Shown here piece by piece: positions 1 through 64,000 of a stretch of DNA of 64,000 bases (positions are counted from its first letter, which is position 1; each line of letters starts with the position of its first letter). The stretch is taken from contig NZ_CP016809.1 in NCBI RefSeq assembly GCF_002741055.1, forward strand, positions 496,001-560,000, read 5' to 3'. This DNA is from Paenibacillus ihbetae (GTDB taxonomy: Bacteria > Bacillota > Bacilli > Paenibacillales > Paenibacillaceae). Both the position numbers and the translations under genes were made by a program. The notes beneath the pieces were generated by a model, which worked only from the letters and a program-made list of their open reading frames with translations, made no database searches and had not been told where the DNA came from.

Positions 1-1
1 A

Positions 2-178
2 GCCTGCTATATATTCCCTTCCGCCGATCAGCCACCCGAGATGGGGACCCAATCCGCGCTGATCGTTAAATATCCGGAGCCGGTTGTTATTCAGGGCAGC
101 GCTTATTCGTATTTGATCTTATGGGCGGACAGGGAACACATCCTTCAGCTCAGCCGAACGCTCGAGTTCATCCGATAA
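2..178 (+). CDS. C-terminal end of an unrecognised protein (5' partial)
   Basis: The reading frame is open from base 2 and ends with TAA at 176-178, giving the last 58 residues of a protein that begins outside the window. The tail alternates hydrophobic and charged residues and ends in LQLSRTLEFIR, which looks like a strand followed by a terminal helix. I do not recognise the family. The next gene lies on the opposite strand and converges on it 18 bases later. The frame could be a chance ORF, but its composition is protein-like and the other frames of the segment close early. Confidence 0.45.
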   Translation, partial: ACYIFPSADQPPEMGTQSALIVKYPEPVVIQGSAYSYLILWADREHILQLSRTLEFIR

Positions 179-196
179 ACAAAAAACACCCGAGTT

Positions 197-757
197 CTAC
201 TTCCCGATTTTCCTTCCAAGAGGGGTCGGCAATCCGTCGATGGTATGCATGTTTTTCTCCTGCCAATAACTCACGAGCCCCTCTTCTCCTTTATGCTCCG
301 CCCATCGCTGGAGCGTGTCACGTTCCTTCTCATAAGTCATGAACGGCACGGCGTAACCGCATGACGTCTGTACCTTGTGCACGTCAACGACAATAATTTG
401 CCTCGCGCCGGCAATCGGCTCGAAACGGCTGTACAGCTCCTCCCACTGCTCGTCTCCGGGCAGCACCACCGTTCCGGTTCCATAGAGGCGCAAAATGTTG
501 GGAGGTCCTTCAAATGCGCAGAACATGACCGTAATCCGGCCATTCTCCTCAATATGGGCGCTTGTCTCATTCCCGCTTCCGGTCAGATCCAGATAGGCAA
601 CTTGATTTTCGGACAGGATGCGAAAGGTATCGTATCCTTTCGGCGACAGATTCACGTGCCCGTCCGGCGACGATGCCGCAGTCCCGACAAAAAACAAATG
701 CTGCTTTCCGATAAACGCCACATGCTCCGGGAGCATGGAAGGAAATTGTTTTCCCAT
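197..757 (-). CDS. Pyridoxamine 5'-phosphate oxidase-fold (PNPOx-like) flavin/haem-binding protein
   Basis: The 186-residue product resembles the PNPOx-like split-barrel family, whose members bind FMN, F420 or haem and often act as small oxidoreductases; the substrate here is unknown. Near the N terminus the motifs FFVGTAASSPDGHVNLSPKG and LDLTGSGNETSAHI are typical of this family. The frame stays open upstream to 1075, but I chose ATG 757 because GAGGAGG lies just before it and family similarity begins there. It is monocistronic: a terminator belonging to the upstream ABC gene lies at 1008-1031, and the gene converges with the partial frame at the window start. Cytoplasmic, with no signal peptide. 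Confidence 0.85.
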   Translation of the reverse strand: MGKQFPSMLPEHVAFIGKQHLFFVGTAASSPDGHVNLSPKGYDTFRILSENQVAYLDLTGSGNETSAHIEENGRITVMFCAFEGPPNILRLYGTGTVVLPGDEQWEELYSRFEPIAGARQIIVVDVHKVQTSCGYAVPFMTYEKERDTLQRWAEHKGEEGLVSYWQEKNMHTIDGLPTPLGRKIGK

Positions 758-898
758 TTCAATAGCCCTCCTCTTCAATATTGGCATCACGCTTAAAGCC
801 GCCTGCCCGTACCGATAAAATACGGCATCGTATGCCGGCATTTCCCCAACTTTTGCCACGCGAATGTTTACGCAGCGTACTTCGAACTGCTTGCCAGC

Positions 899-926
899 GT
901 ACATCAATAAATTATGTACATTGTAC
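899..926 (-). promoter_or_regulatory. Inverted repeats upstream of the PNPOx-like gene
   Basis: GTACAT (899-904) and ATGTAC (914-919) form an inverted repeat with a 9-base spacer. A second GTAC/GTAC pair (916-919 and 923-926) overlaps it. A TACAAT-like -10 falls in the same segment. The rest of the 758-1124 gap, apart from the ABC terminator, shows nothing recognisable. Operator function is inferred only from symmetry and position. Confidence 0.3.
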
Positions 927-1007
927 TCGATGAAGAAAGACAAATAAACCATATTTTGGACCCGGAAAATCGTGCTTGGTTGTCCTTGACGCTGCGGGTA
1001 CAATTTG

Positions 1008-1031
1008 AAAAAGCCTGCGTTGGCAGGCTTT
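1008..1031 (-). terminator. Terminator of the ABC transporter gene
   Basis: AAAGCCTGC and GCAGGCTTT pair around a 4-base loop (1010-1031). On the minus strand the stem is followed by TTTTT. It lies about 95 bases after the stop codon of the gene at 1125-2861. Confidence 0.75.
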
Positions 1032-1124
1032 CCACGAATCCGGGCGGCACATCGGTTAACTGCATCCCAACGCACCGCGATGATTTATTAATTCAAACCA
1101 TGCCTTGCAAGCCTTAACAGAACC

Positions 1125-2861
1125 CTAAACCCGCAGCTGCATGTCATATAAATGGGTGTATCGCCCTTTCTTCCCGATCAGCTCTTCGTGCGTCCCCTGC
1201 TCCTCAATTCCTTCATCGGATAGGACGATGATGCGCTGCGCGTTGCGGACGGTCGACAGACGATGGGCAATGACGATGGTAGTCCGGTTCTGGCTCAGCT
1301 GTTCCAGCGATTGCTGGACTGCCCGTTCGCTCTCGTTATCCAGCGAGCTTGTCGCTTCGTCGAAAATGATGATTGGCGGATTCTTCAAAAACACACGCGC
1401 AATGCTGAGCCGCTGCTTCTGTCCGCCCGACAATTTGACGCCGCGTTGGCCGACATCCGTCTCATACCCTCCGGGCAATGCCATGATGAAATCATGGGCG
1501 TTCGCTCTCTTCGCCGCCTCCACGATCTCCTCCATGCTCGCCTCCATGTTCCCGTACCGGATATTGTCTGCAACCGTTCCGGCGAACAAATATACATCCT
1601 GTTGAACGATGCCAATGCTTCTCCGAAGCGAGCGCAGCGTCACATCGCGGATCGGGATGCCGTCAATGAGAATACTGCCTTCGCTCGTTTCATAGAACCT
1701 TGGGATCAAGGAGCAGAAGGTGGTTTTGCCGACACCGGACGGCCCGACAAGCGCAATGTACTCCCCGGCATTGATGCGGAGAGACACATGGTTAAGAACT
1801 TCGCCGTGATCCTCCCTGTACTTAAAGCTTACATCCCGGAACTCCACACTTCCCCGCACTTGGGTCAGCTCAACGGCATTGGGAGCATCCACGATGTCCG
1901 GCTCGACCTCCAGAATCTCCATAAACCGGTCGAATCCGGTGATCCCCTCCTGATACAACCTCGCAAAATTAACCAGCCGCTGTATCGGTTCAATCAAGAT
2001 GCCGATGCACAGGAAAAAGGTCAACAGGTCCGCAAGCTCTAGCGAAGCATCTACGATCGCAGCACCGCCGAAAACGATCACCGCTACAGTGATCAGCTGT
2101 GTAAACCCGACCAAGCCTTCATGAAAATAAGTTTCGCTCTTATACCCTTCCCTCCTGCTCTCGACAAAGCGGCGGTTCTCGTATTCGAACTTCTCTTTTT
2201 CCACCCGTTCATTCGTGAACGACTTCACGACTCGGATGCCCGACAAGGAATCCTCCACTTGGGCGTTGATGTCCCCGATCCGGTCCTTGCTGACCCGGAG
2301 CGCCCTGTTCATCCTCTTGTTGAAATAAAACGCGAACACGGCCATCACCGGAAGAAACATAAATACGATCAATGTAAGCTTTACGTCAATATACATCAAA
2401 ATGATAAAAGCACCGGTAAATTTCAGCACGGATATCGCTAAGTCCTCCGGACCGTGATGATACAGTTCGGTCAGCGAAAGGATATCGTTGGTGGCGCGGG
2501 TCATTAACTGACCGGTTTTATGCTCGTCGTAAAAGCTGAACGAAAGCTTCTGAAAATGGTCGAACAACTCACTTCGCATATCCCGCTCCATATAAGCGCC
2601 CATCATATGCCCTTTGTAAGAGATAAACATGTCGCACAAGGTGTGAACGATCACCATGCCGAGCATCACGGCACCCATCAAGTAGATCTGAGTTAGCGCA
2701 TCCGGCCTTTGTTCTTCCAGGACATGAATCGTGATATACCTTACGCATAACGGAAGCAGGAGCGTAATGGCCGATACGATGAACGCACAGGCCAAATCAG
2801 CCGAGAGCAGCCCGATATACGGCTTGTAATACGACAGGAATTTCCTCGTTCGGGAATTCAA
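1125..2861 (-). CDS. ABC transporter, fused permease and ATPase (multidrug/lipid exporter type)
   Basis: A 578-residue type IV ABC half-transporter of the MsbA/LmrA class, expected to work as a homodimer in the cytoplasmic membrane and to export a hydrophobic compound. The N-terminal part (about 1-310) has six predicted membrane spans. The ATPase domain carries Walker A GPSGVGKT, signature LSGGQ, Walker B IIIFDEATSSLD and H-loop IAHR, so the ATP site is complete. The start is TTG at 2861, with GGAGGAG upstream. There is no partner ABC gene next to it. Its 5' region contains a small ORF and competing hairpins that could control initiation (2869-2943). The transported substrate cannot be told from sequence. 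Confidence 0.9.
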   Translation of the reverse strand: MNSRTRKFLSYYKPYIGLLSADLACAFIVSAITLLLPLCVRYITIHVLEEQRPDALTQIYLMGAVMLGMVIVHTLCDMFISYKGHMMGAYMERDMRSELFDHFQKLSFSFYDEHKTGQLMTRATNDILSLTELYHHGPEDLAISVLKFTGAFIILMYIDVKLTLIVFMFLPVMAVFAFYFNKRMNRALRVSKDRIGDINAQVEDSLSGIRVVKSFTNERVEKEKFEYENRRFVESRREGYKSETYFHEGLVGFTQLITVAVIVFGGAAIVDASLELADLLTFFLCIGILIEPIQRLVNFARLYQEGITGFDRFMEILEVEPDIVDAPNAVELTQVRGSVEFRDVSFKYREDHGEVLNHVSLRINAGEYIALVGPSGVGKTTFCSLIPRFYETSEGSILIDGIPIRDVTLRSLRRSIGIVQQDVYLFAGTVADNIRYGNMEASMEEIVEAAKRANAHDFIMALPGGYETDVGQRGVKLSGGQKQRLSIARVFLKNPPIIIFDEATSSLDNESERAVQQSLEQLSQNRTTIVIAHRLSTVRNAQRIIVLSDEGIEEQGTHEELIGKKGRYTHLYDMQLRV

Positions 2862-2868
2862 ATAGGAT

Positions 2869-2906
2869 CTCCTCCGTGATGGAGGGTTAGATTGTCATAC
2901 CCCTCC
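2869..2906 (-). promoter_or_regulatory. Competing hairpins at the ABC gene ribosome binding site
   Basis: On the minus strand three complementary segments follow one another: GGAGGGGT (2906-2899), ACCCTCC (2887-2881) and the Shine-Dalgarno GGAGGAG (2875-2869). Segment 2 can pair with segment 1, leaving the SD free, or with the SD through CCTCC-ATCAC-GGAGG (2885-2871), hiding it. Segment 1 lies inside a small upstream ORF whose stop directly precedes segment 2. This layout matches translational attenuators of resistance genes; function here is inference. Confidence 0.5.
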
Positions 2907-2943
2907 AGCTTTTTTTGATGATGGCGTATCCCGTTTTTCTCAT
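2887..2943 (-). CDS. Possible 18-residue leader peptide of the ABC exporter
   Basis: A short frame runs from ATG 2943 to TAA 2889-2887 and encodes MRKTGYAIIKKSWRGMTI. GGAAGGGTG stands six bases before the ATG, a convincing ribosome binding site. The stop codon sits immediately before the anti-Shine-Dalgarno segment of the ABC mRNA, so a ribosome stalled or terminating here would cover that segment and free the downstream start. The peptide is basic and has one Trp near its end. No homologue is recognised, and expression is unproven. Confidence 0.45.
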   Translation of the reverse strand: MRKTGYAIIKKSWRGMTI

Positions 2944-3108
2944 CTTCAACACCCTTCCTGTTTATGGTTAATATCATGATATGACAAAATGGCCGCCACG
3001 AGGATGTAACAAATTTTTATAGCTAAATAATCCCATGAATTATGGGGATCTCCTTTCTTTTCATCTCCTCGATTCTTCCAGCTTCGGACGGTTGCTATAA
3101 AAAAATTC

Positions 3109-3137
3109 TTGACTTCCCGCTTCGAATTTTATATCTT
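3109..3137 (+). promoter_or_regulatory. Sigma-A-type promoter of the Mn riboswitch/terC transcript
   Basis: TTGACT (3109-3114), a 17-base spacer and TATCTT (3132-3137) lie about 50 bases before the aptamer. Confidence 0.5.
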
Positions 3138-3185
3138 TATATCACGGCTTAGCTGATCCAACGATCTGCTGAGGATGAACGTGAT

Positions 3186-3274
3186 TAAAGGGGAGTAGCT
3201 GCTACAACAAAGTCGTCAGTTCGAGATTATTCTCCGGCTTTGTTGGCAACGATTCGTTGTTAGCGAGACCTTTA
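3186..3274 (+). ncRNA. yybP-ykoY manganese riboswitch aptamer
   Basis: The segment has the conserved elements of the yybP-ykoY class: AAAGGGGAGTAGC at the 5' side, a central helix with ACAAAGTCGTCA and CCGGCTTTGTTGG, and the 3' strand TTAGCGAGACCTTTACC. The closing helix pairs TAAAGG (3186-3191) with CCTTTA (3269-3274). This class senses Mn2+ and commonly precedes terC/ykoY and P-type ATPase genes, as it does here. The 3' strand of the closing helix is also the 5' arm of the first terminator, the usual switch for turning transcription on when Mn2+ is bound. Confidence 0.93.
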
Positions 3275-3306
3275 CCACAAAGACACTGTGGTGAAGGTCT
3301 CTTTTT
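3265..3306 (+). terminator. Riboswitch expression-platform terminator 1
   Basis: Fifteen bases at 3265-3279 pair with 3287-3301 (one G-U), with a 7-base loop, followed by TTTTT. The 5' arm overlaps the aptamer's closing strand, so Mn2+ binding and terminator formation exclude each other. Confidence 0.85.
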
Positions 3307-3317
3307 GTGTGTTTGAG

Positions 3318-3345
3318 ACCTTCACCTGCGGTGAAGGTTTTTTTT
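3318..3345 (+). terminator. Riboswitch expression-platform terminator 2
   Basis: ACCTTCACC (3318-3326) and GGTGAAGGT (3330-3338) form a 9-bp stem with a 3-base loop, followed by seven T. Its 5' arm, extended to 3315-3326, is also a perfect 12-base complement of the 3' arm of terminator 1 (3290-3301), so the two terminators are linked through an alternative helix. Confidence 0.75.
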
Positions 3346-3377
3346 ATGCTCGTCAATAAGTCTTAGGAGGATGTGGA

Positions 3378-4196
3378 ATGGAGCTATTATTAGAGTACGG
3401 ATGGGTGCTGCTTGTGCTCGTTGCGCTCGAAGGACTGCTGGCCGCGGATAACGCGCTGGTCCTGGCGATCATGGTCAAGCATCTGCCTGAAGCTCAGCGC
3501 AAAAAGGCGCTCTTTTACGGCCTGCTCGGTGCGTTTGTGTTCCGTCTCGGATCGCTGTTTGTCATCTCGTTCTTGGTGGACGTATGGCAGGTACAGGCAA
3601 TTGGTGCCCTCTACCTTCTGTACATTTCGATCAATCACACCCTGAAGCACTTCATTAAAGGCAAGAAGCCAACCGAGGACGCGGAACCGAAGCCGGAGAA
3701 ACCAAAGAAACAATCCGGCTTCTGGATGACCGTATTCAAGGTCGAGGTTGCCGACATTGCCTTTGCCGTGGACTCGATCCTTGCAGCGGTCGCCCTTGCG
3801 GTGGCGCTTCCGCCGAGCGGCATTCCGGATATCGGGGGCCTGGATGGAGGACAATTCATCGTTATCTTCCTCGGCGGATTCATCGGACTGATCATCATGC
3901 GCTTTGCAGCGTCCTATTTCGTCAAGCTGCTGCAGCAGCGCCCGGGTCTGGAAGTTGCGGCGTTTATTATTGTCGGTTGGGTCGGTGTCAAGCTCGCTGT
4001 TATTACCTTGGCGCATCCGGACGTTGCAATCATTAACCATCATTTCCCGGAGAACCCGATCTGGAAAGCAATCTTCTATGTCGTTCTTGTCCTGATTGCG
4101 CTCGTCGGATGGTTCACCTCCACGAAGCAGGAGGTCAGCAGTGACCAGAATGCCGTTAAAGAAGTGGAAGAGCAGCAGCCTGGAAACTCCTTTTGA
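3378..4196 (+). CDS. TerC family membrane protein, probable Mn2+ exporter (YkoY-like)
   Basis: The 272-residue integral membrane protein belongs to the TerC family, whose riboswitch-linked members are associated with manganese efflux or metalation of secreted proteins. Two intramembrane acidic motifs typical of the family are present: EGLLAADNALVLAIMV near residue 17 and KVEVADIAFAVDSILAA near residue 123. About seven to eight membrane spans are predicted, separated by a charged Lys/Glu/Pro cytoplasmic loop around residues 95-115. AGGAGG lies seven bases before ATG 3378. Control by the Mn2+ riboswitch directly upstream is the strongest functional clue; a strong terminator follows at 4231-4276. 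Confidence 0.92.
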   Translation: MELLLEYGWVLLVLVALEGLLAADNALVLAIMVKHLPEAQRKKALFYGLLGAFVFRLGSLFVISFLVDVWQVQAIGALYLLYISINHTLKHFIKGKKPTEDAEPKPEKPKKQSGFWMTVFKVEVADIAFAVDSILAAVALAVALPPSGIPDIGGLDGGQFIVIFLGGFIGLIIMRFAASYFVKLLQQRPGLEVAAFIIVGWVGVKLAVITLAHPDVAIINHHFPENPIWKAIFYVVLVLIALVGWFTSTKQEVSSDQNAVKEVEEQQPGNSF

Positions 4197-4230
4197 TCGT
4201 TTCTGATCATACAACAACTCAATTGTGAAG

Positions 4231-4276
4231 CGGCCTGTCATCCGGAGTCGAACCGGTTGACAGGCCGTTTTTGTTT
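4231..4276 (+). terminator. Terminator of terC
   Basis: CGGCCTGTCA (4231-4240) pairs with TGACAGGCCG (4258-4267), followed by TTTTTGTTT. The rest of the gap up to 4404 shows only the AGGAGG of the next gene. Confidence 0.85.
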
Positions 4277-4404
4277 AGCTGGATATGGACAGACCTGCCG
4301 ATTGCGGCATACTCATGCCAGCCTCCTTGTTTATGGGGCTTGCTTCCCGTTTAATACATTAGCAAATTCGGTTCCTACCGTACCTAGCTTAGGAGGCTTT
4401 TGCC

Positions 4405-5115
4405 ATGGACATGTTTATAGATTTGGGCTTGAAACTGGTAATCAGCTTCTTCGGGTTATGGGTCATCACATTTGTTACAGGGCGCAAAACGCTTAGTCAG
4501 CTTACGCCGCTTGATTTCCTGACTTCATTAATATTAAGCGAAATCGTAGGCAACACCTTGTACGACGACAAGGTTCACATTTCGCATTTGTTATTCGCGC
4601 TTGCATTATGGACTGCGCTTTCCTACCTCTTTGAGAAGGCGACCACGCACTTCGTAAAGTTCGGTTACTTAACAGAGGGTCGAGCCGTCCTGCTCATCGA
4701 CAACGGGAAACTGAACCAGAAATGGCTCGACAAATACGATATTGAATACAAGCAGCTGTTATCCATGCTTCGGCGGCAAAACATTTTCTCGCTGCAGGAG
4801 GTTAAATTCGCAATCCTGGAAACGGACGGCTCGTTGTCTGTCATGAAGAAACCTGAATTCGAGCCGCCTTCCGCCAAAGATTTGGGCGTTGCTTCCGGGC
4901 CTGACAACTTCACCGTAACGGTGATCGATAAAGGAACGATTTTGGAGGAATCCATGCTGGGCCGGAGGATCGACCCTGAGCTCGTGAAGAAAAAAGCGCG
5001 GGAACAAGGCTTCGAGCGCATGGATGATATCGCGTATGCCGAGTACGGCGATGACGGAGAGCTCCGCTTCTATTCCAAGCATGAGGTGCGGAACGGACGC
5101 CGTGACGGACGATAA
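4405..5115 (+). CDS. DUF421 domain membrane protein (YetF/YrbG family)
   Basis: The 236-residue protein has the standard DUF421 architecture: three N-terminal membrane spans (about residues 5-80) and a cytoplasmic alpha/beta domain from about residue 85. The stretch LTPLDFLTSLILSEIVGNTL and the segment YLTEGRAVLLIDNGKL are typical of the family. The family is widespread in spore formers and several members lie in the forespore or envelope-stress regulons, but the biochemical role is unknown. AGGAGG precedes ATG 4405. The gene is flanked by terminators on both sides, so it is probably monocistronic. Confidence 0.88.
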   Translation: MDMFIDLGLKLVISFFGLWVITFVTGRKTLSQLTPLDFLTSLILSEIVGNTLYDDKVHISHLLFALALWTALSYLFEKATTHFVKFGYLTEGRAVLLIDNGKLNQKWLDKYDIEYKQLLSMLRRQNIFSLQEVKFAILETDGSLSVMKKPEFEPPSAKDLGVASGPDNFTVTVIDKGTILEESMLGRRIDPELVKKKAREQGFERMDDIAYAEYGDDGELRFYSKHEVRNGRRDGR

Positions 5116-5164
5116 AAAACTGCACCTTCAACTGTTAGATGTGTCTAACAATTGGGGTGCAGTT
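5114..5164. terminator. Bidirectional terminator between convergent genes
   Basis: AACTGCACC (5118-5126) pairs with GGTGCAGTT (5156-5164), and an inner TGTTAGA/TCTAACA stem extends the hairpin. On the minus strand it ends in TTTTTT, fitting termination of the acetyltransferase gene that converges on DUF421. Confidence 0.75.
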
Positions 5165-5193
5165 CCCTTTGGGATCAGGCTTTTTTGATTGTA

Positions 5194-6363
5194 TTAGAAA
5201 AAGTCCATCAGCAATGTATGCCGAACAGGAACAACCGAATCCAGCTCGGCCACCTTTTGCGCATCCCCTTGGATGCGACCGGCTTTGTGCAGGGCTTGCG
5301 CCCTTTTATATCCCGTTAAAATAGCGCTTAATGCCTGAATGTCCAGCGTCAGGTCAGCCTCCGTGCCTTCCTTCGGCTCCAGCATTTCAGCCGCTCCGCT
5401 GCCACCGACATTGACGGACAACCGCCACACCCCGTCGTTCCAAGGAGCGGCGGAATCCTGCACCTTGAGCGTAATATCGGACTCCACATCCCGCATAAAC
5501 GGATACTGCACAATGAGCGATCTCAGATCGACGATGCGTGCCATGAAATACGGGACCGTTTCTTGCGACACCCGCGGGTCCGGAAGCAGGAATGGCAGTT
5601 CGTCGTCCACAGGAACCATCTTCAGGCTTACTTGCTCAATGCGCGAATCATGATTGGCGAAGAACGTCCATAGAGCGCTGCGGGCTTCTTCATTCAGAAA
5701 GACAAACTCGTCGCATGCCAGCTCCTTGTCCTTAAGCTGGTACAATGCATAGCCCTGAGGCTCCCTATCAGCCGAATAATAGATCACACTGTGACCGTCA
5801 TCATCCAGAACGGATTGCTTCCACCACTCTTCTGTCCGAAGCAGCGTCCCGTTATACTTGCTTGCGAATGAGCGATAGACGGAATCAAGTGCCGGCAGAT
5901 CCGCCGCATCGCGAACGATCCGTCCCGGCGACTCGGTCTTAGGCGGAAATTTATGTACAGGGATGACGTATTTCTTATACTCCGCATACAGCTCCCACCC
6001 AAATTTGCGATAAAAGGGGATGGAGAATGGATGCAGGAAGGAGACCGTCTGACCCGCGTTCTTCATCTCGTTCAAAGCATGCTTCAGAAGCCTTGAAACA
6101 TGGCCCTGCCTGCGGTTCTCCGGCCATGTCGCGACTCCTGCGATGCCGCCCATGTCAAAAGCCATGCCATGAAGATAGGTTCGCAGCGGCAGAATGGTCA
6201 GCTTCGCTTGCAGGTCGCCCCCATCGAAAATTCCCCAGGTCTGCTCGGGCTTGAAACGGCTTTTCCGCTCTTCTTTCTCCTCGGGTGTCAATGTGTATTG
6301 AAATGCATATTCACCTAATGATGTGCTGGCTTCGAACTCGTCCGTATTCAACTGTCTGATCAT
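5194..6363 (-). CDS. Eis-like GNAT acetyltransferase with SCP2 domain
   Basis: The 389-residue product has the three-part layout of Eis-type proteins: an N-terminal GNAT domain with the acetyl-CoA loop GVATWPENRRQGHVSRLL (about residue 78), a second GNAT-like domain, and a C-terminal sterol-carrier-like domain. Eis-family enzymes acetylate amines, including aminoglycosides and lysines, with relaxed specificity; the substrate here is unknown. Two adjacent ATG codons exist (6366 and 6363). AGGTGG is spaced 4 and 7 bases from them, so I prefer 6363. The gene is monocistronic, ending at the shared terminator 5114-5164. Confidence 0.87.
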   Translation of the reverse strand: MIRQLNTDEFEASTSLGEYAFQYTLTPEEKEERKSRFKPEQTWGIFDGGDLQAKLTILPLRTYLHGMAFDMGGIAGVATWPENRRQGHVSRLLKHALNEMKNAGQTVSFLHPFSIPFYRKFGWELYAEYKKYVIPVHKFPPKTESPGRIVRDAADLPALDSVYRSFASKYNGTLLRTEEWWKQSVLDDDGHSVIYYSADREPQGYALYQLKDKELACDEFVFLNEEARSALWTFFANHDSRIEQVSLKMVPVDDELPFLLPDPRVSQETVPYFMARIVDLRSLIVQYPFMRDVESDITLKVQDSAAPWNDGVWRLSVNVGGSGAAEMLEPKEGTEADLTLDIQALSAILTGYKRAQALHKAGRIQGDAQKVAELDSVVPVRHTLLMDFF

Positions 6364-6510
6364 CATGTTTCCACCTCGCAATTTCTGGAATGCGCCTCCC
6401 AAGGCATCGTCAAGCTGAAGCTTATATCCTATGGGGAGCGCCGATTCCTCTAGTATAACATTTTCATGTCAATGGACTACAGGTACAAGATTTCTTGATT
6501 TATAAAAACC

Positions 6511-6561
6511 AACAAACTTTTTGTTAGCTACTTGACATTAATAACCGACTGAGTTTATGAT
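6511..6561 (+). promoter_or_regulatory. Promoter and small inverted repeat before the FMN reductase gene
   Basis: TTGACA (6532-6537) is followed after 18 bases by TATGAT (6556-6561). AACAAA/TTTGTT (6511-6516 and 6520-6525) forms an inverted repeat just upstream of the -35, a possible regulator site. Confidence 0.55.
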
Positions 6562-6626
6562 TATCTCATGCAACCAGGACATCAACAAAGATCAAATACA
6601 ACTTTTAATATCAGGAGGGAATTACA

Positions 6627-7169
6627 GTGTCGAAATTGAACATCGGTATTATTTTGGGCAGCACACGTCAAGGCCGCTTGAGCCCACAGGTAGGCGAATG
6701 GGTGAAGAGCATCGCCGATCAGCGCGGGGACGCGAATTATGAGATCGTAGACATCGCGGACTACAAGCTTCCGCTGTTGGGTGAAGCCGATGCGTCCGAG
6801 CAGGCAGCCGCATGGAACACGAAGCTTGCCAGCCTCGACGGATTCGTATTCATCGTGCAAGAATATAACCACAGTATTACAGGCGCTCTGAAAAACGCCC
6901 TCGATTACGCTCGAGAAGCTTGGAACAACAAAGCCGCGGGCATCGTAAGCTACGGCTCCGTCGGCGGCGCACGCGCTGCCGAGCATCTGCGCGGCATTTT
7001 GGGCGAATTGTCCGTTGCCGATGTTCGCATCCACCCTGCGCTGTCCTTGTTCACGGATTTCGAGAACGGAACGGTGTTTAAGCCGGCCGACCTTCACCTC
7101 ACGAACGTGAACGGCATGCTGGACCAAGTGCTCGCATGGAGCGGTGCTTTGAAGACACTGCGTCAATAA
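6627..7169 (+). CDS. NADPH-dependent FMN reductase (flavodoxin-fold quinone/azo reductase type)
   Basis: The 180-residue flavodoxin-like protein belongs to the NADPH_FMN_red family. The phosphate-binding loop GSTRQGRLSP (about residues 11-20), the flavin contact EYNHSITGALKNALDYA (about 91) and SYGSVGGARA (about 112) are intact. Such enzymes reduce quinones, azo dyes, chromate or free FMN with NAD(P)H and are often induced by electrophile stress. The start is GTG 6627, with AGGAGG nine bases upstream. It has its own promoter and terminator, so it is monocistronic. The physiological substrate is not deducible. Confidence 0.9.
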   Translation: MSKLNIGIILGSTRQGRLSPQVGEWVKSIADQRGDANYEIVDIADYKLPLLGEADASEQAAAWNTKLASLDGFVFIVQEYNHSITGALKNALDYAREAWNNKAAGIVSYGSVGGARAAEHLRGILGELSVADVRIHPALSLFTDFENGTVFKPADLHLTNVNGMLDQVLAWSGALKTLRQ

Positions 7170-7180
7170 TCTTTATAAGG

Positions 7181-7223
7181 GACTGCTGGGCCATCTTTAA
7201 GATGATGGCACAGCAGTCTTTTT
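7181..7223 (+). terminator. Terminator of the FMN reductase gene
   Basis: GACTGCTGGGCCATC (7181-7195) pairs with GATGGCACAGCAGTC (7204-7218), with one mismatch, followed by TTTTT. Confidence 0.85.
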
Positions 7224-7279
7224 ACATTAACCCACGCTTACCTAATAAAGCTCCAGCTGTAAAGCCATCTCAAACGGAA

Positions 7280-7981
7280 TCAAAGGCCATCAACCTCAAT
7301 CCCGAAGGTTGCCTTGAAGCCCTTCTTTCCCTCCTCCGTAACGCGCACGGCCCGTGTTTTTGGCAAACGCTCGATCCATTTCAATTCAAGCAGCTTCTCA
7401 AGCAAAACACTTCCAAGCGCTCCCGCCAGATGGTGGCGTCTTTCGCTCCAATCCAGGCATTTATGCGAGAAGGAACGGCGCTTTGCTCTCGCCCGATCCA
7501 GATCAATACGGAAATTTTTAAAGAAGGCCTCCCCTGAAGCGGTTACCTCAAATTGCTGATGACTCTCGTCAAGAACGCCCATCTTCAATAAGGAAGCCGT
7601 CAGCTGGGTGCCGAGCTTCCCCGCTAGATGGTCGTAACAGGTCCTTGCGGAACGGATCGCCCGGTCTTCGTCGGCTTGCCTGAGCGATTTGATTTCCGCC
7701 GGAGGCGCGATTGATAATAAGGACTCCAGCATCCGTGCGACCTCCGGGTCCCGGATGCCGTAGTATCGATGCCTCCCCTGCTGTTCAACGCTGACGATGC
7801 CCGCATCCGCCATTTTGGACAGATGAAAGCTGGCCGTTTGCGGTTTGATTCCCGCCATATAAGCCAGCTCGCTGGCCGGGTGATAACGGCCGTCAAGCAT
7901 CGCGGTGAGCATGGCCGCACGCGAGCCCTCGCTAACCAGTGATGCAACGATAGCCAGATTGGCGTTTGCTTGTGCCTTCAT
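7280..7981 (-). CDS. ArsR-type winged-helix transcriptional regulator
   Basis: The 233-residue protein has an N-terminal ArsR-like winged helix (about residues 15-85; helix-turn-helix region ELAYMAGIKPQTASFHLSKM and wing QQGRHRYYGI) and an uncharacterised C-terminal half. No Cys-pair metal site of classical ArsR/SmtB type is visible, so it may respond to a small organic ligand. GGAGGAG precedes ATG 7981. It is divergent from the flavin reductase gene, and a perfect palindrome between them suggests that it represses both. Confidence 0.88.
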   Translation of the reverse strand: MKAQANANLAIVASLVSEGSRAAMLTAMLDGRYHPASELAYMAGIKPQTASFHLSKMADAGIVSVEQQGRHRYYGIRDPEVARMLESLLSIAPPAEIKSLRQADEDRAIRSARTCYDHLAGKLGTQLTASLLKMGVLDESHQQFEVTASGEAFFKNFRIDLDRARAKRRSFSHKCLDWSERRHHLAGALGSVLLEKLLELKWIERLPKTRAVRVTEEGKKGFKATFGIEVDGL

Positions 7982-8009
7982 TTCATTTCTCCTCCCATGT
8001 CATCCATAT

Positions 8010-8025
8010 TTCGATCATAATCGAA
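8010..8025. promoter_or_regulatory. Putative operator of the ArsR-type regulator
   Basis: TTCGAT-CATA-ATCGAA is a perfect 6-4-6 palindrome in the divergent intergenic region. A TACAAT -10 for the flavin reductase gene lies at 8038-8043, which puts the palindrome over its -35 region. Confidence 0.5.
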
Positions 8026-8084
8026 TCGTCCTTGGTCTACAATGATTCTTGACGAACGAAATGAATGAATCAGGAGGAGAAACC

Positions 8085-8705
8085 ATGCACACATCTGCAG
8101 AAAAACCGCTTATCAAGACCATTCATCCAAGCATCCTCTACTACGGTACGCCTGTTATTCTTCTTACAACGTTAAATGAAGACGATAGCATGAACATATC
8201 ACCTTTGTCTTCATCATGGGCGCTCGGACGCTCCATCGTGCTGGGCATCGGACTTGGTGGGAAAGCGATTGAGAATCTTAAGAAGCGGCCGGAATGCGTG
8301 ATTAACATACCGGATCCTTCACTATGGGAGCAGGTTGAGAAGCTTGCTCCGTATACCGGTAAAGATCCTGTGCCGGACTTCAAGCTTCAAAGCGGCTTCC
8401 GGCACGAAAAGGATAAGTACGGCATCGCCGGGCTTACTCCGATGCCTTCCTTGTCCGTTACGCCCACGCGCATTCTGGAATGTCCGATACAGATTGAGGC
8501 CCGCGTCAGTAACATCCACAATCCTGCGAATGCTTCCTTATTTGCCATTGTTGAAACGGAAGCGGTCCATATTCACGCCCACCAGGATATCGTACGTGAC
8601 GAGAACCACATTGATCCAAACCAATGGAGTCCGCTCATTTATAATTTCCGCCAGTATTTTGGGCTTGGCCATCGCTTAGGGAAGACGTTTCGAGCAGAGG
8701 TCTAA
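8085..8705 (+). CDS. Flavin reductase family protein (FMN-binding split barrel)
   Basis: The 206-residue product belongs to the flavin-reductase-like (DIM6/NTAB, flavoredoxin) family. Visible family features are the N-terminal barrel segment PVILLTTLNEDDSMNISPLS and the following SWALGRSIVLGIGLGGKAIENLKK, which contact FMN. Such proteins supply reduced flavin to monooxygenases or act as flavoredoxins. The frame is open from 8049, but ATG 8085 has CAGGAGGAG at optimal distance. Divergent from the ArsR-type regulator, which probably controls it. No monooxygenase partner lies next to it. Confidence 0.88.
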   Translation: MHTSAEKPLIKTIHPSILYYGTPVILLTTLNEDDSMNISPLSSSWALGRSIVLGIGLGGKAIENLKKRPECVINIPDPSLWEQVEKLAPYTGKDPVPDFKLQSGFRHEKDKYGIAGLTPMPSLSVTPTRILECPIQIEARVSNIHNPANASLFAIVETEAVHIHAHQDIVRDENHIDPNQWSPLIYNFRQYFGLGHRLGKTFRAEV

Positions 8706-8887
8706 TGCGAAGGATCTGCCCGAGCACCTCCCTTCTTCCAACGAGGTCCTCATCATCTTGAGCTTCTGCTTCCTTAGAGTTCCTCTAATCGAATACGGAC
8801 CAGTCCGTTCCTTTCAAGGGGGCGGGCTGAATTTATACCGTTGCGTGAGTCCTGACTATCCATGAAGCCGTTATGTATCATGCGATT

Positions 8888-9397
8888 CTAACGAAGATAC
8901 GCTCCATAATCCAATATAACCTTGCCTTTGTCATCCGGCGAAGCAAAGCGCTGCGGGTGATACTTTTCGAAGAACCATGGGTTTTCCTTAAGCTGCCAGC
9001 CATGCTCGGCCAATTGGTTCATGCATTGATTGTGAGGATCGATGCCGTACAGCTCCCCGTTATCATCAGAGCCGTACAGCCAGCAGATGCCTACGTTTCC
9101 CTCCGCGATATCGGCATGCGCATATCCTTCCGGAACTTGGGTATCACGTGGAAACAGCATGCCGATCCAATATTCGAACTGTCCTCCCTCCATTCGCATC
9201 ATTCCGTAAGAAGCCCCTTCCGTCTCCGGCAGCGGGCCAAGGTTAACAAGCTCATCGATCCAACCGCTCGCGACCCATTCCCCCCACTTCTCCCCAAAGC
9301 TGCCGACAGCATCGCGGTCCTGATCTGTATATCGTTTGCCGATCAGCCGCAGCGCCGGCAAATGCTCCTGATAAACCTTAACAATTTCAGCCGCCAT
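8888..9397 (-). CDS. GyrI-like/effector-binding-domain protein
   Basis: The 169-residue protein matches the stand-alone GyrI-like (AraC effector-binding) fold: two repeats of strand-helix-strand, with the conserved patterns EGASYGMMRMEGGQFEYWIG and HGWQLKENPWFFEKYHP. Free-standing members bind or hydrolyse hydrophobic cationic or electrophilic compounds, or inhibit gyrase; no DNA-binding domain is attached here. AGGAG lies very close to ATG 9397, with a further GGAGG upstream. No operon partner. The specific ligand cannot be inferred. Confidence 0.8.
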   Translation of the reverse strand: MAAEIVKVYQEHLPALRLIGKRYTDQDRDAVGSFGEKWGEWVASGWIDELVNLGPLPETEGASYGMMRMEGGQFEYWIGMLFPRDTQVPEGYAHADIAEGNVGICWLYGSDDNGELYGIDPHNQCMNQLAEHGWQLKENPWFFEKYHPQRFASPDDKGKVILDYGAYLR

Positions 9398-9551
9398 ATC
9401 TCCTAACAGCCTCCTAATTTAGAATGGTCTCCCAATCCTATATTTTTCGATGAAGCCATCTCTATTTCCTGCAATAGGCATCCAACTTATACATTTTTGA
9501 ACAGAGAAATCTCGCAGCATGCAATCGGACTCTGGCGATCAAGTCCATGAT

Positions 9552-9581
9552 TTGTTCAAAAAGGAGCTCCGCGGGTATAAA
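9552..9581 (+). promoter_or_regulatory. Possible promoter of the CYP152 gene
   Basis: TTGTTC (9552-9557) and TATAAA (9576-9581) are separated by 18 bases, about 60 bases before the start codon. Confidence 0.35.
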
Positions 9582-9639
9582 GGAGATACTAGCTCATTTG
9601 CAATGATTGCTCCCCTATTTAAACAGCAGGAGGTTTCAT

Positions 9640-10902
9640 ATGGAAACATCAAGACCGATTCCAAAAGAAGAAGGCATCGACAATAGCTTAAGCGTGCTCC
9701 GCGAAGGTTATCTCTACGTAACCAACCGGGCAATCGGCTTTCAATCCGACATATTCGAAACACGGCTCTTAGGCGAACGGGCCATCTGTATGCGAGGCGA
9801 AGAGGCGGCCAAGCTTTTGTACGACGGGGAGAAATTTCAGCGGCATGGCGCGGCACCTAAGCGTGTGCTGAAATCCTTGTTCGGTGAAAACGGCGTGCAG
9901 ACCCTTGACGGTGAAGATCACCGGCATCGAAAAGCAATGTTCATGTCCATTATGAACCGTGATGGCCTTTTGGCCATGCGTGAAATCACCCGGAAGCAGT
10001 GGAAGCTTGCCGTCGAACGTTTTGAGGAGCTGGAGCAGATTGTGATCTACGATGAAGCCAAGGAGCTTCTTTGCCGTGCTGCCTGCGAATGGGCGGGCAT
10101 TCCCATTTCCGGGGAGGAGGTGAAGGAGAAGACGGGATGGCTCGGTACCATGATGGAGTCCGCGGCTGCAATAGGCATCAAGCATCGGCGAGGAAGAATG
10201 GCCCGCTCCAAGGCGGAGCGGTGGCTGGAAGGCTTGGTGCTGGACGTCCGCGAAGGCCGAATTCAGCCTGCCGACGGAACAGCCCTTTCGGTCTTTTCCA
10301 AGCATCGGGATCTGGCCGGCAACATGCTGGACCCCAAGATCGCAGCGGTCGAACTCCTGAACATCCTGCGTCCGATCGTAGCCGTTGCCGTCTATGTCTG
10401 CTTTACGGCTCTTGCTGTCATTCAGCATCCGGAGGAGCGCGCGAAATTGATGTCCTCCGAGGAGGACAAGCTTCAGCATTTTATTCAAGAGGTGCGAAGA
10501 TTCTATCCATTCTTCCCCTTTGTTCCCGCCCGTGCGATCCGGGATTTTACTTGGAAGGGCTATGAATTTAACGAGGGTGTGCTCACGCTCCTTGACCTGT
10601 ATGGAACGAATCATGATCCTAAGCAGTGGGACCAGCCCGAGCTGTTCAAGCCGGATCGGTTCAAGGATTGGAACGGAAGCCCGTTCAGCTTTATTCCGCA
10701 AGGCGGCGGAGATCATGATTCCGGTCACCGCTGCGCCGGCGAATGGATTACGCTCGAGATTATGAAGGAGAGCGCGGACGTTCTGGCTAACTGGATTCGG
10801 TATGAGGTGCCTGCGCAGGATCTCAGCTTCCGTTTTCATGACATGCCGTCTCTGCCGCACAGCCGCATCATCATCCGCAACGTCAAGCGTTTAAAGCCGT
10901 AA
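9640..10902 (+). CDS. CYP152-type fatty-acid peroxygenase (cytochrome P450)
   Basis: The 420-residue P450 matches the CYP152 group (B. subtilis YbdT/P450-BSbeta), which hydroxylates or decarboxylates fatty acids with H2O2 and needs no reductase. The haem-thiolate loop is PQGGGDHDSGHRCAGEW, with Cys365 as ligand. In the I helix the usual acid-alcohol pair is replaced by Arg-Pro (LLNILRPIVAV), the hallmark of this class in which the fatty-acid carboxylate supplies the missing acid. ATG 9640 has AGGAGG; the frame's earlier ATG at 9607 lacks one. Soluble and monocistronic, with no redox partner gene adjacent. Confidence 0.95.
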   Translation: METSRPIPKEEGIDNSLSVLREGYLYVTNRAIGFQSDIFETRLLGERAICMRGEEAAKLLYDGEKFQRHGAAPKRVLKSLFGENGVQTLDGEDHRHRKAMFMSIMNRDGLLAMREITRKQWKLAVERFEELEQIVIYDEAKELLCRAACEWAGIPISGEEVKEKTGWLGTMMESAAAIGIKHRRGRMARSKAERWLEGLVLDVREGRIQPADGTALSVFSKHRDLAGNMLDPKIAAVELLNILRPIVAVAVYVCFTALAVIQHPEERAKLMSSEEDKLQHFIQEVRRFYPFFPFVPARAIRDFTWKGYEFNEGVLTLLDLYGTNHDPKQWDQPELFKPDRFKDWNGSPFSFIPQGGGDHDSGHRCAGEWITLEIMKESADVLANWIRYEVPAQDLSFRFHDMPSLPHSRIIIRNVKRLKP

Positions 10903-11033
10903 CCAAGGAGTCGTATAGGACACGGGTTGTTTAGGACAAATAACTCTTGTGCAACCTCCAATGAACATGTCACAATAACAAGAGAGACTTTAGCCAAAGC
11001 AACTAAACCTACTACGAAATCGGAGGTCTTGTC

Positions 11034-11951
11034 TTGAAAACGATTAAACTTGGAAACAGTTCGCTTGAAGTACCTGTCGTAGCCGTCGGTTGTATGCGTA
11101 TAAATTCGCTGGATAAAGCGGAGGCCGAGCGTTTTGTTCAAACGGCGCTTGAGGAAGGGGCCAACTTTTTCGACCATGCCGACATCTACGGCGGCGGAGA
11201 CTGCGAGGAAATCTTCTCCGAAGCGATACATATGAGCGCGAGCGTCCGCGAGCAAATCATCCTGCAGTCGAAATGCGGGATTCGTCAAGGAATGTTTGAC
11301 TTCTCGAAAGAGCATATTCTGAATTCAGTTGACGGCATTTTGAAAAGATTGAAAACCGAATACCTCGATGTGCTGCTCCTGCACCGTCCGGATGCCCTTG
11401 TTGAACCGGAGGAGGTTGCCGAAGCTTTTGATCAGCTTGAGCGTTCGGGCAAGGTAAGACACTTCGGTGTGTCCAATCAAAACCCGATGCAGATTCAGCT
11501 GCTGAAAAAAGCGGTGAAGCAGCCGATCGTGGCTAACCAGCTTCAGCTCAGCATCACAAATGCTACGATGATCTCAAGCGGAATCAACGTGAACATGGAG
11601 AATGAATCCGCCGTCAACCGCGACGGAAGCGTGCTGGATTTCTGCAGGCTGCATGATATTACGATTCAGCCGTGGTCCCCATTCCAATACGGATTTTTCG
11701 AAGGGGTATTCTTGGGAAGCGACAAATTCCCTGAGCTGAATCAGCAGATCGATGAAATTGCAGATAAATACGGCGTAAACGGTACAACCATCGCCATCGC
11801 GTGGCTGCTTCGCCACCCTGCCCGTATGCAGCCTGTGATCGGGACGATGAATGTCGATCGCTTAAAGGATTGCATCAAGGCGAGCGATATCGTGCTGACG
11901 CGCGAGGAATGGTATGCGATCTACCGCGCGGCAGGCAACATCCTTCCTTAA
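11034..11951 (+). CDS. Aldo/keto reductase
   Basis: The 305-residue (beta/alpha)8 barrel enzyme reduces carbonyls with NADPH. The catalytic tetrad is visible: Asp and Tyr in FFDHADIYGGG (about 45-55), Lys in LQSKCGI (about 82) and His in VLLLHRPD (about 118). The cofactor-binding C-terminal segment IAIAWLLRHPARMQPVIGT is also intact. The closest characterised group is the YdhF-like AKR set. The start is TTG 11034, seven bases after GGAGG. Its own terminator follows at 11998-12039. Confidence 0.93.
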   Translation: MKTIKLGNSSLEVPVVAVGCMRINSLDKAEAERFVQTALEEGANFFDHADIYGGGDCEEIFSEAIHMSASVREQIILQSKCGIRQGMFDFSKEHILNSVDGILKRLKTEYLDVLLLHRPDALVEPEEVAEAFDQLERSGKVRHFGVSNQNPMQIQLLKKAVKQPIVANQLQLSITNATMISSGINVNMENESAVNRDGSVLDFCRLHDITIQPWSPFQYGFFEGVFLGSDKFPELNQQIDEIADKYGVNGTTIAIAWLLRHPARMQPVIGTMNVDRLKDCIKASDIVLTREEWYAIYRAAGNILP

Positions 11952-11997
11952 GCACTAGCAGAATATATAGACTGTCAGAGCAAAACTCTGTCAGAGC

Positions 11998-12039
11998 AAA
12001 AAACAGCCCCCGGCCCATGCAGGCCGGAGGCTGTTTTTT
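11998..12039. terminator. Terminator between aldo/keto reductase and convergent MFS gene
   Basis: AAAACAGCCCCCGGCC pairs with GGCCGGAGGCTGTTTT and the hairpin ends in TTTTTT, with A-rich sequence on the other side, so it can serve both strands. A 14-base near-direct repeat, CTGTCAGAGCAAAA, precedes it (about 11972-12000). Confidence 0.85.
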
Positions 12040-12060
12040 GCTATAAACCCTATTGTCGAA

Positions 12061-13380
12061 TTAAGCGCTCTTGCCGGATTGCGCCGCCGTTTTACCCAGC
12101 TTGATTGATCCCAGGCAGACTGGGATCAATACCAGCGATAGCAAGCCTCCAGCCAGCGACAGCGTGCTGTAGCTCGTGCTGGCTGCGACCACGCCAGACA
12201 GCGCGCCGCCCGAAGCGCCGGCAAGGGCAATCAGCACATCAATCGTTCCCTGCGTCTTAGCCCGGGTAGTTGGATGCGTAGCGTCAACGATCATCGCCGT
12301 TCCGCTGATCAAGCCCAGGTTCCAGCCCACGCCAAGCAAGGCGAGGGCAAGGATGAGCAGCATGAGCGAATCGGCCGGCGCAAACGCAGCTAATATTCCG
12401 GAGATCAACAGGACCATGCCGGATGCGATGGACATGGCAAGCCGTCCCACTTTATCCACGAGATAGCCGGTAATGAGCGACGGAAGATACATGGCCCCGA
12501 TATGGATGCCGATGACTAAACCGACAGCGCCGAGTCCGTGACCGTGATGCTTCATGTGCACCGGCGTCATGGTCATGATGGAGATCATCACCACTTGAGT
12601 CAGGATCATCACGGCTGTTCCCACTACGAGCCCGCGCTTGTTCCCGTCCGCAGGAGTCGAATCCGAAGCTGTCCCGGCGTTGGTGCGGTTCGCTTGAGCG
12701 ATCGCCTGCGCTATAGCGTAAGGGTCGGGACGAAGCAATACCAGCAGCACCAAGCCCGCCAGAATGAATGCCGCAGCCGCTAGAATAAAAGGCCCCGCTA
12801 AAGCCGGCACGCCGATTGATTCAGCGGCCCGACCCATGACATTGACCAGATTGGGCCCTGCGACGGCGCCGAATGTAGTCGATACCATCGCCGCGCTGAC
12901 AGCCGATGCGCGCTGGGATGGCTTTGCCAAATCCGTTCCTGCATATCTTGCCTGCAAATTGGTGGCGGTGCCTACGCCATAGATCAGCAGCGAAGCAAAC
13001 AGCAGAATGATGTTCTGTAAGGACGCTGCAATGATGACCCCGATGGCTCCGATCCCGCCGGCAAGGAACCCTGTAGCGAGACCCGGCCCCCGTCCGAAGC
13101 GCTGGCTAAGCCGACCGACATACCAGGCACCAAATGCGGAGCCTACCGTAATCAGCGCGGCTGGAATTCCCGCATAGCTATCGGTTTTAAGCATTTCCTG
13201 GGCAAGCAGCGCTCCGACGGTCAAGCCTGCCGCGAGTCCCGCCCCCCCGAAGATTTGCGACAGGATTACGATGATAAGCGTTCGCTTGTACAGCCGTTCC
13301 TGAAGAACGGGAGAATCTATGTATTTCTGAATCTTTGGTAGTTCTTGCTTTCTTCCGGAACGTTCCTGTAATTTCGGCAT
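12061..13380 (-). CDS. Major facilitator superfamily transporter
   Basis: The 439-residue protein has twelve predicted membrane spans with a long central cytoplasmic loop rich in Asn/Ser/Asp (about 235-255). The MFS motif A-like loop GAWYVGRLSQRFGRGPGLA lies between spans 2 and 3, and GYLVDKVGRLAMSIA mirrors it in the second half. The N-terminal 35 residues are charged and cytoplasmic. GGGGAG precedes ATG 13380. Substrate unknown; similarity is to drug/metabolite exporters of the family. Monocistronic. Confidence 0.88.
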   Translation of the reverse strand: MPKLQERSGRKQELPKIQKYIDSPVLQERLYKRTLIIVILSQIFGGAGLAAGLTVGALLAQEMLKTDSYAGIPAALITVGSAFGAWYVGRLSQRFGRGPGLATGFLAGGIGAIGVIIAASLQNIILLFASLLIYGVGTATNLQARYAGTDLAKPSQRASAVSAAMVSTTFGAVAGPNLVNVMGRAAESIGVPALAGPFILAAAAFILAGLVLLVLLRPDPYAIAQAIAQANRTNAGTASDSTPADGNKRGLVVGTAVMILTQVVMISIMTMTPVHMKHHGHGLGAVGLVIGIHIGAMYLPSLITGYLVDKVGRLAMSIASGMVLLISGILAAFAPADSLMLLILALALLGVGWNLGLISGTAMIVDATHPTTRAKTQGTIDVLIALAGASGGALSGVVAASTSYSTLSLAGGLLSLVLIPVCLGSIKLGKTAAQSGKSA

Positions 13381-13657
13381 GATTCGCTCCCCTTTCGTAT
13401 GCTATTCCTCAGAATACCATAGATTCCGCTCCTCGCTGTCCTGTTTTTTTCAAAAAGAAAGCCGCCCCGCTTATTACATATCAATGGGGCTCGAGCTTTC
13501 GCCAGCACAAGCCCTTTAACCGCATTCTAGCGGGAGCTTCGGGCAATCTTTTATCTCTTAATATGCGGGGATTGTGGTAGAAATGCCGTTACCTCTACCA
13601 TTCGTTCACATATTGTATGTTGAGATAGGTTGGACGATTCCTTGAGGAGGGGATGAA

Positions 13658-14392
13658 ATGAAGGCAAGCAGGCCAGAAGCAACAGATCGGCAGGGTGTTT
13701 CCATCATCACCTGCACGAACCGCCGCAGCTATATCCAAAATTTGTTCGCTAATTTTAATCGGCAGTCTTGTGGGCCTAAGGAACTTATCGTCATTATCAA
13801 CCATAATGGCATTCCCCTTGAACCTTATAAGCAATTGGCTGCCCGTCAAGGAAACATTCGCATATACCGCCTTCCTGAGCATCACACTCTGGGCGCATGC
13901 TTGAATTACGCCATAGGCAAGGCGAAATACGGCATCATTGCTAAATTCGACGATGATGATTATTACGCGCCGCGTTATATCGCGGACAGCCTGCAGACTT
14001 TGAGAAGATCCAAAGCCGATGTTCTGGGGAAACGTTCGCATTACATGTATCTGAACGGCTCGAAAACGCTGATCCTTCGTTTTCCGTTTGCCGAGAACCG
14101 TCCGGCGTCCAAGCTGCCGGGTGCTACGCTCATCATAAGAAAAGAAGTGTTTAACCACGTGCGCTTTCCGCACCAAAACGTTGGGGAAGACGACCTGTTT
14201 TGCCTAAGGAGCAAACGAAAGGGCTTCAAGGTATACTCAGGGAACAAATATCATTTTGCTGCAGTCCGACGAAAAAACTCCGCCAATCATACGTGGATCA
14301 TCAGCGACAGCGAGCTGCTGGCCAATCACAAACAAATCCCGGGCGTTCATAACTACAAAAGGTACGTACAGCAAAAACAGGCGGTGCACTAA
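13658..14392 (+). CDS. Family 2 glycosyltransferase, copy A
   Basis: The 244-residue GT-A fold enzyme has the nucleotide-sugar-binding start VSIITCTNRRSYIQNLFANF and a strong metal-binding acidic motif KFDDDDYYAP (about residue 90). The catalytic-base region GEDDLFC (about 170) is intact. There are no membrane spans, so it is a cytoplasmic glycosyltransferase acting on a lipid-linked or protein acceptor. The gene ends with TAA at 14390-14392, one base before the ATG of a paralogue in the same operon. GGAGGGG precedes ATG 13658. Donor and acceptor unknown. Confidence 0.88.
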   Translation: MKASRPEATDRQGVSIITCTNRRSYIQNLFANFNRQSCGPKELIVIINHNGIPLEPYKQLAARQGNIRIYRLPEHHTLGACLNYAIGKAKYGIIAKFDDDDYYAPRYIADSLQTLRRSKADVLGKRSHYMYLNGSKTLILRFPFAENRPASKLPGATLIIRKEVFNHVRFPHQNVGEDDLFCLRSKRKGFKVYSGNKYHFAAVRRKNSANHTWIISDSELLANHKQIPGVHNYKRYVQQKQAVH

Positions 14393-14393
14393 C

Positions 14394-15092
14394 ATGACGA
14401 ATCCCGGAGTCTCCGTTATTACTTGCACGAAGCGGGCGGAATGCCTGAATCGGCTTTTGGCCAATTTCAACAGGCAGAAGTACGATAACAAAGAGCTCAT
14501 CATCATTTTGAATCACGACAGCCTGAAGCTGCCTATATACCTGGAAGCCGCTAAGAAGTATCGCAATATCCGCGTCTACCGCAAGCCTGAGCGAATGTCC
14601 TTGGGAAGCTGCCTGAATTTTGGCGTTCAAGTATCGAAGTTTAGCTATATCGCTAAATTTGATGATGACGATTATTATGCTTCGGGGTATCTCGCGGAGG
14701 GAATGCGGGCAATGATCAAAAAGGGTGCTGACATTGTCGGCAAAAGAGCCCATTTCATGCAGCTTGACGGTCATCAGACCGTTCTCTGCCGCTATGGGAA
14801 CATGGCGAATCGCGAAGTTCCCATCGTGCAGGGAGCAACGCTGCTCGCGAACCGCCGCGTCTTCCGCCATATCCGGTTTCCCGATCAAAACCGCAGCGAA
14901 TGCGTTAGATTTTGTGCAGCGGCGGCTGCGAAGGGATATCGAATTTACGCGACCAGTCCATACAACTTCCTGGCACAGCGGCGCCGCAATTCCCGGAATC
15001 ATACCTGGATCATCAGCGACAAAGAGCTTATGTCCCGAAATGCCAGACAGTTAACCGTGCCTAACATCCGCACATTCGTAAGCCGAGGTTAA
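14394..15092 (+). CDS. Family 2 glycosyltransferase, copy B
   Basis: The 232-residue product is a paralogue of the preceding gene across its whole length: VSVITCTKRAECLNRLLANF, AKFDDDDYYASGYL and the C-terminal RRNSRNHTWIISDKEL match copy A (RRKNSANHTWIISDSEL). Where copy A has GEDDLFC this copy has RSECVRFC, so the usual ED catalytic-base motif is broken. It may have diverged in acceptor handling, lost activity, or work only with copy A. Start ATG 14394 lies two bases after the upstream stop, consistent with translational coupling. A terminator follows. Confidence 0.88.
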   Translation: MTNPGVSVITCTKRAECLNRLLANFNRQKYDNKELIIILNHDSLKLPIYLEAAKKYRNIRVYRKPERMSLGSCLNFGVQVSKFSYIAKFDDDDYYASGYLAEGMRAMIKKGADIVGKRAHFMQLDGHQTVLCRYGNMANREVPIVQGATLLANRRVFRHIRFPDQNRSECVRFCAAAAAKGYRIYATSPYNFLAQRRRNSRNHTWIISDKELMSRNARQLTVPNIRTFVSRG

Positions 15093-15141
15093 GACTTCGC
15101 TCATAGCCCTGCGGGCCCCCATAATGGATTCCTTGGAAACG

Positions 15142-15179
15142 AAAACAGCCTTCGGTGGACGATGCACCGAGGCTGTTTT
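15142..15179 (+). terminator. Terminator of the glycosyltransferase pair
   Basis: AAAACAGCCTTCGGTG (15142-15157) pairs with CACCGAGGCTGTTTT (15165-15179), with one bulge, leaving a TTTT end on the plus strand and AAAA at the base, so it may act in both directions. Confidence 0.75.
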
Positions 15180-15271
15180 GGCTTTCCATAGGATCAAATT
15201 GCATCCTTCGCCCTTCCCCCGCCCCAACAGAAGAAGGCAGCATGGGAGGCAATCGAAGCGGGCTGTCAGGT

Positions 15272-16000
15272 TTACGATGAAAGGACCATCATGCCGATGC
15301 CTAAAAATTGCACGGAGCCTATAATCTCGATGATGCCCACCTTCATCGGCTTGATGACTTTTCCGGAATACAGCAAACTCCGGCTAAGCGGGAACAGAAA
15401 CGCGGCAGTGAGCCAGGGTAAGCCGAGGATCGGCGGAACGGCCAGCGCGGCAAGATGATATACCCTCGAGTAGACCGAATACCGCTTGTTCTTCCGTTCC
15501 CTGAAGACGGATTTCACGAAGAAAACGGTTCCGGCAAAATAGACCGCATTCACCAAAACTACAACCGCCAGTTCTTTGCCGACTGTACCGCCGCCAAGCA
15601 TATAGGCCGCTGCGCCGCCTGTGCAGAACAGCAGGATAGCGCATAAATCATTCAGAAGTGCACGCTCCTTGCGCCGGACGACATGCCATATGTTAACGGT
15701 GATCAATGCAAGCAGCACCGGAGCGAGCCATAGCATCCACGGATCATGCCAGATGACGGGGATGAGAAATCCCGCTCCGGCAGCAGCATATCCGATTCCC
15801 CAATACACCTCCGAGGTTTGTCTCCTCCTCTTGAGCGACTGTAACAGCGGATACGAAGCGAAATAGAGCAGCAGCCAAGCCAGAAACAGCGGAGCATGCA
15901 AAATCGTTGGCTTCGCCGCCGCCATTCCGATCATATAGGGTACGATGAGCATCGCCCATCCTCCGTGTTCCCGCGGTATAACGATCTTCGATCGGTTCAT
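15272..16000 (-). CDS. ywiC: YwiC-like membrane protein
   Basis: The 242-residue protein has about six to eight predicted membrane spans and begins with the YwiC hallmark IPREHGGWAMLIVPYMIG. In B. subtilis ywiC stands in the nar-fnr region, and it does so here, 125 bases after narK, which supports assignment to the family. Its function is unknown; a role in anaerobic respiration or quinone/haem chemistry is only suggested by this conserved position. I chose ATG 16000 over the upstream ATG 16066 because GGGGAGAAGG lies directly before it and the family motif begins there. Confidence 0.85.
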   Translation of the reverse strand: MNRSKIVIPREHGGWAMLIVPYMIGMAAAKPTILHAPLFLAWLLLYFASYPLLQSLKRRRQTSEVYWGIGYAAAGAGFLIPVIWHDPWMLWLAPVLLALITVNIWHVVRRKERALLNDLCAILLFCTGGAAAYMLGGGTVGKELAVVVLVNAVYFAGTVFFVKSVFRERKNKRYSVYSRVYHLAALAVPPILGLPWLTAAFLFPLSRSLLYSGKVIKPMKVGIIEIIGSVQFLGIGMMVLSS

Positions 16001-16125
16001 CCTTCTCCCCTGCACTTTCAAAGTGGAATGTCGTTCCGGACCCCTGGCACCAGAACTTGAAGACACTTCCTGTAATCTTATTTCTCCAAACCCTTTGCTT
16101 TACCGCAGCTTCGACACTCCAGCCC

Positions 16126-17649
16126 TTATGTTGTCCCCGCCTTTGCTCGTTCCGCTGCCGCTTGTGCCGTAATGTCGCTGAATGTGCCGACATAATGAAT
16201 AATGTCCCCCGTTTCGTCCTTTACGGCATTGATCGTAAGCAGCTCGAGATACTCTTCCCCGTTCTTTCTGCGGTTCCAAATTTCACCTTGCCAGCTCCCC
16301 CGCTCTGCAATTTCCGTCCACATCCCGGTATAGAAGGCCTTGGATTGCCGCCCGGATTTCAGGATGCTCGGATTTCTCCCGATCACCTCTTCCTCGGTAT
16401 ATCCGGTCAGCGCAGTGAATGCCGGATTGACCGCATGGATTCTTCCATTGGCATCCGTGACCAGAATGCCTTGCCCGGTCGAGTTAAACACCTTCGAGGA
16501 AACCGAGAGTTTGTCCTGGAAATACATCCAGACGACAATGATGAAGCTGGCAAGGGCCACTTGGGACAAAGCCATGAATCCGATCGCGTACTGACCTGTA
16601 ACCGAATGGATGAACGACAGCATGAGCGGCGGAAAAAAACCGCCGAGACCTCCCATCATGGACACGATGCCGTTTACGATCCCGGCCTGCTTGTTGAAAT
16701 ACAGCGGAACCAGCTTGAAGATGATTCCGTTTCCCAGCCCGGCACCGACCGCAATCGTTAGACAACCGACGGTATATAATCCGATCGACGGGGAGAATGC
16801 CAACAGGATCGCGGCGCCCGTAAGTCCGATAAACACGCCCATCAGCAGGAACAGCGGTTTGAATTTGTCGGCGAGAAAGCCGCCGATGGGCCGCATCAAT
16901 GTAGCAAGCAGGATGAATCCTGCCGTCCGCAGCCCGGCATCCACCTTGGCGAGCTCGAAATGCGTGACCAAGAAGTTCGGCAGGTAGACGGTAAAGGCGA
17001 CAAATGAACCGAAGGTAATAAAATAAAAGAGCGAGAAATACCACAGCTTATCGTTCTTGTACACGCCTCGAATCTGTTCCAAGATCGGCGTCCGAACCTT
17101 GATTTCCTTGCGGTCGCCCAAGAACGCGTTCAATCCCGCGAAGATCAGCAGCAGGACCAGATACAGCTGCACCGTTCTCGACCAGCCGATCTGCGTGGCA
17201 ATCACCGGCGTTGCAAATGTCGTCACGGCCGTGCCCAGGTTCCCCATGCCGTAAATGCCGTTCACCAGCCCAAGCTTTTCTTTGGCATAATACTTCGGAA
17301 GCGAGGTGACGCCGACGGAAAACACAGCGCCCCCGATGCCGAGAAACAGTCCTCCAATGACAAGATGCGTAAACGTGGTGGCCGTGCTGATCAGATATAC
17401 CGGAAATAAAAGCGCGATAAAGCTGAACATGAATACCACTCTTGCCCCGACGACATTCGCATAATAGCCGAGCGGAATGCGCAGCACGGAGCCCAGCACC
17501 ACCGGGATGGCGGTCAGGATGGCAACGCGGCCGTCCGGAACCGCAATATCCTCGCGGATAAACGGCAGCAGCGCGGATATGATCACCCATACCATAAAAC
17601 CGAGCACCAGATTCATCGTTTGCAGCGGCAGCTGCACTTTTTTGATCAT
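16126..17649 (-). CDS. narK: Nitrate/nitrite transporter NarK with C-terminal PAS domain
   Basis: The 507-residue protein has two parts. Residues 1 to about 385 form a twelve-span MFS transporter of the NarK/NasA group, with both nitrate-signature regions (GMGNLGTAVTTFATP and GLGNGIIFKLVP followed by GIVSMMGGLGGFFPP). Residues about 386-507 form a cytoplasmic PAS domain with PAC end: VNPAFTALTGYTEEEVIGRN, RRKNGEEY and YVGTFSDIT. Ordinary NarK proteins end after span 12. The PAS could sense redox state, haem or flavin and gate transport, or dock a partner. ATG 17649 has AAGGTG at good spacing; ATG 17655 is the alternative. An FNR-type box lies upstream. Confidence 0.93.
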   Translation of the reverse strand: MIKKVQLPLQTMNLVLGFMVWVIISALLPFIREDIAVPDGRVAILTAIPVVLGSVLRIPLGYYANVVGARVVFMFSFIALLFPVYLISTATTFTHLVIGGLFLGIGGAVFSVGVTSLPKYYAKEKLGLVNGIYGMGNLGTAVTTFATPVIATQIGWSRTVQLYLVLLLIFAGLNAFLGDRKEIKVRTPILEQIRGVYKNDKLWYFSLFYFITFGSFVAFTVYLPNFLVTHFELAKVDAGLRTAGFILLATLMRPIGGFLADKFKPLFLLMGVFIGLTGAAILLAFSPSIGLYTVGCLTIAVGAGLGNGIIFKLVPLYFNKQAGIVNGIVSMMGGLGGFFPPLMLSFIHSVTGQYAIGFMALSQVALASFIIVVWMYFQDKLSVSSKVFNSTGQGILVTDANGRIHAVNPAFTALTGYTEEEVIGRNPSILKSGRQSKAFYTGMWTEIAERGSWQGEIWNRRKNGEEYLELLTINAVKDETGDIIHYVGTFSDITAQAAAERAKAGTT

Positions 17650-17713
17650 CCCCATCACCTTTTCTCTCGAAAAATGAATGGCTTTCTTATCATGGATCCC
17701 CAATCCCATTGTA

Positions 17714-17729
17714 AGTGCATGTATTCACA
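17714..17729 (-). promoter_or_regulatory. FNR/CRP-type box upstream of narK
   Basis: On the minus strand TGTGA-ATACAT-GCACT fits the TGTGA-N6-TCACA consensus at 8 of 10 positions. It lies about 40 bp upstream of a CATGAT/TGATAA -10-like sequence (17687-17694), the position of a class II activator. Confidence 0.6.
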
Positions 17730-17734
17730 AAGAT

Positions 17735-17776
17735 AATAGGGAAGTTCCCTTAACCTTGGCAAGGAACTTCCCTATT
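17735..17776 (-). terminator. Perfect 14-bp inverted repeat between nreC and narK
   Basis: AATAGGGAAGTTCC (17735-17748) and GGAACTTCCCTATT (17763-17776) are exact complements with a 14-base loop. It is the right place for the nreABC terminator, but the following T tract is weak (ATCTTTG). Each arm contains TAGGG-N4-TCC, close to the NreC site TAGGG-N4-CCCTA known from staphylococci, so it may instead be an NreC target for narK. Confidence 0.5.
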
Positions 17777-17818
17777 CATAAGCATATGGTTTCCCTCGAC
17801 AGCTAATGGCGAGACGGA

Positions 17819-18466
17819 TCAGAAATCCAGCAGCTTCTTCTTAAGCGCATATTCAACCAGCTGAGGCCGGCTCTTCAAGTTGAGCTTCTCCATAATTTTA
17901 GCTTTGTGCGCTTCAACCGTCTTCACGGACACATACAGCATCTCCGCAATCTCTTTATTCCCGTATCCCTTGGCAATCAATGGCAAGATCTCGAGCTCCC
18001 GCTGCGAAAGACTGCTGAGCGGATCTTGCTCGGGGCTTTCGCTGTCCTTCTTGATAAATTCCCGCACCAGGGAGGTGGCCATCTGCGGATGAATGTACGT
18101 GCCTCCGGCGTAAACCATCCGTATGGCGGAGATCAGCTCATCATCCGGCGCGTTCTTGAGCACATAGCCGGACGCTCCGTTCTTCAACACATGAAACAAA
18201 TAATCCTCGTCGTCATACATGGTCAACACGATAATCTTGGTGCCCGGATAATCGGCACTGATTTTGCCGGTAGCAATAAGTCCGCTTTCGCCAGGGGGCA
18301 TGCTCAGGTCCATCAGCAGCACATCCGGCCTATGTTTGGCTACCATCGCGTATGCCTCCAGTCCGTCCGCAGCCGTTGCTACAACCTCCATATCCTCCTG
18401 ATAGTTGAGAATCATCGAGAACCCGCTGCGGACGACGGCATGGTCGTCGGCAATGACAATCTTCAT
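17819..18466 (-). CDS. nreC: Response regulator NreC (NarL/FixJ family)
   Basis: The 215-residue protein has a receiver domain with acidic pocket DD at residues 7-8, phosphorylation site Asp53 ([11 protein letters not shown]) and conserved Lys near residue 105, then a LuxR-type helix-turn-helix ([20 protein letters not shown] and [16 protein letters not shown]). Its start overlaps the end of nreB by four bases (ATGA). In Staphylococcus, phospho-NreC activates nar, nir and narT promoters in the absence of oxygen and presence of nitrate; gene order and domain match support the same role here. Confidence 0.93.
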
Positions 18467-19542
18467 GAACGGTCCCCCTCCTGGATTACATCTTGAGACA
18501 GCGGTATACGGAGCTGCACCGTTGTCCCTGCGCCGACCGCCGAAGCCAGCGTGAACTGCCCGCCGACCAGCTCCGCCCGCTCCCGCATGCCGTACAATCC
18601 GAGCCCGGTCCCTTGCGCCTCGTTAATAAACATATTAAAGCCGACACCTTCATCCCGCACGGTCAGCTGAAGGACCCCATTCTCCTCCCACAGCCGCACA
18701 TGAACCTCATCCAGCCCGGAATACTTCAGCGCATTCAGCACGGCCTCCTGGCAAACCCGGTAAACGACGGTTTCAATTTCGTTGCTGTACCGGGCTGCCG
18801 CAAGCTCGGCGGAAAAATGCACAAGCAGCCCATAATTCTTCTCCATCCATTTAAAATGCGAGCGAAAGGCAGCCTCGAGACCCAGATCGTCCAGCGATGC
18901 AGGACGAAGCTCTACCGATAAATGCCGGATATCATCCAGCAGCCGGGTCAAGGACTGCTCCGTCTGCTGAATTTTGTTGAGCACATCATCGTTAACGTTC
19001 ATGTATTTCAGCACCCGCAAATCCACCAAGGAGCTGAGAAGCTCCTGGGCGACGCTGTCATGCAGCTCGCGGGAAATCCGCTTGCGTTCATCCTCCTGCG
19101 CTTTGATCACATATTTCAGCATATGATTACGCTGCAGCATTTCCTGCGTCTTCTGCTGCTTGGTAAGATCCAGCAGCATCAGTACCCGGATACCTTGTTC
19201 TTCGTCGATCGTATGATAGCTTGCCGCGAACGGGACGACGCCCTCGTCCCTTGTCCTTAGGTATACTTGAAAGGAAGAGAACTCTCCCTTAGGGTAATCC
19301 AAATAGCACCGGGCGCAGGACATCAGCTCCTGTTCATCCGTGTATCCCTCGCAGGTTTGACAGAACGAATCGTCAATCCCCGACTGAATCCGCTCGATCA
19401 CATCGACCTCCAGAATCCGCTCTGCAGCCGGATTCATGCCGACAACGCCGCCTTTTTGATCCATGAAGAAGATGGCTTCCGTACCCTTGCGGTACAGCTT
19501 ATCGAGCAGTTCGCTCAATCGATCTCCGGTCATGGTAATCAA
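18463..19542 (-). CDS. nreB: Oxygen-sensing histidine kinase NreB ([4Fe-4S] PAS type)
   Basis: Numbered from ATG 19533, the 356-residue kinase has a PAS domain carrying CQTC and CARC (Cys58, 61, 73, 76), the CX2C-X11-CX2C spacing of staphylococcal NreB, which binds an oxygen-labile [4Fe-4S] cluster. His158 in [14 protein letters not shown] is the phospho-acceptor (HisKA_3), followed by an HATPase domain with DEGVGFNMF and [13 protein letters not shown]. No membrane spans, so it is a soluble sensor. GGAGG is 19 bases from ATG 19533 but 10 from a TTG at 19542 that overlaps the nreA stop (TTGA), so TTG with translational coupling is preferred here. Confidence 0.93.
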
Positions 19543-20009
19543 GCCTGCGACACCTCCCTGATCCGAAAAGCTCCGAACGTCGCCCCGAGCTGCTCCCGGA
19601 AATCGGTAAAAACCGCCGGATTCATTCGGTTCTCCTCCCGGAACCCGGCCAGCAAAACGCCCATTACCCGGGCCTCCACCCACAGCGGAAGGGCCCCCAG
19701 ACTCTTGAGCTTCTCGGCGGCAATGATCGGAAAATTAAATAAGTCGCGTGCACCAATATCGGCGTTAACGTTTTGAATGAGCATCGATTTTCCGGTCTTG
19801 AACACAATTCCGGCGACGCCTTTGCCCGAATGGAGCACGATCCGTTTAAACCGCTCATTGTGATTGCCTGAAGCATACTGCCACGTCAGCACAAACCGGT
19901 CTTCGGCAGGCTGGACGAGCGCTAGCGACACGAAATCGAATTGAAACCGATCCCGCAGCCTATCGATTTCCAGCTGATAATCATAGCCAGACTGTTCTAT
20001 TACCGTCAT
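19539..20009 (-). CDS. nreA: NreA nitrate receptor (GAF-like domain)
   Basis: The 156-residue single-domain GAF protein matches NreA, which binds nitrate and inhibits NreB phosphorylation when nitrate is absent. The segment GVAGIVFKTGKSMLIQNVNA is typical of the family's ligand loop, and the compact length agrees with NreA (about 150). It precedes nreB and nreC with overlaps of a few bases, forming the nreABC operon that lies directly downstream of narGHJI. Confidence 0.9.
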   Translation of the reverse strand: MTVIEQSGYDYQLEIDRLRDRFQFDFVSLALVQPAEDRFVLTWQYASGNHNERFKRIVLHSGKGVAGIVFKTGKSMLIQNVNADIGARDLFNFPIIAAEKLKSLGALPLWVEARVMGVLLAGFREENRMNPAVFTDFREQLGATFGAFRIREVSQA

Positions 20010-20059
20010 AGCCCTAACTCCTCTGATGTAGAAAAGAAGGCCGCAAAGCCTTCTCTCGT

Positions 20060-20752
20060 CTACGATTCATATTTACGGTGCTTTCTATAAAGGATATATC
20101 TTCTTCCGACATAATTCAACGGAACGCTCCAGACATGGACAAGACGGGTGAACGGCCATAAAGCGAAAATACCGAGCCCGGCCAGAATGTGGATTTTGAA
20201 AGACAAAGGCACCTCTGTCATTAGTGACGCATCCGGACGAAGGACGAACAATTGGCGGAACCATACCGATATCGTCTCCCGGTAATTGAAATCCGGCTCC
20301 ACTGCATTCGTAACCAGCGTACTATACATCCCCATAATAATGATGAACAGCAGCAGCACATTGACGATCAGATCCGATGCCGTGCTGAGCTTCCGCACGC
20401 TTCGCAGCGTAAACCTGCGCGATGTCAGCAGAACCATGCCTGCCAATGTCAGCATGCCGAAAGCGCCGCCGACATACACCGCTCCGATATGGTACAAATG
20501 CTCATTAACGCCGACCGCCTCCATCCAGGACTGGGGGATGCCGAGTCCCGCGACATGTCCCCCGATGACCGGGATGATGCCCAGATGGAACATCAGGCTG
20601 CCTGCTTTCAGCCGCTTCTTCTCGATAAACTCGCTGGATTTGGCCGTCCAGTTAAACTGATCCGTCCGGTATCTGTAGATATGTCCGACAATAAAGACCA
20701 CGATGCAGACATAAGGGACAATGACCCACAAGAGCTGATCCATCATGTTCAT
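20060..20752 (-). CDS. narI: Respiratory nitrate reductase gamma subunit (cytochrome b)
   Basis: The 230-residue membrane protein has five predicted spans and the conserved haem-b histidines in MFHLGIIPVIGGHVAGLG (about residues 51-64) and KIHILAGLGIFALWPFTRLVHV near the C terminus (about 185-205). It passes electrons from menaquinol to NarH. ATG 20752 overlaps the narJ stop by four bases (ATGA) and is preceded by GGAGG. It is the last gene of narGHJI; nreA follows 50 bases later. Confidence 0.95.
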   Translation of the reverse strand: MNMMDQLLWVIVPYVCIVVFIVGHIYRYRTDQFNWTAKSSEFIEKKRLKAGSLMFHLGIIPVIGGHVAGLGIPQSWMEAVGVNEHLYHIGAVYVGGAFGMLTLAGMVLLTSRRFTLRSVRKLSTASDLIVNVLLLFIIIMGMYSTLVTNAVEPDFNYRETISVWFRQLFVLRPDASLMTEVPLSFKIHILAGLGIFALWPFTRLVHVWSVPLNYVGRRYILYRKHRKYES

Positions 20753-21318
20753 CCGAGCTCCGCCTCCTGAATCGTGCACATTTTGAGCGTGTCGCGAAGC
20801 GCACGTATTAATCCGGCGTACGGGCTGTCCAGCCGATCCAGCTCCTTCAACAGATGATACGTTCCGTCCTCCAAGACCGCCAGCATAAGGGACAGGCTCT
20901 CCTTCGCTTCCTTCCTGTGCCCCTCCCACCGGGCGGCATATAGAAATTCACACATCAGGGGCAGATAATCCGAGAGCTCGGAGCTGGCTATTTCCAGACC
21001 GAACAGCTCGTAGGTCTCCTTTAGCCGGACAAGCATTTGCCCCCGCTCCCTGCTGTCCTCCATCTTGAAATAGGTCATGTACAGCGTCGTCTTTTTTTGA
21101 AAGTCAAACGTCTGAACATACAATTCTTCAATCTGCTCCAAGCTGAACTCATGCATGCTGTCCCAATATCGCTTGATTGAAGCATAAGCCGGGTGGCCCG
21201 CATCCCAGGCCTCCTCCAAGAGCGAAGGGTGAAAGTCCAGTTTGTCCGGATAGGTGAGGTGCCGTGCAAAAAAGCCGAATGACGGCTGCTGCATCAGGAG
21301 CTTATCAAGATCAATCAC
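20749..21318 (-). CDS. narJ: Nitrate reductase assembly chaperone NarJ
   Basis: The 189-residue all-helical TorD/NarJ-family chaperone helps insert the molybdenum cofactor into NarG and is not part of the final enzyme. The conserved EQIEELYVQTFDFQKKTTLY motif (about residue 55) marks the NarJ subgroup. I placed the start at GTG 21318, eight bases into the end of narH, with GGGGGG before it; the frame extends further upstream only inside narH. Length agrees with Bacillus NarJ (about 184). Confidence 0.92.
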   Translation of the reverse strand: MIDLDKLLMQQPSFGFFARHLTYPDKLDFHPSLLEEAWDAGHPAYASIKRYWDSMHEFSLEQIEELYVQTFDFQKKTTLYMTYFKMEDSRERGQMLVRLKETYELFGLEIASSELSDYLPLMCEFLYAARWEGHRKEAKESLSLMLAVLEDGTYHLLKELDRLDSPYAGLIRALRDTLKMCTIQEAELG

Positions 21319-22846
21319 GCCATATCCCCCCGTAGAAGTTTTCTTCATACAACTCCTTGCCGCTCTTATCGAAAGGATTATCCGGCCCGCAGCCGCCGCA
21401 GCCCGACTCAAAGCCTTCAAATCCCTGTGAGCGGTACACGTCCAGATGCTGCTCCTTATGCGAGGTTGGGATGACAAACCGGTCTTCGTATTTTGCGATA
21501 GCCAGCAAGCGGTACATTTCCTTCACCTGCTGCGTGGTAAGCCCTACCCGCTCCAATCGGCTGTCATCGTATTCGGCTCCCGAGGATTCGGCCCGCATGT
21601 AGGAACGCATCATCGCCATCCGCTGCAGCGCTCCTTTGACCACGGCGGTATCGCCTGCCGTCAGCAGGTTCGCTAAATATTGGATCGGGGTGCGCATCTC
21701 CTCGATGGCCGGAAAGATCAGATCCGGATTCGCTACGGAATCCTTGCCCTCAAACACATTCATAATCGGACTAAGCGGCGGAACATACCATACCATCGGC
21801 AATGTCCGATATTCCGGGTGAAGCGGGAATGCCAGCTTGTATTCGATTGCGAGCTTATACACCGGGGATTGCTGCGCCGCCTCGATCCACTCTTCGGCGA
21901 TCCCGTCCGCCCGCGCCTGCCGGATGACCTCAGGATCGTGCGGATCCAAGAACAAACTGCACTGCGCTTCGTATAAATCCTGCTCGTCGGGAGTAGACGC
22001 GACTTCCTGAACTCGGTCTGCGTCATAGAGCAGCACGCCCAGATAACGAATCCGCCCGGTGCACGTTTCGGAGCATACCGTCGGCAGTCCAGCCTCGATT
22101 CTAGGAAAGCAGAAGGTGCATTTCTCCGCCTTGTTCGTTTTCCAGTTGAAGTAGACCTTTTTGTACGGACAGCCTGTCATGCAATATCTCCAGCCCCGGC
22201 ATGCTTCCTGGTCCACCAGCACGATGCCGTCCTCATCGCGCTTGTACATCGCTCCGGACGGGCAGGAAGCGACGCAGCTTGGGTTCAGGCAGTGCTCGCA
22301 CAGGCGGGGCAAATACACCATGAACGATTGCTCGAAGTTGAACTTGATTTCCTCCTCGATCTTCTCGATATTCGGATCCCGCTGCCCCGTTACATGTGCC
22401 CCGGCCAAATCGTCTTCCCAGTTCGGTCCCCATTCCAAATCCATCGTTTCGCCGGTTACGGCCGATTTCGGCCGGGCGACCGGCTGATGCTTCTTCTCCC
22501 CCGATGCGGTCAGATGCTCGTAGTTATAAGTCCAAGGCTCGTAATAATCCTTCATTTCCGGCATATCGGGATTGTAGAAGATTTTGCCGAGCGCGATTTT
22601 GGACAATCTGCTGCCGGATTTGAGCTCCAGCTTGCCTTTGTTCAGCGTCCATCCGCCTTTGTACTTCTCTTGATCCTCCCAGCGGACAGGATAGCCGACG
22701 CCCGGTTTCGTCTCTACATTGTTGAACCACATATATTCTGCGCCCGGTCTATTGGTCCAGGTGCTCTTGCAAGTCACGCTGCAGGTGTGGCAGCCGATGC
22801 ATTTATCCAAATTCATGACCATGGCGACTTGTGCTTTAATTTTCAA
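21311..22846 (-). CDS. narH: Respiratory nitrate reductase beta subunit (Fe-S)
   Basis: The 511-residue ferredoxin-like subunit carries four cysteine clusters: CIGCHTCSVTCK (residue 16 onward), CEHCLNPSCVASCP, CRGWRYCMTGCP and CTFCFPRI with CSETC. The Trp in CRGW replaces one cysteine, giving the [3Fe-4S] cluster typical of NarH; the others bind [4Fe-4S]. It connects NarG to NarI on the inner membrane face. Start codon is TTG 22846, inside the end of narG (11-base overlap), with GAGGTGG upstream. Confidence 0.96.
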   Translation of the reverse strand: MKIKAQVAMVMNLDKCIGCHTCSVTCKSTWTNRPGAEYMWFNNVETKPGVGYPVRWEDQEKYKGGWTLNKGKLELKSGSRLSKIALGKIFYNPDMPEMKDYYEPWTYNYEHLTASGEKKHQPVARPKSAVTGETMDLEWGPNWEDDLAGAHVTGQRDPNIEKIEEEIKFNFEQSFMVYLPRLCEHCLNPSCVASCPSGAMYKRDEDGIVLVDQEACRGWRYCMTGCPYKKVYFNWKTNKAEKCTFCFPRIEAGLPTVCSETCTGRIRYLGVLLYDADRVQEVASTPDEQDLYEAQCSLFLDPHDPEVIRQARADGIAEEWIEAAQQSPVYKLAIEYKLAFPLHPEYRTLPMVWYVPPLSPIMNVFEGKDSVANPDLIFPAIEEMRTPIQYLANLLTAGDTAVVKGALQRMAMMRSYMRAESSGAEYDDSRLERVGLTTQQVKEMYRLLAIAKYEDRFVIPTSHKEQHLDVYRSQGFEGFESGCGGCGPDNPFDKSGKELYEENFYGGIWRD

Positions 22847-25800
22847 GCCAATCCACCTCTTTCATTTTGCGGACAGCCACGTACACATCCCGCTGATTTC
22901 CGATCGGTCCGTAATAATTGAAGCCATAGCTGAGCTGCGCGTAGCCTCCCACCATCTGGGTCGGCTTGACGTGAATCCGCGTCGGCGCATTATGGCTGCC
23001 GCCCCGGTCTTTCGTAATCTCCGAGCCCGGCACATTGATGTGCTTATCCTGAGCGTGGTACATGTACATCGTGCCCTTCGGCATCCGGTGGCTGACAACC
23101 GCCCTTGCGGTAACGACCCCGTTGCGGTTGTATACCTCGAGCCAGTCGTTGTCCTGGATGGCATGAGCTGCCGCGTCATCGTTGTTGATCCATACCGTCG
23201 GCCCGCCGCGGAAAAGCGTCAGCATATGCAAATTATCCTGATAGGTGCTGTGAATGTTCCACTTTCCGTGCGGTGTTAGATACCGGAGAACAAGCCCATC
23301 CTTCCCGCCGGCGACCGGCTTGTCGCGAGGACCCATCACCATCGGGGGAAGCGTCGGCTTGTAGACCGGCAGCGCTTCGCCGAACTGCAGAAACAGCTCA
23401 TGGTCGATGTAATAGTGCTGTCTTCCGGTTAGCGTACGAAACGGAACCAGGCGTTCAATATTCGTCGTAAAGGGCGAATACCGTCTGCCCATCTTGTTGG
23501 AACCGCTGAACACCGGCGTCGGGATGACTTCCCGCGGCTGGGCGGTTATGCTCTGGAAGGTGATTCGCTCGGCTGCCCGGTCTGCCGATATATCCTTCAG
23601 CTTGACGCCGGTATCCTCCTCCATCGCCTCCCAGGCGCGCTGGGAGACCCTCCCGTTCGTGGCTGACGATATATTCAGGATGACATCCGCCGCATGCCGG
23701 GCCGTGTACAGTTTGGGCAGCCCATCCTTGATCGTTCCATCCTGGTATGTCCCGTTGATTCGTTTCAGTTCTTCGAATTCTTCAGCCACCGGGAAGCTTA
23801 CGCCGTGAGCCCCAACCTTGCCGGCGGCCAAGTTCGGCCCGAGCGTTATATATTTATCGTAAATTAACGTATAATCACGCTCGACCACCGTCAGATTCGG
23901 CATCGTAGTTCCCGGAATCGCATGAGTCTCGCCGGCCCTCCAATCCTTGACCAGACCGAACGGCTGCGAAATTTCGCCCTTGCTTTCGTGCGCGAGCGGA
24001 GTGGCAACCAGATCCTTATACACGCCCGGCAGGTGGGTCTTGGCCATGTCCGAGAACTCCTTAGCGATCGTTCTGTAAATATCCCAGTCCGAACGCGATT
24101 CCCACAAAGGGTCTACCGCAGGGTTAAACGGGTGAACGAAGGGATGCATATCCGTTGAGGATAAATCCGTCTTCTCATACCAGGTTGCTGCAGGAAGCAC
24201 CACGTCTGCGTACATCGGCGTGGCGGTCATTCGAAAATCAAGCGCGACAAGCAGATCCAGCTTGCCTTCCACATCGCCGCGCCACACCACTTCCTCCGGC
24301 TTCTCTTCTTCATTCGGCTGCGACAGGAGATTGTCAGAGGCGCCCAGCAAGTGCTTCATGAAATATTCCTGACCTTTCGCTGAGCTGGATATCAGATTGG
24401 ATCGCCATACAAACAGCGAACGCGGGAAGTTTTCCGGGGCATCGGGATCCTCAATCGCAAATCGCGTCTCACCCTTAACCAGCTGATCCAGCGCATGCTG
24501 GACGATCTCTTCGGCCGTGCGCTTCCCGTCTCTCTCCGCCTCCTCTGCAAAAGCAAGACTGCTCTTGTTAAATTGCGGATAGGACGGCAGCCATCCGAGG
24601 CGTGCAGCCAATACGTTATAATCAGCAGGATGACGGTACCGGATTTCCTCGCCGGTCGGGGATTTCAGCGCATCCATTCCCGATTCCTCGTATTTCCATT
24701 GGTCGGTGGCGAAATAGAAGAAGGAGGTCGCATTCTGCTGGCGCGGCGGTCCCTGCCAGTCTTTGGAAAAGGCGACGGTCGACCAGCCCTCGATCGGCCG
24801 GCATTTCTCCTGACCCACATAATGCGCCCAGCCCCCGCCGTTCACTCCCTGGGATGCCGTAAGGATGACCAGATTCAAGATGGAGCGATAAATCGTGTCG
24901 CTATTGAACCAATGGTTAATTCCGGCGCCCATGATAATCATGGACCGGCCGCCGGTATCCAGCGCGTTCTGCGCAAATTCGCGGCCGATCTGGATCACGA
25001 CCGAAGCCTTTACCCCGGTGATCGCCTCCTGCCATGCCGGCGTATAGAACGAGCCTGCGTCCTCATAACTTGCGGCTTCGAGCTCGCTCCCGGTCCGCCG
25101 GATTCCGTACTGGCTCAGCATTAAGTCATAGACGGTCGCGGCGAGACATGTTGTTCCATCGGCCAAATGAACCTTTCTTGCTGGAATCATCCGTTCGAAT
25201 ATGCCGCTGCCGCTGGAATCGAAATAGGGAAAACCAATTTTATGCCAATCCGCATCATGGCCTTCCATCGAAAGCGCCGGTTCGATCCGTGTCCCGTCTT
25301 CCCGTTCCAGCATTAAATTCCATTTCTTTCCCTGCTCCCATCGCTGGCCCATCGTACCGTTCGGGACGATGATTTCATCCGCTGCCTCATCCAGAATCAC
25401 CGGCTTCCACTCGGCATGCGGCGAGGCATCTCCCAGGTCGCTTGCCCGCAGGAAACGCCCGGCTTTCAGACCGTCTCCATGCGCATCGAGCATAATCAAG
25501 AACGGCATGTCGGTATACTGCTTCGCATAATTCAGAAACATCGGCTCCTGGCGCTCCCGATAATATTCGTTCAAAATGACGTGCGTCATTGCCTGGGCAA
25601 GAGCTGCGTCCGTTCCGGGATTCGGTGCGAGCCAGTTATCGGCGAATTTCACGTTCTCCGCATAATCCGGAGCCACGGATACGACCTTGGTTCCCTTGTA
25701 GCGCACCTCGGTCATAAAGTGTGCGTCCGGCGTGCGCGTCAACGGCACATTGGAGCCCCACATAATAAGGTAGCCGGCATTATACCAGTCGCTTGACTCG

Positions 25801-26507
25801 GGAACGTCGGTCTGCTCCCCCCAGATTTGCGGCGAGGCGGGCGGCAGATCCGCATACCAATCGTAAAAGCTGAGCATCTCCCCACCCAGCAGGGAAATGA
25901 ACCGGGCTCCGGACGCATAACTGATCATCGACATGGCCGGGATCGGCGTAAATCCAGCGATCCGATCGGGCCCGTATTTACGAATCGTATAAATCAGCTG
26001 CGCGGAGATGAGCTTGGTTGCATCCGGCCAAGTAACGCGCACATGGCCTCCCTTTCCTCGAGCCTGCTTGTAAGCCTTGGCTTGATCCGGGTCCTCCACA
26101 ATGCTGGCCCAGGCCGCAACCGGATCCCCGTGCACCTCCAAAGCCTTGCTCCACATCCGCCAAAGCTTGCCGCGGATATATGGGTGTTTGATTCGAAGCG
26201 GGCTGTATTCATACCAGGAGAAGGAAGCGCCACGGGGACAGCCTCTCGGCTCAAATTCCGGCATATCCGGCCCGCATGACGGATAATCGATCTGCTGGTT
26301 CTCCCAGGTAATGATCCCGTTCTTCACGAACACCTTCCAGCTGCAGGACCCGGTACAGTTCACGCCGTGCGTCGTCCTGACGACCTTATCGTGCGACCAG
26401 CGCTTGCGGTACATATCCTCCCATTCCCGGCTCTTCTCTTCCAGGACGGACCAATTGTCCGAGTAGCTCTCCACCCTTTTGAAGAATGTCAGTGCTTTGC
26501 GTTTCAT
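22836..26507 (-). CDS. narG: Respiratory nitrate reductase alpha subunit (Mo-bisMGD)
   Basis: The 1223-residue catalytic subunit reduces nitrate to nitrite. Its N terminus has the FS0 cluster motif THGVNCTGSCSWKVFVKNG with His as one ligand and further cysteines in PSCGPDMPEFEPRGCPRG. Molybdopterin-binding signatures such as WGSNVPLTRTPDAHF follow. No twin-arginine signal is present, so the enzyme faces the cytoplasm. The frame is open to 26567, but ATG 26507 matches the family start and AGGAG stands 12 bases upstream. Control by NreC is suggested by palindromes at 26610-26643. Confidence 0.96.
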   Translation of the reverse strand: MKRKALTFFKRVESYSDNWSVLEEKSREWEDMYRKRWSHDKVVRTTHGVNCTGSCSWKVFVKNGIITWENQQIDYPSCGPDMPEFEPRGCPRGASFSWYEYSPLRIKHPYIRGKLWRMWSKALEVHGDPVAAWASIVEDPDQAKAYKQARGKGGHVRVTWPDATKLISAQLIYTIRKYGPDRIAGFTPIPAMSMISYASGARFISLLGGEMLSFYDWYADLPPASPQIWGEQTDVPESSDWYNAGYLIMWGSNVPLTRTPDAHFMTEVRYKGTKVVSVAPDYAENVKFADNWLAPNPGTDAALAQAMTHVILNEYYRERQEPMFLNYAKQYTDMPFLIMLDAHGDGLKAGRFLRASDLGDASPHAEWKPVILDEAADEIIVPNGTMGQRWEQGKKWNLMLEREDGTRIEPALSMEGHDADWHKIGFPYFDSSGSGIFERMIPARKVHLADGTTCLAATVYDLMLSQYGIRRTGSELEAASYEDAGSFYTPAWQEAITGVKASVVIQIGREFAQNALDTGGRSMIIMGAGINHWFNSDTIYRSILNLVILTASQGVNGGGWAHYVGQEKCRPIEGWSTVAFSKDWQGPPRQQNATSFFYFATDQWKYEESGMDALKSPTGEEIRYRHPADYNVLAARLGWLPSYPQFNKSSLAFAEEAERDGKRTAEEIVQHALDQLVKGETRFAIEDPDAPENFPRSLFVWRSNLISSSAKGQEYFMKHLLGASDNLLSQPNEEEKPEEVVWRGDVEGKLDLLVALDFRMTATPMYADVVLPAATWYEKTDLSSTDMHPFVHPFNPAVDPLWESRSDWDIYRTIAKEFSDMAKTHLPGVYKDLVATPLAHESKGEISQPFGLVKDWRAGETHAIPGTTMPNLTVVERDYTLIYDKYITLGPNLAAGKVGAHGVSFPVAEEFEELKRINGTYQDGTIKDGLPKLYTARHAADVILNISSATNGRVSQRAWEAMEEDTGVKLKDISADRAAERITFQSITAQPREVIPTPVFSGSNKMGRRYSPFTTNIERLVPFRTLTGRQHYYIDHELFLQFGEALPVYKPTLPPMVMGPRDKPVAGGKDGLVLRYLTPHGKWNIHSTYQDNLHMLTLFRGGPTVWINNDDAAAHAIQDNDWLEVYNRNGVVTARAVVSHRMPKGTMYMYHAQDKHINVPGSEITKDRGGSHNAPTRIHVKPTQMVGGYAQLSYGFNYYGPIGNQRDVYVAVRKMKEVDWLEN

Positions 26508-26579
26508 AGGACACGTCAACTCCTTCTGCTTGAATGACCATGGTTGGGGAATCCATGTATCGTCCATTCGTATGCCTTC

Positions 26580-26643
26580 ATTATGCAGGTATCGCCAGAG
26601 GCATCCTACTAGGGAAACTCCTATATTCGCAGGGAAAATCCCT
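26580..26643 (-). promoter_or_regulatory. narG promoter with two NreC-like palindromes
   Basis: CATAAT (minus strand, 26585-26580) is a good -10, while no clear -35 is present. TAGGG-AAAC-TCCTA (26610-26623) matches the staphylococcal NreC site TAGGG-N4-CCCTA at 9 of 10 positions and is centred near -43. AGGGA-AAA-TCCCT (26631-26643) is centred 20.5 bases further upstream, two helical turns, on the same face. A poor -35 with activator sites at these positions fits activator dependence. Confidence 0.55.
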
Positions 26644-26703
26644 CGTCATCCGCTCGCGGTGTTTTTAACGGGGGTGCATTCCACACTCATCTTGAGGGTA
26701 GAC

Positions 26704-26743
26704 AAAAAGAGCCCTTGCCCGGCGAACAAGCAGGCAGAGGCTC
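26704..26743 (-). terminator. Terminator of ric
   Basis: GAGCCCTTGCC (26709-26719) pairs imperfectly with GGCAGAGGCTC (26733-26743); on the minus strand TTTTT follows. It separates ric from narG, giving narG its own promoter. Confidence 0.7.
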
Positions 26744-26776
26744 TCGAAAGATATCGAAGTGTTAGAATGAGTTTCG

Positions 26777-27475
26777 CTATATGATTTTACGAATCTCTTG
26801 GAAAAGAACATTGTTCTCCAAATGGATATGCTCATAGGTGTCTTTCTCAAGATCCGCAAGACGTTGATAGACAAGCCTGTATGTGCCGCATGCATCATCC
26901 GGCAGTTCCCAATCATTGGTGACTTCCCGAAGCTCCTGCAATATGCCCCCTGCACTGGAGTGCTCCTCTTCAAGCCCGGTTATGAGGGGCAGCAATTGCT
27001 TTCGAGCAACCGACTCGGGTTCGGTCAGTACCAGGACCATAAGCGGGAACACATTCTGCTCTTCATCCTGCGTGTGCTCCAGCAGCTCCTTCTTGAGCTG
27101 TGAGAACAGCTCCTGAACCCGGAGCAGCTCGGGATGCCGTTCCCCGTGGACACGGGCAAGTTTTGTGACATAAGGGGTCAGGGCAGGCAGTTCATCGCGC
27201 AGGAATGCATGATGCTTGTGCTGAATATGTTCGATGAGCTCAGGCGCGCTCAGGGAAGCCGGACGCCTCTCCTGATACTTCTCAAATTTGTCTTGCAGCA
27301 GCTTGACCTGACTTAGCACTTCTTCGGGATCCAGCCCCCGCTGCGCAGCTGCTGCCTCCAGGGTAATCTGGCCGCCGCAGCAAAAATCGATGCGAAGCGA
27401 ACGGAACAGGTCAGCCGTCTGAGGGACGCAGGAAACGATATCCGAGACATGGGTATGAAGCGTAAAGGTACTCAT
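26777..27475 (-). CDS. scdA: Iron-sulfur cluster repair di-iron protein RIC/ScdA
   Basis: The 232-residue protein has the N-terminal ScdA_N domain with a CC pair (LRIDFCCGGQITLEAAAAQRG, about residues 28-48) and a C-terminal hemerythrin-like domain with metal-binding His and Glu in HIQHKHHAFLRDELP, LLEHTQDEEQNVFP, EEEHSSAGGIL and YEHIHLENNVLF. RIC proteins repair Fe-S clusters damaged by nitric oxide or oxidative stress. It stands between narG and divergent hmp, and both ric and hmp have FNR-type boxes. AGGAGG precedes ATG 27475. Confidence 0.95.
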   Translation of the reverse strand: MSTFTLHTHVSDIVSCVPQTADLFRSLRIDFCCGGQITLEAAAAQRGLDPEEVLSQVKLLQDKFEKYQERRPASLSAPELIEHIQHKHHAFLRDELPALTPYVTKLARVHGERHPELLRVQELFSQLKKELLEHTQDEEQNVFPLMVLVLTEPESVARKQLLPLITGLEEEHSSAGGILQELREVTNDWELPDDACGTYRLVYQRLADLEKDTYEHIHLENNVLFQEIRKII

Positions 27476-27544
27476 AGAAAAAACCTCCTGTCATTTGTGG
27501 ACCAATGGCTATTGCGAAGTCATCTGGCCGTTTCTCACGCCTCA

Positions 27545-27587
27545 AGTATAGAGAGGCCTCCCATCCGCCTCAGTGATTGCAGTCATA
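27545..27587 (-). promoter_or_regulatory. ric promoter with FNR-type box at -41.5
   Basis: On the minus strand TATGA-CTGCAA-TCACT (27587-27572) matches TGTGA-N6-TCACA with two mismatches. A TATACT -10 (27550-27545) places the box centre at about -41.5, a class II activator position. Confidence 0.6.
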
Positions 27588-27726
27588 GTGATTGGGGACA
27601 AATTGTGAACGACAGGCCCCAGAGCACCCATTCGAAGCTCTATAAAAGCCTCCCTAAAGAAAGCAGTCACGCTTCTTTTAAAATGCTCCTGTTCAAATTT
27701 TAAAGTCACAAATTGTTACGATTTTA

Positions 27727-27770
27727 TGTGATTCAAATCACAATACTGTTCAAGGAGGGGTATCTATAAT
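27727..27770 (+). promoter_or_regulatory. hmp promoter with perfect FNR box at -41.5
   Basis: TGTGA-TTCAAA-TCACA (27727-27742) is a perfect consensus FNR/CRP-type palindrome. TATAAT lies at 27765-27770, so the predicted start near 27777 puts the box centre at about -42. The AAGGAGGGG at 27752-27760 falls upstream of this start and is not the ribosome binding site. Confidence 0.75.
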
Positions 27771-27806
27771 GGTACCATCCACTTTATGAAAGCGAGGCGC
27801 AGCTTT

Positions 27807-29015
27807 ATGCTAAGCGAACAAACGATCGCAACCATCAAATCAACGGTTCCTGTCCTGGAACAACATGGCGTTACCATCACGTCCACCTTCTACCGGAATA
27901 TGTTCAAGGCGCATCCGGAGCTGTTGAATATGTTCAACCATGCCAACCAGCAACGAGGCCGCCAGCAAACCGCCCTTGCAGACACGGTGTATGCCGCGGC
28001 CCAGCACATCGACCGTCTGGAGGCCATTTTGCCTGCCGTGAAGCAAATCGCGCACAAACACCGGAGTCTTGGCGTCAAACCGGAGCATTATCCTATTGTC
28101 GGGGAACATCTGCTAGGAGCAATTAAAGAGGTGCTTGGAGAAGCAGCAACCGATGAAATTTTACAAGCGTGGAAGGAAGCATACGGCGTTATCGCGGATG
28201 CATTCATATCCGTGGAAGATGAGATGTACAAGCAAACGGAGACGCAGGTCGGGGGATGGAGCGGCTTCAAACCGTTCCGGGTCAATCGAAAAGTGCGGGA
28301 GAGCGAAGTTATTACGTCCTTCTATCTTGTTCCGGAGGACGGAGGCCCGCTGGCCTCTTTTGAGCCTGGACAATATGTCAGCATCAGACTGCAAATTCCC
28401 GGTGAAGCTTACACCTTGAACCGCCAGTACAGCCTGTCCGATGCGCCTGGCAAGCCGTATTACCGGATATCAGTAAAACGGGAAGCTGAAGGCACCGATA
28501 CGCCGGAAGGAAAAGTATCGAATTACCTCCATCAGTCCGTTGAAGAGAACGGGATCGTGGAGCTTTCGGCTCCTGCCGGCGATTTTTCATTAAGCCTGGA
28601 GGATTCCTCACCAGTTGTCCTGATCAGCGGCGGTGTTGGACTAACCCCGATGATCAGCATGCTCAACTCCGTTGTTGAAGCACAGCCGGAGCGTAAGGTT
28701 ATGTTTATCCACGCAGCACGGAATGCCGGTGCCCATGCAATGAAAGAGCATGTCGAGCAGCTCGCGGAAATGAATCCGAATATTTCTTACCGGTGGTGCT
28801 ACAGCAGCCCGGGCGCAGAGGATGGCGGATACCATAAGAGGGGATGGATCGACCAGGCATGGTTAAAAGATACCGTTCCGGGCCAGTCGGCCGTTTATTA
28901 TTTCTGCGGCCCAATTCCGTTCATGAAGACGATCAACGATGCGCTTCTGGCAATGGACATTCCTTCAGACCGGATCCATTACGAGTTCTTCGGCCCTACT
29001 GCGGGCCTTTCCTGA
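27807..29015 (+). CDS. hmp: Flavohaemoprotein, nitric oxide dioxygenase
   Basis: The 402-residue enzyme oxidises NO to nitrate with O2 and NAD(P)H. An N-terminal globin domain (about 1-138; proximal-His region [20 protein letters not shown]) is followed by a ferredoxin-reductase-type FAD domain (RQYSLSDAP near 205) and an NAD domain ([15 protein letters not shown] near 272). An in-frame ATG at 27786 lies only about nine bases after the predicted transcription start, so ATG 27807, with GAGG nine bases before it, is the better start. It overlaps the convergent Crp/Fnr gene by 37 bases. Confidence 0.95.
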
Positions 29016-29500
29016 CGCAGCAGCCGGTTGACCGTTTCCCGGCGCAGCCCGATCAGCTGGCCGATCTCCACTTGGGTCAAGACGTCCGTGAGACGAGCGG
29101 GTGAAATATACTGCTCGAACCACCGCTGAAGCTTGCGTAGACGCTCAATGGGCTCAATTTCGCTTAATTGATCAATCCGCTCCTGCATCATCCGCAGCTT
29201 ATCCTGCAGCTGGAGCGCTATGGAACGATAACGTACCGGGTCCTCCTCCAAGGCCCCATACCATTCATCCGGGCGGTAAACCTGAATCTCGCTTGTCACT
29301 AATGCGACTGCCGTCCCGAAATAGGGCTTGGGCGTAATTAAGGAATGATGCGGAATCGTTTCTCCAGGGACAATCAAATTCACTAGCAAAGCATTGCCGT
29401 CCTGGTGTACGCGCTCGATTTTGAGCATGCCGCTCTTCACATGAAACAGCGGGCCGGATTCGCCTTGCCGGAATAAGGTTTCTCCTTTATGAAGGATCAT
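28979..29500 (-). CDS. Short, cysteine-free Crp/Fnr family regulator
   Basis: The 173-residue protein has a cyclic-nucleotide-binding-like beta barrel (about 1-85), a dimerisation helix (about 92-115) and a winged helix whose recognition helix [13 protein letters not shown] fits TGTGA-type sites. It contains no cysteine, so it cannot hold the [4Fe-4S] cluster of E. coli or Bacillus Fnr, and it lacks the usual N-terminal extension. The frame begins at 29539, but GGAGG eight bases before ATG 29500 marks the start. Location after hmp and the nearby FNR boxes suggest it controls this cluster. The signal it senses is unknown. Confidence 0.88.
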
Positions 29501-29696
29501 AAACAGGACCTCCTCAATCATGACACTGTCTCTAATCATAGCGTAAGCGTCATAACGGGATCAAGAAGGCCTTGTTATCAGATTATAATGAAGTCGCAGC
29601 TGCCGCCCGCCCGGTTTATCAGGTTGTCCTGAGAACAGGGCTTGCTGCCTACTTGAAGACCGAATCCGCCTACCTGCTGCCAGGTACGCCCGTAAC

Positions 29697-29724
29697 AAAA
29701 CCGCCTTGAATCCAAGGCGGTTTT
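29697..29724. terminator. Bidirectional terminator after the Mn-catalase-like gene
   Basis: AAAACCGCCTT (29697-29707) and AAGGCGGTTTT (29714-29724) form an 11-bp stem with TTTT on both strands. Confidence 0.75.
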
Positions 29725-29739
29725 GTTTGCGAACACGCT

Positions 29740-30594
29740 TTACGCATTCAGATCGCGTGTCCCAGGGCTATGCTCGTTAGGAAGCTCAGGCAAATTCGGT
29801 ACCGGATAGCCTTCCGGCGGCGGAGTGACTTGGAGACTGCCGCCATTACGGCTTGGCGTCTGGCCGCTGAAAATTTCCCCGATCCGCGTGTTGTCTAGTC
29901 GGAAGTTGAATTGGGCATTATGGAAGCCCATATCCACATATTTTTTACACTCCGGATATTTATGGATGTCGTAATTCGGCACGGGGAACAGCTTGCCCCA
30001 CTCGACGCCAAGCGTTTCCAGCGCCTTGGCAAACGCGTTTTGATGGGCGTTGTCGCGGACGATCAGAAAGGCCAGCGTCTCCCGGAACGTTTTGTTCGTG
30101 CTCATCTCATAGATTCTGGATTTTTGCAACACTCCCGTCGACTCAAGAACGAGATTATCGAGCAGATTCGCAACCAGATTGCCGTGGTCGTACACATAAT
30201 TCCCCATCCAGGGATTGCCTGCTGCATCGACCGGCAGCGAGCTTTGGGCTCCCATAATAAAGTGATGCGGGTTCGCGTGCTTGACCGCTTCATCCAGCGG
30301 CGCTTCGTCGATTCCGGCAGTTCCCGCGCCTTCGGCGCCTGCTCCCGTCAACAGCTGGTTGATCGTATGCTGCACAAGCTCGACGTGGCTGATTTCCTCC
30401 AGAAACACTCCCCGGATCAAGTCCCGAAACTGGGTATCCATTCCCCGAAAGTTATTGCTTTGGAAAAAGAACTGCATCATGGTCCGCATCTCGCCGAACC
30501 GTCCGCCAAGTGTTTCCTGCAGCACTTTAGCGGCAGCGGGATCAGGCTTATCCGGCACGATCAAATTGATCAGATCTTCTTTGTAAAAATACAT
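29740..30594 (-). CDS. Manganese catalase family protein
   Basis: The 284-residue protein has the four-helix dinuclear manganese catalase fold (CotJC/YjqC relatives). Metal-ligand motifs are EEISHVELVQHTI (about residue 68) and RDNAHQNAFAKALE (about 180). Such enzymes break down H2O2 without haem; spore-coat members also occur. The frame starts at 30717, but GGAGG seven bases before ATG 30594 and the family start YFYKEDL support the shorter form. A divergent DUF3231 gene follows on the other strand. The C-terminal Pro/Gly-rich tail (about 245-284) is typical. Confidence 0.92.
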   Translation of the reverse strand: MYFYKEDLINLIVPDKPDPAAAKVLQETLGGRFGEMRTMMQFFFQSNNFRGMDTQFRDLIRGVFLEEISHVELVQHTINQLLTGAGAEGAGTAGIDEAPLDEAVKHANPHHFIMGAQSSLPVDAAGNPWMGNYVYDHGNLVANLLDNLVLESTGVLQKSRIYEMSTNKTFRETLAFLIVRDNAHQNAFAKALETLGVEWGKLFPVPNYDIHKYPECKKYVDMGFHNAQFNFRLDNTRIGEIFSGQTPSRNGGSLQVTPPPEGYPVPNLPELPNEHSPGTRDLNA

Positions 30595-30777
30595 TGCCAT
30601 GCCTCCGATTTCCTGGATTGTATTGATGCCTTCAGTTTCAATCTCGGCGGGAAGTTTCATGCACCAAAGGGCATATGCAATAATTTCCTGCCGGGTACGA
30701 CCAGGAAGTTGCAGCATGATTTTGATGCTTCCTGTACATAATGACGATGTTCACTAATTCCAAAGGAGCGAATCAAA

Positions 30778-31284
30778 TTGGGTATCTTAAGCGGTAATCC
30801 GAAAGATGAGCCTATGCATTACGGCGAAATCTTCAGCGTATGGGAAACGTCCATGATGGCAAAAGGCACGGTTTCATGTTATGAGGCGTATATGTATCAT
30901 GCAGGAGACAAGGAGTTGAAGAAGCTCCTTGAAGATCTGCTCGACCAGGCGAGACTTGAAATGAAGGAATGCGACGAATTGCTGACCGACAACGGCATTA
31001 CGCCGGCCCCGGCGCTGGCTGAACGGCCACCTGCCAAGCTTGAGGAAATTCCGATGGGCGCCCGATTCACCGATCCGGAAATCGCCGCCAAAATCGCTGC
31101 CGAGAACGCCCTGGGGCTTGTCTCTTGCAGCAAAGTGATGGGACAGAGCATCCGGGAAGATATCGGCGCTTTGTTTGCGAAATACCATGCAACGAAAACG
31201 GCCCTCGGTCTGCGGATATTGCGAATGAACAAGGATAAGGGCTGGCTTATTCCTCCACCGCTGCAAGCGAAAAGGCCTGAATAG
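30778..31284 (+). CDS. DUF3231 family protein
   Basis: The 168-residue product matches DUF3231, a Bacillales family of four-helix ferritin-like proteins of unknown function, often near spore or catalase-like genes. Patterns such as GEIFSVWETSMMAKGTVSCY and SCSKVMGQSIREDI are characteristic. Translation starts at TTG 30778 after AAAGGAG. It is divergent from the Mn-catalase gene, and joint sporulation or stress expression is possible but not shown. A terminator lies just after it. Confidence 0.85.
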   Translation: MGILSGNPKDEPMHYGEIFSVWETSMMAKGTVSCYEAYMYHAGDKELKKLLEDLLDQARLEMKECDELLTDNGITPAPALAERPPAKLEEIPMGARFTDPEIAAKIAAENALGLVSCSKVMGQSIREDIGALFAKYHATKTALGLRILRMNKDKGWLIPPPLQAKRPE

Positions 31285-31305
31285 CAGCAGGCGAACAAAA
31301 AACGA

Positions 31306-31347
31306 AGAGACTCGCAGAACTAGTTGCCCTGCTGAGTCTCTTTGTTT
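31306..31347 (+). terminator. Terminator of the DUF3231 gene
   Basis: AGAGACTCGCAG (31306-31317) pairs with CTGCTGAGTCTCT (31329-31341), with one bulge, followed by TTGTTTT. Confidence 0.75.
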
Positions 31348-31398
31348 TATAGACTCACGTTATCTGCCATCAAAGCGGCTAGCGGCTATAACTACCGG

Positions 31399-31749
31399 TT
31401 ACGCACGCTGTCTTCGAACCGGGGTATGATCGCGCAACAGCCACATATGGAACAAATACTCAAAGCCCCCTGCCAATACAGTAAGCAGCAGTATTTCCGG
31501 GAAGCTTAGCGTCCAATTGGCCGCATCGGCAATGATCCACAGCATAACGAATACCAAGCCTGCATCCGCGATGGTCGCCACCATGTTCTTCGTCCTCGGC
31601 AGAATCAGAAGGTCCCCAAGCAGATAAGCAACGATGCCTATGCCCAGCGCGGTGATCAGGGCCGCAATCAGCGTGGCGTTCGACAGAGCGAGCAGCAAGC
31701 CCGTGATCATGACGCCGTGAACCAGCAGCTTAACCAACAGCTTTTCCAT
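31399..31749 (-). CDS. DUF2512 family membrane protein (YndM-like)
   Basis: The 116-residue protein has four predicted membrane spans and a basic C-terminal tail (RDHTPVRRQRA). It matches DUF2512, a small integral membrane family of Bacillales with unknown function; some members are expressed in sporulation. GAAGGAG lies before ATG 31749, which I prefer to the upstream in-frame start at 31782. Monocistronic between two terminator-bounded units. Confidence 0.82.
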   Translation of the reverse strand: MEKLLVKLLVHGVMITGLLLALSNATLIAALITALGIGIVAYLLGDLLILPRTKNMVATIADAGLVFVMLWIIADAANWTLSFPEILLLTVLAGGFEYLFHMWLLRDHTPVRRQRA

Positions 31750-31834
31750 GAATATCACTCCTTCTGAAATTAGGTTATCCAATTGTTACTTTTATAACCC
31801 GTTTCAGCGCGTTCAAACACGCAGGATAAAAGAT

Positions 31835-32785
31835 TCAGTCAGCCGTTACCGCTTTGACGCGCTTACCTCCCGTTCGCGTCTGGTTCACGCCGATGAGCAC
31901 CATGCCTGCCGCCACCAACAGCCCTCCGGCCCATTGCTCTACACCCGCCTGCTGTCGCAGCAAGACCACCGACAGCACCAAAGCGGTAAACGGCATCATG
32001 CCTGAAAATGCTGCCGCCGTGGAAGCATCGCATCGATGGATTCCGGCGTACCACAACACAAAAGCAAGGGCGGTCACAAAGGGACCGTACCAAACAAGTG
32101 CAAGCCACTCCTCCCATCCGATCCCGGCCAAGGACCGAAGCGGATTCTCAAACCCCGCTGGGACTAGACATAGAAGGAAGGCCATGGCGGATACCAGCGT
32201 CGTTTGCACAGCCGGATCCACCGGTTGTTCATAAGGACCACCGCTCCTAAGCGAGCTCCTTCGTGACAAAATATTAAATACCGATTCGCTAGCAGCCGCG
32301 AAGAGCACCAGCATATTTCCGATTAAGTGCTGCAGGGTAAAGGAATTTCCTTGCGAGAACAACCCCTGAATCAGAATAATTCCGCTGACCGTGCTTGCGA
32401 TTCCGGTTAGACTAAAGCGGTTGACCGGCTCCTTAAGTACTAGTCTTGCGAGCAATACGGTAAGAGCCGGCGTTGCCCCGGTTATGATGCCCGCTTCCGC
32501 AGCGCTGGTATGAGAGAGGCCAAAGAGCATAAACATACGAAACAGAAACATGCCAAAGGCCGCCTGAAGCAGCAGTTGAGGCCAATTTACCCTGGCTCGG
32601 CGTCCGAATGAACGAACAAGCTCGCGAAAGCACATCGGAATAAGAATCATAAGCGCCAGCAGCAGGCTGATTGCCGTAATCGTGAACGCTCCCAGCTTGC
32701 CGTTCAACAGCGATCCTGTTATCACCGAAGAACCCGCCAGCGTAAATGCTCCGAACAGATACAACATCCCTTTCCATCTTTCCAC
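31835..32785 (-). CDS. EamA/DMT superfamily transporter
   Basis: The 316-residue protein has ten predicted spans made of two EamA repeats, typical of drug/metabolite exporters (RhaT/YdcZ superfamily). The GTG at 32785 fits the family N terminus but has no strong ribosome binding site; ATG 32767 is an alternative. It is divergent from a MocR-type regulator, an arrangement in which the regulator commonly controls the exporter of an amino acid or vitamin-like compound. The substrate is unknown. Confidence 0.87.
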   Translation of the reverse strand: MERWKGMLYLFGAFTLAGSSVITGSLLNGKLGAFTITAISLLLALMILIPMCFRELVRSFGRRARVNWPQLLLQAAFGMFLFRMFMLFGLSHTSAAEAGIITGATPALTVLLARLVLKEPVNRFSLTGIASTVSGIILIQGLFSQGNSFTLQHLIGNMLVLFAAASESVFNILSRRSSLRSGGPYEQPVDPAVQTTLVSAMAFLLCLVPAGFENPLRSLAGIGWEEWLALVWYGPFVTALAFVLWYAGIHRCDASTAAAFSGMMPFTALVLSVVLLRQQAGVEQWAGGLLVAAGMVLIGVNQTRTGGKRVKAVTAD

Positions 32786-32861
32786 CCGAGTTCACATCCT
32801 CACAAAATCATAGTCGCTTGATATCTCCAACATGGTACAATCTTATCGGAGTTGGTTGAAG

Positions 32862-32894
32862 AACCAGTTCAGCTCCAATTCATACAAACCAGTT
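32862..32894 (+). promoter_or_regulatory. Direct repeat in the EamA-MocR intergenic region
   Basis: AACCAGTT occurs at 32862-32869 and 32887-32894, 25 bases apart, just before the regulator start. MocR proteins often bind direct repeats. Operator function is inferred. Confidence 0.3.
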
Positions 32895-32903
32895 GGAGGA
32901 ACT

Positions 32904-34319
32904 ATGTGGGGATTTGAATTGCGGCGAGACATCGAGATTCCGTTAAAACGGCAAATTTATCTGGAAATAAAAGAGCAAATCGTTGCCGGAAGGCTTCGCG
33001 CAGGGGAAGCCCTTCCTTCCACCCGCCAGTTGGCAGAGGAACTGAAGGTGTCCCGAAATACGGTAAATGAGGCTTTTGACATGCTGTTGGCCGAAGGATT
33101 CGTTGTAAGCCGGCAGGGATCACCGACAAGAATCGCGGACGGCGCAGCTGTCCATACGGAGAAAAAGGAGATGCCACGGCAGCGCGAGCATCAGGGCGTT
33201 TCCTTCCTGGTCGATTTCCGTACTGGCCAACCGGATCTAGGAAGCTTCCCGAAATACTTATGGCAGCAAATCTCGATCAAGGCTTCCCGCGAGATGCCTG
33301 ACGATATGCTCGGGTATACCGGCCCCCAGGGACTGCCAAGCTTGCGTTACGAAATATCCTCCTGGCTGTACCGGAGTAAAGGGCTGGCGGTCGATCCGCT
33401 GGATATTTTCATAACGGCAGGCGCAACCCATGCCTTGAGTGTCATTGCCCATCTGTTGTATCAGCCAGAACAGGCGATTATCGTCGAGGATCCGACGAAC
33501 ATCGAAATGCTCCAGTCGTTCATCAATAAAGGTTATGATGTGAAGCGGGTTCCTGTGGATGAGTGTGGCTTGATAACGGACAAGCTGCCAAGCAACAGCG
33601 GCCCCATCTATGTGACTCCCTCGCATCAATTCCCGCTTGGCGGAATATTGCCTGCCGATCGTCGGGCAGCCTTGATTCGGTTTGCAAGGGGACAAGGCAG
33701 CTACATCGTAGAGGATGATTACGACAGTGAATTTCGGTATGACGGAGACCCGGTTTCGCCGCTCTATGCGATGGATCCGGATCGCGTGATCTATATCGGA
33801 ACGTTCAGCAAAGTGCTGTTTCCTGCCCTTCGCATCGGTTATGTCATTCTCCCGCATTGCCTCCAAGAGCGATGGCGTTATTTGCGCACGCATACGGATG
33901 TCCAGAACCCTCCTTTTGAGCAAGCGGCTTTAGCCGAATTTTTGCGAACGCGGAAATTTGACAGGCATATTCGAAACATGCGCAAGCTGTACCGTGAACG
34001 GAGACAGGCGCTTATGACGGCATTAAAGAGGTCGTTCGGCGATCGTTGGCACCCATGGGGCGATGCCGCCGGCCTGCATCTTGCCATCGAATTCGAGAAC
34101 ATGTGTTTCGATTCGTCCTTTAAAGACAAGTGCAGGAGTAACCGGATCCGGATCACGCCCGTCGAATACCATGCGATTGCCAAAGGATTCCACGCCAATA
34201 AACTGTTATTCGGCTATGGTCACCTGGAACCGCAGCAAATCGAAGAAGGTGTGGCAGCGCTGAAAGCATTTCTGCTTGCCCAGGGATATATGCCATCCGC
34301 CCGTCAGGTTCCCCTTTAA
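32904..34319 (+). CDS. MocR-type regulator (GntR winged helix fused to PLP aminotransferase fold)
   Basis: The 471-residue protein joins a GntR winged helix (about 15-80; LPSTRQLAEELKVSRNTVNE) to a fold-type I aminotransferase domain. The PLP lysine lies in GTFSKVLFPALRIGY, and VEDDYDSEFRY holds the conserved Asp and Tyr. MocR proteins sense PLP, amines or amino acids and control adjacent metabolic or transport genes; here the neighbour is the divergent EamA transporter. ATG 32904 has GGAGG four bases upstream; the longer frame from 32832 lacks one. Confidence 0.92.
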   Translation: MWGFELRRDIEIPLKRQIYLEIKEQIVAGRLRAGEALPSTRQLAEELKVSRNTVNEAFDMLLAEGFVVSRQGSPTRIADGAAVHTEKKEMPRQREHQGVSFLVDFRTGQPDLGSFPKYLWQQISIKASREMPDDMLGYTGPQGLPSLRYEISSWLYRSKGLAVDPLDIFITAGATHALSVIAHLLYQPEQAIIVEDPTNIEMLQSFINKGYDVKRVPVDECGLITDKLPSNSGPIYVTPSHQFPLGGILPADRRAALIRFARGQGSYIVEDDYDSEFRYDGDPVSPLYAMDPDRVIYIGTFSKVLFPALRIGYVILPHCLQERWRYLRTHTDVQNPPFEQAALAEFLRTRKFDRHIRNMRKLYRERRQALMTALKRSFGDRWHPWGDAAGLHLAIEFENMCFDSSFKDKCRSNRIRITPVEYHAIAKGFHANKLLFGYGHLEPQQIEEGVAALKAFLLAQGYMPSARQVPL

Positions 34320-34326
34320 TACCCAT

Positions 34327-34353
34327 GAAAAAACCGCGCTAACGCGCGGTTTT
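34327..34353. terminator. Bidirectional terminator between convergent genes
   Basis: ACCGCGC and GCGCGGT pair around a 4-base loop, flanked by A on one side and TTTT on the other. It overlaps the last codons of the lipoprotein gene on the minus strand. Confidence 0.8.
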
Positions 34354-35985
34354 CCGGTCCATTGTACGTGGCTTCCCGTCCTGTGACGGCTCCGCCAGCA
34401 AATCCAGCAGGAACGCCTTAAGATCTATCATGCGCAAGTAACGGGGCTCACGGTCTGTTCCGCATATGATCAGCGGCACAAGCGACTCCTTCTTCCCTAT
34501 AGATCCGTGCCCGCCTCCTCCTTCATGCGTCGGAGAGCTTCGGTCCTTGAGCTCGTATCCGGGTTTCGAGGTAACGACCATATAGCTCCCGGTGTGGGAA
34601 TGAAGAGCGCTTGCCAATCTTTGCAGGACATCAGGGTACTCTCCATAGCTTATGGGTTGACCTTCATCCGGCTTCCCCCTGCCTGCTTTCAGATCCAAAG
34701 CGTCCTTGTCTCCTTCGATCGTCCACTTCTGTCCATAAGAGTCCGTGAATGAACCATCCGCATGATATTTCAGCTGCTTGCCTGCAGAACCACGTAGAAC
34801 ATGAATCCATCCTTCATCCTTCCACGCGGCCATGTCTATCCGGTTGTCCTTAAGAAGCCTGCCCGCGATTTCTTGCAGCGAGTGCTTCCCATTCGGGTTG
34901 TATATATAAGCCATCGTTTCGTTCACGGCGAGGATTACATCGGTTTCATCCGTTGGCCGCTCGCCCGGACGCAGGATCCGATACCCGTTCAATATGGCCG
35001 GAAGGTCGATTTCCGAATGCTGATCGGCCGGAAGGAGCTGCGTCATGCCGCTGTCGCCCGCAATGACGATGATGGCTTCCTCAAGCGCTTTTTCGGGGGA
35101 GCCGAAGGCTTGCAGCATGGATTGAAGCTGATCGTCAAGCTTCTTGATGCCTTCCATATCCGAAGGCCCGTTCTTATGAATCTTCTGATCCAAATCCGGC
35201 AAATACACGTATAAAAAGTCAGGCAGCTTTTTCTCCCTGATTAAATATTCCAAGGCTTCCATTGCAAATTTGTTATCCATTCCCAATCGGTTGGCAATGC
35301 TGTCAGGCATATTCTTCTTGCCGTTCAGCGGATTGGAAAGGGCACCCAAGGTCAACAGATCGGGACCTTTGACCTTGATGTTTCGATGCAGGGTGGTCGG
35401 CACCTCGATCCAAGCCGGAATGGAGAGGGTATGCTCCGCTTTTCCCCGATACACCAATCCGTTGATCGAGCCGGAAGTCAGCCCGAGTCTGGCTGCGTCT
35501 TCATAGATCGTATGAATCTTTGGATTGAGGTGCCGGCCGTTCAGGTTGATAAGGGCATCTTCGAGCACATGATTCACGCCCTGCCTCAGAATCTCCATCG
35601 GACCGGTTCCGTAGTTGATTAAACGCTTCTCCTCGGCCGAATACCAAAGAAGGCCGGGGACTCGATGTTCATGAGGATAGGCACCGGTCAGCATCGAGCT
35701 GTCAATCGTCACGGACATCGTCGGAAACGAACTGACCATATCCTTATGGTAATGCCCTTTCCCGATAAGATACTGAAAGGTCGGGAGCTGCTTTTGACGG
35801 ATCCCTTCATCGATCGATTGGGCCATTAACGTGTCAACCATAAGAAAGATAACTTTCTTCTTATCGGTTCCCTGCTTGGACTTCACATGAAGCAAGTCAT
35901 GCTCTTTCGTCTCTTTATTTCCACAGCCAACTACTGTCGCCAGGATGAGGACTACGGCTAACCACTTCATTCCCATTGTTCGCAT
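34339..35985 (-). CDS. Lipoprotein phosphodiesterase/alkaline-phosphatase-superfamily protein
   Basis: The 548-residue product begins with a lipoprotein signal peptide (hydrophobic WLAVVLILATVVGC, lipid-modified Cys about residue 21). It contains the type I phosphodiesterase/nucleotide pyrophosphatase metal motifs: FLMVDTL near 50, SSFPTMSVTIDSSMLTGAYP near 87-105 (nucleophile Thr or Ser), YLPDLDQKIHK near 260 and GDSGM near 310, plus HEGGGGHGS near 505. It should act outside the membrane on phosphodiesters or phosphonates. The final codons overlap the terminator. The exact substrate is unknown. Confidence 0.87.
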   Translation of the reverse strand: MRTMGMKWLAVVLILATVVGCGNKETKEHDLLHVKSKQGTDKKKVIFLMVDTLMAQSIDEGIRQKQLPTFQYLIGKGHYHKDMVSSFPTMSVTIDSSMLTGAYPHEHRVPGLLWYSAEEKRLINYGTGPMEILRQGVNHVLEDALINLNGRHLNPKIHTIYEDAARLGLTSGSINGLVYRGKAEHTLSIPAWIEVPTTLHRNIKVKGPDLLTLGALSNPLNGKKNMPDSIANRLGMDNKFAMEALEYLIREKKLPDFLYVYLPDLDQKIHKNGPSDMEGIKKLDDQLQSMLQAFGSPEKALEEAIIVIAGDSGMTQLLPADQHSEIDLPAILNGYRILRPGERPTDETDVILAVNETMAYIYNPNGKHSLQEIAGRLLKDNRIDMAAWKDEGWIHVLRGSAGKQLKYHADGSFTDSYGQKWTIEGDKDALDLKAGRGKPDEGQPISYGEYPDVLQRLASALHSHTGSYMVVTSKPGYELKDRSSPTHEGGGGHGSIGKKESLVPLIICGTDREPRYLRMIDLKAFLLDLLAEPSQDGKPRTMDRKTAR

Positions 35986-36045
35986 TTCGTCACCCGCCTT
36001 ACCTACATTTTGCAACGGATAACGAAATGTCATTCGAGGGATTTT

Positions 36046-37260
36046 TTAGCTTGCCGATGCTTCATCTCTGCTTGCTCTTGTCAGCTTCGTAAACGCCCAA
36101 GCACCGAGGCACGAAGTGATGAACAACACGGCTCCCATCGGAACGGCTGTCGTCTCGTCAATACCGACCAGGGGCGATACCGCCGAGCCCAGCAATAACG
36201 GTACCAGGCCAAGCACGGCGCTTGCGCTTCCCGCCCGATGTCCTTGCTTCTCCATGGCCAGGGTAAATGTGCTGGTGGCAACGATTCCGATCGTGATCAT
36301 ATATATAAAGATTAAGATGACGATTAGGGCAAGCGGTCCTCGGATCGCCGTCATGATAAGCAGCAGAGAAGTTGCGCTTACCGCCGTCCATACGCCGAAG
36401 CGCAGCAATGTCCTTTCCGGAATAATGCCGCCAAAGCGTCCGATCAGAAAGCTGCCGAAAATGATTGCAAGGCCATTGATGCCGAACAGAATGCTGAACA
36501 CCTGCGGCGACACACCATAAATCCCTTGATAAACAAACGGGGTGCCTGACACATAAGCAAAGCTCCCTCCATGGATAAAGCCGACCGTCAAGGCGTATCC
36601 GATGAAGGAACGATCCTTGAACAGATCCCCCATAGTCCGAATCGAGTGGCCAATCGAGCTGGGCATCCGTTTCTCGGGCGGCAAGGTTTCCTTTAACCGC
36701 AGCGTAATGGTGAGCACGATAAACAGGCCGAATAAGCTTAGAAAATAAAAGATCGAATGCCAGCTCGCAGACGGAAGCAGCAAAATCGCTCCGCCTGACA
36801 TCGGGGCGACCATCGGCGCAACAGCATTGATGACTGACAGCAGCGCAAAGAACTTGGTCAGCTCCCTGCCGCTGAACACATCCCGCACCACTGCACGGGA
36901 GATGACAAGGCCGGCAGCAGCCGTGAATCCCTGCAAAAATCGAGCGATAATCAGCGTCGTAATATTCGGCGCTAGCGCGCAAAATAGAGAAGATAAGGCG
37001 AACAGTCCCAGAGAGATGATCAGGGGCATTCTTCTCCCTCGTGCGTCACTGATTGGTCCCACAATAATTTGTCCCAAAGCCAGACCGATCAAGCACGAGG
37101 TTAAACTCAGCTGCACCAGCGAGGCTCGCGCTCCCAAGTCAGCCGATATATCGGGGAAGCTGGGCAGATACATATCGATATTGAATGGTCCCAAAATACC
37201 AAGCAAACTGAGAAGAAATGCTAGGCCTAGGCGTTCTCTTCCCGTTGGATTATGAAGCAT
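36046..37260 (-). CDS. Bcr/CflA-type multidrug MFS transporter
   Basis: The 404-residue, twelve-span transporter matches the Bcr/CflA drug-resistance group: GPFNIDMYLPSFPDISADLG in span 1, QIIVGPISDARGRRMPLI as motif A, and RAVVRDVFSGRE after span 4. Members export bicyclomycin, chloramphenicol, sulfonamides or metabolites by proton antiport. ATG 37260 has AAAGGTG ten bases upstream; a TTG at 37269 is the alternative. Upstream, CATGC-TCAA-GCATG (about 37343-37356) is a possible operator. Confidence 0.9.
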   Translation of the reverse strand: MLHNPTGRERLGLAFLLSLLGILGPFNIDMYLPSFPDISADLGARASLVQLSLTSCLIGLALGQIIVGPISDARGRRMPLIISLGLFALSSLFCALAPNITTLIIARFLQGFTAAAGLVISRAVVRDVFSGRELTKFFALLSVINAVAPMVAPMSGGAILLLPSASWHSIFYFLSLFGLFIVLTITLRLKETLPPEKRMPSSIGHSIRTMGDLFKDRSFIGYALTVGFIHGGSFAYVSGTPFVYQGIYGVSPQVFSILFGINGLAIIFGSFLIGRFGGIIPERTLLRFGVWTAVSATSLLLIMTAIRGPLALIVILIFIYMITIGIVATSTFTLAMEKQGHRAGSASAVLGLVPLLLGSAVSPLVGIDETTAVPMGAVLFITSCLGAWAFTKLTRASRDEASAS

Positions 37261-37423
37261 GCGTATCAAACACCTTTACGATTAATTTAGCTTTAACTAT
37301 GGATGTGACAGCCAAGCCATAGCTTGTCGAGCAAGTAAATGCATGCTCAAGCATGTGGTTTTCCGGTCGACAAGACTTTGACCATTATAAGGGGTTCCGT
37401 ACTTTTTGTTAAGTGTTCGTTAT

Positions 37424-37456
37424 AAAAAAACGCACGGTAAAGTTTCTTTACCGTGC
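37424..37456 (-). terminator. Terminator of the doxX-tetR-DUF2269 operon
   Basis: GCACGGTAAAG (37432-37442) pairs with CTTTACCGTGC (37446-37456) around a 3-base loop; on the minus strand seven T follow almost at once. Confidence 0.9.
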
Positions 37457-37542
37457 TCTGGCCTTCTCTCTATATGATTCTGCAATGGCTTCCTCTTCGA
37501 TGAAAGGGAGCCTAGGAGTACTATTTGGGACCATTTACTTTA

Positions 37543-38004
37543 TCAAAATGGCTTAGACACCATAAAATAAAGGATGGCGAGGGGAAGCAGGGTTGCGATC
37601 GTCCCGAATATCGCCCAATACCTTGACGCCTGCTTATACCCTGCCGTGACCGCTCCAAGTTCTACGGAGTGTCCGCTGTGCTTAATCATGCTTTTCTGTA
37701 ATGGGATCAATATGCCTCCCCAAATCAGTCCCGTCACGCCAAACAAGACAAGCGATGCGGTGAGCCAATTCATTCCGCCGATCCCGAATCCGTAGCGACC
37801 AGCCATCACGATGCCGGAAACGATAAGCAGCAACAATCCCGGCAGCGTAAACACGTAGTCGGCCAGCATTACATTCTTCGCCGTCCGGTGGATGTGGGAC
37901 GGATTGCCTTCAATATCGGCCCTTACCTTCCAGAACGCTGCCGTTATGATATTCCCCACAAACAGCACGCTTCCGGTTATATGAAGAAACAGCCATACCG
38001 TCAT
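37543..38004 (-). CDS. DUF2269 family membrane protein
   Basis: The 153-residue protein has four predicted spans and the DUF2269 start WLFLHITGSVLFVGNIITAAFWK, including a conserved membrane histidine. Function unknown; the family may bind haem or quinone, but this is not established. Its ATG overlaps the TetR stop by four bases (ATGA), so it is the third gene of a translationally coupled operon controlled by the TetR protein. A strong terminator follows. Confidence 0.82.
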   Translation of the reverse strand: MTVWLFLHITGSVLFVGNIITAAFWKVRADIEGNPSHIHRTAKNVMLADYVFTLPGLLLLIVSGIVMAGRYGFGIGGMNWLTASLVLFGVTGLIWGGILIPLQKSMIKHSGHSVELGAVTAGYKQASRYWAIFGTIATLLPLAILYFMVSKPF

Positions 38005-38627
38005 CGGCTCCTGCCCCCCTTCCCGGCTTCTCCGGGCTGCAGAATACCGATGATAAAATCCTCATATTCCTTCGTACCGAAGACGTCGCTCTTGGCCCCG
38101 ATCAATCCCCGTACCCGCAGCCCGAAAGACAGCAATTCGAACAGCTCCGCCGTCCGCTCGGCATCGATGGACTTTGGAATTACGCCCGCTTCCTGCCCGG
38201 TCTCGATCCAATTCCTCGAGGTCGCCGTCGATTCCCTGTAAAACCCGGCTACAATCTCGGCAATCCCCGGCTGATCGCTCTTTCCGATCAAATACATCAA
38301 AATCTGGTTGCTTATGTCATCGCGGCTTTCCAGCTTCGTCATCCCATGCGCGATGGCGTTCATGGGTCCTTCAAACTGCTTCTCCTTCCCCTGCTTGTTT
38401 ACTTCATTCATAAACCGTTCGTTTGATTCCGCGAGCTTCGCTTTCAATACATTGATATACAGCTCATCTTTGCCGGAAACGTAATGAAAGATCGCGCCTT
38501 TGGAGAGTCCGGTGCGCTTCATTATATCCGTTAACGTCGTTTGACTGCAGCCCTTCTCCCGGATCAATTCCTCTGTTGCTTCCAGGAGGATGTGCTGCGT
38601 TTGCTCTCGGCGTTCTTCTTGCTTCAT
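38001..38627 (-). CDS. TetR/AcrR family transcriptional regulator
   Basis: The 208-residue protein has an N-terminal helix-turn-helix (GCSQTTLTDIMKRTGLSKGAIFHYVSGKDELY, split by the turn around residue 40) and a variable C-terminal ligand domain. GGAGG precedes ATG 38627. It is the second gene of a three-gene operon behind a DoxX-like protein, and a TetR-type palindrome sits within the operon promoter, so autorepression is likely. The inducing ligand is unknown. Confidence 0.93.
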   Translation of the reverse strand: MKQEERREQTQHILLEATEELIREKGCSQTTLTDIMKRTGLSKGAIFHYVSGKDELYINVLKAKLAESNERFMNEVNKQGKEKQFEGPMNAIAHGMTKLESRDDISNQILMYLIGKSDQPGIAEIVAGFYRESTATSRNWIETGQEAGVIPKSIDAERTAELFELLSFGLRVRGLIGAKSDVFGTKEYEDFIIGILQPGEAGKGGRSR

Positions 38628-38656
38628 ATTGGGATTCCTCCTTCATAGGTACCGCA

Positions 38657-39109
38657 TTACCCTTGCGGCGGCAGCCAGCCTGCAATTAAGATCGCGGCTA
38701 TGAACACGATTTGGATAACCGATCTGATCCCAAGCGCTGGAACCGGCCTGCCCGCTAGCTTGAGCTTATGACGGGCTGCATGCATGTTAGCGGGAAACAT
38801 GGCAATCAGCAGCAGCGTCAGCAAGGTTGCTGCTGTCGTTGTCGTCGACGGGAAGAGCAGCAGAATGGCACCCGATATTTCAAAAATACCTGTCAAGCTT
38901 ACGATCAACCCCGCCTTAGGGATCCATGGCGGTACCATCGCGATCAGATCGGGACGCATTCTGCCCCAGTGAGCCGACGCTGCGATCAGCAGCATTACCG
39001 CTGCTGCAAAGCGAAGCGATATGACGGTGTCGTTCATGTACTCCCACCCGGCTAAACCGAGTGTCCGAAATACGAGAAACGAAAAAACCATGCCTATGAA
39101 TGGTGCCAT
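38657..39109 (-). CDS. DoxX-like membrane protein
   Basis: The 150-residue four-span protein resembles the DoxX/DUF4267-like set of small membrane proteins, with RFAAAVMLLIAASAHWGR, GIFEISGAILLLFP and AMFPANMHAARH, the last a typical DoxX-family loop. DoxX proteins have been linked to quinone or redox chemistry in membranes; no activity can be assigned. I chose ATG 39109 because GAGGAG lies nine bases upstream and the promoter at 39141-39169 excludes longer forms. First gene of a TetR-controlled operon. Confidence 0.8.
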   Translation of the reverse strand: MAPFIGMVFSFLVFRTLGLAGWEYMNDTVISLRFAAAVMLLIAASAHWGRMRPDLIAMVPPWIPKAGLIVSLTGIFEISGAILLLFPSTTTTAATLLTLLLIAMFPANMHAARHKLKLAGRPVPALGIRSVIQIVFIAAILIAGWLPPQG

Positions 39110-39140
39110 CTCCACCAACTCCTCATCCTCTTTGTTCTTT

Positions 39141-39169
39141 ATTATATATACCGACCATCGGTTTGTAAA
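39141..39169 (-). promoter_or_regulatory. Promoter with TetR operator in its spacer
   Basis: On the minus strand TTTACA (39169-39164), exactly 17 bases, then TATAAT (39146-39141). The spacer contains ACCGA-TGG-TCGGT (39162-39150), a perfect palindrome of the TetR/AcrR operator type. A repressor bound there would block RNA polymerase directly. Confidence 0.75.
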
Positions 39170-39187
39170 TACGAACGGCAATAAATG

Positions 39188-39243
39188 AAAGCCGTCAAGA
39201 TTACGACCGCTCATAGTGAGCAAGCAGCAAATCTGACGGCTTT
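39188..39243 (-). terminator. Hairpin after the MFS gene at 39303
   Basis: AAAGCCGTCA(A)GAT (39188-39201) pairs with ATCTGACGGCTTT (39231-39243) around a long loop; the minus-strand end is only moderately T-rich. Confidence 0.55.
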
Positions 39244-39302
39244 GGTTTTGCCTGTTTGATTGCCCAGAGGATTGCTCCCCCATCTAACCGACATGGGCCC
39301 AT

Positions 39303-40547
39303 CTATTGTTTTGACGAGGCGGGGTATATTCTGAACAACTGAACGTATAGAACGACGCTAATAAGTGCTGACAGCAGGATCAGGCTGAATATCCCCATTG
39401 GCGGGATCCACGCCGATAAAAACACGGTCACCGGCGCTAAAAATCGCCCGATCGTATACTGCAGGTTATCCGCGCCCATGTATTGTCCTCTTGCATGCTC
39501 GGGCGCATAATGGCTGATAAAGCTCTGCATGACCGGTGAGCGAACAATCTCGCCGAATGTAAACACGATCGTAACGATAAACAGGAACCATAGATTGGTG
39601 CTGAAGCCGAGGGCGAACGTCCCTATTCCGGATAACAGTGATGACATAATGAATACGTCGCGTTCTTTCCAGTGGCGCAGCCATTTGGTTACCGGCAGGA
39701 TAAACAGTACAAACAAGAGACCGTTCAAGCCGAGCAGCCATCCTAAAATTTCGGTGCTGGTGAGCATCAGCTCGCCCTCCTCCCAGGAGAACAAAGCCTG
39801 AGCAGGCACGTAGTTCGTGACGTAGACGGCTAAATACAAATCCAGCTGCATAATCGCTACCAGCGCGAATATCCCTGCTAGTATGTACACCAGAAACACT
39901 TTGTCGCGAAAAATTACGCCGTATCCCTTCCACTGCTCCTTCCATATCTCGCCCACCGGTGAGGAACGCTCTGCGCTTCGCTCACCAGTCGGCATGGATT
40001 CTTTAACGATAAAATAAATGGCGATGAAATACAGCAGCAGGATGATCGAGCAGGTCCACAACAGCTCCTGCCGGTAATAGAAGAAGAATACCGCTCCAAG
40101 GGCCGGGCCTAACACAGCCCCGATATTATTGGCGGTCGTGAATGTAGCGAACACTTGACGCCGGTCTTGTGCCGGAACCAGGTCTGCCACCATCGCCGTA
40201 CTGGCCGGCCGATACACGGCCCCGCCAAAACCGATGGCGATAAATGCGGCATAATCGAGCCAATGAGAAGGCGACATGGCGAATACGGCAAACATCAAGG
40301 TTTGGAGCGCAGCGCCCATCAGCATGACGGGACGGCGTCCCACCCGGTCCGCCAAAGCGCCTCCGATCAAGCTCCCGGCCATGCTGAATAACGGAGGAAC
40401 CGTCATCAGCATCCCCGCGATATCATTTCCTAATGCGTTCCCGAAGTAAACCGCAATAAACGGAAAGTACATCCACACGAGCATATTGAACAGCGCTTCG
40501 CCAAATAATCGAACTTTTAAATTGGTATTCCATAAACGAATTTGCAT
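39303..40547 (-). CDS. MFS transporter (MDR family, YitG/LmrP-like)
   Basis: The 414-residue, twelve-span transporter has motif A as GGALADRVGRRPVMLMG (about residue 62) and family patterns such as FVEAxFN-like GEALFNMLVWMYFPFIAVYF at the start. Members are usually multidrug exporters. ATG 40547 has GGGAG ten bases upstream; the frame also reaches 40580 without a ribosome site. Two palindromic elements upstream (40650-40730) suggest repression by an unlinked TetR-type regulator. Confidence 0.87.
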   Translation of the reverse strand: MQIRLWNTNLKVRLFGEALFNMLVWMYFPFIAVYFGNALGNDIAGMLMTVPPLFSMAGSLIGGALADRVGRRPVMLMGAALQTLMFAVFAMSPSHWLDYAAFIAIGFGGAVYRPASTAMVADLVPAQDRRQVFATFTTANNIGAVLGPALGAVFFFYYRQELLWTCSIILLLYFIAIYFIVKESMPTGERSAERSSPVGEIWKEQWKGYGVIFRDKVFLVYILAGIFALVAIMQLDLYLAVYVTNYVPAQALFSWEEGELMLTSTEILGWLLGLNGLLFVLFILPVTKWLRHWKERDVFIMSSLLSGIGTFALGFSTNLWFLFIVTIVFTFGEIVRSPVMQSFISHYAPEHARGQYMGADNLQYTIGRFLAPVTVFLSAWIPPMGIFSLILLSALISVVLYVQLFRIYPASSKQ

Positions 40548-40649
40548 AAGAAACAGGCTCCCTTTAGCTTCACAGCGCAATGGCTTAGATATCCCGGCCG
40601 GGCATCACCTACTATAAAATAATTTCCAGGCAAAATATAGACTTATATT

Positions 40650-40730
40650 AGACGTTCGTTTATACTAATAATATGAAAATCGAATAAGACCCGGTTTGAT
40701 TCAAATGTTCCTTAAATCGAACGTACGTTC
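40650..40730 (-). promoter_or_regulatory. Two TetR-like palindromes upstream of the MFS gene
   Basis: GAACGTACGTTC (40719-40730) is a perfect 12-base palindrome, and AGACGTTCGTTT (40650-40661) is a related, less symmetric element about 70 bases nearer the gene. No regulator gene is adjacent. Confidence 0.4.
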
Positions 40731-40743
40731 TAATCTAATAATT

Positions 40744-40772
40744 AAAGACGCCTCCGCGGAGGCGTCTTTTTT
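40744..40772. terminator. Terminator downstream of the NUDIX gene
   Basis: AAAGACGCCTCC and GGAGGCGTCTTT form a 12-bp stem with a 2-base loop. T-rich on both strands, stronger on plus; on minus it ends the NUDIX/YdcZ operon. Confidence 0.75.
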
Positions 40773-40799
40773 AGACTTAAATGCAATATCGTTCTCTGG

Positions 40800-41204
40800 T
40801 TAATCGATCAGCTGCTTGGTCTCGTATAACCGATCAAAGATCAGCCGGCTCACCTCGGACACATGTCCTTTATCTTGATAAGTCAACCATGCCAGCTCCT
40901 CGATTTCCGAGGCTGGCGACAGCTCTCCGTCCGCCTCTGCCGTATAACAGGACATCTTCACGATGACGCCATCGGTTTTGCCGTGCGCCTCCGCCTCAAA
41001 TGTTCCATAGTGGACGGCGCTTTCTGCCTTTACCCTGACGGACAGCTCCTCTTCAATTTCCCTGACTAGCGTTTCAACCTCCGTCTCGCCGGCCTCCCGC
41101 TTTCCTCCGGGAATATAGTACGTATCCTTACCTCTGGAGCGGGCGCACAAGATACGTCCGTCAACCACATGCAGCCATGCGACTTTATCAATGATGGATT
41201 CCAT
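40800..41204 (-). CDS. NUDIX hydrolase
   Basis: The 134-residue protein carries the Nudix box GGKREAGETEVETLVREI followed by EEELSV, with the two catalytic Glu of REUXEE present and only the final Gly replaced by Ser. Such enzymes hydrolyse nucleoside diphosphates linked to another group, for example oxidised nucleotides. It begins four bases after the YdcZ stop, with GGAGGAG overlapping that gene's end, so it is the last gene of the ydcZ-crp-ydcZ operon. Substrate unknown. Confidence 0.9.
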   Translation of the reverse strand: MESIIDKVAWLHVVDGRILCARSRGKDTYYIPGGKREAGETEVETLVREIEEELSVRVKAESAVHYGTFEAEAHGKTDGVIVKMSCYTAEADGELSPASEIEELAWLTYQDKGHVSEVSRLIFDRLYETKQLID

Positions 41205-41208
41205 GTTT

Positions 41209-41688
41209 TCACTCTCCTCCTTCGTGTACTCTCCGTGACTCCTGCTTCTCTTGTGTTCCTCCTAATTTAAACACCAGAATGCCGCTGATGATAACCAGAA
41301 CTCCAATCAGCTGGTTCATCGTAAACGGAACCTTCTCAAGACCGAGCCAGCCCAAGGAATCCCATAATAGAGCGAATCCGAGCTGGGACGTCATGACAAT
41401 CGAGATGGCAAACGTCGGTCCAAGCATTCTCGTTGCTTGAACCAGGCATATTACGACGCCTACGCCGATTACCCCGCTGATCCAATACCAGGGCTTCATC
41501 CGTTCCAGCTGGAACGTGCCGGCACCCTCGACAGCCAGGCTTATGATCAAGGATGCGGCAAAGCCCAATCCGAGCACCAGCGTTGTCGTAGACCATAATC
41601 CCGTGGCCGCATTCACCCGGTTGTTAAATATATTTTGCAGACTTACCAGAGCGCCGGCGATAAGCGCCAATACCAATCCTCCGGCCAC
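41209..41688 (-). CDS. YdcZ-type DMT half-transporter, copy 1
   Basis: The 159-residue, five-span protein matches the DMT family YdcZ (formerly DUF606), whose members consist of one half of an EamA transporter and often occur as two genes. Family residues include ALVSLQNIFNNRVNAATG in span 1 and FTMNQLIGVLVIISGILVFKLG at the end. GTG 41688 has AAGGAGG eight bases before it and is clearly better than ATG 41721. With the second copy at 42483 it could form a heterodimer. Confidence 0.85.
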   Translation of the reverse strand: MAGGLVLALIAGALVSLQNIFNNRVNAATGLWSTTTLVLGLGFAASLIISLAVEGAGTFQLERMKPWYWISGVIGVGVVICLVQATRMLGPTFAISIVMTSQLGFALLWDSLGWLGLEKVPFTMNQLIGVLVIISGILVFKLGGTQEKQESRRVHEGGE

Positions 41689-41736
41689 ATTGGGCGCCTC
41701 CTTCCGTTTCCCGCATAACATGTCCTTAAGCGGTCA

Positions 41737-42438
41737 TTATTCTTCATAAATATTGCCCCCGGCCACCTCCAGCAGCTTCTCCCGGTTCTTGATCAGGATG
41801 ATGCCGCGGCGGCGCTCGATCAAGCCTTCCTTGCAAAATTTATGAATCACCCGATTCAGATGCCTGTAGCTTGTCCCGAGCAGATTCGCAATGTCAGACA
41901 GCTGGAAGGCATCGGGAGGATCACTTTCGAATGCTCCGGAACCGCCTTGCGAGATCGAAAGCAGATAACTGGCTAGGCGGACTTCCACCGGATGCATCAG
42001 ATTAAAGCTCATGAAATTGGACTTAATATAGAATTTGCGGGTGAGAATTTGCAGCAGAAACTGAAGCAGCGGCGGATGCGACTGACCGTATTTATCCAGC
42101 CAGCGATGATGAACGGCAACCATGGTCGTCGGCATCACCGCCTGCACCGTATTGATGAACGGATTTCCTTGAATATACTCAATATCCCCGATCACCTCCA
42201 GCGGCGTTTTAAAGGACAGTATAAGCGCCTTGCCTTCCGGTGACGTTGTAAATACTTTGATTTTCCCTTCGACAAGCACATAAAGATACTCGGCTGTCCC
42301 CCCTTGCTGGCAGATGCTTTCCCCCTGGTCGTAATTACACAGCAACAGATAAGGCTCCAGTTCCTCCGGGAACACATTCTCCATCCGGTGCTCATAAATC
42401 AAGGAACGCAGCCGTTCCGGGTCGCGGCTTTCTTTCAT
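41737..42438 (-). CDS. Crp/Fnr family regulator between two transporter halves (YeiL-like)
   Basis: The 233-residue protein has a cyclic-nucleotide-binding-like barrel (about 30-125; GESICQQGG and VEGKIKVFTTSPEGKALIL), a long helix and a winged helix (AFQLSDIANLLGTSYRHLNR). The recognition helix lacks the R-E-xx-(S/G/N)-R pattern of Fnr/Crp, so a different DNA site is expected; a 14-bp palindrome lies in the operon's promoter region. GGAGGTG lies nine bases before ATG 42438. The gene sits between two ydcZ genes, a layout pointing to control of this transporter. Confidence 0.88.
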   Translation of the reverse strand: MKESRDPERLRSLIYEHRMENVFPEELEPYLLLCNYDQGESICQQGGTAEYLYVLVEGKIKVFTTSPEGKALILSFKTPLEVIGDIEYIQGNPFINTVQAVMPTTMVAVHHRWLDKYGQSHPPLLQFLLQILTRKFYIKSNFMSFNLMHPVEVRLASYLLSISQGGSGAFESDPPDAFQLSDIANLLGTSYRHLNRVIHKFCKEGLIERRRGIILIKNREKLLEVAGGNIYEE

Positions 42439-42482
42439 CGATCCATTCACCTCCAATCTGTTCGTGAATCTGTCCGTGGCTG

Positions 42483-42908
42483 TTACATCTTAAGGATCAG
42501 CACACCGGCAATCATCATGGCAATACCGATGCAATGAGCTGCCGTAATCCTCTTCTTGGGCACGCCAAACCAGCCACCGGCGTCAATCACGAACGTCAGG
42601 CTCAGCTGCGCGATCAACAGCGCCGATATCGTCAAGGTCACCCCGATATGCCGGATCGCGGTAACTTCACTGAAGATGATGGGTGCCGCCAAAGCGCCTC
42701 CTAATAGATAGAGCGGATTCACCTGCTTGACCCAATGCCGCCTGCCGTCACGGAAGAAGGACAAAATCACCAAAGCCATCAAAAACCCCGTCAGCTGCGT
42801 TACGGTTGCGGCCGGCCATGTCCCCATGTCCTGACTGATCCTTGCGTTCGCCACACCTTGCATCGTTATGCATGCACCGCCCAGCATAGCAAATCCAATT
42901 CCTCTCAT
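42483..42908 (-). CDS. YdcZ-type DMT half-transporter, copy 2
   Basis: The 141-residue, five-span protein is a second YdcZ/DUF606 half (GGACITMQGVANARISQDMG at the start, AAHCIGIAMMIAGVLILKM at the end). It is the first gene of an operon ydcZ-crp-ydcZ-nudix with short gaps. GAGGGG lies nine bases before ATG 42908. A dimer with copy 1 would supply ten spans, the size of a full DMT carrier. Substrate unknown. Confidence 0.85.
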   Translation of the reverse strand: MRGIGFAMLGGACITMQGVANARISQDMGTWPAATVTQLTGFLMALVILSFFRDGRRHWVKQVNPLYLLGGALAAPIIFSEVTAIRHIGVTLTISALLIAQLSLTFVIDAGGWFGVPKKRITAAHCIGIAMMIAGVLILKM

Positions 42909-42975
42909 GCGTATAAACCCCTCACGTCGTAATAGATCTGTATATTATTTAAGAGCATATCCTGCGTTCGAGAAA

Positions 42976-42989
42976 AGGACATATGTCCT
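42976..42989 (-). promoter_or_regulatory. Perfect 14-bp palindrome upstream of the ydcZ-crp operon
   Basis: AGGACATATGTCCT is fully self-complementary and lies 68 bases before the first start codon, upstream of AT-rich -10-like sequence (42939-42953). It differs from the TGTGA-type box, as does the recognition helix of the operon's own Crp-type protein, the likely binder. Confidence 0.45.
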
Positions 42990-43106
42990 AAACGGGCAAA
43001 AATGATTAAACTAGGATTGCATCTATGACTCTACCGTCTTTTTGGTCTAAAATAGCATATATGTATTCATGCGCATCGCCCATGTGGAAGGAGATTCATA
43101 TCATTC

Positions 43107-43964
43107 ATGACGAACAAACAATCCTCACCCGAAACGCTCCGGCAAAGCCTGCAATCGGACTGCTCCAGCTGCTTCGGCTTATGCTGCGTGGCACTGCCCT
43201 TTGCGGCTTCATCGGATTTTGCGGTGAATAAGGACGCCGGAACACCCTGCAGCAATCTGAGAGCCGATTTCCGCTGCGGCATTCACGATCATCTGAGACA
43301 AAAGGGCTTCCGCGGCTGCACCGTTTTCGATTGCTTTGGCGCAGGACAGAAGGTGTCCCAGCTTACTTATCAGCGACGCGACTGGCGGCAGGCACCTGAG
43401 ACCGCCAAGGAAATGTTCGACGTATTTCCGATTATGCGGCAGCTCCACGAGCTGTTATGGTATTTAAGCGAAGCATTGGAACAGCAGCCTGCTCAAGAGA
43501 TTCATGCCGATATCGAGCATGCGCTGGCGGAGACCGAGCGGATGACGCTTCTCCCCCCGCCTGCACTGCTCAAGCTGGATGTGGCAGCTCATCGGGCCGA
43601 AGTCAATCTGCTGCTGCTTCGGACCAGCGAGCTTGTCCGGGAGGATGCCCGCCGCAAGCACACTGGTCCTCCCATCAGGAAGAAGATCGGCGGCCGGGGA
43701 GCGGACCTGATCGGCGCTAAGCTAAATGGCGCAGATCTTCGTTATGCCAATCTGAGAGGGGCTTATCTCATCGCAGCTGATCTGCGGGGCGCGGATCTGA
43801 GAGCAGCCGATCTGATCGGCGCGGATTTCCGGGATGCAGACATTCGTGGAGCCAATTTGACCGGGTGCCTCTTCCTAACCCAAGCCCAGGTCCAAGCAGC
43901 CGTCGGGGATGCAAGCACGAAGCTCCCGCCTTCGTTGACGCATCCGCAGCATTGGTCTGCCTAA
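43107..43964 (+). CDS. Pentapeptide-repeat protein with N-terminal cysteine cluster
   Basis: The 285-residue protein has three parts. Residues about 18-80 hold a Cys/His-rich segment (SDCSSCFGLCCVALPF, NLRADFRCGIHDHLRQKGF, GCTVFDCFGAGQ) likely to bind metal. A helical middle follows (about 90-190). From about 200 come seven or so tandem pentapeptide repeats of the A(D/N)LRG type (GADLRYANLRGAYLIAADLR and onward), which build a right-handed beta helix. Some such proteins mimic DNA and protect gyrase, but family members with this N terminus are uncharacterised. AAGGAG is about 13 bases from ATG 43107, a long spacing. Confidence 0.85.
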   Translation: MTNKQSSPETLRQSLQSDCSSCFGLCCVALPFAASSDFAVNKDAGTPCSNLRADFRCGIHDHLRQKGFRGCTVFDCFGAGQKVSQLTYQRRDWRQAPETAKEMFDVFPIMRQLHELLWYLSEALEQQPAQEIHADIEHALAETERMTLLPPPALLKLDVAAHRAEVNLLLLRTSELVREDARRKHTGPPIRKKIGGRGADLIGAKLNGADLRYANLRGAYLIAADLRGADLRAADLIGADFRDADIRGANLTGCLFLTQAQVQAAVGDASTKLPPSLTHPQHWSA

Positions 43965-44029
43965 TTCGATACCGATGGCATGCTGCACTATAACTAGCGT
44001 GCGCAGAGCTTAATGCATGGCATACATGG

Positions 44030-45724
44030 TTATTTCAATATATCGCTGTTTTGCCTCTTCCACGAATCCTTCAGCGGAACAACACGGTTAAACACCAGCT
44101 TCCCCGAATGGGCGTGCTTGTTATCGAGACAGAAGTAGCCGTGTCTGATGAACTGGTAGGTTTCATGGGAGGAGGCATTTTTCATGCTTGGCTCAAGAAT
44201 GGCCTTCTCCACTCGGATCAAAGATGCCGGATTCAGCAGCTCCTTCCAATCGTTGCCGGATTCCTCGAGAACAGCGGACTCCTTCAGAAGGCGGTCATAC
44301 AGATGCAGCTCCGCAGGAACCCCGCATTCCTTGGACACCCATTGAATCGTCGACTTCACTTTACGCGCATTGAACCCGCTTCCGCTTCGTGTCAACGGGT
44401 CATAGGTGCAGTACAGCTCGGTAATTTCACCGGTCGCCGGATCCTTTACGACATGCTCGCAGCGGATAAAGTAAGCCCCCTTCAGCCGCACCTCCTGCCC
44501 CGGCGACAGCCGGTGAAATCCGGCGATCGGGTTCTCCATGAAATCCTCCCGCTCGATCAACAGCTCTCTGGTGAACGGGACTTTTCTAGTCCCCAGAGAC
44601 TCATCGCCTTCACGGTTCGGCAGCACAAGCATTTCCTTGCGGTCCGCCGGAAAATTCGTGATGACCACTTTAAGTGGATGCATGACGGCCATGGCATTGA
44701 TGGCCCGCATCTTCAAATCCTGACGGACATAATGCTCGAGCATCGCCGAGTCCACGGTACTTGGATTTTTTAGCGCGCCAAGCTCTTCGAAGAATCGACG
44801 AAGCCCTCCCGGAGTCACGCCTCTTCGTCGCAATCCTTGCAGCGTCGGCAGCCTCGGATCATCCCAGCCGTCGACATAGCCTCCTTCAACCAGCTCCCTT
44901 AAATATCGCTTGCTTGTGACCGTTCCCGATACGTTCAGCCGGCCGAATTCCCTCTGCTTGGGAGGCTCGGAAATTTCAAGCTCCCTGAGTACCCATTCAT
45001 AAAGCGGGCGGTGATCTTTGAACTCAGCCGAGCATAGGGAATGCGTAATCCCTTCAATGGCATCCTGGATCGGATGGGCAAAGTCATACATCGGGTAGAT
45101 ACACCACTCTTTTCCGGTTCGATAATGCTCAGCATGGATAATCCGGTACAGTACGGGATCCCGCAAATTAAGATTGGGTGATGACATATCGATCTTCGCC
45201 CGAAGCACCTTCGAAGCGGCTGCATGCTCTCCATTCTTCATCTGCTTGAACAAAGACTCGTTTGCTTCCACCGTCCGGCCTCGGTATGGACTATCCTTCC
45301 CCGGCTCGGTCAGCGTGCCGCGGTAAGCAGCCATCTGCTCCGGACTAAGGTCACAGACATAAGCCTTGCCCTTGCGGATCAGCTTGATCGCGGCCTCGTA
45401 TATTTGCTGCGAGTAATCCGATCCGAAGCAGACCTCCGGCTTCAATCCGAGCCATTCGATATCCCGCTTGATCGCTTCCACATATTTAACGTCTTCCTTA
45501 AGCGGATTCGTATCGTCGAAGCGCAGATTAAATCTGCCGCCAAACCGTTCGGCAATCGAATGGTTAACATGGATGGCATAAGCGCTTCCGATGTGAAGGT
45601 AACCGTTCGGCTCAGGCGGGAACCGCGTTGCGATCGGCCTGCTGTACACACCGCCCGCGATATCCACCCGCACGATATCCGTCAGAAAATCAGTCATATC
45701 CGCGTTCTTTTTGTCAGTGCTCAT
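44030..45724 (-). CDS. glnS: Glutaminyl-tRNA synthetase
   Basis: The 564-residue class I enzyme charges tRNA-Gln directly with glutamine. Visible features are the HIGH-type motif PPEPNGYLHIGSAYAI (about residue 36), RFDDTNP (about 68) and the KMSKS-type loop VSGTVTSKR (about 265), followed by the two anticodon-binding beta barrels. Length fits GlnRS without extra domains. AGGAGGAGGG precedes ATG 45724. Most Bacillales instead use GluRS plus GatCAB, so a second, direct route is notable. A T-box leader controls it. Confidence 0.95.
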   Translation of the reverse strand: MSTDKKNADMTDFLTDIVRVDIAGGVYSRPIATRFPPEPNGYLHIGSAYAIHVNHSIAERFGGRFNLRFDDTNPLKEDVKYVEAIKRDIEWLGLKPEVCFGSDYSQQIYEAAIKLIRKGKAYVCDLSPEQMAAYRGTLTEPGKDSPYRGRTVEANESLFKQMKNGEHAAASKVLRAKIDMSSPNLNLRDPVLYRIIHAEHYRTGKEWCIYPMYDFAHPIQDAIEGITHSLCSAEFKDHRPLYEWVLRELEISEPPKQREFGRLNVSGTVTSKRYLRELVEGGYVDGWDDPRLPTLQGLRRRGVTPGGLRRFFEELGALKNPSTVDSAMLEHYVRQDLKMRAINAMAVMHPLKVVITNFPADRKEMLVLPNREGDESLGTRKVPFTRELLIEREDFMENPIAGFHRLSPGQEVRLKGAYFIRCEHVVKDPATGEITELYCTYDPLTRSGSGFNARKVKSTIQWVSKECGVPAELHLYDRLLKESAVLEESGNDWKELLNPASLIRVEKAILEPSMKNASSHETYQFIRHGYFCLDNKHAHSGKLVFNRVVPLKDSWKRQNSDILK

Positions 45725-45773
45725 GGTTATACCCTCCTCCTATTTGAAATGTTCAAACCAGCGGCGGAACGAC

Positions 45774-45816
45774 AAAAAAATCCCGCCTCCAAGACAATTG
45801 CCTTGGGGACGAGATT
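45774..45816 (-). terminator. T-box terminator of glnS
   Basis: AATCCCGCCTCCAAG (45779-45793) pairs with CTTGGGGACGAGATT (45802-45816), with mismatches; on the minus strand seven T follow. It is the off-state hairpin of the T-box, immediately after the T-box sequence. Confidence 0.88.
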
Positions 45817-45820
45817 TGAT

Positions 45821-46090
45821 ATCGCGGTGCCACCCCTATTTGCCGATATTTCACAATACCGGCCTTATCAGGTACGGCCATCGGCTGACGGCTTATACCC
45901 TAGCTCTATAACAGGAGCTCCTGTCGCACCATCTACTGTATGCAATACACATGCACAAGTTCCGATGCGCCGCTCAGAGGCTTGGTTCAACGAACGGTAT
46001 CCCGCCCCTTTTCAGCTTGCCGGGGCTCTCTGTAGGGAATCCTGAATCATCTACTCTTCTCTTCATCGCGTTTACAATTTGAATTATAGT
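45821..46090 (-). ncRNA. T-box riboswitch leader of glnS
   Basis: On the minus strand the conserved T-box core AGGGGTGGCACCGCGAT occupies 45837-45821. The 5' part has the stem I start GATGAAGAGAAGAGTAGATG and AGAGAGCC. In the specifier-loop position the sequence TTGAACCAAGCC suggests CAA (Gln) at 45984-45982 as specifier, in agreement with the downstream gene. Uncharged tRNA-Gln would stabilise the antiterminator and switch glnS on. The class call is firm; the specifier assignment is moderate. Confidence 0.9.
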
Positions 46091-46139
46091 ATCATCAAAG
46101 AACGCAAAAGTAAATCATGGAATGGCATGCCTGCGGCAA

Positions 46140-46628
46140 TTACACCGGAAGCAGCTTAACTGTCGCCTGCTTGCCGCTAATCTGGATGCCGGTTTCCTTC
46201 GTGCCCTTCCCGGCGAGGTCCTGGATTAACCGTTCCAGGAGCTTCCGGGCGGCATCGCCCTCCTTGCCCTGAATGCGGATGATCGGCTGGACCGCCTTGC
46301 CCGATTCAAGCAGCCGCTGCATTTGGGACAGCTTGGTGTCATAGTCATAGTCCTCGATATGTACGGTCAGGCGAAATTCTTTTACTTTGACAGGACCGTC
46401 AGCCTGCTTCTGTCCCCTCTTCTCCTTCACGGCCTCCTGCTTGGCCATTCCGCGGCTGACCAGCTTGCATGGCGGCGGGCTGCTGAACAGCGAAGTGCAC
46501 ACTAAATCCGCCTTGTTCGCTTTCGCCAGCGCTAGCGCCTCGTCTCTTGACATGATGCCGAGATCCTCGCCGTCCAGTCCCGTCAGCTCAACCTCGCGCG
46601 CTTTTATTTTTTCGTTCATCAACAACAT
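46140..46628 (-). CDS. Divergent translation initiation factor IF-3 paralogue
   Basis: The 162-residue protein keeps both IF-3 domains: the N-terminal segment NEKIKAREVELTGLDGEDLG, with IMSRDEALALAKANKADLVC and PPPCKL, a basic linker (EAVKEKRGQKQ), and the C-terminal domain VKEFRLTVHIEDYDYDTKL. The C-terminal half has lost the usual AITHKELG-type motif and is otherwise weakly conserved. Canonical infC lies in infC-rpmI-rplT; this gene is alone, so it is a second, specialised copy. AAGGAGG precedes ATG 46628. It may modify initiation under stress or bind other RNA; no function is established. Confidence 0.85.
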   Translation of the reverse strand: MLLMNEKIKAREVELTGLDGEDLGIMSRDEALALAKANKADLVCTSLFSSPPPCKLVSRGMAKQEAVKEKRGQKQADGPVKVKEFRLTVHIEDYDYDTKLSQMQRLLESGKAVQPIIRIQGKEGDAARKLLERLIQDLAGKGTKETGIQISGKQATVKLLPV

Positions 46629-46752
46629 CCGGTGGCCTCCTTCAAATCCTTCCCTGTACGTAAGGATAGCATATCATATTAGGCAAAAAAGATCGCCCAA
46701 GCATATTGCTGGAACGAACCTGATCCGAAGGGCAGATGCGTACGGTAATTTC

Positions 46753-47196
46753 TCAGCCGGCAAACGTATATTTTGCCATCTTATCCCCCCAAGGCGCGAT
46801 CCCCGCTTCACGAAAACCGATCTGGAGATATAATTTCTCCGCCCGCTCATTCTCTTTTTTATAACAAAGCATCACATGCTTCGTCCGATCCGGCGCGCTG
46901 CGAATCTCTTCCAGCACCAGCCGCAGGGCCGGCTTCGCATAATGCAGTCCCTGATAATGCTCATCGATCATGAACCGGTAAATCCAATAGTTATCATCGT
47001 AGGTATGGACCCCGTACATGACAAAACCAACCATGTCCTCATCATGATATATGGCCCTTGTCCGGAATCCATCCATAAACTGCGCCTCCGCGATGGAGTA
47101 TAGGTTGGGTGCAATCCACTTCACTTGCTCAGCCTTCGGCTTGAGGCGGATGCAGTCCTCCCAGTTGTTTTTATTGATCGCATGAAGTGAAATCAT
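46753..47196 (-). CDS. GNAT N-acetyltransferase (BltD/spermidine-acetyltransferase-like)
   Basis: The 147-residue single GNAT domain has the acetyl-CoA loop region YRFMIDEHYQGLHYAKPALR (about residue 73) and the C-terminal NERAEKLYLQIGFREAG. The family pattern resembles B. subtilis BltD/PaiA-type polyamine acetyltransferases, but amine substrates vary widely. ATG 47196 has AAGGAG eight bases upstream. It stands alone between the IF-3 paralogue and the divergent GTPase gene. Confidence 0.85.
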   Translation of the reverse strand: MISLHAINKNNWEDCIRLKPKAEQVKWIAPNLYSIAEAQFMDGFRTRAIYHDEDMVGFVMYGVHTYDDNYWIYRFMIDEHYQGLHYAKPALRLVLEEIRSAPDRTKHVMLCYKKENERAEKLYLQIGFREAGIAPWGDKMAKYTFAG

Positions 47197-47423
47197 ACGC
47201 AAGACTCCTTTTTATCTGGTGTATGGGTCTATCCTAATCCAAACCGGGAAGCCGTTCACGGTATTAATCAGATATAACTAAACAATTCACTTGGAAACAG
47301 CATATCCGTGCTGCGCGATTATGAAGCAAGGGAATGATTCATTATACATGTTTTCGCCATATGCCTGAGTACGGTTTACTGGATAAACTATTAGTAACTT
47401 TATTGAAAATGGAGGCGGTATTG

Positions 47424-47537
47424 ATGCGGCAACTGAAACAGAATGCGCAATCGAAAGGAACGATCACAATGAATTTAATAATGAGGGCTGCTATATATGA
47501 AGAACATATTGAATATCGGGGTGTTGGCCCATGTTGA
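47424..47537 (+). CDS. Possible 37-residue leader ORF overlapping the ribosomal-protection gene
   Basis: ATG 47424 follows GGAGG and opens a frame (MRQLKQNAQSKGTITMNL at the start) that ends with TGA at 47535-47537, 38 bases inside the next gene in another frame. Ribosomal-protection genes such as tet(M) are preceded by short translated leaders that sense drug-slowed ribosomes. The position and good ribosome site make this a candidate for the same purpose; no hairpin mechanism could be defined by eye. Confidence 0.4.
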   Translation: MRQLKQNAQSKGTITMNLIMRAAIYEEHIEYRGVGPC

Positions 47538-49449
47538 TGCCGGCAAAACGACATTAACCGAACAGATTCTCTTTAAAACAGGCGTGATCAACCGAGCCGG
47601 CTCGGTTGATCAGGGCAATACAACGACCGATTCGCTCGATATTGAGCGCCGTCGGGGAATTACGGTCAAATCCGCGGCGGTTTCGTTTATGCTGGGAGAA
47701 TTGAAGGTCAATTTGATCGACACGCCCGGTCATGCGGATTTTATATCGGAAGTCGAGCATTCGTTAAGCGTTCTGGACGGCGTTATCCTGGTTATTTCTG
47801 CCATTGAAGGCGTGCAGGCACAAACAAGGGTGCTGATGCAAACGTTAAAGGAACAGGGTATCCCGACCATTTTATTTATAAACAAGCTCGACCGGATGGG
47901 TGCGGACTACCGCAAAGTCTGCAGCATGATCCGTCAGCGGCTGAGCGGGAACGTGTGCGAGATGTCGGTCCCATCGGAGGAAGGTACGGCGTGGGCCACG
48001 GTCCGTCCCGCCGACCCTCATGAAGCTGGCTGGCTCGAGATTCTGGCTTCGAACAACGAAGATATGCTGCGGCATTATGCGCACGACATCCCTGTTTCTG
48101 CGGTTCGATTGCAGGCGGAATTGCGCCAGCAGACCAAGAACGCCGAAGCTTATCCGCTATTTGCGGGATCCGCAGCCAGGGGCGTAGGGATCGAGCCCCT
48201 GCTGGAGGCGATGCAGTCCTTCCTGCCTGTTCATACTCCCGCCGAGGACAGCGCCGATCCTTTATCCGGCCTTGCATTCAAGGTCATGAAGCAGGCAAAT
48301 GGTGAGCGTCTTGCCTATCTTCGATTGTTCGCCGGAAGCATCCGTAAGCGGGAGCGAATACCGGTCGTTTCGAAAGACGGGCATACATCGCATGTTAAGG
48401 TAAAGCAGCTGTTTAGCCTGATGCATGGAGCCATCGTGCCAACGGACGGCGTCCATGCAGGGGACATCGCGGTCCTGGGCGGCGTGGATGTTAAGGTAGG
48501 CGACGTGATCGGCGTTGTTTCCGATCGCATGAAGTCTTTCCACTTTGAACGCCCGCCGATCCAGGTCAAGGTATCCGCCATGGATGCAAAGGATGCTCCA
48601 ATCCTGCATCTCGCACTGAGCGACCTCACTATGGAGGACCCTTTCCTGCAATATAACCGGGATTCAAGAACGAATGAAAGCTTTATTCACGTGTTCGGCA
48701 AGGTTCAGCAGGAGATCCTGCTTGAAACCATCAGGGAGCAGTACGGGATCGAGGCCGTCTTCTCCGCTCCGAAAGTGATGTGTTTGGAGAAGCCCGTTTC
48801 TGCCGGCGCGGCCGTGGAGCGGATGGGAGAGCCCCAGAATCCCTTCTATGCAACCGTCGGTTTCCGGGTTGAGCCGGGAACCGATGGATCGGGATTGCAA
48901 TACCGGTTGGAGGTTGAGCTCGGATCCCTTCCGCTAGCCTTTCAGAAAGCAATCAAAGATACCGTGTATGAGGTTCTGCAGGAAGGGCTCTATGGTTGGT
49001 CCGTCACGGATATCGTCGTGACTTTAACCCATACCGGCTATGCAAGCCCCGTCTCGACCGCCAAGGATTTCCGGAGTCTGACGCCGCTCGTGCTGATGAA
49101 GGCGTTGAACGAGGCTGGAACGGATGTATATGAACCGGTAAACAAGCTTCAATTCATCGTCCCGGAATTTAGCTTGAGCAAGGTGTTGTCATCCCTGGCT
49201 GCTCTAGAAGGAGCCTTCGAGGAACCAAGGTTTGTGAACGGCATCGTCCACATCAATGGAACGATCCCTGTTCGCACCTCCGACCAGCTCAAAGCCGAGG
49301 TCCACGCCTTGACGAGCGGCGAAGGCCTGCTGACCATCAGGCCAGGCGGTCACGTTCGTGTCCGCGGAATGATTCCGGTGAACGCCCGCAAGCAGATAAA
49401 TCCGCTTCACCGCGGGGAGTACATGCTGTACCTGAACAACATCATGTAA
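47497..49449 (+). CDS. Tetracycline-resistance-type ribosomal protection GTPase (Tet(M)/OtrA-like)
   Basis: The 650-residue EF-G-like GTPase has G1 AHVDAGKTT (residue 11 onward), G2 RRGITVKS, G3 DTPGH and G4 NKLDR, then the EF-G domains. Near residue 512, YASPVSTAKDFRSLTPLVL matches the domain IV loop of Tet(M) that displaces tetracycline, and length equals that family (about 640). It should bind ribosomes and release tetracycline or a similar ligand. It is chromosomal and remote from mobile elements, so it may be intrinsic, not acquired. GAGGG lies nine bases before ATG 47497. Confidence 0.9.
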   Translation: MKNILNIGVLAHVDAGKTTLTEQILFKTGVINRAGSVDQGNTTTDSLDIERRRGITVKSAAVSFMLGELKVNLIDTPGHADFISEVEHSLSVLDGVILVISAIEGVQAQTRVLMQTLKEQGIPTILFINKLDRMGADYRKVCSMIRQRLSGNVCEMSVPSEEGTAWATVRPADPHEAGWLEILASNNEDMLRHYAHDIPVSAVRLQAELRQQTKNAEAYPLFAGSAARGVGIEPLLEAMQSFLPVHTPAEDSADPLSGLAFKVMKQANGERLAYLRLFAGSIRKRERIPVVSKDGHTSHVKVKQLFSLMHGAIVPTDGVHAGDIAVLGGVDVKVGDVIGVVSDRMKSFHFERPPIQVKVSAMDAKDAPILHLALSDLTMEDPFLQYNRDSRTNESFIHVFGKVQQEILLETIREQYGIEAVFSAPKVMCLEKPVSAGAAVERMGEPQNPFYATVGFRVEPGTDGSGLQYRLEVELGSLPLAFQKAIKDTVYEVLQEGLYGWSVTDIVVTLTHTGYASPVSTAKDFRSLTPLVLMKALNEAGTDVYEPVNKLQFIVPEFSLSKVLSSLAALEGAFEEPRFVNGIVHINGTIPVRTSDQLKAEVHALTSGEGLLTIRPGGHVRVRGMIPVNARKQINPLHRGEYMLYLNNIM

Positions 49450-49593
49450 CCGGCCCATCATCCGTCCCTCGTGCGTTGTTTCGCCGTCCGCGACGGGCTT
49501 CAGGAAGCTGCGTCTATCACCGAGCACTGCCGACTGCTATCATTTCGCCCCTCTCTATCTTTCTTAGTCCGGTGCAACTCTTTTTGCCCCTCG

Positions 49594-49608
49594 TCACTTA
49601 TTAAGTGA
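49594..49608 (+). promoter_or_regulatory. Inverted repeat upstream of the CDF gene
   Basis: TCACTTA and TAAGTGA form a 7-bp inverted repeat with a 1-base centre, about 95 bases before the start codon. It may be a metal-regulator operator; no regulator gene is adjacent. Confidence 0.3.
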
Positions 49609-49701
49609 TAGGAAACAACGTTGCTCTAGACCCACCCGACTTCGCCTTGATAATATAGTCAAGTATTGTTTGAGGGATGCGAAAAAAGGAGTCGACTGGA
49701 T

Positions 49702-50571
49702 GTGGAACAACAGCGTTACGAAGATTTGAAAACAGGTGAAAAGGGCGCCATTATCAGTATAATTGCTTATTTGTGCTTATCTGCGATTAAACTCGTGATC
49801 GGTTATGCCGGGAACTCCGAAGCCCTAAGGGCGGACGGATTGAATAATGCAACAGATATCGTTGCCTCGATCGCGGTGCTGATCGGGCTCCGCTTATCGC
49901 AGAAGCCAGCGGATCAGGACCATCCGTACGGACATTGGAAGGCCGAAACGGTCGCGTCCTTAATGGCTTCCTTTATCATGATGGCAGTCGGAATTCAGGT
50001 CCTGTTCGGGGCAGTTTCATCTATATTTGAAGGCAAGCATGAAGCACCTGACCTGATCTCCGCATGGACCGGGGCATTCTGCGCCATTGTGATGTTCGTT
50101 GTCTATCGGTACAATAAGCGCCTTGCCGCCAAAATCAACAGCCAAGCGGTCATGGCTGCAGCCAAGGACAACCTGTCGGATGCTTGGGTCAGCATCGGCA
50201 CCGTTGTCGGTATCGTCGGCGCCGCTCTCGGCTTGCCTTGGCTCGATCCGGTGACGGCCGTGCTTGTCGGCTTCCTGATCTGCAAGACGGCATGGGATAT
50301 TTTTCGCGATGCCTCCCACCATCTAACCGATGGATTCGATGAGGATAAAATCAGCGCCTTCCGAAAAACGGTGCAGCGCGTTCAGGGCGTTAAAGGCGTT
50401 AAGAATATCCGCGCCAGAAATTACGGAAGTAACGCCGTCGTTGATGTCGTAATTCTCGTAAAATCCAATCTGGACATTCGGGTTGCCCATGATATCGCAG
50501 ATCAGGTGGAGCATGCATTAAAGCTCTCGCACGGCGTCTATGACGTTCATGTCCATATCGAGCCCAATTGA
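49702..50571 (+). CDS. Cation diffusion facilitator (CDF) metal exporter
   Basis: The 289-residue protein has six predicted spans and a C-terminal cytoplasmic metallochaperone-like domain. The transport site motifs are ADGLNNATDIVASI in span 2 and AAAKDNLSDAWVSIG in span 5, the latter NxxSD (Asn in place of the first acidic residue), a pattern seen in Mn/Fe-type CDFs more than in Zn-type ones. DHPYGHWKAE is the conserved loop after span 2. GTG 49702 has AAGGAG ten bases upstream. Metal preference is inferred only. Confidence 0.9.
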   Translation: MEQQRYEDLKTGEKGAIISIIAYLCLSAIKLVIGYAGNSEALRADGLNNATDIVASIAVLIGLRLSQKPADQDHPYGHWKAETVASLMASFIMMAVGIQVLFGAVSSIFEGKHEAPDLISAWTGAFCAIVMFVVYRYNKRLAAKINSQAVMAAAKDNLSDAWVSIGTVVGIVGAALGLPWLDPVTAVLVGFLICKTAWDIFRDASHHLTDGFDEDKISAFRKTVQRVQGVKGVKNIRARNYGSNAVVDVVILVKSNLDIRVAHDIADQVEHALKLSHGVYDVHVHIEPN

Positions 50572-50604
50572 GAGAGAAAGCCAGCAGTCAACCGCAAAAA
50601 AAGA

Positions 50605-50629
50605 GATGGCCGTCATCAAAACGGCCGTC
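50605..50629. terminator. Terminator hairpin after the CDF gene, stronger on the minus strand
   Basis: GATGGCCGT (50605-50613) pairs with ACGGCCGTC (50621-50629). On plus CTTTT follows; on minus TTTTTTT follows directly after CTC. The stronger minus-strand signal hints at a leftward transcript from 50640-50930, where only a 28-codon GTG frame (50722-50636) without a ribosome site is visible. The rest of the 50572-50936 gap shows nothing beyond the promoter at 50868. Confidence 0.65.
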
Positions 50630-50867
50630 CCTTTTCTATAGTAAGAATTTCACATCCATCTGCTCCATGCCAGCCATGGCCGGATGTGCCGTATGTCGGA
50701 TAACCGAACCTAGTTTGCCCACTCATCATATCAGCATCATGATTATGAGATGACGCTTGAATCGGTCCGCATACGGACTCTCTCCTAATCTGATCTTTGC
50801 TGAATCGGTTGTATGTTGAAAGCTGGGTTTCCTGCTTTATATGACGCCGAATCCTTACTTGGCATAA

Positions 50868-50896
50868 TTGTCTATCACCCAGAAATACAATATAAT
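50868..50896 (+). promoter_or_regulatory. Promoter of the orphan mraY gene
   Basis: TTGTCT (50868-50873), exactly 17 bases, then TATAAT (50891-50896), 40 bases before the start codon. Confidence 0.65.
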
Positions 50897-50936
50897 CATA
50901 TTGCCTAATTTTTCTAAAGAAAGCGGTGCATAGGAA

Positions 50937-51887
50937 ATGAGCAGTATGCTCGGTGTATCCGGACTTGCGTTCTTGTTGGTAACCTTATTTACGCCGCTCC
51001 TTATCTGGGGGCTGCGCACCTTGAAGCTGATGCAGCCGATCCGCACGGAACTTCCTCCCGATCATCAAGCCAAGCGCGGAACGCCTCTCATGGCCGGTCT
51101 TATCCTCTTCATCGGAATCATCGTCTCTTTGCAATTTCATCCCGATCCGCTTATGATCTTCCTGTGCTCGACCTTTCTTCTGTTCAGCTCGATCGGATTC
51201 ATGGATGATTTTAAAAAGGCTGTGTTTCAAGATCCCTCCGGCATTTCCGGGCGGATGAAGCTGGTGTTTCAATTTCTGTTTACCGGCGGGCTGCTGCTCG
51301 TTCTATTCCGGTATTTCTCGCTCTCGAGCGATATTGATCTATTGGGCGGGTATTCCCTGCAGCTGCCGATTGCGGTGTATGTGATTATTATGCTGCTCTT
51401 TATCGTCGGATCCGCCAATGCGATCAATTTTACGGACGGATTGGACGGGCTGCTGATCAACGTATCCATCCCTACGTATTTCTTCTTTTTTGTCATATCC
51501 GACAAGCCGGAGGTACAAGCATTCTCGCTCGTTATGATCGGCTGTCTTCTCGGTTTGCTGTTGTACAACATTTATCCTGCCAGAGCGTTCATGGGGGATA
51601 CGGGATCGCTTGCCATCGGCGGCTCCCTTTCATTCCTGGCCGTGATCGAGAAGGTTGAGATTTTGATTCCGCTGCTATTTTTCGTTTATTTAGCCGAACA
51701 GCTCTCGGTCATTCTGCAAGTCTGGTATTACAAGCGCACGAAGCTGAGATTATTCCGAATGACGCCCATCCATTTTCATTTCAGCTTGAAATACGGCTGG
51801 AGCGAGAACAAGATCGTGGTCATTTTCGGATTTGTATCATGGTTTATGGTGTTGATCAGCTGGTTGATAGCACGTTACGCGATGTAA
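50937..51887 (+). CDS. MraY-like phospho-N-acetylmuramoyl-pentapeptide transferase paralogue
   Basis: The 316-residue, ten-span protein belongs to the MraY/WecA family that moves a phospho-sugar from a nucleotide to undecaprenyl phosphate. MraY-specific features include KRGTPLMAG (about 47), catalytic Asp90-Asp91 (GFMDDFKK), NAINFTDGLDGL (Asp167, Asp170), RAFMGDTGSLAIGG and the end MTPIHFHFSLKYGWSE. MraY normally has HHH in that last loop; here it is His279-Phe280-His281. The gene is outside any dcw cluster, so it is probably a second copy. It could be a drug-tolerant variant or act on a different nucleotide sugar. Confidence 0.87.
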   Translation: MSSMLGVSGLAFLLVTLFTPLLIWGLRTLKLMQPIRTELPPDHQAKRGTPLMAGLILFIGIIVSLQFHPDPLMIFLCSTFLLFSSIGFMDDFKKAVFQDPSGISGRMKLVFQFLFTGGLLLVLFRYFSLSSDIDLLGGYSLQLPIAVYVIIMLLFIVGSANAINFTDGLDGLLINVSIPTYFFFFVISDKPEVQAFSLVMIGCLLGLLLYNIYPARAFMGDTGSLAIGGSLSFLAVIEKVEILIPLLFFVYLAEQLSVILQVWYYKRTKLRLFRMTPIHFHFSLKYGWSENKIVVIFGFVSWFMVLISWLIARYAM

Positions 51888-51893
51888 TCGTCT

Positions 51894-52837
51894 TTATATC
51901 CCGGATTCGAACTCGAGCAGCTCTTTGCGCAGACTGCCCAGCGTATCCCTGCGTTCTTCTTCTGCTTGTTCGTCATAAAGCAGCTGCTCCATGAATTCCC
52001 ATATATCCTCGAGCCGACGCCTGAATTGATAGAAACGCAGCGCGTCTTCATTCATCTGATAGCCGTTATGGCGGGTACGGTAAATACGCATAAATCGCTC
52101 AAAATACGGCGTATTCGTCATGAACATCAGATCCGATTCAACCGGCGCTAATTTCATGCCTTCCCAATCGAGCAGCACTAATTTGTCCCCGTTCATCATG
52201 AGATTCCAGGGGTGCAGGTCCATATGGCAGAGCGCCATGCGCAGATTACGGCCAGATAAGCGCTCAGCTAGCGTGCGGGCCCTGCGTATTCCATCGAACA
52301 AGTGCGAACGAGCAGGGGCTATTGCGGCTTCCATATCATTCGGCAGGCCGTCTTGCAAGCGGTCTTCCAGCTGTCGCAGAAACGGAATCTCGAAGCTCTC
52401 GCGAATGCCCGGCGTAGAATACGGGATATCCTCACCCAGCAGGTGAAGCTCGCTGACGATTTCGGACAGCTGCCTGACCTGCGCTCCCGTCAATGCCTTC
52501 TCGCCAACCGTTTCGCCTTCGATATACTCAAACAGCAGATAGATCCCGGATTGATCCTCACAGCGGTACTGGCCGTCCAGGGTTCGGACAGGCACCGGCA
52601 CCTTGCCCCGAAAGGCTTCCTGCTCCGAAAGCCACGCCAGAATCGGTATGTATTCCCGAATGGCAGCCGTCCATTTCGGCTAGAGGCACGGTTCTTCTCA
52701 TATTGCTTAAGAAAATAGGAGCGGCGATCATCGTTCACTTTAAATGCCAGCGCCGCCCAGCCGCCTTGCTGCGGCCTGACGCTGCGTAGTTCGATGCCAT
52801 AGTGATTCTTCATTATGGACCGGATTCTGAACATCAT
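51894..52837 (-). pseudogene. Frameshifted small-molecule kinase (aminoglycoside phosphotransferase/choline kinase fold)
   Basis: ATG 52837 (GAGAGGGGG upstream) starts the N-terminal part MMFRIRSIMKNHYGIELR to FLKQYEKNRAS in one frame. The remaining kinase, from PKWTAAIREYIPILAWLSEQ through the Brenner-type motif ALCHMDLHPWNLMM and LLDWEGMKLAPVE to 51894, continues in another frame. The switch lies near 52680, and restoring one missing base would join them. The C-terminal frame carries a TAG just upstream of the junction. It resembles CotS/YsxE-like or APH-family kinases. It may be a true pseudogene or a sequencing error. Confidence 0.75.
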
Positions 52838-53106
52838 AAAGGGCCCCCTCTCATGAAATAGTATATCCTCCCCTGCTCGAGTACGTCGATCGCTCCCATG
52901 ATCTTGTTCGCAGCGCTTCGGGCCAGCTGCACATTCGATGCCGGCCAAGCTGTTGGATTGTCAGGCTCACATTGCAGGCGAACGGATTTGGGCTTACAAT
53001 GGCCTACAATGAATGGATGAGCCATTTATTTCATCGGACGAGCAGCTGCTTCCTCGTATGAACCATAAGCGTTTGAAGTTTTCAGCAAAATAAAGGGGGT
53101 AATACC

Positions 53107-54015
53107 ATGAGTGCAAATCCTTGGGATGCCGAGTGGGATGTCTCCCACGCACTCGTCCGGCGTTTGCTGGACCACCAGTTCCCTGAGCTCTCCGCTGAAA
53201 CGGTTGAGCTGCTGGGCCATGGCTGGGATAATATCGTCTACCGGGTCGGGTCCGACTATGTCTTCCGGTTTCCAAGAAGGCGGGCCGCTATTCCTCTCTT
53301 GCAGACCGAAGCGAGGATCCTTCCGAAGCTGTCGAGCTGCATAACCGTGCCTTATTCGAAACCGATTTATTTTGGCACGGAAAGCGTGGCGTATCCGTCA
53401 CCTTTTCTAGGTTACACCCATGTACCCGGCGTGCTTCCAAACGGCTTAAGCAATACTCTGCGCGCACGTTCCGCGCCGATTCTTGCACAGTTCCTGAAGT
53501 CTCTTCACGCGTTCCCGCTGGATAAGGCCGAAGCTGAGGGAGTGCCGCATGATCAGCGAAATCTAGCGGATGTCAGTGGACGCAAAGACCGCATGCTTGG
53601 CTTTCTGCCGAAGCTAAGTCCGCATCTCGGAAGGGAAACGGCCGGCGCATTGGAAAGGTATATCGATACGATCAGGCTCGACCGGGCTTCCACACGAAAG
53701 GCTCTGATCCACGGAGATCTGCATTATAAAAACATGCTGGTCGACGATGTTGGGGTCATATCCGGGATCATTGATTGGGGCGACGTTAACGTGGGGCATC
53801 CCGCCTGCGACTTAAGCGTTGCCTATAGCTTCCTGCCCCCGTCATCCCGGCCCGCCTTCTTTGAAACGTATGGAGAGGTCGACGACGAGACTCATGTCCT
53901 GGCACGCATGCTCGCTGTATTTATGCCGATGCTCATTTTGCTGCAGTCCATCGACGACCGGGATGAACGAAACAAGCTCGAGGCAACACGGACCATTATG
54001 CGTGCACTCGCCTAA
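53107..54015 (+). CDS. Aminoglycoside phosphotransferase family kinase
   Basis: The 302-residue protein kinase-like enzyme has a nucleotide loop LGHGWDNIVYRVGSDYVFRF (about 36-55), the catalytic Brenner motif LIHGDLHYKNMLV (about 200-212) and the metal-binding IIDWGDVNVGHPACDLS (about 219). These are the motifs of APH(2'')/macrolide kinase relatives that phosphorylate small alcohols or antibiotics. GGGGG lies before ATG 53107. It is not collinear with the neighbouring frameshifted kinase. Whether it acts on a drug or a housekeeping metabolite is open. Confidence 0.88.
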   Translation: MSANPWDAEWDVSHALVRRLLDHQFPELSAETVELLGHGWDNIVYRVGSDYVFRFPRRRAAIPLLQTEARILPKLSSCITVPYSKPIYFGTESVAYPSPFLGYTHVPGVLPNGLSNTLRARSAPILAQFLKSLHAFPLDKAEAEGVPHDQRNLADVSGRKDRMLGFLPKLSPHLGRETAGALERYIDTIRLDRASTRKALIHGDLHYKNMLVDDVGVISGIIDWGDVNVGHPACDLSVAYSFLPPSSRPAFFETYGEVDDETHVLARMLAVFMPMLILLQSIDDRDERNKLEATRTIMRALA

Positions 54016-54124
54016 ACAGCCCATTTCCTTACCGCGTGCCTCTCCCGGCTCGAGGTGTAATGATGACTGCTGCACGATGATCAGGCGTCGACGCTCGGAC
54101 GACAAGCCATACAGGCAAACAAGA

Positions 54125-54151
54125 AAGAAGCTTGAATCAATCAAGCTTCTT
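54125..54151 (-). terminator. Terminator of the Sm-like gene
   Basis: AAGAAGCTTGA (54125-54135) and TCAAGCTTCTT (54141-54151) pair perfectly around a 5-base loop; the minus-strand continuation TCTTGTTTG is T-rich. Confidence 0.65.
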
Positions 54152-54181
54152 GGTCATGGAGCATCGGCGGACCGATTCATC

Positions 54182-54601
54182 TTATATTTTCATCATATTG
54201 AGGAGAGGCATGATAGACTGGATTACATTCACGCCAAGCTTGATGTGAGGCAAGATATCCCCGATGAAGCCGAGAGGTCCCGGTCCGCCTCGGTTTTCGG
54301 CTTCGACGGCAGCTCCGGGAGCAGCTTCGGCAGCAGCTGGAGAACCGCCGCTGAACGCGCCCGCACCGAATAAATCGCTGAACAATCCGGATATTCGAGC
54401 TCGATCGCCGCTTCTTGCGATTCGGGCCGCAGCCTGATCGTTAACCCGGAATCCCGAAAGGGTGACCTCTTTGCCGTGTACCTTATTCAGCTCGCCGATA
54501 TAACAGCTGCCATCCTTCAGTACGACAACGACAGGGTGACCGACCCATCGCTTTGCCGACTCAGATCTGGATCTTGCAGGTCTCTTCCGTCTTGATGGCA
54601 T
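54182..54601 (-). CDS. Small protein with Sm-like N-terminal domain
   Basis: The 139-residue product starts with basic residues, then a short beta-rich segment WVGHPVVVVLKDGSCYIGEL and NKVHGKEVTLSGFRV (about 19-55) that resembles an Sm/LSm or Hfq-like fold (Sm1-type hDG pattern). A low-complexity Ala/Gly stretch (about 75-108) leads to an amphipathic C-terminal helix GVNVIQSIMPLLNMMKI. No family name is recognised; the form suggests a membrane-attached or oligomeric RNA-binding or coat-like protein. GAGGTG stands 11 bases before ATG 54601. The 54602-54774 gap holds only its promoter region. Confidence 0.65.
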   Translation of the reverse strand: MPSRRKRPARSRSESAKRWVGHPVVVVLKDGSCYIGELNKVHGKEVTLSGFRVNDQAAARIARSGDRARISGLFSDLFGAGAFSGGSPAAAEAAPGAAVEAENRGGPGPLGFIGDILPHIKLGVNVIQSIMPLLNMMKI

Positions 54602-54774
54602 CCTGCACTGTTCACCTCGCTCCCACTCTAGTAATTAATATATCCTATGCCGGCTCCTCCTTAATTTCTTGTGCCTTTATAAGCGGGATAATCGTATACT
54701 TTGAGTGAAAAGCGAAGAATCGCGTGCCTCTCCCATTTACGGTTGAATTGGCAGGGCAGAATGCTCCCTTCCCT

Positions 54775-55296
54775 CTAGGTTGCAGGACGATTGGAAGCTC
54801 TCACGGTGCCTTGGTTGGATGAGGGATCGGTAAACAGCTGGAGCATCAGCCAATAGCCGAAATAACCGAGAAGCCCCCCGAAACTGTTAAGAATCAGATC
54901 ATCCACGTCAAAGCTGCCCATGGAGAAAAGCAGCTGCGAGCACTCCAGCGCAAGACTGACAGCGAAAGAAGCGATCAAAGCCCCCAAGGCCTTCCCTTTG
55001 GTCAGAAGTCCCATGAATATGCCGTTCGGCATAAAAATAACGACATTCCCCAGCAAATTGATCATATGATGCAGGTCCGAGATCCGGTGGATATTCTGTT
55101 TAATCGTTACAAAAGGCGTGAGATTCGCGAACTCCAGCCGATTCTGCATCATTTCGGGGTGCTGCATCGCGCGAGCCAGCTGTTTCATAAGTAAGGATGC
55201 ATCCACCGGACCGAACTTAAACAGGATGATCTTGAGCAGCACATACAAGTATCCGCCATACAATACGATTAACGTAAATTTGGGCCAAGGCTTCAT
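54775..55296 (-). CDS. VanZ family membrane protein
   Basis: The 173-residue, four-span protein matches VanZ-like proteins. LLGNVVIFMPNGIFMGLL and VSLALECSQLLFSMGSFDVDDLILNSFGG are family signatures, including the conserved Glu and Asp pair in DVDD. VanZ from Tn1546 gives low-level teicoplanin resistance by an unknown mechanism. Its ATG overlaps the VanY stop (TAATG), so the two are co-translated. No vanHAX genes are present. Confidence 0.9.
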   Translation of the reverse strand: MKPWPKFTLIVLYGGYLYVLLKIILFKFGPVDASLLMKQLARAMQHPEMMQNRLEFANLTPFVTIKQNIHRISDLHHMINLLGNVVIFMPNGIFMGLLTKGKALGALIASFAVSLALECSQLLFSMGSFDVDDLILNSFGGLLGYFGYWLMLQLFTDPSSNQGTVRASNRPAT

Positions 55297-56228
55297 TATC
55301 GGTCCCCCCCGCCCCGGATCACCGTCACGATAACACCATCCATATTGTTGCCGGAAAGCACATATGGGCTATGATCAGGAAGCTTAATCGAGGTTCCGCC
55401 CTTGGCAACGGGTACATAGCGAATATCGTACCGTTGTCCTTCAACGGTTGTCGAGAACTCTTTCTCCTTCTTCAAAAACATTAAGTATTCTTCTAACGTA
55501 AACCTCTTCTCTTCCATGATCCGGCTGTGCGGCAAGCCGACATACCGAAAATGCCACGGCTCATACTGGATCCCCGTAATTTCGGTTTTGTCCTTCGGAT
55601 ACCTGAGAATAAAACCATACTTCCAGGCATGCTCCTGAAGCCATCTGCCTTCCGGCGACCGGTCAATCGGCATCTGGGTTGAGCCGATATCCATGGACAG
55701 GCCGAGATTATGCTCGCTGTATCCGGCGGGCAGCGCATAATCAGCCCCTTTTTCACGATACAGCTGCTCCTGCTCCTCCATGTCCCGATAGCCGCTGCTG
55801 AGCATGAAATGAACAACGCCATCCTTCGCGGCAGCTTCCATCATCCCGTTGAAATGCTCCGCTACTTGCCGTGACAGCCGAATGGAATTGTCCAGCAGTG
55901 CATACCCTTGGAGGAGTTCGGGGGTATCATGCAGATGAACGATATCGGATGGAACCGCATCGGCATCCAGTTTAAACTCCTTGTTTACCAGGACCAGGTT
56001 GCCGCGGCGAATTTGATCTTCTTTTACTAGAACGGTCTGCACCCCGGCATCCGGTTTTTGATGAGTCTGACTATCATCGGTATTCTGCTTGGCGGGTTGG
56101 ACTGCGGAATCCTGACCCGCACTCTCGTTCCGGCCATTCCCCGTATGCTGCGGTTTCTCGGCCGAATCGCAGCCCGCCAGAATGAATACGATTATCAAAA
56201 GCATGATCCATTTCTTCAACTTAAGCAT
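55296..56228 (-). CDS. VanY-like D-Ala-D-Ala carboxypeptidase, lipoprotein
   Basis: The 310-residue protein begins with a lipoprotein signal (MLLIIVFILAGC, Cys about residue 20) and an Asn/Gln-rich linker. The zinc peptidase core has AGYSEHNLGLSMDIG (His and Asp ligands, about residue 170) and EPWHFRYVG (third His, about 223), as in VanY and DacB/LdcB carboxypeptidases. It trims the terminal D-Ala of peptidoglycan stems outside the membrane. ATG 56228 lies directly after AGAGGGAG; TTG at codon 4 would have better spacing. vanZ follows with overlap. Confidence 0.9.
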   Translation of the reverse strand: MLKLKKWIMLLIIVFILAGCDSAEKPQHTGNGRNESAGQDSAVQPAKQNTDDSQTHQKPDAGVQTVLVKEDQIRRGNLVLVNKEFKLDADAVPSDIVHLHDTPELLQGYALLDNSIRLSRQVAEHFNGMMEAAAKDGVVHFMLSSGYRDMEEQEQLYREKGADYALPAGYSEHNLGLSMDIGSTQMPIDRSPEGRWLQEHAWKYGFILRYPKDKTEITGIQYEPWHFRYVGLPHSRIMEEKRFTLEEYLMFLKKEKEFSTTVEGQRYDIRYVPVAKGGTSIKLPDHSPYVLSGNNMDGVIVTVIRGGGDR

Positions 56229-56419
56229 CTCCCTCTGTCGTCATTAACTCCCTCAGCTTACGTGATAACTATTAAGAAAATAGCAGATGAAACCTAAAGA
56301 TTTTCTTAAGAAGCGATCGACCGCGATATACATGAACCCCTTTGACAATCTGGGAGAGGATGGCTTAACTTGGTAACTAGACCATACACACCATATACTA
56401 AAGAAGGTGAATCGCACTC

Positions 56420-58156
56420 TTGCTCAAATTATTCCGTTATTTGCGTCCCCACTGGGCTGCGGCTGTTCTGGCACCGCTGCTCATGCTGCTGGAGGTCGCC
56501 ATGGATCTCCTTCAGCCGGTTTTCATGGCGCGCATTATCGACCAAGGGGTCATGCAGAATGATACGGCCCGCATCCTGCATACGGGCTTGCTTATGCTTG
56601 GATGTGCCGGGGTCGGGCTGGTGGGCGGTCTCGGCTGCACGGTTTACTCCTCGATCGCTTCCCAGCGTTTTGGCGCCGACCTGAGGCGGGATTTGTTCCG
56701 CAAAGTTCAAACCCTCTCCTTCCGTAACCTGGATGAGCTGTCGACCGGCTCGCTGATTACGCGGCTGACGAATGATATCGTGCAGCTCCAGACGATGGTC
56801 CAAATGCTGCTCCGCATCTTCGTGCGCTCCCCGCTGCTGGCCATAGGCAGCATCATCATGGCCGTGATCATCAGCCCAAGGCTTGCGGTCATCCTGGCTA
56901 TTGCCGTTCCGCTGCTGTTCATTGTCATGTTTTTGCTGATCCGGGCAACCTTGCCGCTGTTTACCAAGGTCCAGAACAAACTCGATATGGTCAATACGGT
57001 ACTCAAAGAGAACTTCGCGGGCATTCGCGTGTCCAAGGCGTTTGTCAGGGCAGGATATGAGAAGCGGAGATTTCACGAGGCAAACGCGGATTTCACGGAA
57101 GCTTCCGTCAAGACCCAGCGTCTCGTTGCGCTTAATATGCCGATTCTTACGATGATTTTGAATGTCAGCATCGTAGCCGTCTTATGGTTTGGCGGAAAAA
57201 ATGCCATCGACGGCAGCTTTGAGGTCGGCAGCCTTGTCGCTTTCATCAATTATGTCACCCAGGTGCTGTTTGCCGTTTCATCCGTCGCGATGATGCTCGT
57301 AAGGATATCTACCGCAAAGGTATCTGCCGACCGGATCCAGGAGGTCATGGACACCCGGCCTGACATTATCAACCAATCCGCTCCGGTACAACAGGTGGAC
57401 CCTCATGGCGAGGTAGTATTTGACCGGGTTTCATTCGCTTATCGGGCGGACGGTGGAAAACCCGTTCTGCAGGATATTCGGTTTACGGCACAGCCCGGGC
57501 AGAAAATCGCCATCATGGGAGCAACCGGAGCAGGCAAGAGCACTTTGGTCTCCCTGCTTCCTCGTCTGTACGACGCATCGGCCGGAAGCGTGCGGATCGA
57601 CGGCGTGGATGTGCGGGAGTACGATTTGGACGCACTGCGCGAGCGGATCGGCATCGTGCTGCAAGAGACCATTCTTTTTACCGGGACGATCCGCGATAAC
57701 ATCCGTTACGGCAAGCCTGACGCATCCGATGAGGAGGTCGTTGCTGCGGCCAAAGCCGCTCAAGCGCATGATTTCATCGCCGCCATGCCGGATGGTTACG
57801 ATACGGTGCTCGGGCAGCGGGGCGTCAATCTGTCGGGCGGGCAGAAGCAGCGGATTTCGATCGCCAGGGCTTTGCTCGTAAGGCCGTCCATTTTAATTCT
57901 CGATGACAGCACAAGCGCGCTCGATATGGGAACCGAATCCCGCCTGCAGCAGGAATTATCCCGGCTCATGTCTGGCCGGACTTGCTTTATGATCGCGCAG
58001 CGGGTCTCGTCCGTGATCGACGCGGACAAAATCCTGGTCATGGATAACGGAAGCATCGTGGCGGAAGGCACGCACGCCGAGCTTCTTGCATCCTGCGAGC
58101 TGTACCGGGATATTTACCAATCCCAATACGGCAAGGAGGTGTCCGCCCATGGCTAG
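56420..58156 (+). CDS. Heterodimeric ABC exporter, subunit with degenerate ATP site
   Basis: The 578-residue half-transporter has six spans and an ATPase domain with Walker A GATGAGKS, signature LSGGQ, Walker B LILDDSTSALD and H-loop MIAQRVSS. The catalytic Glu after Walker B is Asp and the H-loop His is Gln, so its own ATP site should not hydrolyse well. This is typical of one partner in BmrCD/TM287-288 exporters. It starts at TTG 56420 (GAAGGTG ten bases upstream) and overlaps the next gene by eight bases. Function is export of drugs or lipids; substrate unknown. Confidence 0.9.
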   Translation: MLKLFRYLRPHWAAAVLAPLLMLLEVAMDLLQPVFMARIIDQGVMQNDTARILHTGLLMLGCAGVGLVGGLGCTVYSSIASQRFGADLRRDLFRKVQTLSFRNLDELSTGSLITRLTNDIVQLQTMVQMLLRIFVRSPLLAIGSIIMAVIISPRLAVILAIAVPLLFIVMFLLIRATLPLFTKVQNKLDMVNTVLKENFAGIRVSKAFVRAGYEKRRFHEANADFTEASVKTQRLVALNMPILTMILNVSIVAVLWFGGKNAIDGSFEVGSLVAFINYVTQVLFAVSSVAMMLVRISTAKVSADRIQEVMDTRPDIINQSAPVQQVDPHGEVVFDRVSFAYRADGGKPVLQDIRFTAQPGQKIAIMGATGAGKSTLVSLLPRLYDASAGSVRIDGVDVREYDLDALRERIGIVLQETILFTGTIRDNIRYGKPDASDEEVVAAAKAAQAHDFIAAMPDGYDTVLGQRGVNLSGGQKQRISIARALLVRPSILILDDSTSALDMGTESRLQQELSRLMSGRTCFMIAQRVSSVIDADKILVMDNGSIVAEGTHAELLASCELYRDIYQSQYGKEVSAHG

Positions 58157-60008
58157 AACGGATCAGCAAAGAATGGATCAGGATAGAACGCAGCGTGCCG
58201 ATCATCCCCCGGATCTCAGCATGAGAGGCGGAAGACCGACGCATGGCATGACCGCCGCCAAAAGCAAGCCCAAAAATACGTTCGGCACCATTCGCCGGAT
58301 CTGGAGCTATATTCGGCCTTACAAGGCAGGAATGGCTGCCGTATTCCTGCTCACCTTGGTCAGCACGGTGCTCTCCCTCATCGCTCCATATTTGCTCGGG
58401 AGCGCTGTGGACGACTACATTATTCCAGGGGATTACAAGGGGCTTGCCGGTTTATGCGCGGCTTTATTGTCCGTGTATGCAGGAACAGCCCTCTTCGCCT
58501 GGCTGCAGCAGCATGTGATGGTGAAGGTATCCCAATTATCCATACAGGACATGCGCCGGGATATTTTTGCAAGACTGCAGCTGCTCCCTCTTCGTTTCTT
58601 TGACAGCAAGACGCACGGAGAATTGATGAGCCGCACGACGAACGATATCGAGAACGTCTCCGGCACGCTGAACCAAAGCGTAACGCAGCTGATCGCCAGC
58701 ATACTGTCCCTCATCGGCTCGCTGGTCATTATGCTTTACTTAAACGTAAGGCTGACGCTGCTCAGCATGGTAACCATACCGCTGGTCATGCTGTTTACGA
58801 AGACGGTAGCCGGGCGCACCCGAAAATATTTCTCCAAGCAGCAGGCACATTTGGGGGAGCTTAACGGGTTTATTGAAGAAACCGTCTCCGGGCAGAAGGT
58901 GGTCCAGATCTACCGGAGAGAGCGGCATGCGGGGGAGCAGTTTGATGCATATAACAAAAAGCTGACTGAAGCGAGCATTCAGGCACAGATCTATGCCGGC
59001 ACCGTCGGTCCTGTTATGAACGTGCTGAACAACGTCAGCTTCGCTTTGATCGCTGCGGTTGGCGGTTACATGGCCTTCCAGGATTGGACCACCGTTGGAA
59101 TCGTCGTAGCTTTCCTGAATTATTCCAAGCAGTTCCAGCGTCCGCTGAACGATCTGGCGAATCAGTTTAACCTCGTGCAGTCAGCCGTCGCGGGAGCCGA
59201 GCGCGTGTTTGAAATCATGGATACGGAATCCGAATACGAAAATCATGAACCCTTGCAGGACGCCAGCCGCCTCCGCGGCGAGGTTGTATTTGACCGGGTA
59301 TCCTTCGGCTATAAGGAAAGCGTACCGGTTCTGAACAATGTATCGCTGACGGCCCGTCCAGGGCAAACCATTGCACTGGTCGGTCCGACCGGCGCAGGCA
59401 AAACAACCATCATCAACCTGCTCACCCGTTTCTATGATATTGATTCGGGCAGCATTACGCTGGATGGCATCGATATCCGTCTGCTGGATAAAGACAGCCT
59501 TCGCCGCAAGCTGGGCATCGTGCTTCAGGACGCCTATGTATTCTCCGCTTCCATCCGGGAGAACATCCGCTACGGGCGAACCGATGCGACGGATGAAGAG
59601 ATCGAGGAGGCGGCCAAGCTGGCCAACGCGCATGATTTTATCATGAAGCTGCCGGAGGGCTATGACACGATGCTGGTATCCGGCGGAAGCAACCTGAGTC
59701 AAGGGCAGCGGCAGCTCCTGACCATTGCCAGAGCCGTGCTCGCCGATCCGGTCATTCTGATCCTGGATGAGGCGACAAGCAGCATCGACACGCGCACCGA
59801 GATGCATATCCAGTCTGCGATGCGCACGCTGATGCAGGGACGGACCAGCTTTGTCATTGCGCACCGTCTGAGCACGATCCGCGAAGCGGACGAAATTCTC
59901 GTCATGCACCAGGGCGGCATAGCGGAACGCGGCACGCACGAGCAGCTCCTGGCACAGCGCGGCTTTTACTTCGATCTGTACAACAGCCAGTTCAAGCTTC
60001 CCGGATAA
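58149..60008 (+). CDS. Heterodimeric ABC exporter, catalytic subunit
   Basis: The 619-residue partner has an extra basic N-terminal stretch of about 45 residues before six membrane spans. The ATPase domain has Walker A GPTGAGKT, Walker B LILDEATSSID and H-loop VIAHRLST, all canonical, while the signature is LSQGQ instead of LSGGQ. In asymmetric exporters the altered signature faces the partner's degenerate site, exactly as seen here. ATG 58149 has AAGGAGG nine bases before it. A 15-bp terminator ends the operon. Confidence 0.92.
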   Translation: MARTDQQRMDQDRTQRADHPPDLSMRGGRPTHGMTAAKSKPKNTFGTIRRIWSYIRPYKAGMAAVFLLTLVSTVLSLIAPYLLGSAVDDYIIPGDYKGLAGLCAALLSVYAGTALFAWLQQHVMVKVSQLSIQDMRRDIFARLQLLPLRFFDSKTHGELMSRTTNDIENVSGTLNQSVTQLIASILSLIGSLVIMLYLNVRLTLLSMVTIPLVMLFTKTVAGRTRKYFSKQQAHLGELNGFIEETVSGQKVVQIYRRERHAGEQFDAYNKKLTEASIQAQIYAGTVGPVMNVLNNVSFALIAAVGGYMAFQDWTTVGIVVAFLNYSKQFQRPLNDLANQFNLVQSAVAGAERVFEIMDTESEYENHEPLQDASRLRGEVVFDRVSFGYKESVPVLNNVSLTARPGQTIALVGPTGAGKTTIINLLTRFYDIDSGSITLDGIDIRLLDKDSLRRKLGIVLQDAYVFSASIRENIRYGRTDATDEEIEEAAKLANAHDFIMKLPEGYDTMLVSGGSNLSQGQRQLLTIARAVLADPVILILDEATSSIDTRTEMHIQSAMRTLMQGRTSFVIAHRLSTIREADEILVMHQGGIAERGTHEQLLAQRGFYFDLYNSQFKLPG

Positions 60009-60012
60009 CGTG

Positions 60013-60046
60013 AAAACATCCCCATGCACAAGCATGGGGATGTTTT
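60013..60046. terminator. Terminator of the heterodimeric ABC operon
   Basis: AAAACATCCCCATGC (60013-60027) and GCATGGGGATGTTTT (60032-60046) pair perfectly over 15 bp with a 4-base loop and a TTTT end. Confidence 0.9.
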
Positions 60047-60068
60047 CGCGCTGCCTTAGCGTGCAAGA

Positions 60069-60275
60069 GCCCCACCCAGCTTATGAACGCATTTCGTTAA
60101 GCTGGCTTATGGGGGCCCGGATATCCTTAGTCCATCAGTAAAGTCACTTCGGAGAGTTCAGAAGCGAGCGATTCGAGTATCTGCCTCGGTTTAGAAGTCT
60201 CCAGGAAACATTAACTTCCCTACAGAGGGGCGATCGATCCCCCTTCACGTTTTGCGGGTCCGTGTGACTTTACTG
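60069..60275. other. Structured intergenic region of unknown function
   Basis: Between the convergent ABC and lysE genes stand a hairpin CCAGCTTA/TAAGCTGG (60076-60083 and 60098-60105), framed by further pairing bases, and a perfect 12-base inverted repeat CAGTAAAGTCAC/GTGACTTTACTG (60136-60147 and 60264-60275) enclosing about 116 bases that include GGGGCGATCGATCCCC. No ORF or T tract fits. It might be a small RNA, a miniature transposable element or an extended lysE 3' end. Confidence 0.4.
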
Positions 60276-60280
60276 TAGGC

Positions 60281-60901
60281 TTAATAACCTGCAATCAACC
60301 CGTAGGCAAGGTAAGCTGCCGTCCCCCACATGATTACCGCCGATATCCGGTTGATCACCGTAAGCAGCCGGCCCGAGGTGTCCATGCTTCCCACCGCTTT
60401 CCCGGCGATTCCAAGCGCCATAAACCACAACCAGGATACCGCAATGCACACGGCGGCAAAAGCCGCCTTCTCTCCCCCTGCATACTGGATAGAGCTGGTA
60501 CCGATTACCCCAACCGTATCCAGAAGTGCATGCGGATTCAGCAGCGATACGGACATGGCGAATGCGATCTGCTTCTTGGGGCTTAACGAACGGGGACTGC
60601 CTTCCTCCGGCTTATGGGGTCTGCTCTTCCATGTCGCTAGCCCCATGTAAATTAGAAATCCGACCCCGAGTATGATCATGGCAACGCGCAGCCAATCGTA
60701 TTGGAGAACGACCACCGATACTCCCATAATAGCCAACGTAATGAGCAGCGTATCGCACAACGCTGCCGTAATAATCACCGGGAGCGCCCTAGCCAGCTTC
60801 GGTTGGACCGCCCCTTGATTAAAGACAAACACGTTTTGCACCCCCAGGGGCAAAATCAAACCCAATGCCAATATAAAACCATGAACAATAACGCCGGCCA
60901 T
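60281..60901 (-). CDS. LysE/ArgO-family amino acid exporter
   Basis: The 206-residue protein has six predicted spans and the family start GFILALGLILPLGVQNVFVFNQG, then LLITLAIMGVSVVV and SLLNPHALLDTVGVIG, which match ArgO/LysE exporters of basic amino acids. GGAGGGG lies ten bases before ATG 60901. A divergent MocR regulator shares the intergenic region, and a 10-bp inverted repeat spans both promoters, so the regulator probably controls this exporter. The exported amino acid is not certain. Confidence 0.92.
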   Translation of the reverse strand: MAGVIVHGFILALGLILPLGVQNVFVFNQGAVQPKLARALPVIITAALCDTLLITLAIMGVSVVVLQYDWLRVAMIILGVGFLIYMGLATWKSRPHKPEEGSPRSLSPKKQIAFAMSVSLLNPHALLDTVGVIGTSSIQYAGGEKAAFAAVCIAVSWLWFMALGIAGKAVGSMDTSGRLLTVINRISAVIMWGTAAYLAYGLIAGY

Positions 60902-60943
60902 CTTTTTTTTACCCCTCCAGCTTCATTTTTACCCTATTGTAGA

Positions 60944-61022
60944 GTAAGGTGATCCTCTTGTCTCCGACCAATTGGTTGGCACTTTACCCAACCAATCGAA
61001 TATAATAGTGGAATCACCTTAC
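60944..61022. promoter_or_regulatory. Shared operator/promoter region of lysE and mocR
   Basis: GTAAGGTGAT (60944-60953) and ATCACCTTAC (61013-61022) are perfect inverted copies 69 bases apart. Between them lie CCAATTGGTTGG and CCAACCAAT and a TATAAT (61001-61006) for mocR; a TACAAT on the minus strand next to the left copy serves lysE. A regulator dimer could bridge both copies. Confidence 0.5.
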
Positions 61023-61041
61023 GTAAAGCGGGGGGTTAGTT

Positions 61042-62487
61042 GTGACGGAAGAGTGGAGCTTGAGCAAGTCGGAAGGCATTCCGCTTCATCAGCAAATTTA
61101 TGACCGCATCAAAGAGAAAATTATGAACGGGGAATGGCCTGTCGGCACCCGGATACCACCGCAGCGGGAGCTGGCCGCCCGGTTCGGGGTGAACCGGAGC
61201 ACGGTGGTGTATGCGCTGGGCGAGCTCGCAGCCGATGGCTTGATCGAGGCGATGACCGGCCGGGGGACCGTCGTCGCCAACAACACCTGGAATTTGCTGT
61301 CTTCCGCTCCGTCCCCTGATTGGAACCGTTATGTGAAATCGGGTCTCTATCAGCCCAATATACAGATAATTCAAGCTATCAATCAGGCAGAGGCCGCCCC
61401 TGGCATCGTCCGCCTCGGAACCGGTGAGCTCTCACCGGAACTGCTGCCTGCCGGCGAGATGCTGGAGAAGCTTAACCGGAGTCAAACCGCCGCCTTTTCA
61501 CTTGGATATTCCGAGCCGAAAGGCAGCCTGGTATTAAGGGAAGCCGTAAGCCATTATTTACGCAGCAAAGCGATTAATGCGTCGCCCGCTTCCATTTTGA
61601 TCGTATCCGGCGGTCTCCAGGCGCTTCAGCTTATATCGTTAGGCCTGCTGCACCGCGGCTCCACGATATTCGTCGAGAACCCGTCCTATCTAAATTCCAT
61701 TCATGTATTCCAATCCGCAGGCGTACGTATGCATGGGCTTCCCATGGACGAGGAAGGGCTGCGAACGGATTCCATCAGCAGGCTGAAACGGCAGCATAAC
61801 GCTTCGCTGCTCTATACGGTTCCTTCCTTCCACAATCCGACCGGCTCTCTGATGACATCCGCAAGAAGGCAGGAGCTGCTGAATATTTGCTCCCGGGAGC
61901 GACTTCCTGTCATTGAAGATGATGTTTACGGTGATCTCTGGTTTGACCAGCCGGCACCGCTTCCGTTGAAGGCACGGGATCAGCAAGGCCTTGTGCTTTA
62001 CTTGGGCAGCATGTCCAAGACATTAGGTCCCGGCCTGCGCATCGGCTGGATCGTCGGTCCGGAACCGGTCATCGACCGGCTGGCGGATATTAAAATGCAG
62101 ACCGACTACGGCTCAAGCGCCTTGTCACAGCATGCGGTAGCCCAGTGGCTGTCCGAGGGGCTGTACGAGGGACATTTGGCGCGGATTCGCGGCGAGCTGA
62201 AGCTCCGCAGGGATTACACGCTTCGTTTGTTGGAGGAGGATTATCGCGAGCTCGCCGATTGGAATTGCCCACAGGGTGGATTTTACATATGGCTCCGTCT
62301 CAAACAGCCCCTCTCGATTCGTTCCCTGTTCGAGCAAGCGCTGGCTGAAGGCATTCTGCTTAATCCGGGCTTGATCTACGACCGGAACGACCGGCAGCAC
62401 CTTAGACTGTCTTATGCGTATGCCTCAATGGAGGAGCTGCGCGAAGGTCTCCGGCGCCTTTCCCGCATGATCCGCGGGTTGGCGTAA
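61042..62487 (+). CDS. MocR-type regulator divergent from lysE
   Basis: The 481-residue protein has a GntR winged helix (about 13-80; IPPQRELAARFGVNRSTVVY) and an aminotransferase-like PLP domain with NPTGS, VIEDDVYGDLWF and the PLP-lysine loop YLGSMSKTLGPGLRIGW. It starts at GTG 61042 after GGGGGG. As regulator next to an amino acid exporter it may sense an amino acid or its PLP adduct. It is a distant paralogue of the MocR gene at 32904. A terminator follows at 62519. Confidence 0.92.
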   Translation: MTEEWSLSKSEGIPLHQQIYDRIKEKIMNGEWPVGTRIPPQRELAARFGVNRSTVVYALGELAADGLIEAMTGRGTVVANNTWNLLSSAPSPDWNRYVKSGLYQPNIQIIQAINQAEAAPGIVRLGTGELSPELLPAGEMLEKLNRSQTAAFSLGYSEPKGSLVLREAVSHYLRSKAINASPASILIVSGGLQALQLISLGLLHRGSTIFVENPSYLNSIHVFQSAGVRMHGLPMDEEGLRTDSISRLKRQHNASLLYTVPSFHNPTGSLMTSARRQELLNICSRERLPVIEDDVYGDLWFDQPAPLPLKARDQQGLVLYLGSMSKTLGPGLRIGWIVGPEPVIDRLADIKMQTDYGSSALSQHAVAQWLSEGLYEGHLARIRGELKLRRDYTLRLLEEDYRELADWNCPQGGFYIWLRLKQPLSIRSLFEQALAEGILLNPGLIYDRNDRQHLRLSYAYASMEELREGLRRLSRMIRGLA

Positions 62488-62518
62488 ACAGAGAATACGA
62501 TATACCAATACAATTAAA

Positions 62519-62554
62519 GGCAGCCGGATGAAATGCTATCCGGCTGCCATTTTT
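62519..62554 (+). terminator. Terminator of the second mocR gene
   Basis: GGCAGCCGGAT (62519-62529) and ATCCGGCTGCC (62538-62548) form an 11-bp stem followed by ATTTTT. The remaining gap to 63022 contains the qoxA promoter and otherwise nothing recognised. Confidence 0.88.
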
Positions 62555-62891
62555 ATCGAAATGACAGGTAACGTCGAATCCCAAATTCTCCATTTGCATT
62601 ATCATATCATACTCGCTATCGTCGGTTCACACATCAAATTGGAAATGACCTTTGGCTGCTCACCATTTGTGAAAACATCAACATACCAGCTTGAAGCCTT
62701 ATAAATAAAGGGCTCTTTAGCTTGTTTCCCTCCTCTAAATTAAGCAAAAACAGGCCCGGATTTGTGACGAAACTGGTAACTCTCGTGAAGTTTTGAACAA
62801 AGTATGAACTGCCGAAAAACCGCGCCATTACAATGATTTCTCTCATAGCCCCCTCGTTTTGTAACAATTTGCACACATAACGTTAAACACA

Positions 62892-62921
62892 TTGACAAGA
62901 ATTTGGATTTTTATGTTATTA
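62892..62921 (+). promoter_or_regulatory. Probable promoter of the quinol oxidase operon
   Basis: TTGACA (62892-62897) with TTATTA (62916-62921) after 18 bases, about 100 bases before the start codon of qoxA. The sequence around it is AT-rich. Confidence 0.45.
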
Positions 62922-63022
62922 AAACCTGTTTATGTCTTTTGCAAAGCGTAGCGGAACTTCCTAGTATATAGGTGACAAGAACATTGAATCGAACGAAGCC
63001 GTTTCAAGGAAAGGGGTACATC

Positions 63023-64000
63023 ATGAACAAAAGAGGGCCGTTATTTGCAATGTTTGTAATTTTTACCTTGCTCTTATCGGGATGCAGCTCGCTTACGGTA
63101 TTAAATCCGAAGGGACCGGCTGCCAGAACCCTATCCGATACAATCATATTCTCCATTCTGATGATGATCGGAATTTTGGTTGTAGTTTATGTGCTTTACA
63201 TTTATATGCTCACCAAATACCGGGCGAAAAAATCCAACGAGGGATATGAGCCTCCTCACGAGGAAGGGAACAAATGGCTGGAAATTCTGTGGACGGCCAT
63301 CCCGATCGTGATCGTCGCGATCCTGTCGGTCGTCACGGTTAAGACTACGGTGGCTGTTGAAAAAGTGCCTGAAGGTTATGAGAATCAGAAGCCTCTCGTC
63401 ATTTATGCTTCCTCCTCCAACTGGAAATGGCACTTCAGCTATCCGGAAGAAGGGATCGAAACCGTCAATTACGTTAACATCCCGACCAATCGCCCGATCG
63501 AGTTCAGACTCTACTCGTTCGGTCCGATTACAAGCTTCTGGATTCCACAGCTGCACGGCCAGAAATACGCGATGAGCGATATGGTCACAAAGCTTAACAT
63601 GGTTGCCGACGAGCCGGGCTCCATGCTGGGCCGCAACGCAAACTTCAGCGGTGAAGGCTTCGCCCACATGGAATTCGAGGCGCTGGCTATGTCGCCTTCC
63701 GAGTACGAAGAATGGGTCAAGGACGTGAAGGATACCGCTCCGGAGCTGACACAGGACGAATTCAACAAGCTTCTGAAAACCGAGCATGTCGGAAGAATGA
63801 CTTTCTCGACCAACCACTTGGAGTTCAGCCCTCCGCCTGAAGGACATCATCATGGCGGCGACAGTAACGGCAATGAAGAACACCAGGAACATAAAGAGCT
63901 TCATCCGGACCCTGCCACGACGGAAGAAACGGAGTTCGACAGCGAGAGCAACGTCAATCCGAATGAGCCGCTGCCAACTTCCCCGGCTGAAGAGAGTTCA
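63023..64000 (+). CDS. qoxA: Cytochrome aa3 quinol oxidase subunit II (3' partial)
   Basis: The frame starts at ATG 63023 after AAGGAAAGGGG and is open to the window end (326 codons so far). A lipoprotein signal peptide (FVIFTLLLSGC, Cys about residue 21) is followed by two membrane spans (about 42-65 and 88-108) and a periplasmic cupredoxin domain (NWKWHFSYPEEG, GPITSFWIPQLHGQKYAM). The CuA-binding cysteines and histidines of cytochrome c oxidases are absent, so the enzyme takes electrons from menaquinol. The last 60 residues are a His/Glu/Pro-rich tail. qoxB is expected beyond the window. Confidence 0.93.
   Translation, partial: MNKRGPLFAMFVIFTLLLSGCSSLTVLNPKGPAARTLSDTIIFSILMMIGILVVVYVLYIYMLTKYRAKKSNEGYEPPHEEGNKWLEILWTAIPIVIVAILSVVTVKTTVAVEKVPEGYENQKPLVIYASSSNWKWHFSYPEEGIETVNYVNIPTNRPIEFRLYSFGPITSFWIPQLHGQKYAMSDMVTKLNMVADEPGSMLGRNANFSGEGFAHMEFEALAMSPSEYEEWVKDVKDTAPELTQDEFNKLLKTEHVGRMTFSTNHLEFSPPPEGHHHGGDSNGNEEHQEHKELHPDPATTEETEFDSESNVNPNEPLPTSPAEESS

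What the first reader, a model, noticed from the sequence alone, without database searches (positions are those of the whole stretch)
16126..17649. Nitrate transporter NarK fused to a PAS sensory domain
The MFS part has both nitrate-signature regions, and an intact PAS-PAC domain of about 120 residues continues in frame without a break. Transport and sensing are joined in one chain next to NreABC, which itself senses oxygen and nitrate. The PAS domain could gate nitrate entry by redox state or report transport to NreB or NreA. I know of no characterised NarK with this layout.
Basis: partly seen in the sequence, partly recalled or inferred. Interest (0 to 1): 0.75.

Follow-up and report, generated by a model that had tools for sequence, protein, structure and literature searches.

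The report
Nitrate transporter with flavin-type sensor tail
A soil bacterium's nitrate-import pump has, built into its tail, a sensor domain of the kind that normally holds a redox-sensitive flavin; many related bacteria share this arrangement, and it may let the pump shut itself off when oxygen is present, though this has not been tested.

Summary
In detail: one intact frame (16126-17649, minus strand) joins a NarK-type nitrate transporter to a C-terminal PAS domain, beside nreABC and narGHJI. It is not a local oddity: the 80 named loci kept by a genome scan, and the 120 best-listed protein hits, carry the same fusion. On a tree of the transporter part the simplest reading is one old fusion within class Bacilli and about six losses of the PAS. 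The PAS is of the FAD-binding NifL/MmoS/Aer type: Trp464 and Asn479 (527-residue numbering) are invariant in 142 of 142 fused rows, its predicted fold matches NifL best, and no Cys or His is conserved, against LOV, haem or Fe-S. PAS and NreABC occur independently of each other, so signalling to NreA/NreB is not favoured. The PAS ends the chain and joins TM12 by one predicted helix. I infer that flavin redox state gates nitrate entry in cis, which would give a sensor for the known oxygen shut-off of nitrate uptake. Against: flavin binding and gating are untested, some oxygen-inhibited NarKs have no PAS, and three loss lineages keep nar and nre genes. This genome's second NarK-type transporter, beside nasC and nirB, has no PAS.

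The parts
16126..17649 (-). narK-PAS fusion gene (507 aa from ATG 17649; 527 aa from the upstream ATG 17709)
   Evidence: one open frame; ribosome-binding site before 17649; MFS_1 + PAS
16516..17649 (-). NarK-type transporter part (ORF residues 21-398), with nitrate arginines R77 and R273
   Evidence: best fold match E. coli NarK 4u4w
16480..16590 (-). predicted continuous helix 374-410 running from TM12 into the PAS N-cap
   Evidence: AlphaFold model, mean pLDDT 82.6; blocks 371-410 at 78, 90, 85, 80
16162..16494 (-). PAS domain of the NifL/MmoS/Aer FAD type (ORF residues 406-516)
16318..16320 (-). codon of Trp464, on predicted helix 457-470, aligned with Aer W70
   Evidence: ungapped alignment with E. 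coli Aer; helix; invariant 142 of 142
16273..16275 (-). codon of Asn479, aligned with Aer N85
   Evidence: Asn85 named as flavin contact in PMC12540587 (passage)
17737..17751 (-). palindrome AAGGGAACTTCCCTA upstream of narK, probable NreC site
   Evidence: sites of this type upstream of narK in 90 of 113 loci against 87 of 2000 random 500-mers
17763..17774 (-). second, imperfect copy (TAGGGAAGTTCC), about two helical turns upstream of the first
   Evidence: sequence; paired sites in many relatives
17819..18466 (-). nreC response regulator
   Evidence: Response_reg + GerE
18463..19683 (-). nreB histidine kinase (ORF; the true start is probably internal), with C-x2-C-x11-C-x2-C in its N-terminal part
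   Evidence: HisKA_3 + HATPase_c; sequence
19539..20009 (-). nreA GAF-type nitrate sensor
   Evidence: NF038250 147.3 bits, below its cut-off of 175
20060..26567 (-). narGHJI respiratory nitrate reductase (narI, narJ, narH, narG)
   Evidence: ORFs; NarH Pfam domains; same order in relatives; narG, narJ and narI named by reading the sequence, no family search
15272..16066 (-). ywiC-like gene directly downstream of narK-PAS
   Evidence: PF14256

Best explanation
This is a respiratory nitrate transporter (NarK/NarT branch of the NNP family) with a built-in flavin redox switch. Shown here: an intact fusion; a PAS with the NifL/Aer FAD signature; a fusion held under purifying selection across Bacilli, most simply one origin with repeated losses; occurrence independent of NreABC. 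Inferred: the PAS binds FAD. When the cell is oxidised (oxygen present) the flavin is oxidised, the PAS changes conformation or dimer state, and the change passes through the helix shared with TM12 to slow or stop nitrate entry; when the cell is reduced, entry resumes. NreABC would set how much transporter is made and the PAS how active it is.
For: Nearest solved relatives of the PAS are MmoS 3ewk and NifL 2gj3, both FAD domains (table passage of PMC8694187); the predicted PAS fold matches 2gj3 first (rmsd 1.1 A, TM 0.89, 35% identity). PMC10468136 (passages) names a Trp on helix F-alpha as main FAD determinant, with Asn or His as second residue; W464 and N479 align with Aer W70 and N85. Both are invariant in 142 of 142 fused rows and 120 of 120 listed protein hits; of 10 weak PAS matches elsewhere in this genome 5 cover both columns and none has either residue. 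No Cys in 136 of 142 PAS domains, one in 6; no column with His in more than 20 of 142. The PAS ends the chain with a variable 2-25 residue tail, so its only partner in cis is the transporter, joined by one predicted helix. PAS and MFS distances correlate (r 0.70, 37 rows, 0 of 2000 permutations). The second NNP transporter of this genome, beside nirB and nasC, has no PAS. PMC3445494 (passages) reports that respiratory NarK2, not assimilatory NasA, is shut off in air, through redox state, with no sensor found.
Against: No direct test of flavin binding, redox response or transport. NarKs without a PAS, such as M. tuberculosis NarK2, are also oxygen-inhibited (PMC3445494), so the PAS is not the general mechanism. 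In three of about six loss lineages nar and all three nre genes stay, so the PAS is dispensable. Constant linker length (142 of 142) is weak evidence because control loops are as constant (141 or 142 of 142). The PAS diverges faster than the MFS part (mean distance 0.44 against 0.31). LOV (FMN) domains also rank high in the fold search. PMC12540587 also names Arg155 and His83 as Aer flavin contacts, which I could not map (residue 83 of the fetched Aer is Val).
Confidence: 0.5

Rival explanations
1. Transceptor: the PAS reports transport or redox state to NreB, NreA or another protein and so tunes transcription rather than transport.
For: narK-PAS follows nreC directly in the window, and nreA, nreB and nreC lie nearby in 76 of 99 fused loci with enough flank.
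Against: No nre gene found nearby in 15 of 99 fused loci; all three present in 21 of 29 PAS-less loci. The probable NreC site upstream of narK is kept in the 12 PAS-less loci of the window's own family that were listed (L095-L105, L144), though in only 2 of 7 listed PAS-less loci of the small-genome group. No conserved segment follows the PAS.
Confidence: 0.12
2. The PAS gates transport but senses something other than cell redox (for example NO, a quinone or a small ligand), with or without flavin.
For: PAS ligands are diverse (PMC8694187, passages). Genes for a ScdA/hemerythrin-type protein and a flavohaemoglobin-like protein lie upstream of narG, which suggests NO stress (recalled roles).
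Against: The Trp-Asn signature is invariant in the rows examined, and the known proteins of this signature are redox sensors.
Confidence: 0.18
3. Structural passenger: the PAS helps dimerisation, stability or placement of the transporter, without sensing.
For: About six losses on the tree, three of them with nar and all nre genes kept; faster divergence than the MFS part.
Against: Pocket residues are invariant in 142 fused rows; purifying selection, dN/dS 0.088.
Confidence: 0.18

Closest known systems
NarK/NarT nitrate transporters of the NNP family (E. coli NarK; Staphylococcus carnosus NarT)
   Same: MFS fold (first seven PDB matches are NarK or NarU), both nitrate arginines, narGHJI and nreABC as neighbours
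   Different: A C-terminal PAS of about 110 residues; E. coli NarK and the 32 PAS-less rows have none
NifL PAS1 (Azotobacter vinelandii) and MmoS PAS-A, FAD redox sensors
   Same: Best matches by sequence and, for NifL, by fold (35% identity); Trp and Asn at the FAD positions
   Different: There further regulatory domains follow the PAS; here it is the last element and a transporter lies on its N-terminal side
E. coli Aer aerotaxis receptor
   Same: FAD-type PAS on a membrane protein; W70 and N85 equivalents present
   Different: Chemoreceptor with the PAS at the N-terminus; the residue aligned with Aer H58 is Ser452 (Ser, Ala or Thr in the 142 rows; that H58 is the flavin His is recalled)
PAS-GGDEF-EAL c-di-GMP proteins (Ammoniphilus, Paenibacillus, Effusibacillus, Cohnella)
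   Same: Closest non-transporter PAS domains found: 56-59% identity for the ten best-scoring, up to 62% in the list
   Different: Signalling enzymes, not transporters; a likely source of the captured domain (inference)
MFS transporters with fused regulatory domains (CBS, cyclic-nucleotide-binding, PAS, UspA), as reviewed in PMC10710835
   Same: Extra, usually C-terminal, regulatory domain on an MFS transporter
   Different: The passages that I saw name no NarK and no characterised PAS fusion; the 2019 surveys they cite are not held

Membership tests
NNP/NarK nitrate transporter | Two substrate arginines | tested here: met
   R77 = E. coli R89, R273 = R305; 174 of 174 rows
NNP/NarK nitrate transporter | Score above the TIGR00886 curated cut-off | tested here: not met
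   199.4 bits against 311.7; the PAS-less paralogue of this genome also falls short, 292.4
NNP/NarK nitrate transporter | NarK fold | tested here: met
   first seven Foldseek matches are NarK or NarU chains (4u4w, 4iu8, 4u4v, 4jre, 4u4t)
NNP/NarK nitrate transporter | Transports nitrate | not testable with these tools
   needs an uptake assay
FAD-binding PAS (NifL/Aer/MmoS) | Trp on helix F-alpha | tested here: met
   W464 on predicted helix 457-470, aligned with Aer W70; 142 of 142
FAD-binding PAS (NifL/Aer/MmoS) | Asn or His as second residue | tested here: met
   N479 in 142 of 142; no conserved His. PMC10468136 gives Asn for clusters 4 and 14 and His for 9 and 14
FAD-binding PAS (NifL/Aer/MmoS) | Binds FAD | not testable with these tools
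   needs purified protein
LOV domain | Conserved adduct Cys | tested here: not met
   no Cys in 136 of 142 PAS domains
Haem PAS | Conserved axial His | tested here: not met
   65 of 142 have no His in the PAS; no column has His in more than 20
NreB-type Fe-S PAS | Four Cys | tested here: not met
   at most one Cys

The most novel reading that the evidence does not exclude
NarK-PAS is a one-protein redox valve: a flavin in its tail closes nitrate entry when oxygen is available. Bacilli would then have a dedicated, identifiable sensor for the oxygen shut-off of nitrate respiration, whose sensor has not been found in other NarK transporters, and species that lost the PAS would be natural deletion strains.
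Probability: 0.4. Interest if true: 0.78.

Novelty: new variant of a known kind. Interest (0 to 1): 0.6.

Why it matters
[quoted passage not shown] tuberculosis, and found no mutant that escapes it. A NarK with a flavin-type sensor in the same chain, and close relatives that lost it, makes this directly testable with two proteins and one uptake assay. It would be the first case known to me of a PAS domain gating an MFS transporter, and a model for the MFS-PAS fusions mentioned in PMC10710835. Control of nitrate uptake bears on nitrate respiration by soil bacteria.

Tried and rejected
Considered and set aside. (1) Frameshift, chimera or assembly error: 80 of 80 named loci are fused. (2) Haem, LOV-FMN or Fe-S cofactor: no conserved His or Cys. 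(3) Dependence on NreABC: PAS and nre genes vary independently. That search used E 1e-8 without an identity floor, so distant homologues count as present; 44 loci with under 4.5 kb on a side were left out; 5 of the 29 PAS-less loci are distant outgroup rows. (4) Residues of the MFS part that change with PAS loss, as a hint of the contact face: 13 positions at least 93% conserved in fused rows change in two or more of six lineages, mostly conservatively; no structural mapping was done. (5) Linker length as evidence of rigid coupling: control loops are as constant. (6) NreC-like palindromes by window-wide pattern: not above chance, 62 and 64 of 100 shuffles had at least one. Only the comparison across loci is informative; its 113 loci include near-identical ones and 23 have no site. 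(7) Promoter and terminator scan: 6 found against 3.5 and 5 against 4.1 expected.

Limits. Many inner branches of the tree are weakly supported (23 of 53 starred), so the number of losses is uncertain; horizontal transfer of the cluster is likely in places (see Noticed in passing). Of 175 loci given to the row set, L175 and L176 gave no row (transporter part too short), leaving 173 plus the window. In the dN/dS run one of 12 pairs (L014) is an artefact of my script, which loses frame where MAFFT removes a stop sign, and I ignore it; several other pairs had saturated dS. The first quick tree had a very long branch, L002, so I rebuilt without it. Protein search listings show only the 120 best of 5383 and 5753 hits, and one search scored only the 7999 candidates sharing most words. 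Distribution outside Bacillota was not tested by genome search.

Full report
Observation. The frame 16126-17709 on the minus strand is open for 527 codons and encodes an MFS transporter (Pfam MFS_1, 35-359) followed by a PAS domain (PAS_9, 413-515). I number on the 527-residue ORF. The transporter part aligns with E. coli NarK with R77 and R273 at the places of R89 and R305. The predicted structure (49 aligned sequences, mean pLDDT 82.6, pTM 0.71) matches NarK and NarU crystal structures first (ranks 1-7). TIGR00886 scores 199.4 bits, under its cut-off of 311.7, so by that model it is a divergent member of the branch. Gene order is narG-H-J-I-nreA-B-C-narK.

How common it is. A protein search scored 7999 candidates and found 5383 at E up to 1e-3; the 120 best, the only ones listed, carry PAS and MFS Pfam domains and are 71-95% identical, from Paenibacillus, Sporosarcina, Planococcus, Lysinibacillus, Psychrobacillus and others. 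In one genome per species, 101 stretches encoded a relative and the best 80 were kept; 80 of 80 are fused full-length frames, 61-95% identical. In 392 genomes of the order 290 had a match at E up to 1e-40, fused or not (the listing was cut, so I give no fused total). In 398 genomes of the class 122 had a match at E up to 1e-60. In 398 genomes of the phylum 17 had a match at E up to 1e-30; the 7 listed rows that cover both domains are from genomes of the window's own class.

The PAS. Its nearest solved relatives by sequence are MmoS 3ewk and NifL 2gj3, both listed as FAD domains in PMC8694187 (passages). A separate model of the PAS (mean pLDDT 90) matches NifL first (rmsd 1.1 A, TM 0.89, 35% identity); LOV domains also rank high, so the fold alone does not settle the cofactor. 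PMC10468136 (passages) names a Trp on helix F-alpha as the main FAD determinant in the NifL, Aer and MmoS clusters, with Asn and His as secondary ones. W464 lies on predicted helix 457-470 and aligns, without gaps, with W70 of E. coli Aer; N479 aligns with N85, which PMC12540587 names as a flavin contact (passage; it also names Arg155 and His83, which I could not map). Both are invariant in 142 of 142 fused rows and in 120 of 120 listed protein hits. In the 112 non-transporter proteins, 191 of 249 domain matches have both, 58 do not. Of ten weak PAS matches elsewhere in this genome, five cover both columns and none of the five has either residue. There is no Cys in 136 of 142 PAS domains, one in 6, and no column has His in more than 20 rows. 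So the PAS is very probably a flavin domain of the NifL kind; binding itself is not shown.

Origin. The closest non-transporter PAS domains found are in GGDEF-EAL proteins of Paenibacillaceae and neighbours (ten best-scoring 56-59% identical, where E-values may be inflated by proteins with several PAS domains). A maximum-likelihood tree of the transporter part (56 rows; 37 fused, 19 not) needs 7 changes of PAS state (6-7 in the 5-95% range of bootstrap trees; starred branches alone force 3; none of 200 bootstrap trees has 1). With the six outgroup rows PAS-less, the simplest reading is one gain and six losses. For one gain: the junction has one length in 142 of 142 rows, and PAS and transporter distances correlate (r 0.70, 37 rows, 0 of 2000 permutations). 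The other loss lineages are L144, L145, L146, L147 with L148, and nine rows (L149-L157) 54-58% identical from genomes of about 2-3 Mb that I take to be Staphylococcaceae (inferred; unnamed).

What it answers to. Of 99 fused loci with at least 4.5 kb on each side, 76 have nreA, nreB and nreC nearby and 15 have none; of 29 PAS-less loci 21 have all three. Three loss lineages (the 11-genome group, L144, the small-genome group) keep nar and nre; L147 and L148 have nar without nre; L146, in a genome that also has two fused copies, has neither in its flanks; the flank of L145 is too short. In several halophilic Bacillaceae the fusion stands beside a different molybdenum reductase. In L070 this is a NasC-like protein (874 bits, cut-off 1100) with DmsB-like and Rieske proteins, an NreA-like and an NreC-like protein and a kinase with NifL-like PAS domains, all below their cut-offs. 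The PAS therefore follows the transporter rather than the Nre system. Upstream of narK a palindrome of the form AGGG-N4-5-CCCT lies about 100 nt before codon 21, often with a second about 22 nt further, in 90 of 113 loci against 87 of 2000 random 500-mers. It is present in all 12 PAS-less loci of the window's family that were listed, and in 2 of the 7 listed from the small-genome group. NreC-P is reported to bind a GC-rich palindrome at narGHJI, nir and narT (PMC8139620, PMC5694512; passages), so these are probable NreC sites and NreABC probably sets narK transcription.

Mechanism. The PAS is the last element: the tail after residue 512 varies from 2 to 25 residues. On its other side the model shows one helix from 374 to 410, TM12 running into the PAS N-cap. 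In NifL, changes in the N-cap (A'-alpha) helix disturb redox signalling (PMC3466315, passages). I therefore infer that flavin oxidation acts back on TM12 and the transporter. [quoted passage not shown] NarK2 of M. tuberculosis is the control point; its two cysteines do not explain it, no obvious quinone site was seen, and B. subtilis NasA in the same cells is not inhibited. In this genome the second NNP transporter, without PAS, lies beside nirB and nasC, both above their cut-offs, as expected if only the respiratory pump is redox-gated. The limits: NarK2 itself has no PAS reported, and three lineages that dropped the PAS still keep nar and nre genes.

Literature. Searches for a NarK with a PAS listed three papers in all; none of the passages that I read describes one. 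PMC10710835 (passages) says that PAS fusions to MFS transporters exist, citing Willson et al. 2019, not held here. The kind is known in outline; this family, its cofactor type, its history of loss and the redox-gate proposal are what this report adds.

Verdict. Real, conserved, not unique to this genome; cofactor type well supported; gating in cis plausible and untested.

Noticed in passing
17737-17774: Tandem AGGG-N-CCCT palindromes upstream of narK, conserved in position in many Bacilli (90 of 113 loci); probable NreC operators.
   Followed up: partly
26610-26623: Similar palindrome (TAGGGAAACTCCTA) about 43 nt upstream of narG; not above chance on its own.
   Followed up: no
L070 2006-11107: narK-PAS of Thalassobacillus lies in a cluster with a NasC-like molybdenum reductase, DmsB-like and Rieske proteins, NreA-like and NreC-like proteins and a kinase with NifL-like PAS domains; possibly an unusual nitrate-reducing system.
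   Followed up: partly
L010, L017, L018: Three records named Shouchella carry the whole nar-nre-narK-PAS cluster at 84-87% identity to the window protein, closer than many Paenibacillus; suggests horizontal transfer of the cluster.
   Followed up: no
26777-29539: Next to narG: a ScdA/hemerythrin-type protein, a flavohaemoglobin-like protein and a cyclic-nucleotide-binding (Crp/Fnr-type) protein.
   Followed up: no
13658-15092: Two adjacent, similar-looking family-2 glycosyltransferase genes, perhaps a tandem duplication.
   Followed up: no
L166 and L146 (genome G519): One genome has two fused narK-PAS copies and one PAS-less copy 64% identical to the window protein.
   Followed up: no
L175: A relative whose match begins only at residue 121 (open frame 480 aa), possibly an N-terminally broken copy.
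   Followed up: no
L048, L040: Records named Arthrobacter and Bacillus subtilis carry narK-PAS loci 72-73% identical to the window; I suspect mislabelled genomes, not tested.
   Followed up: no
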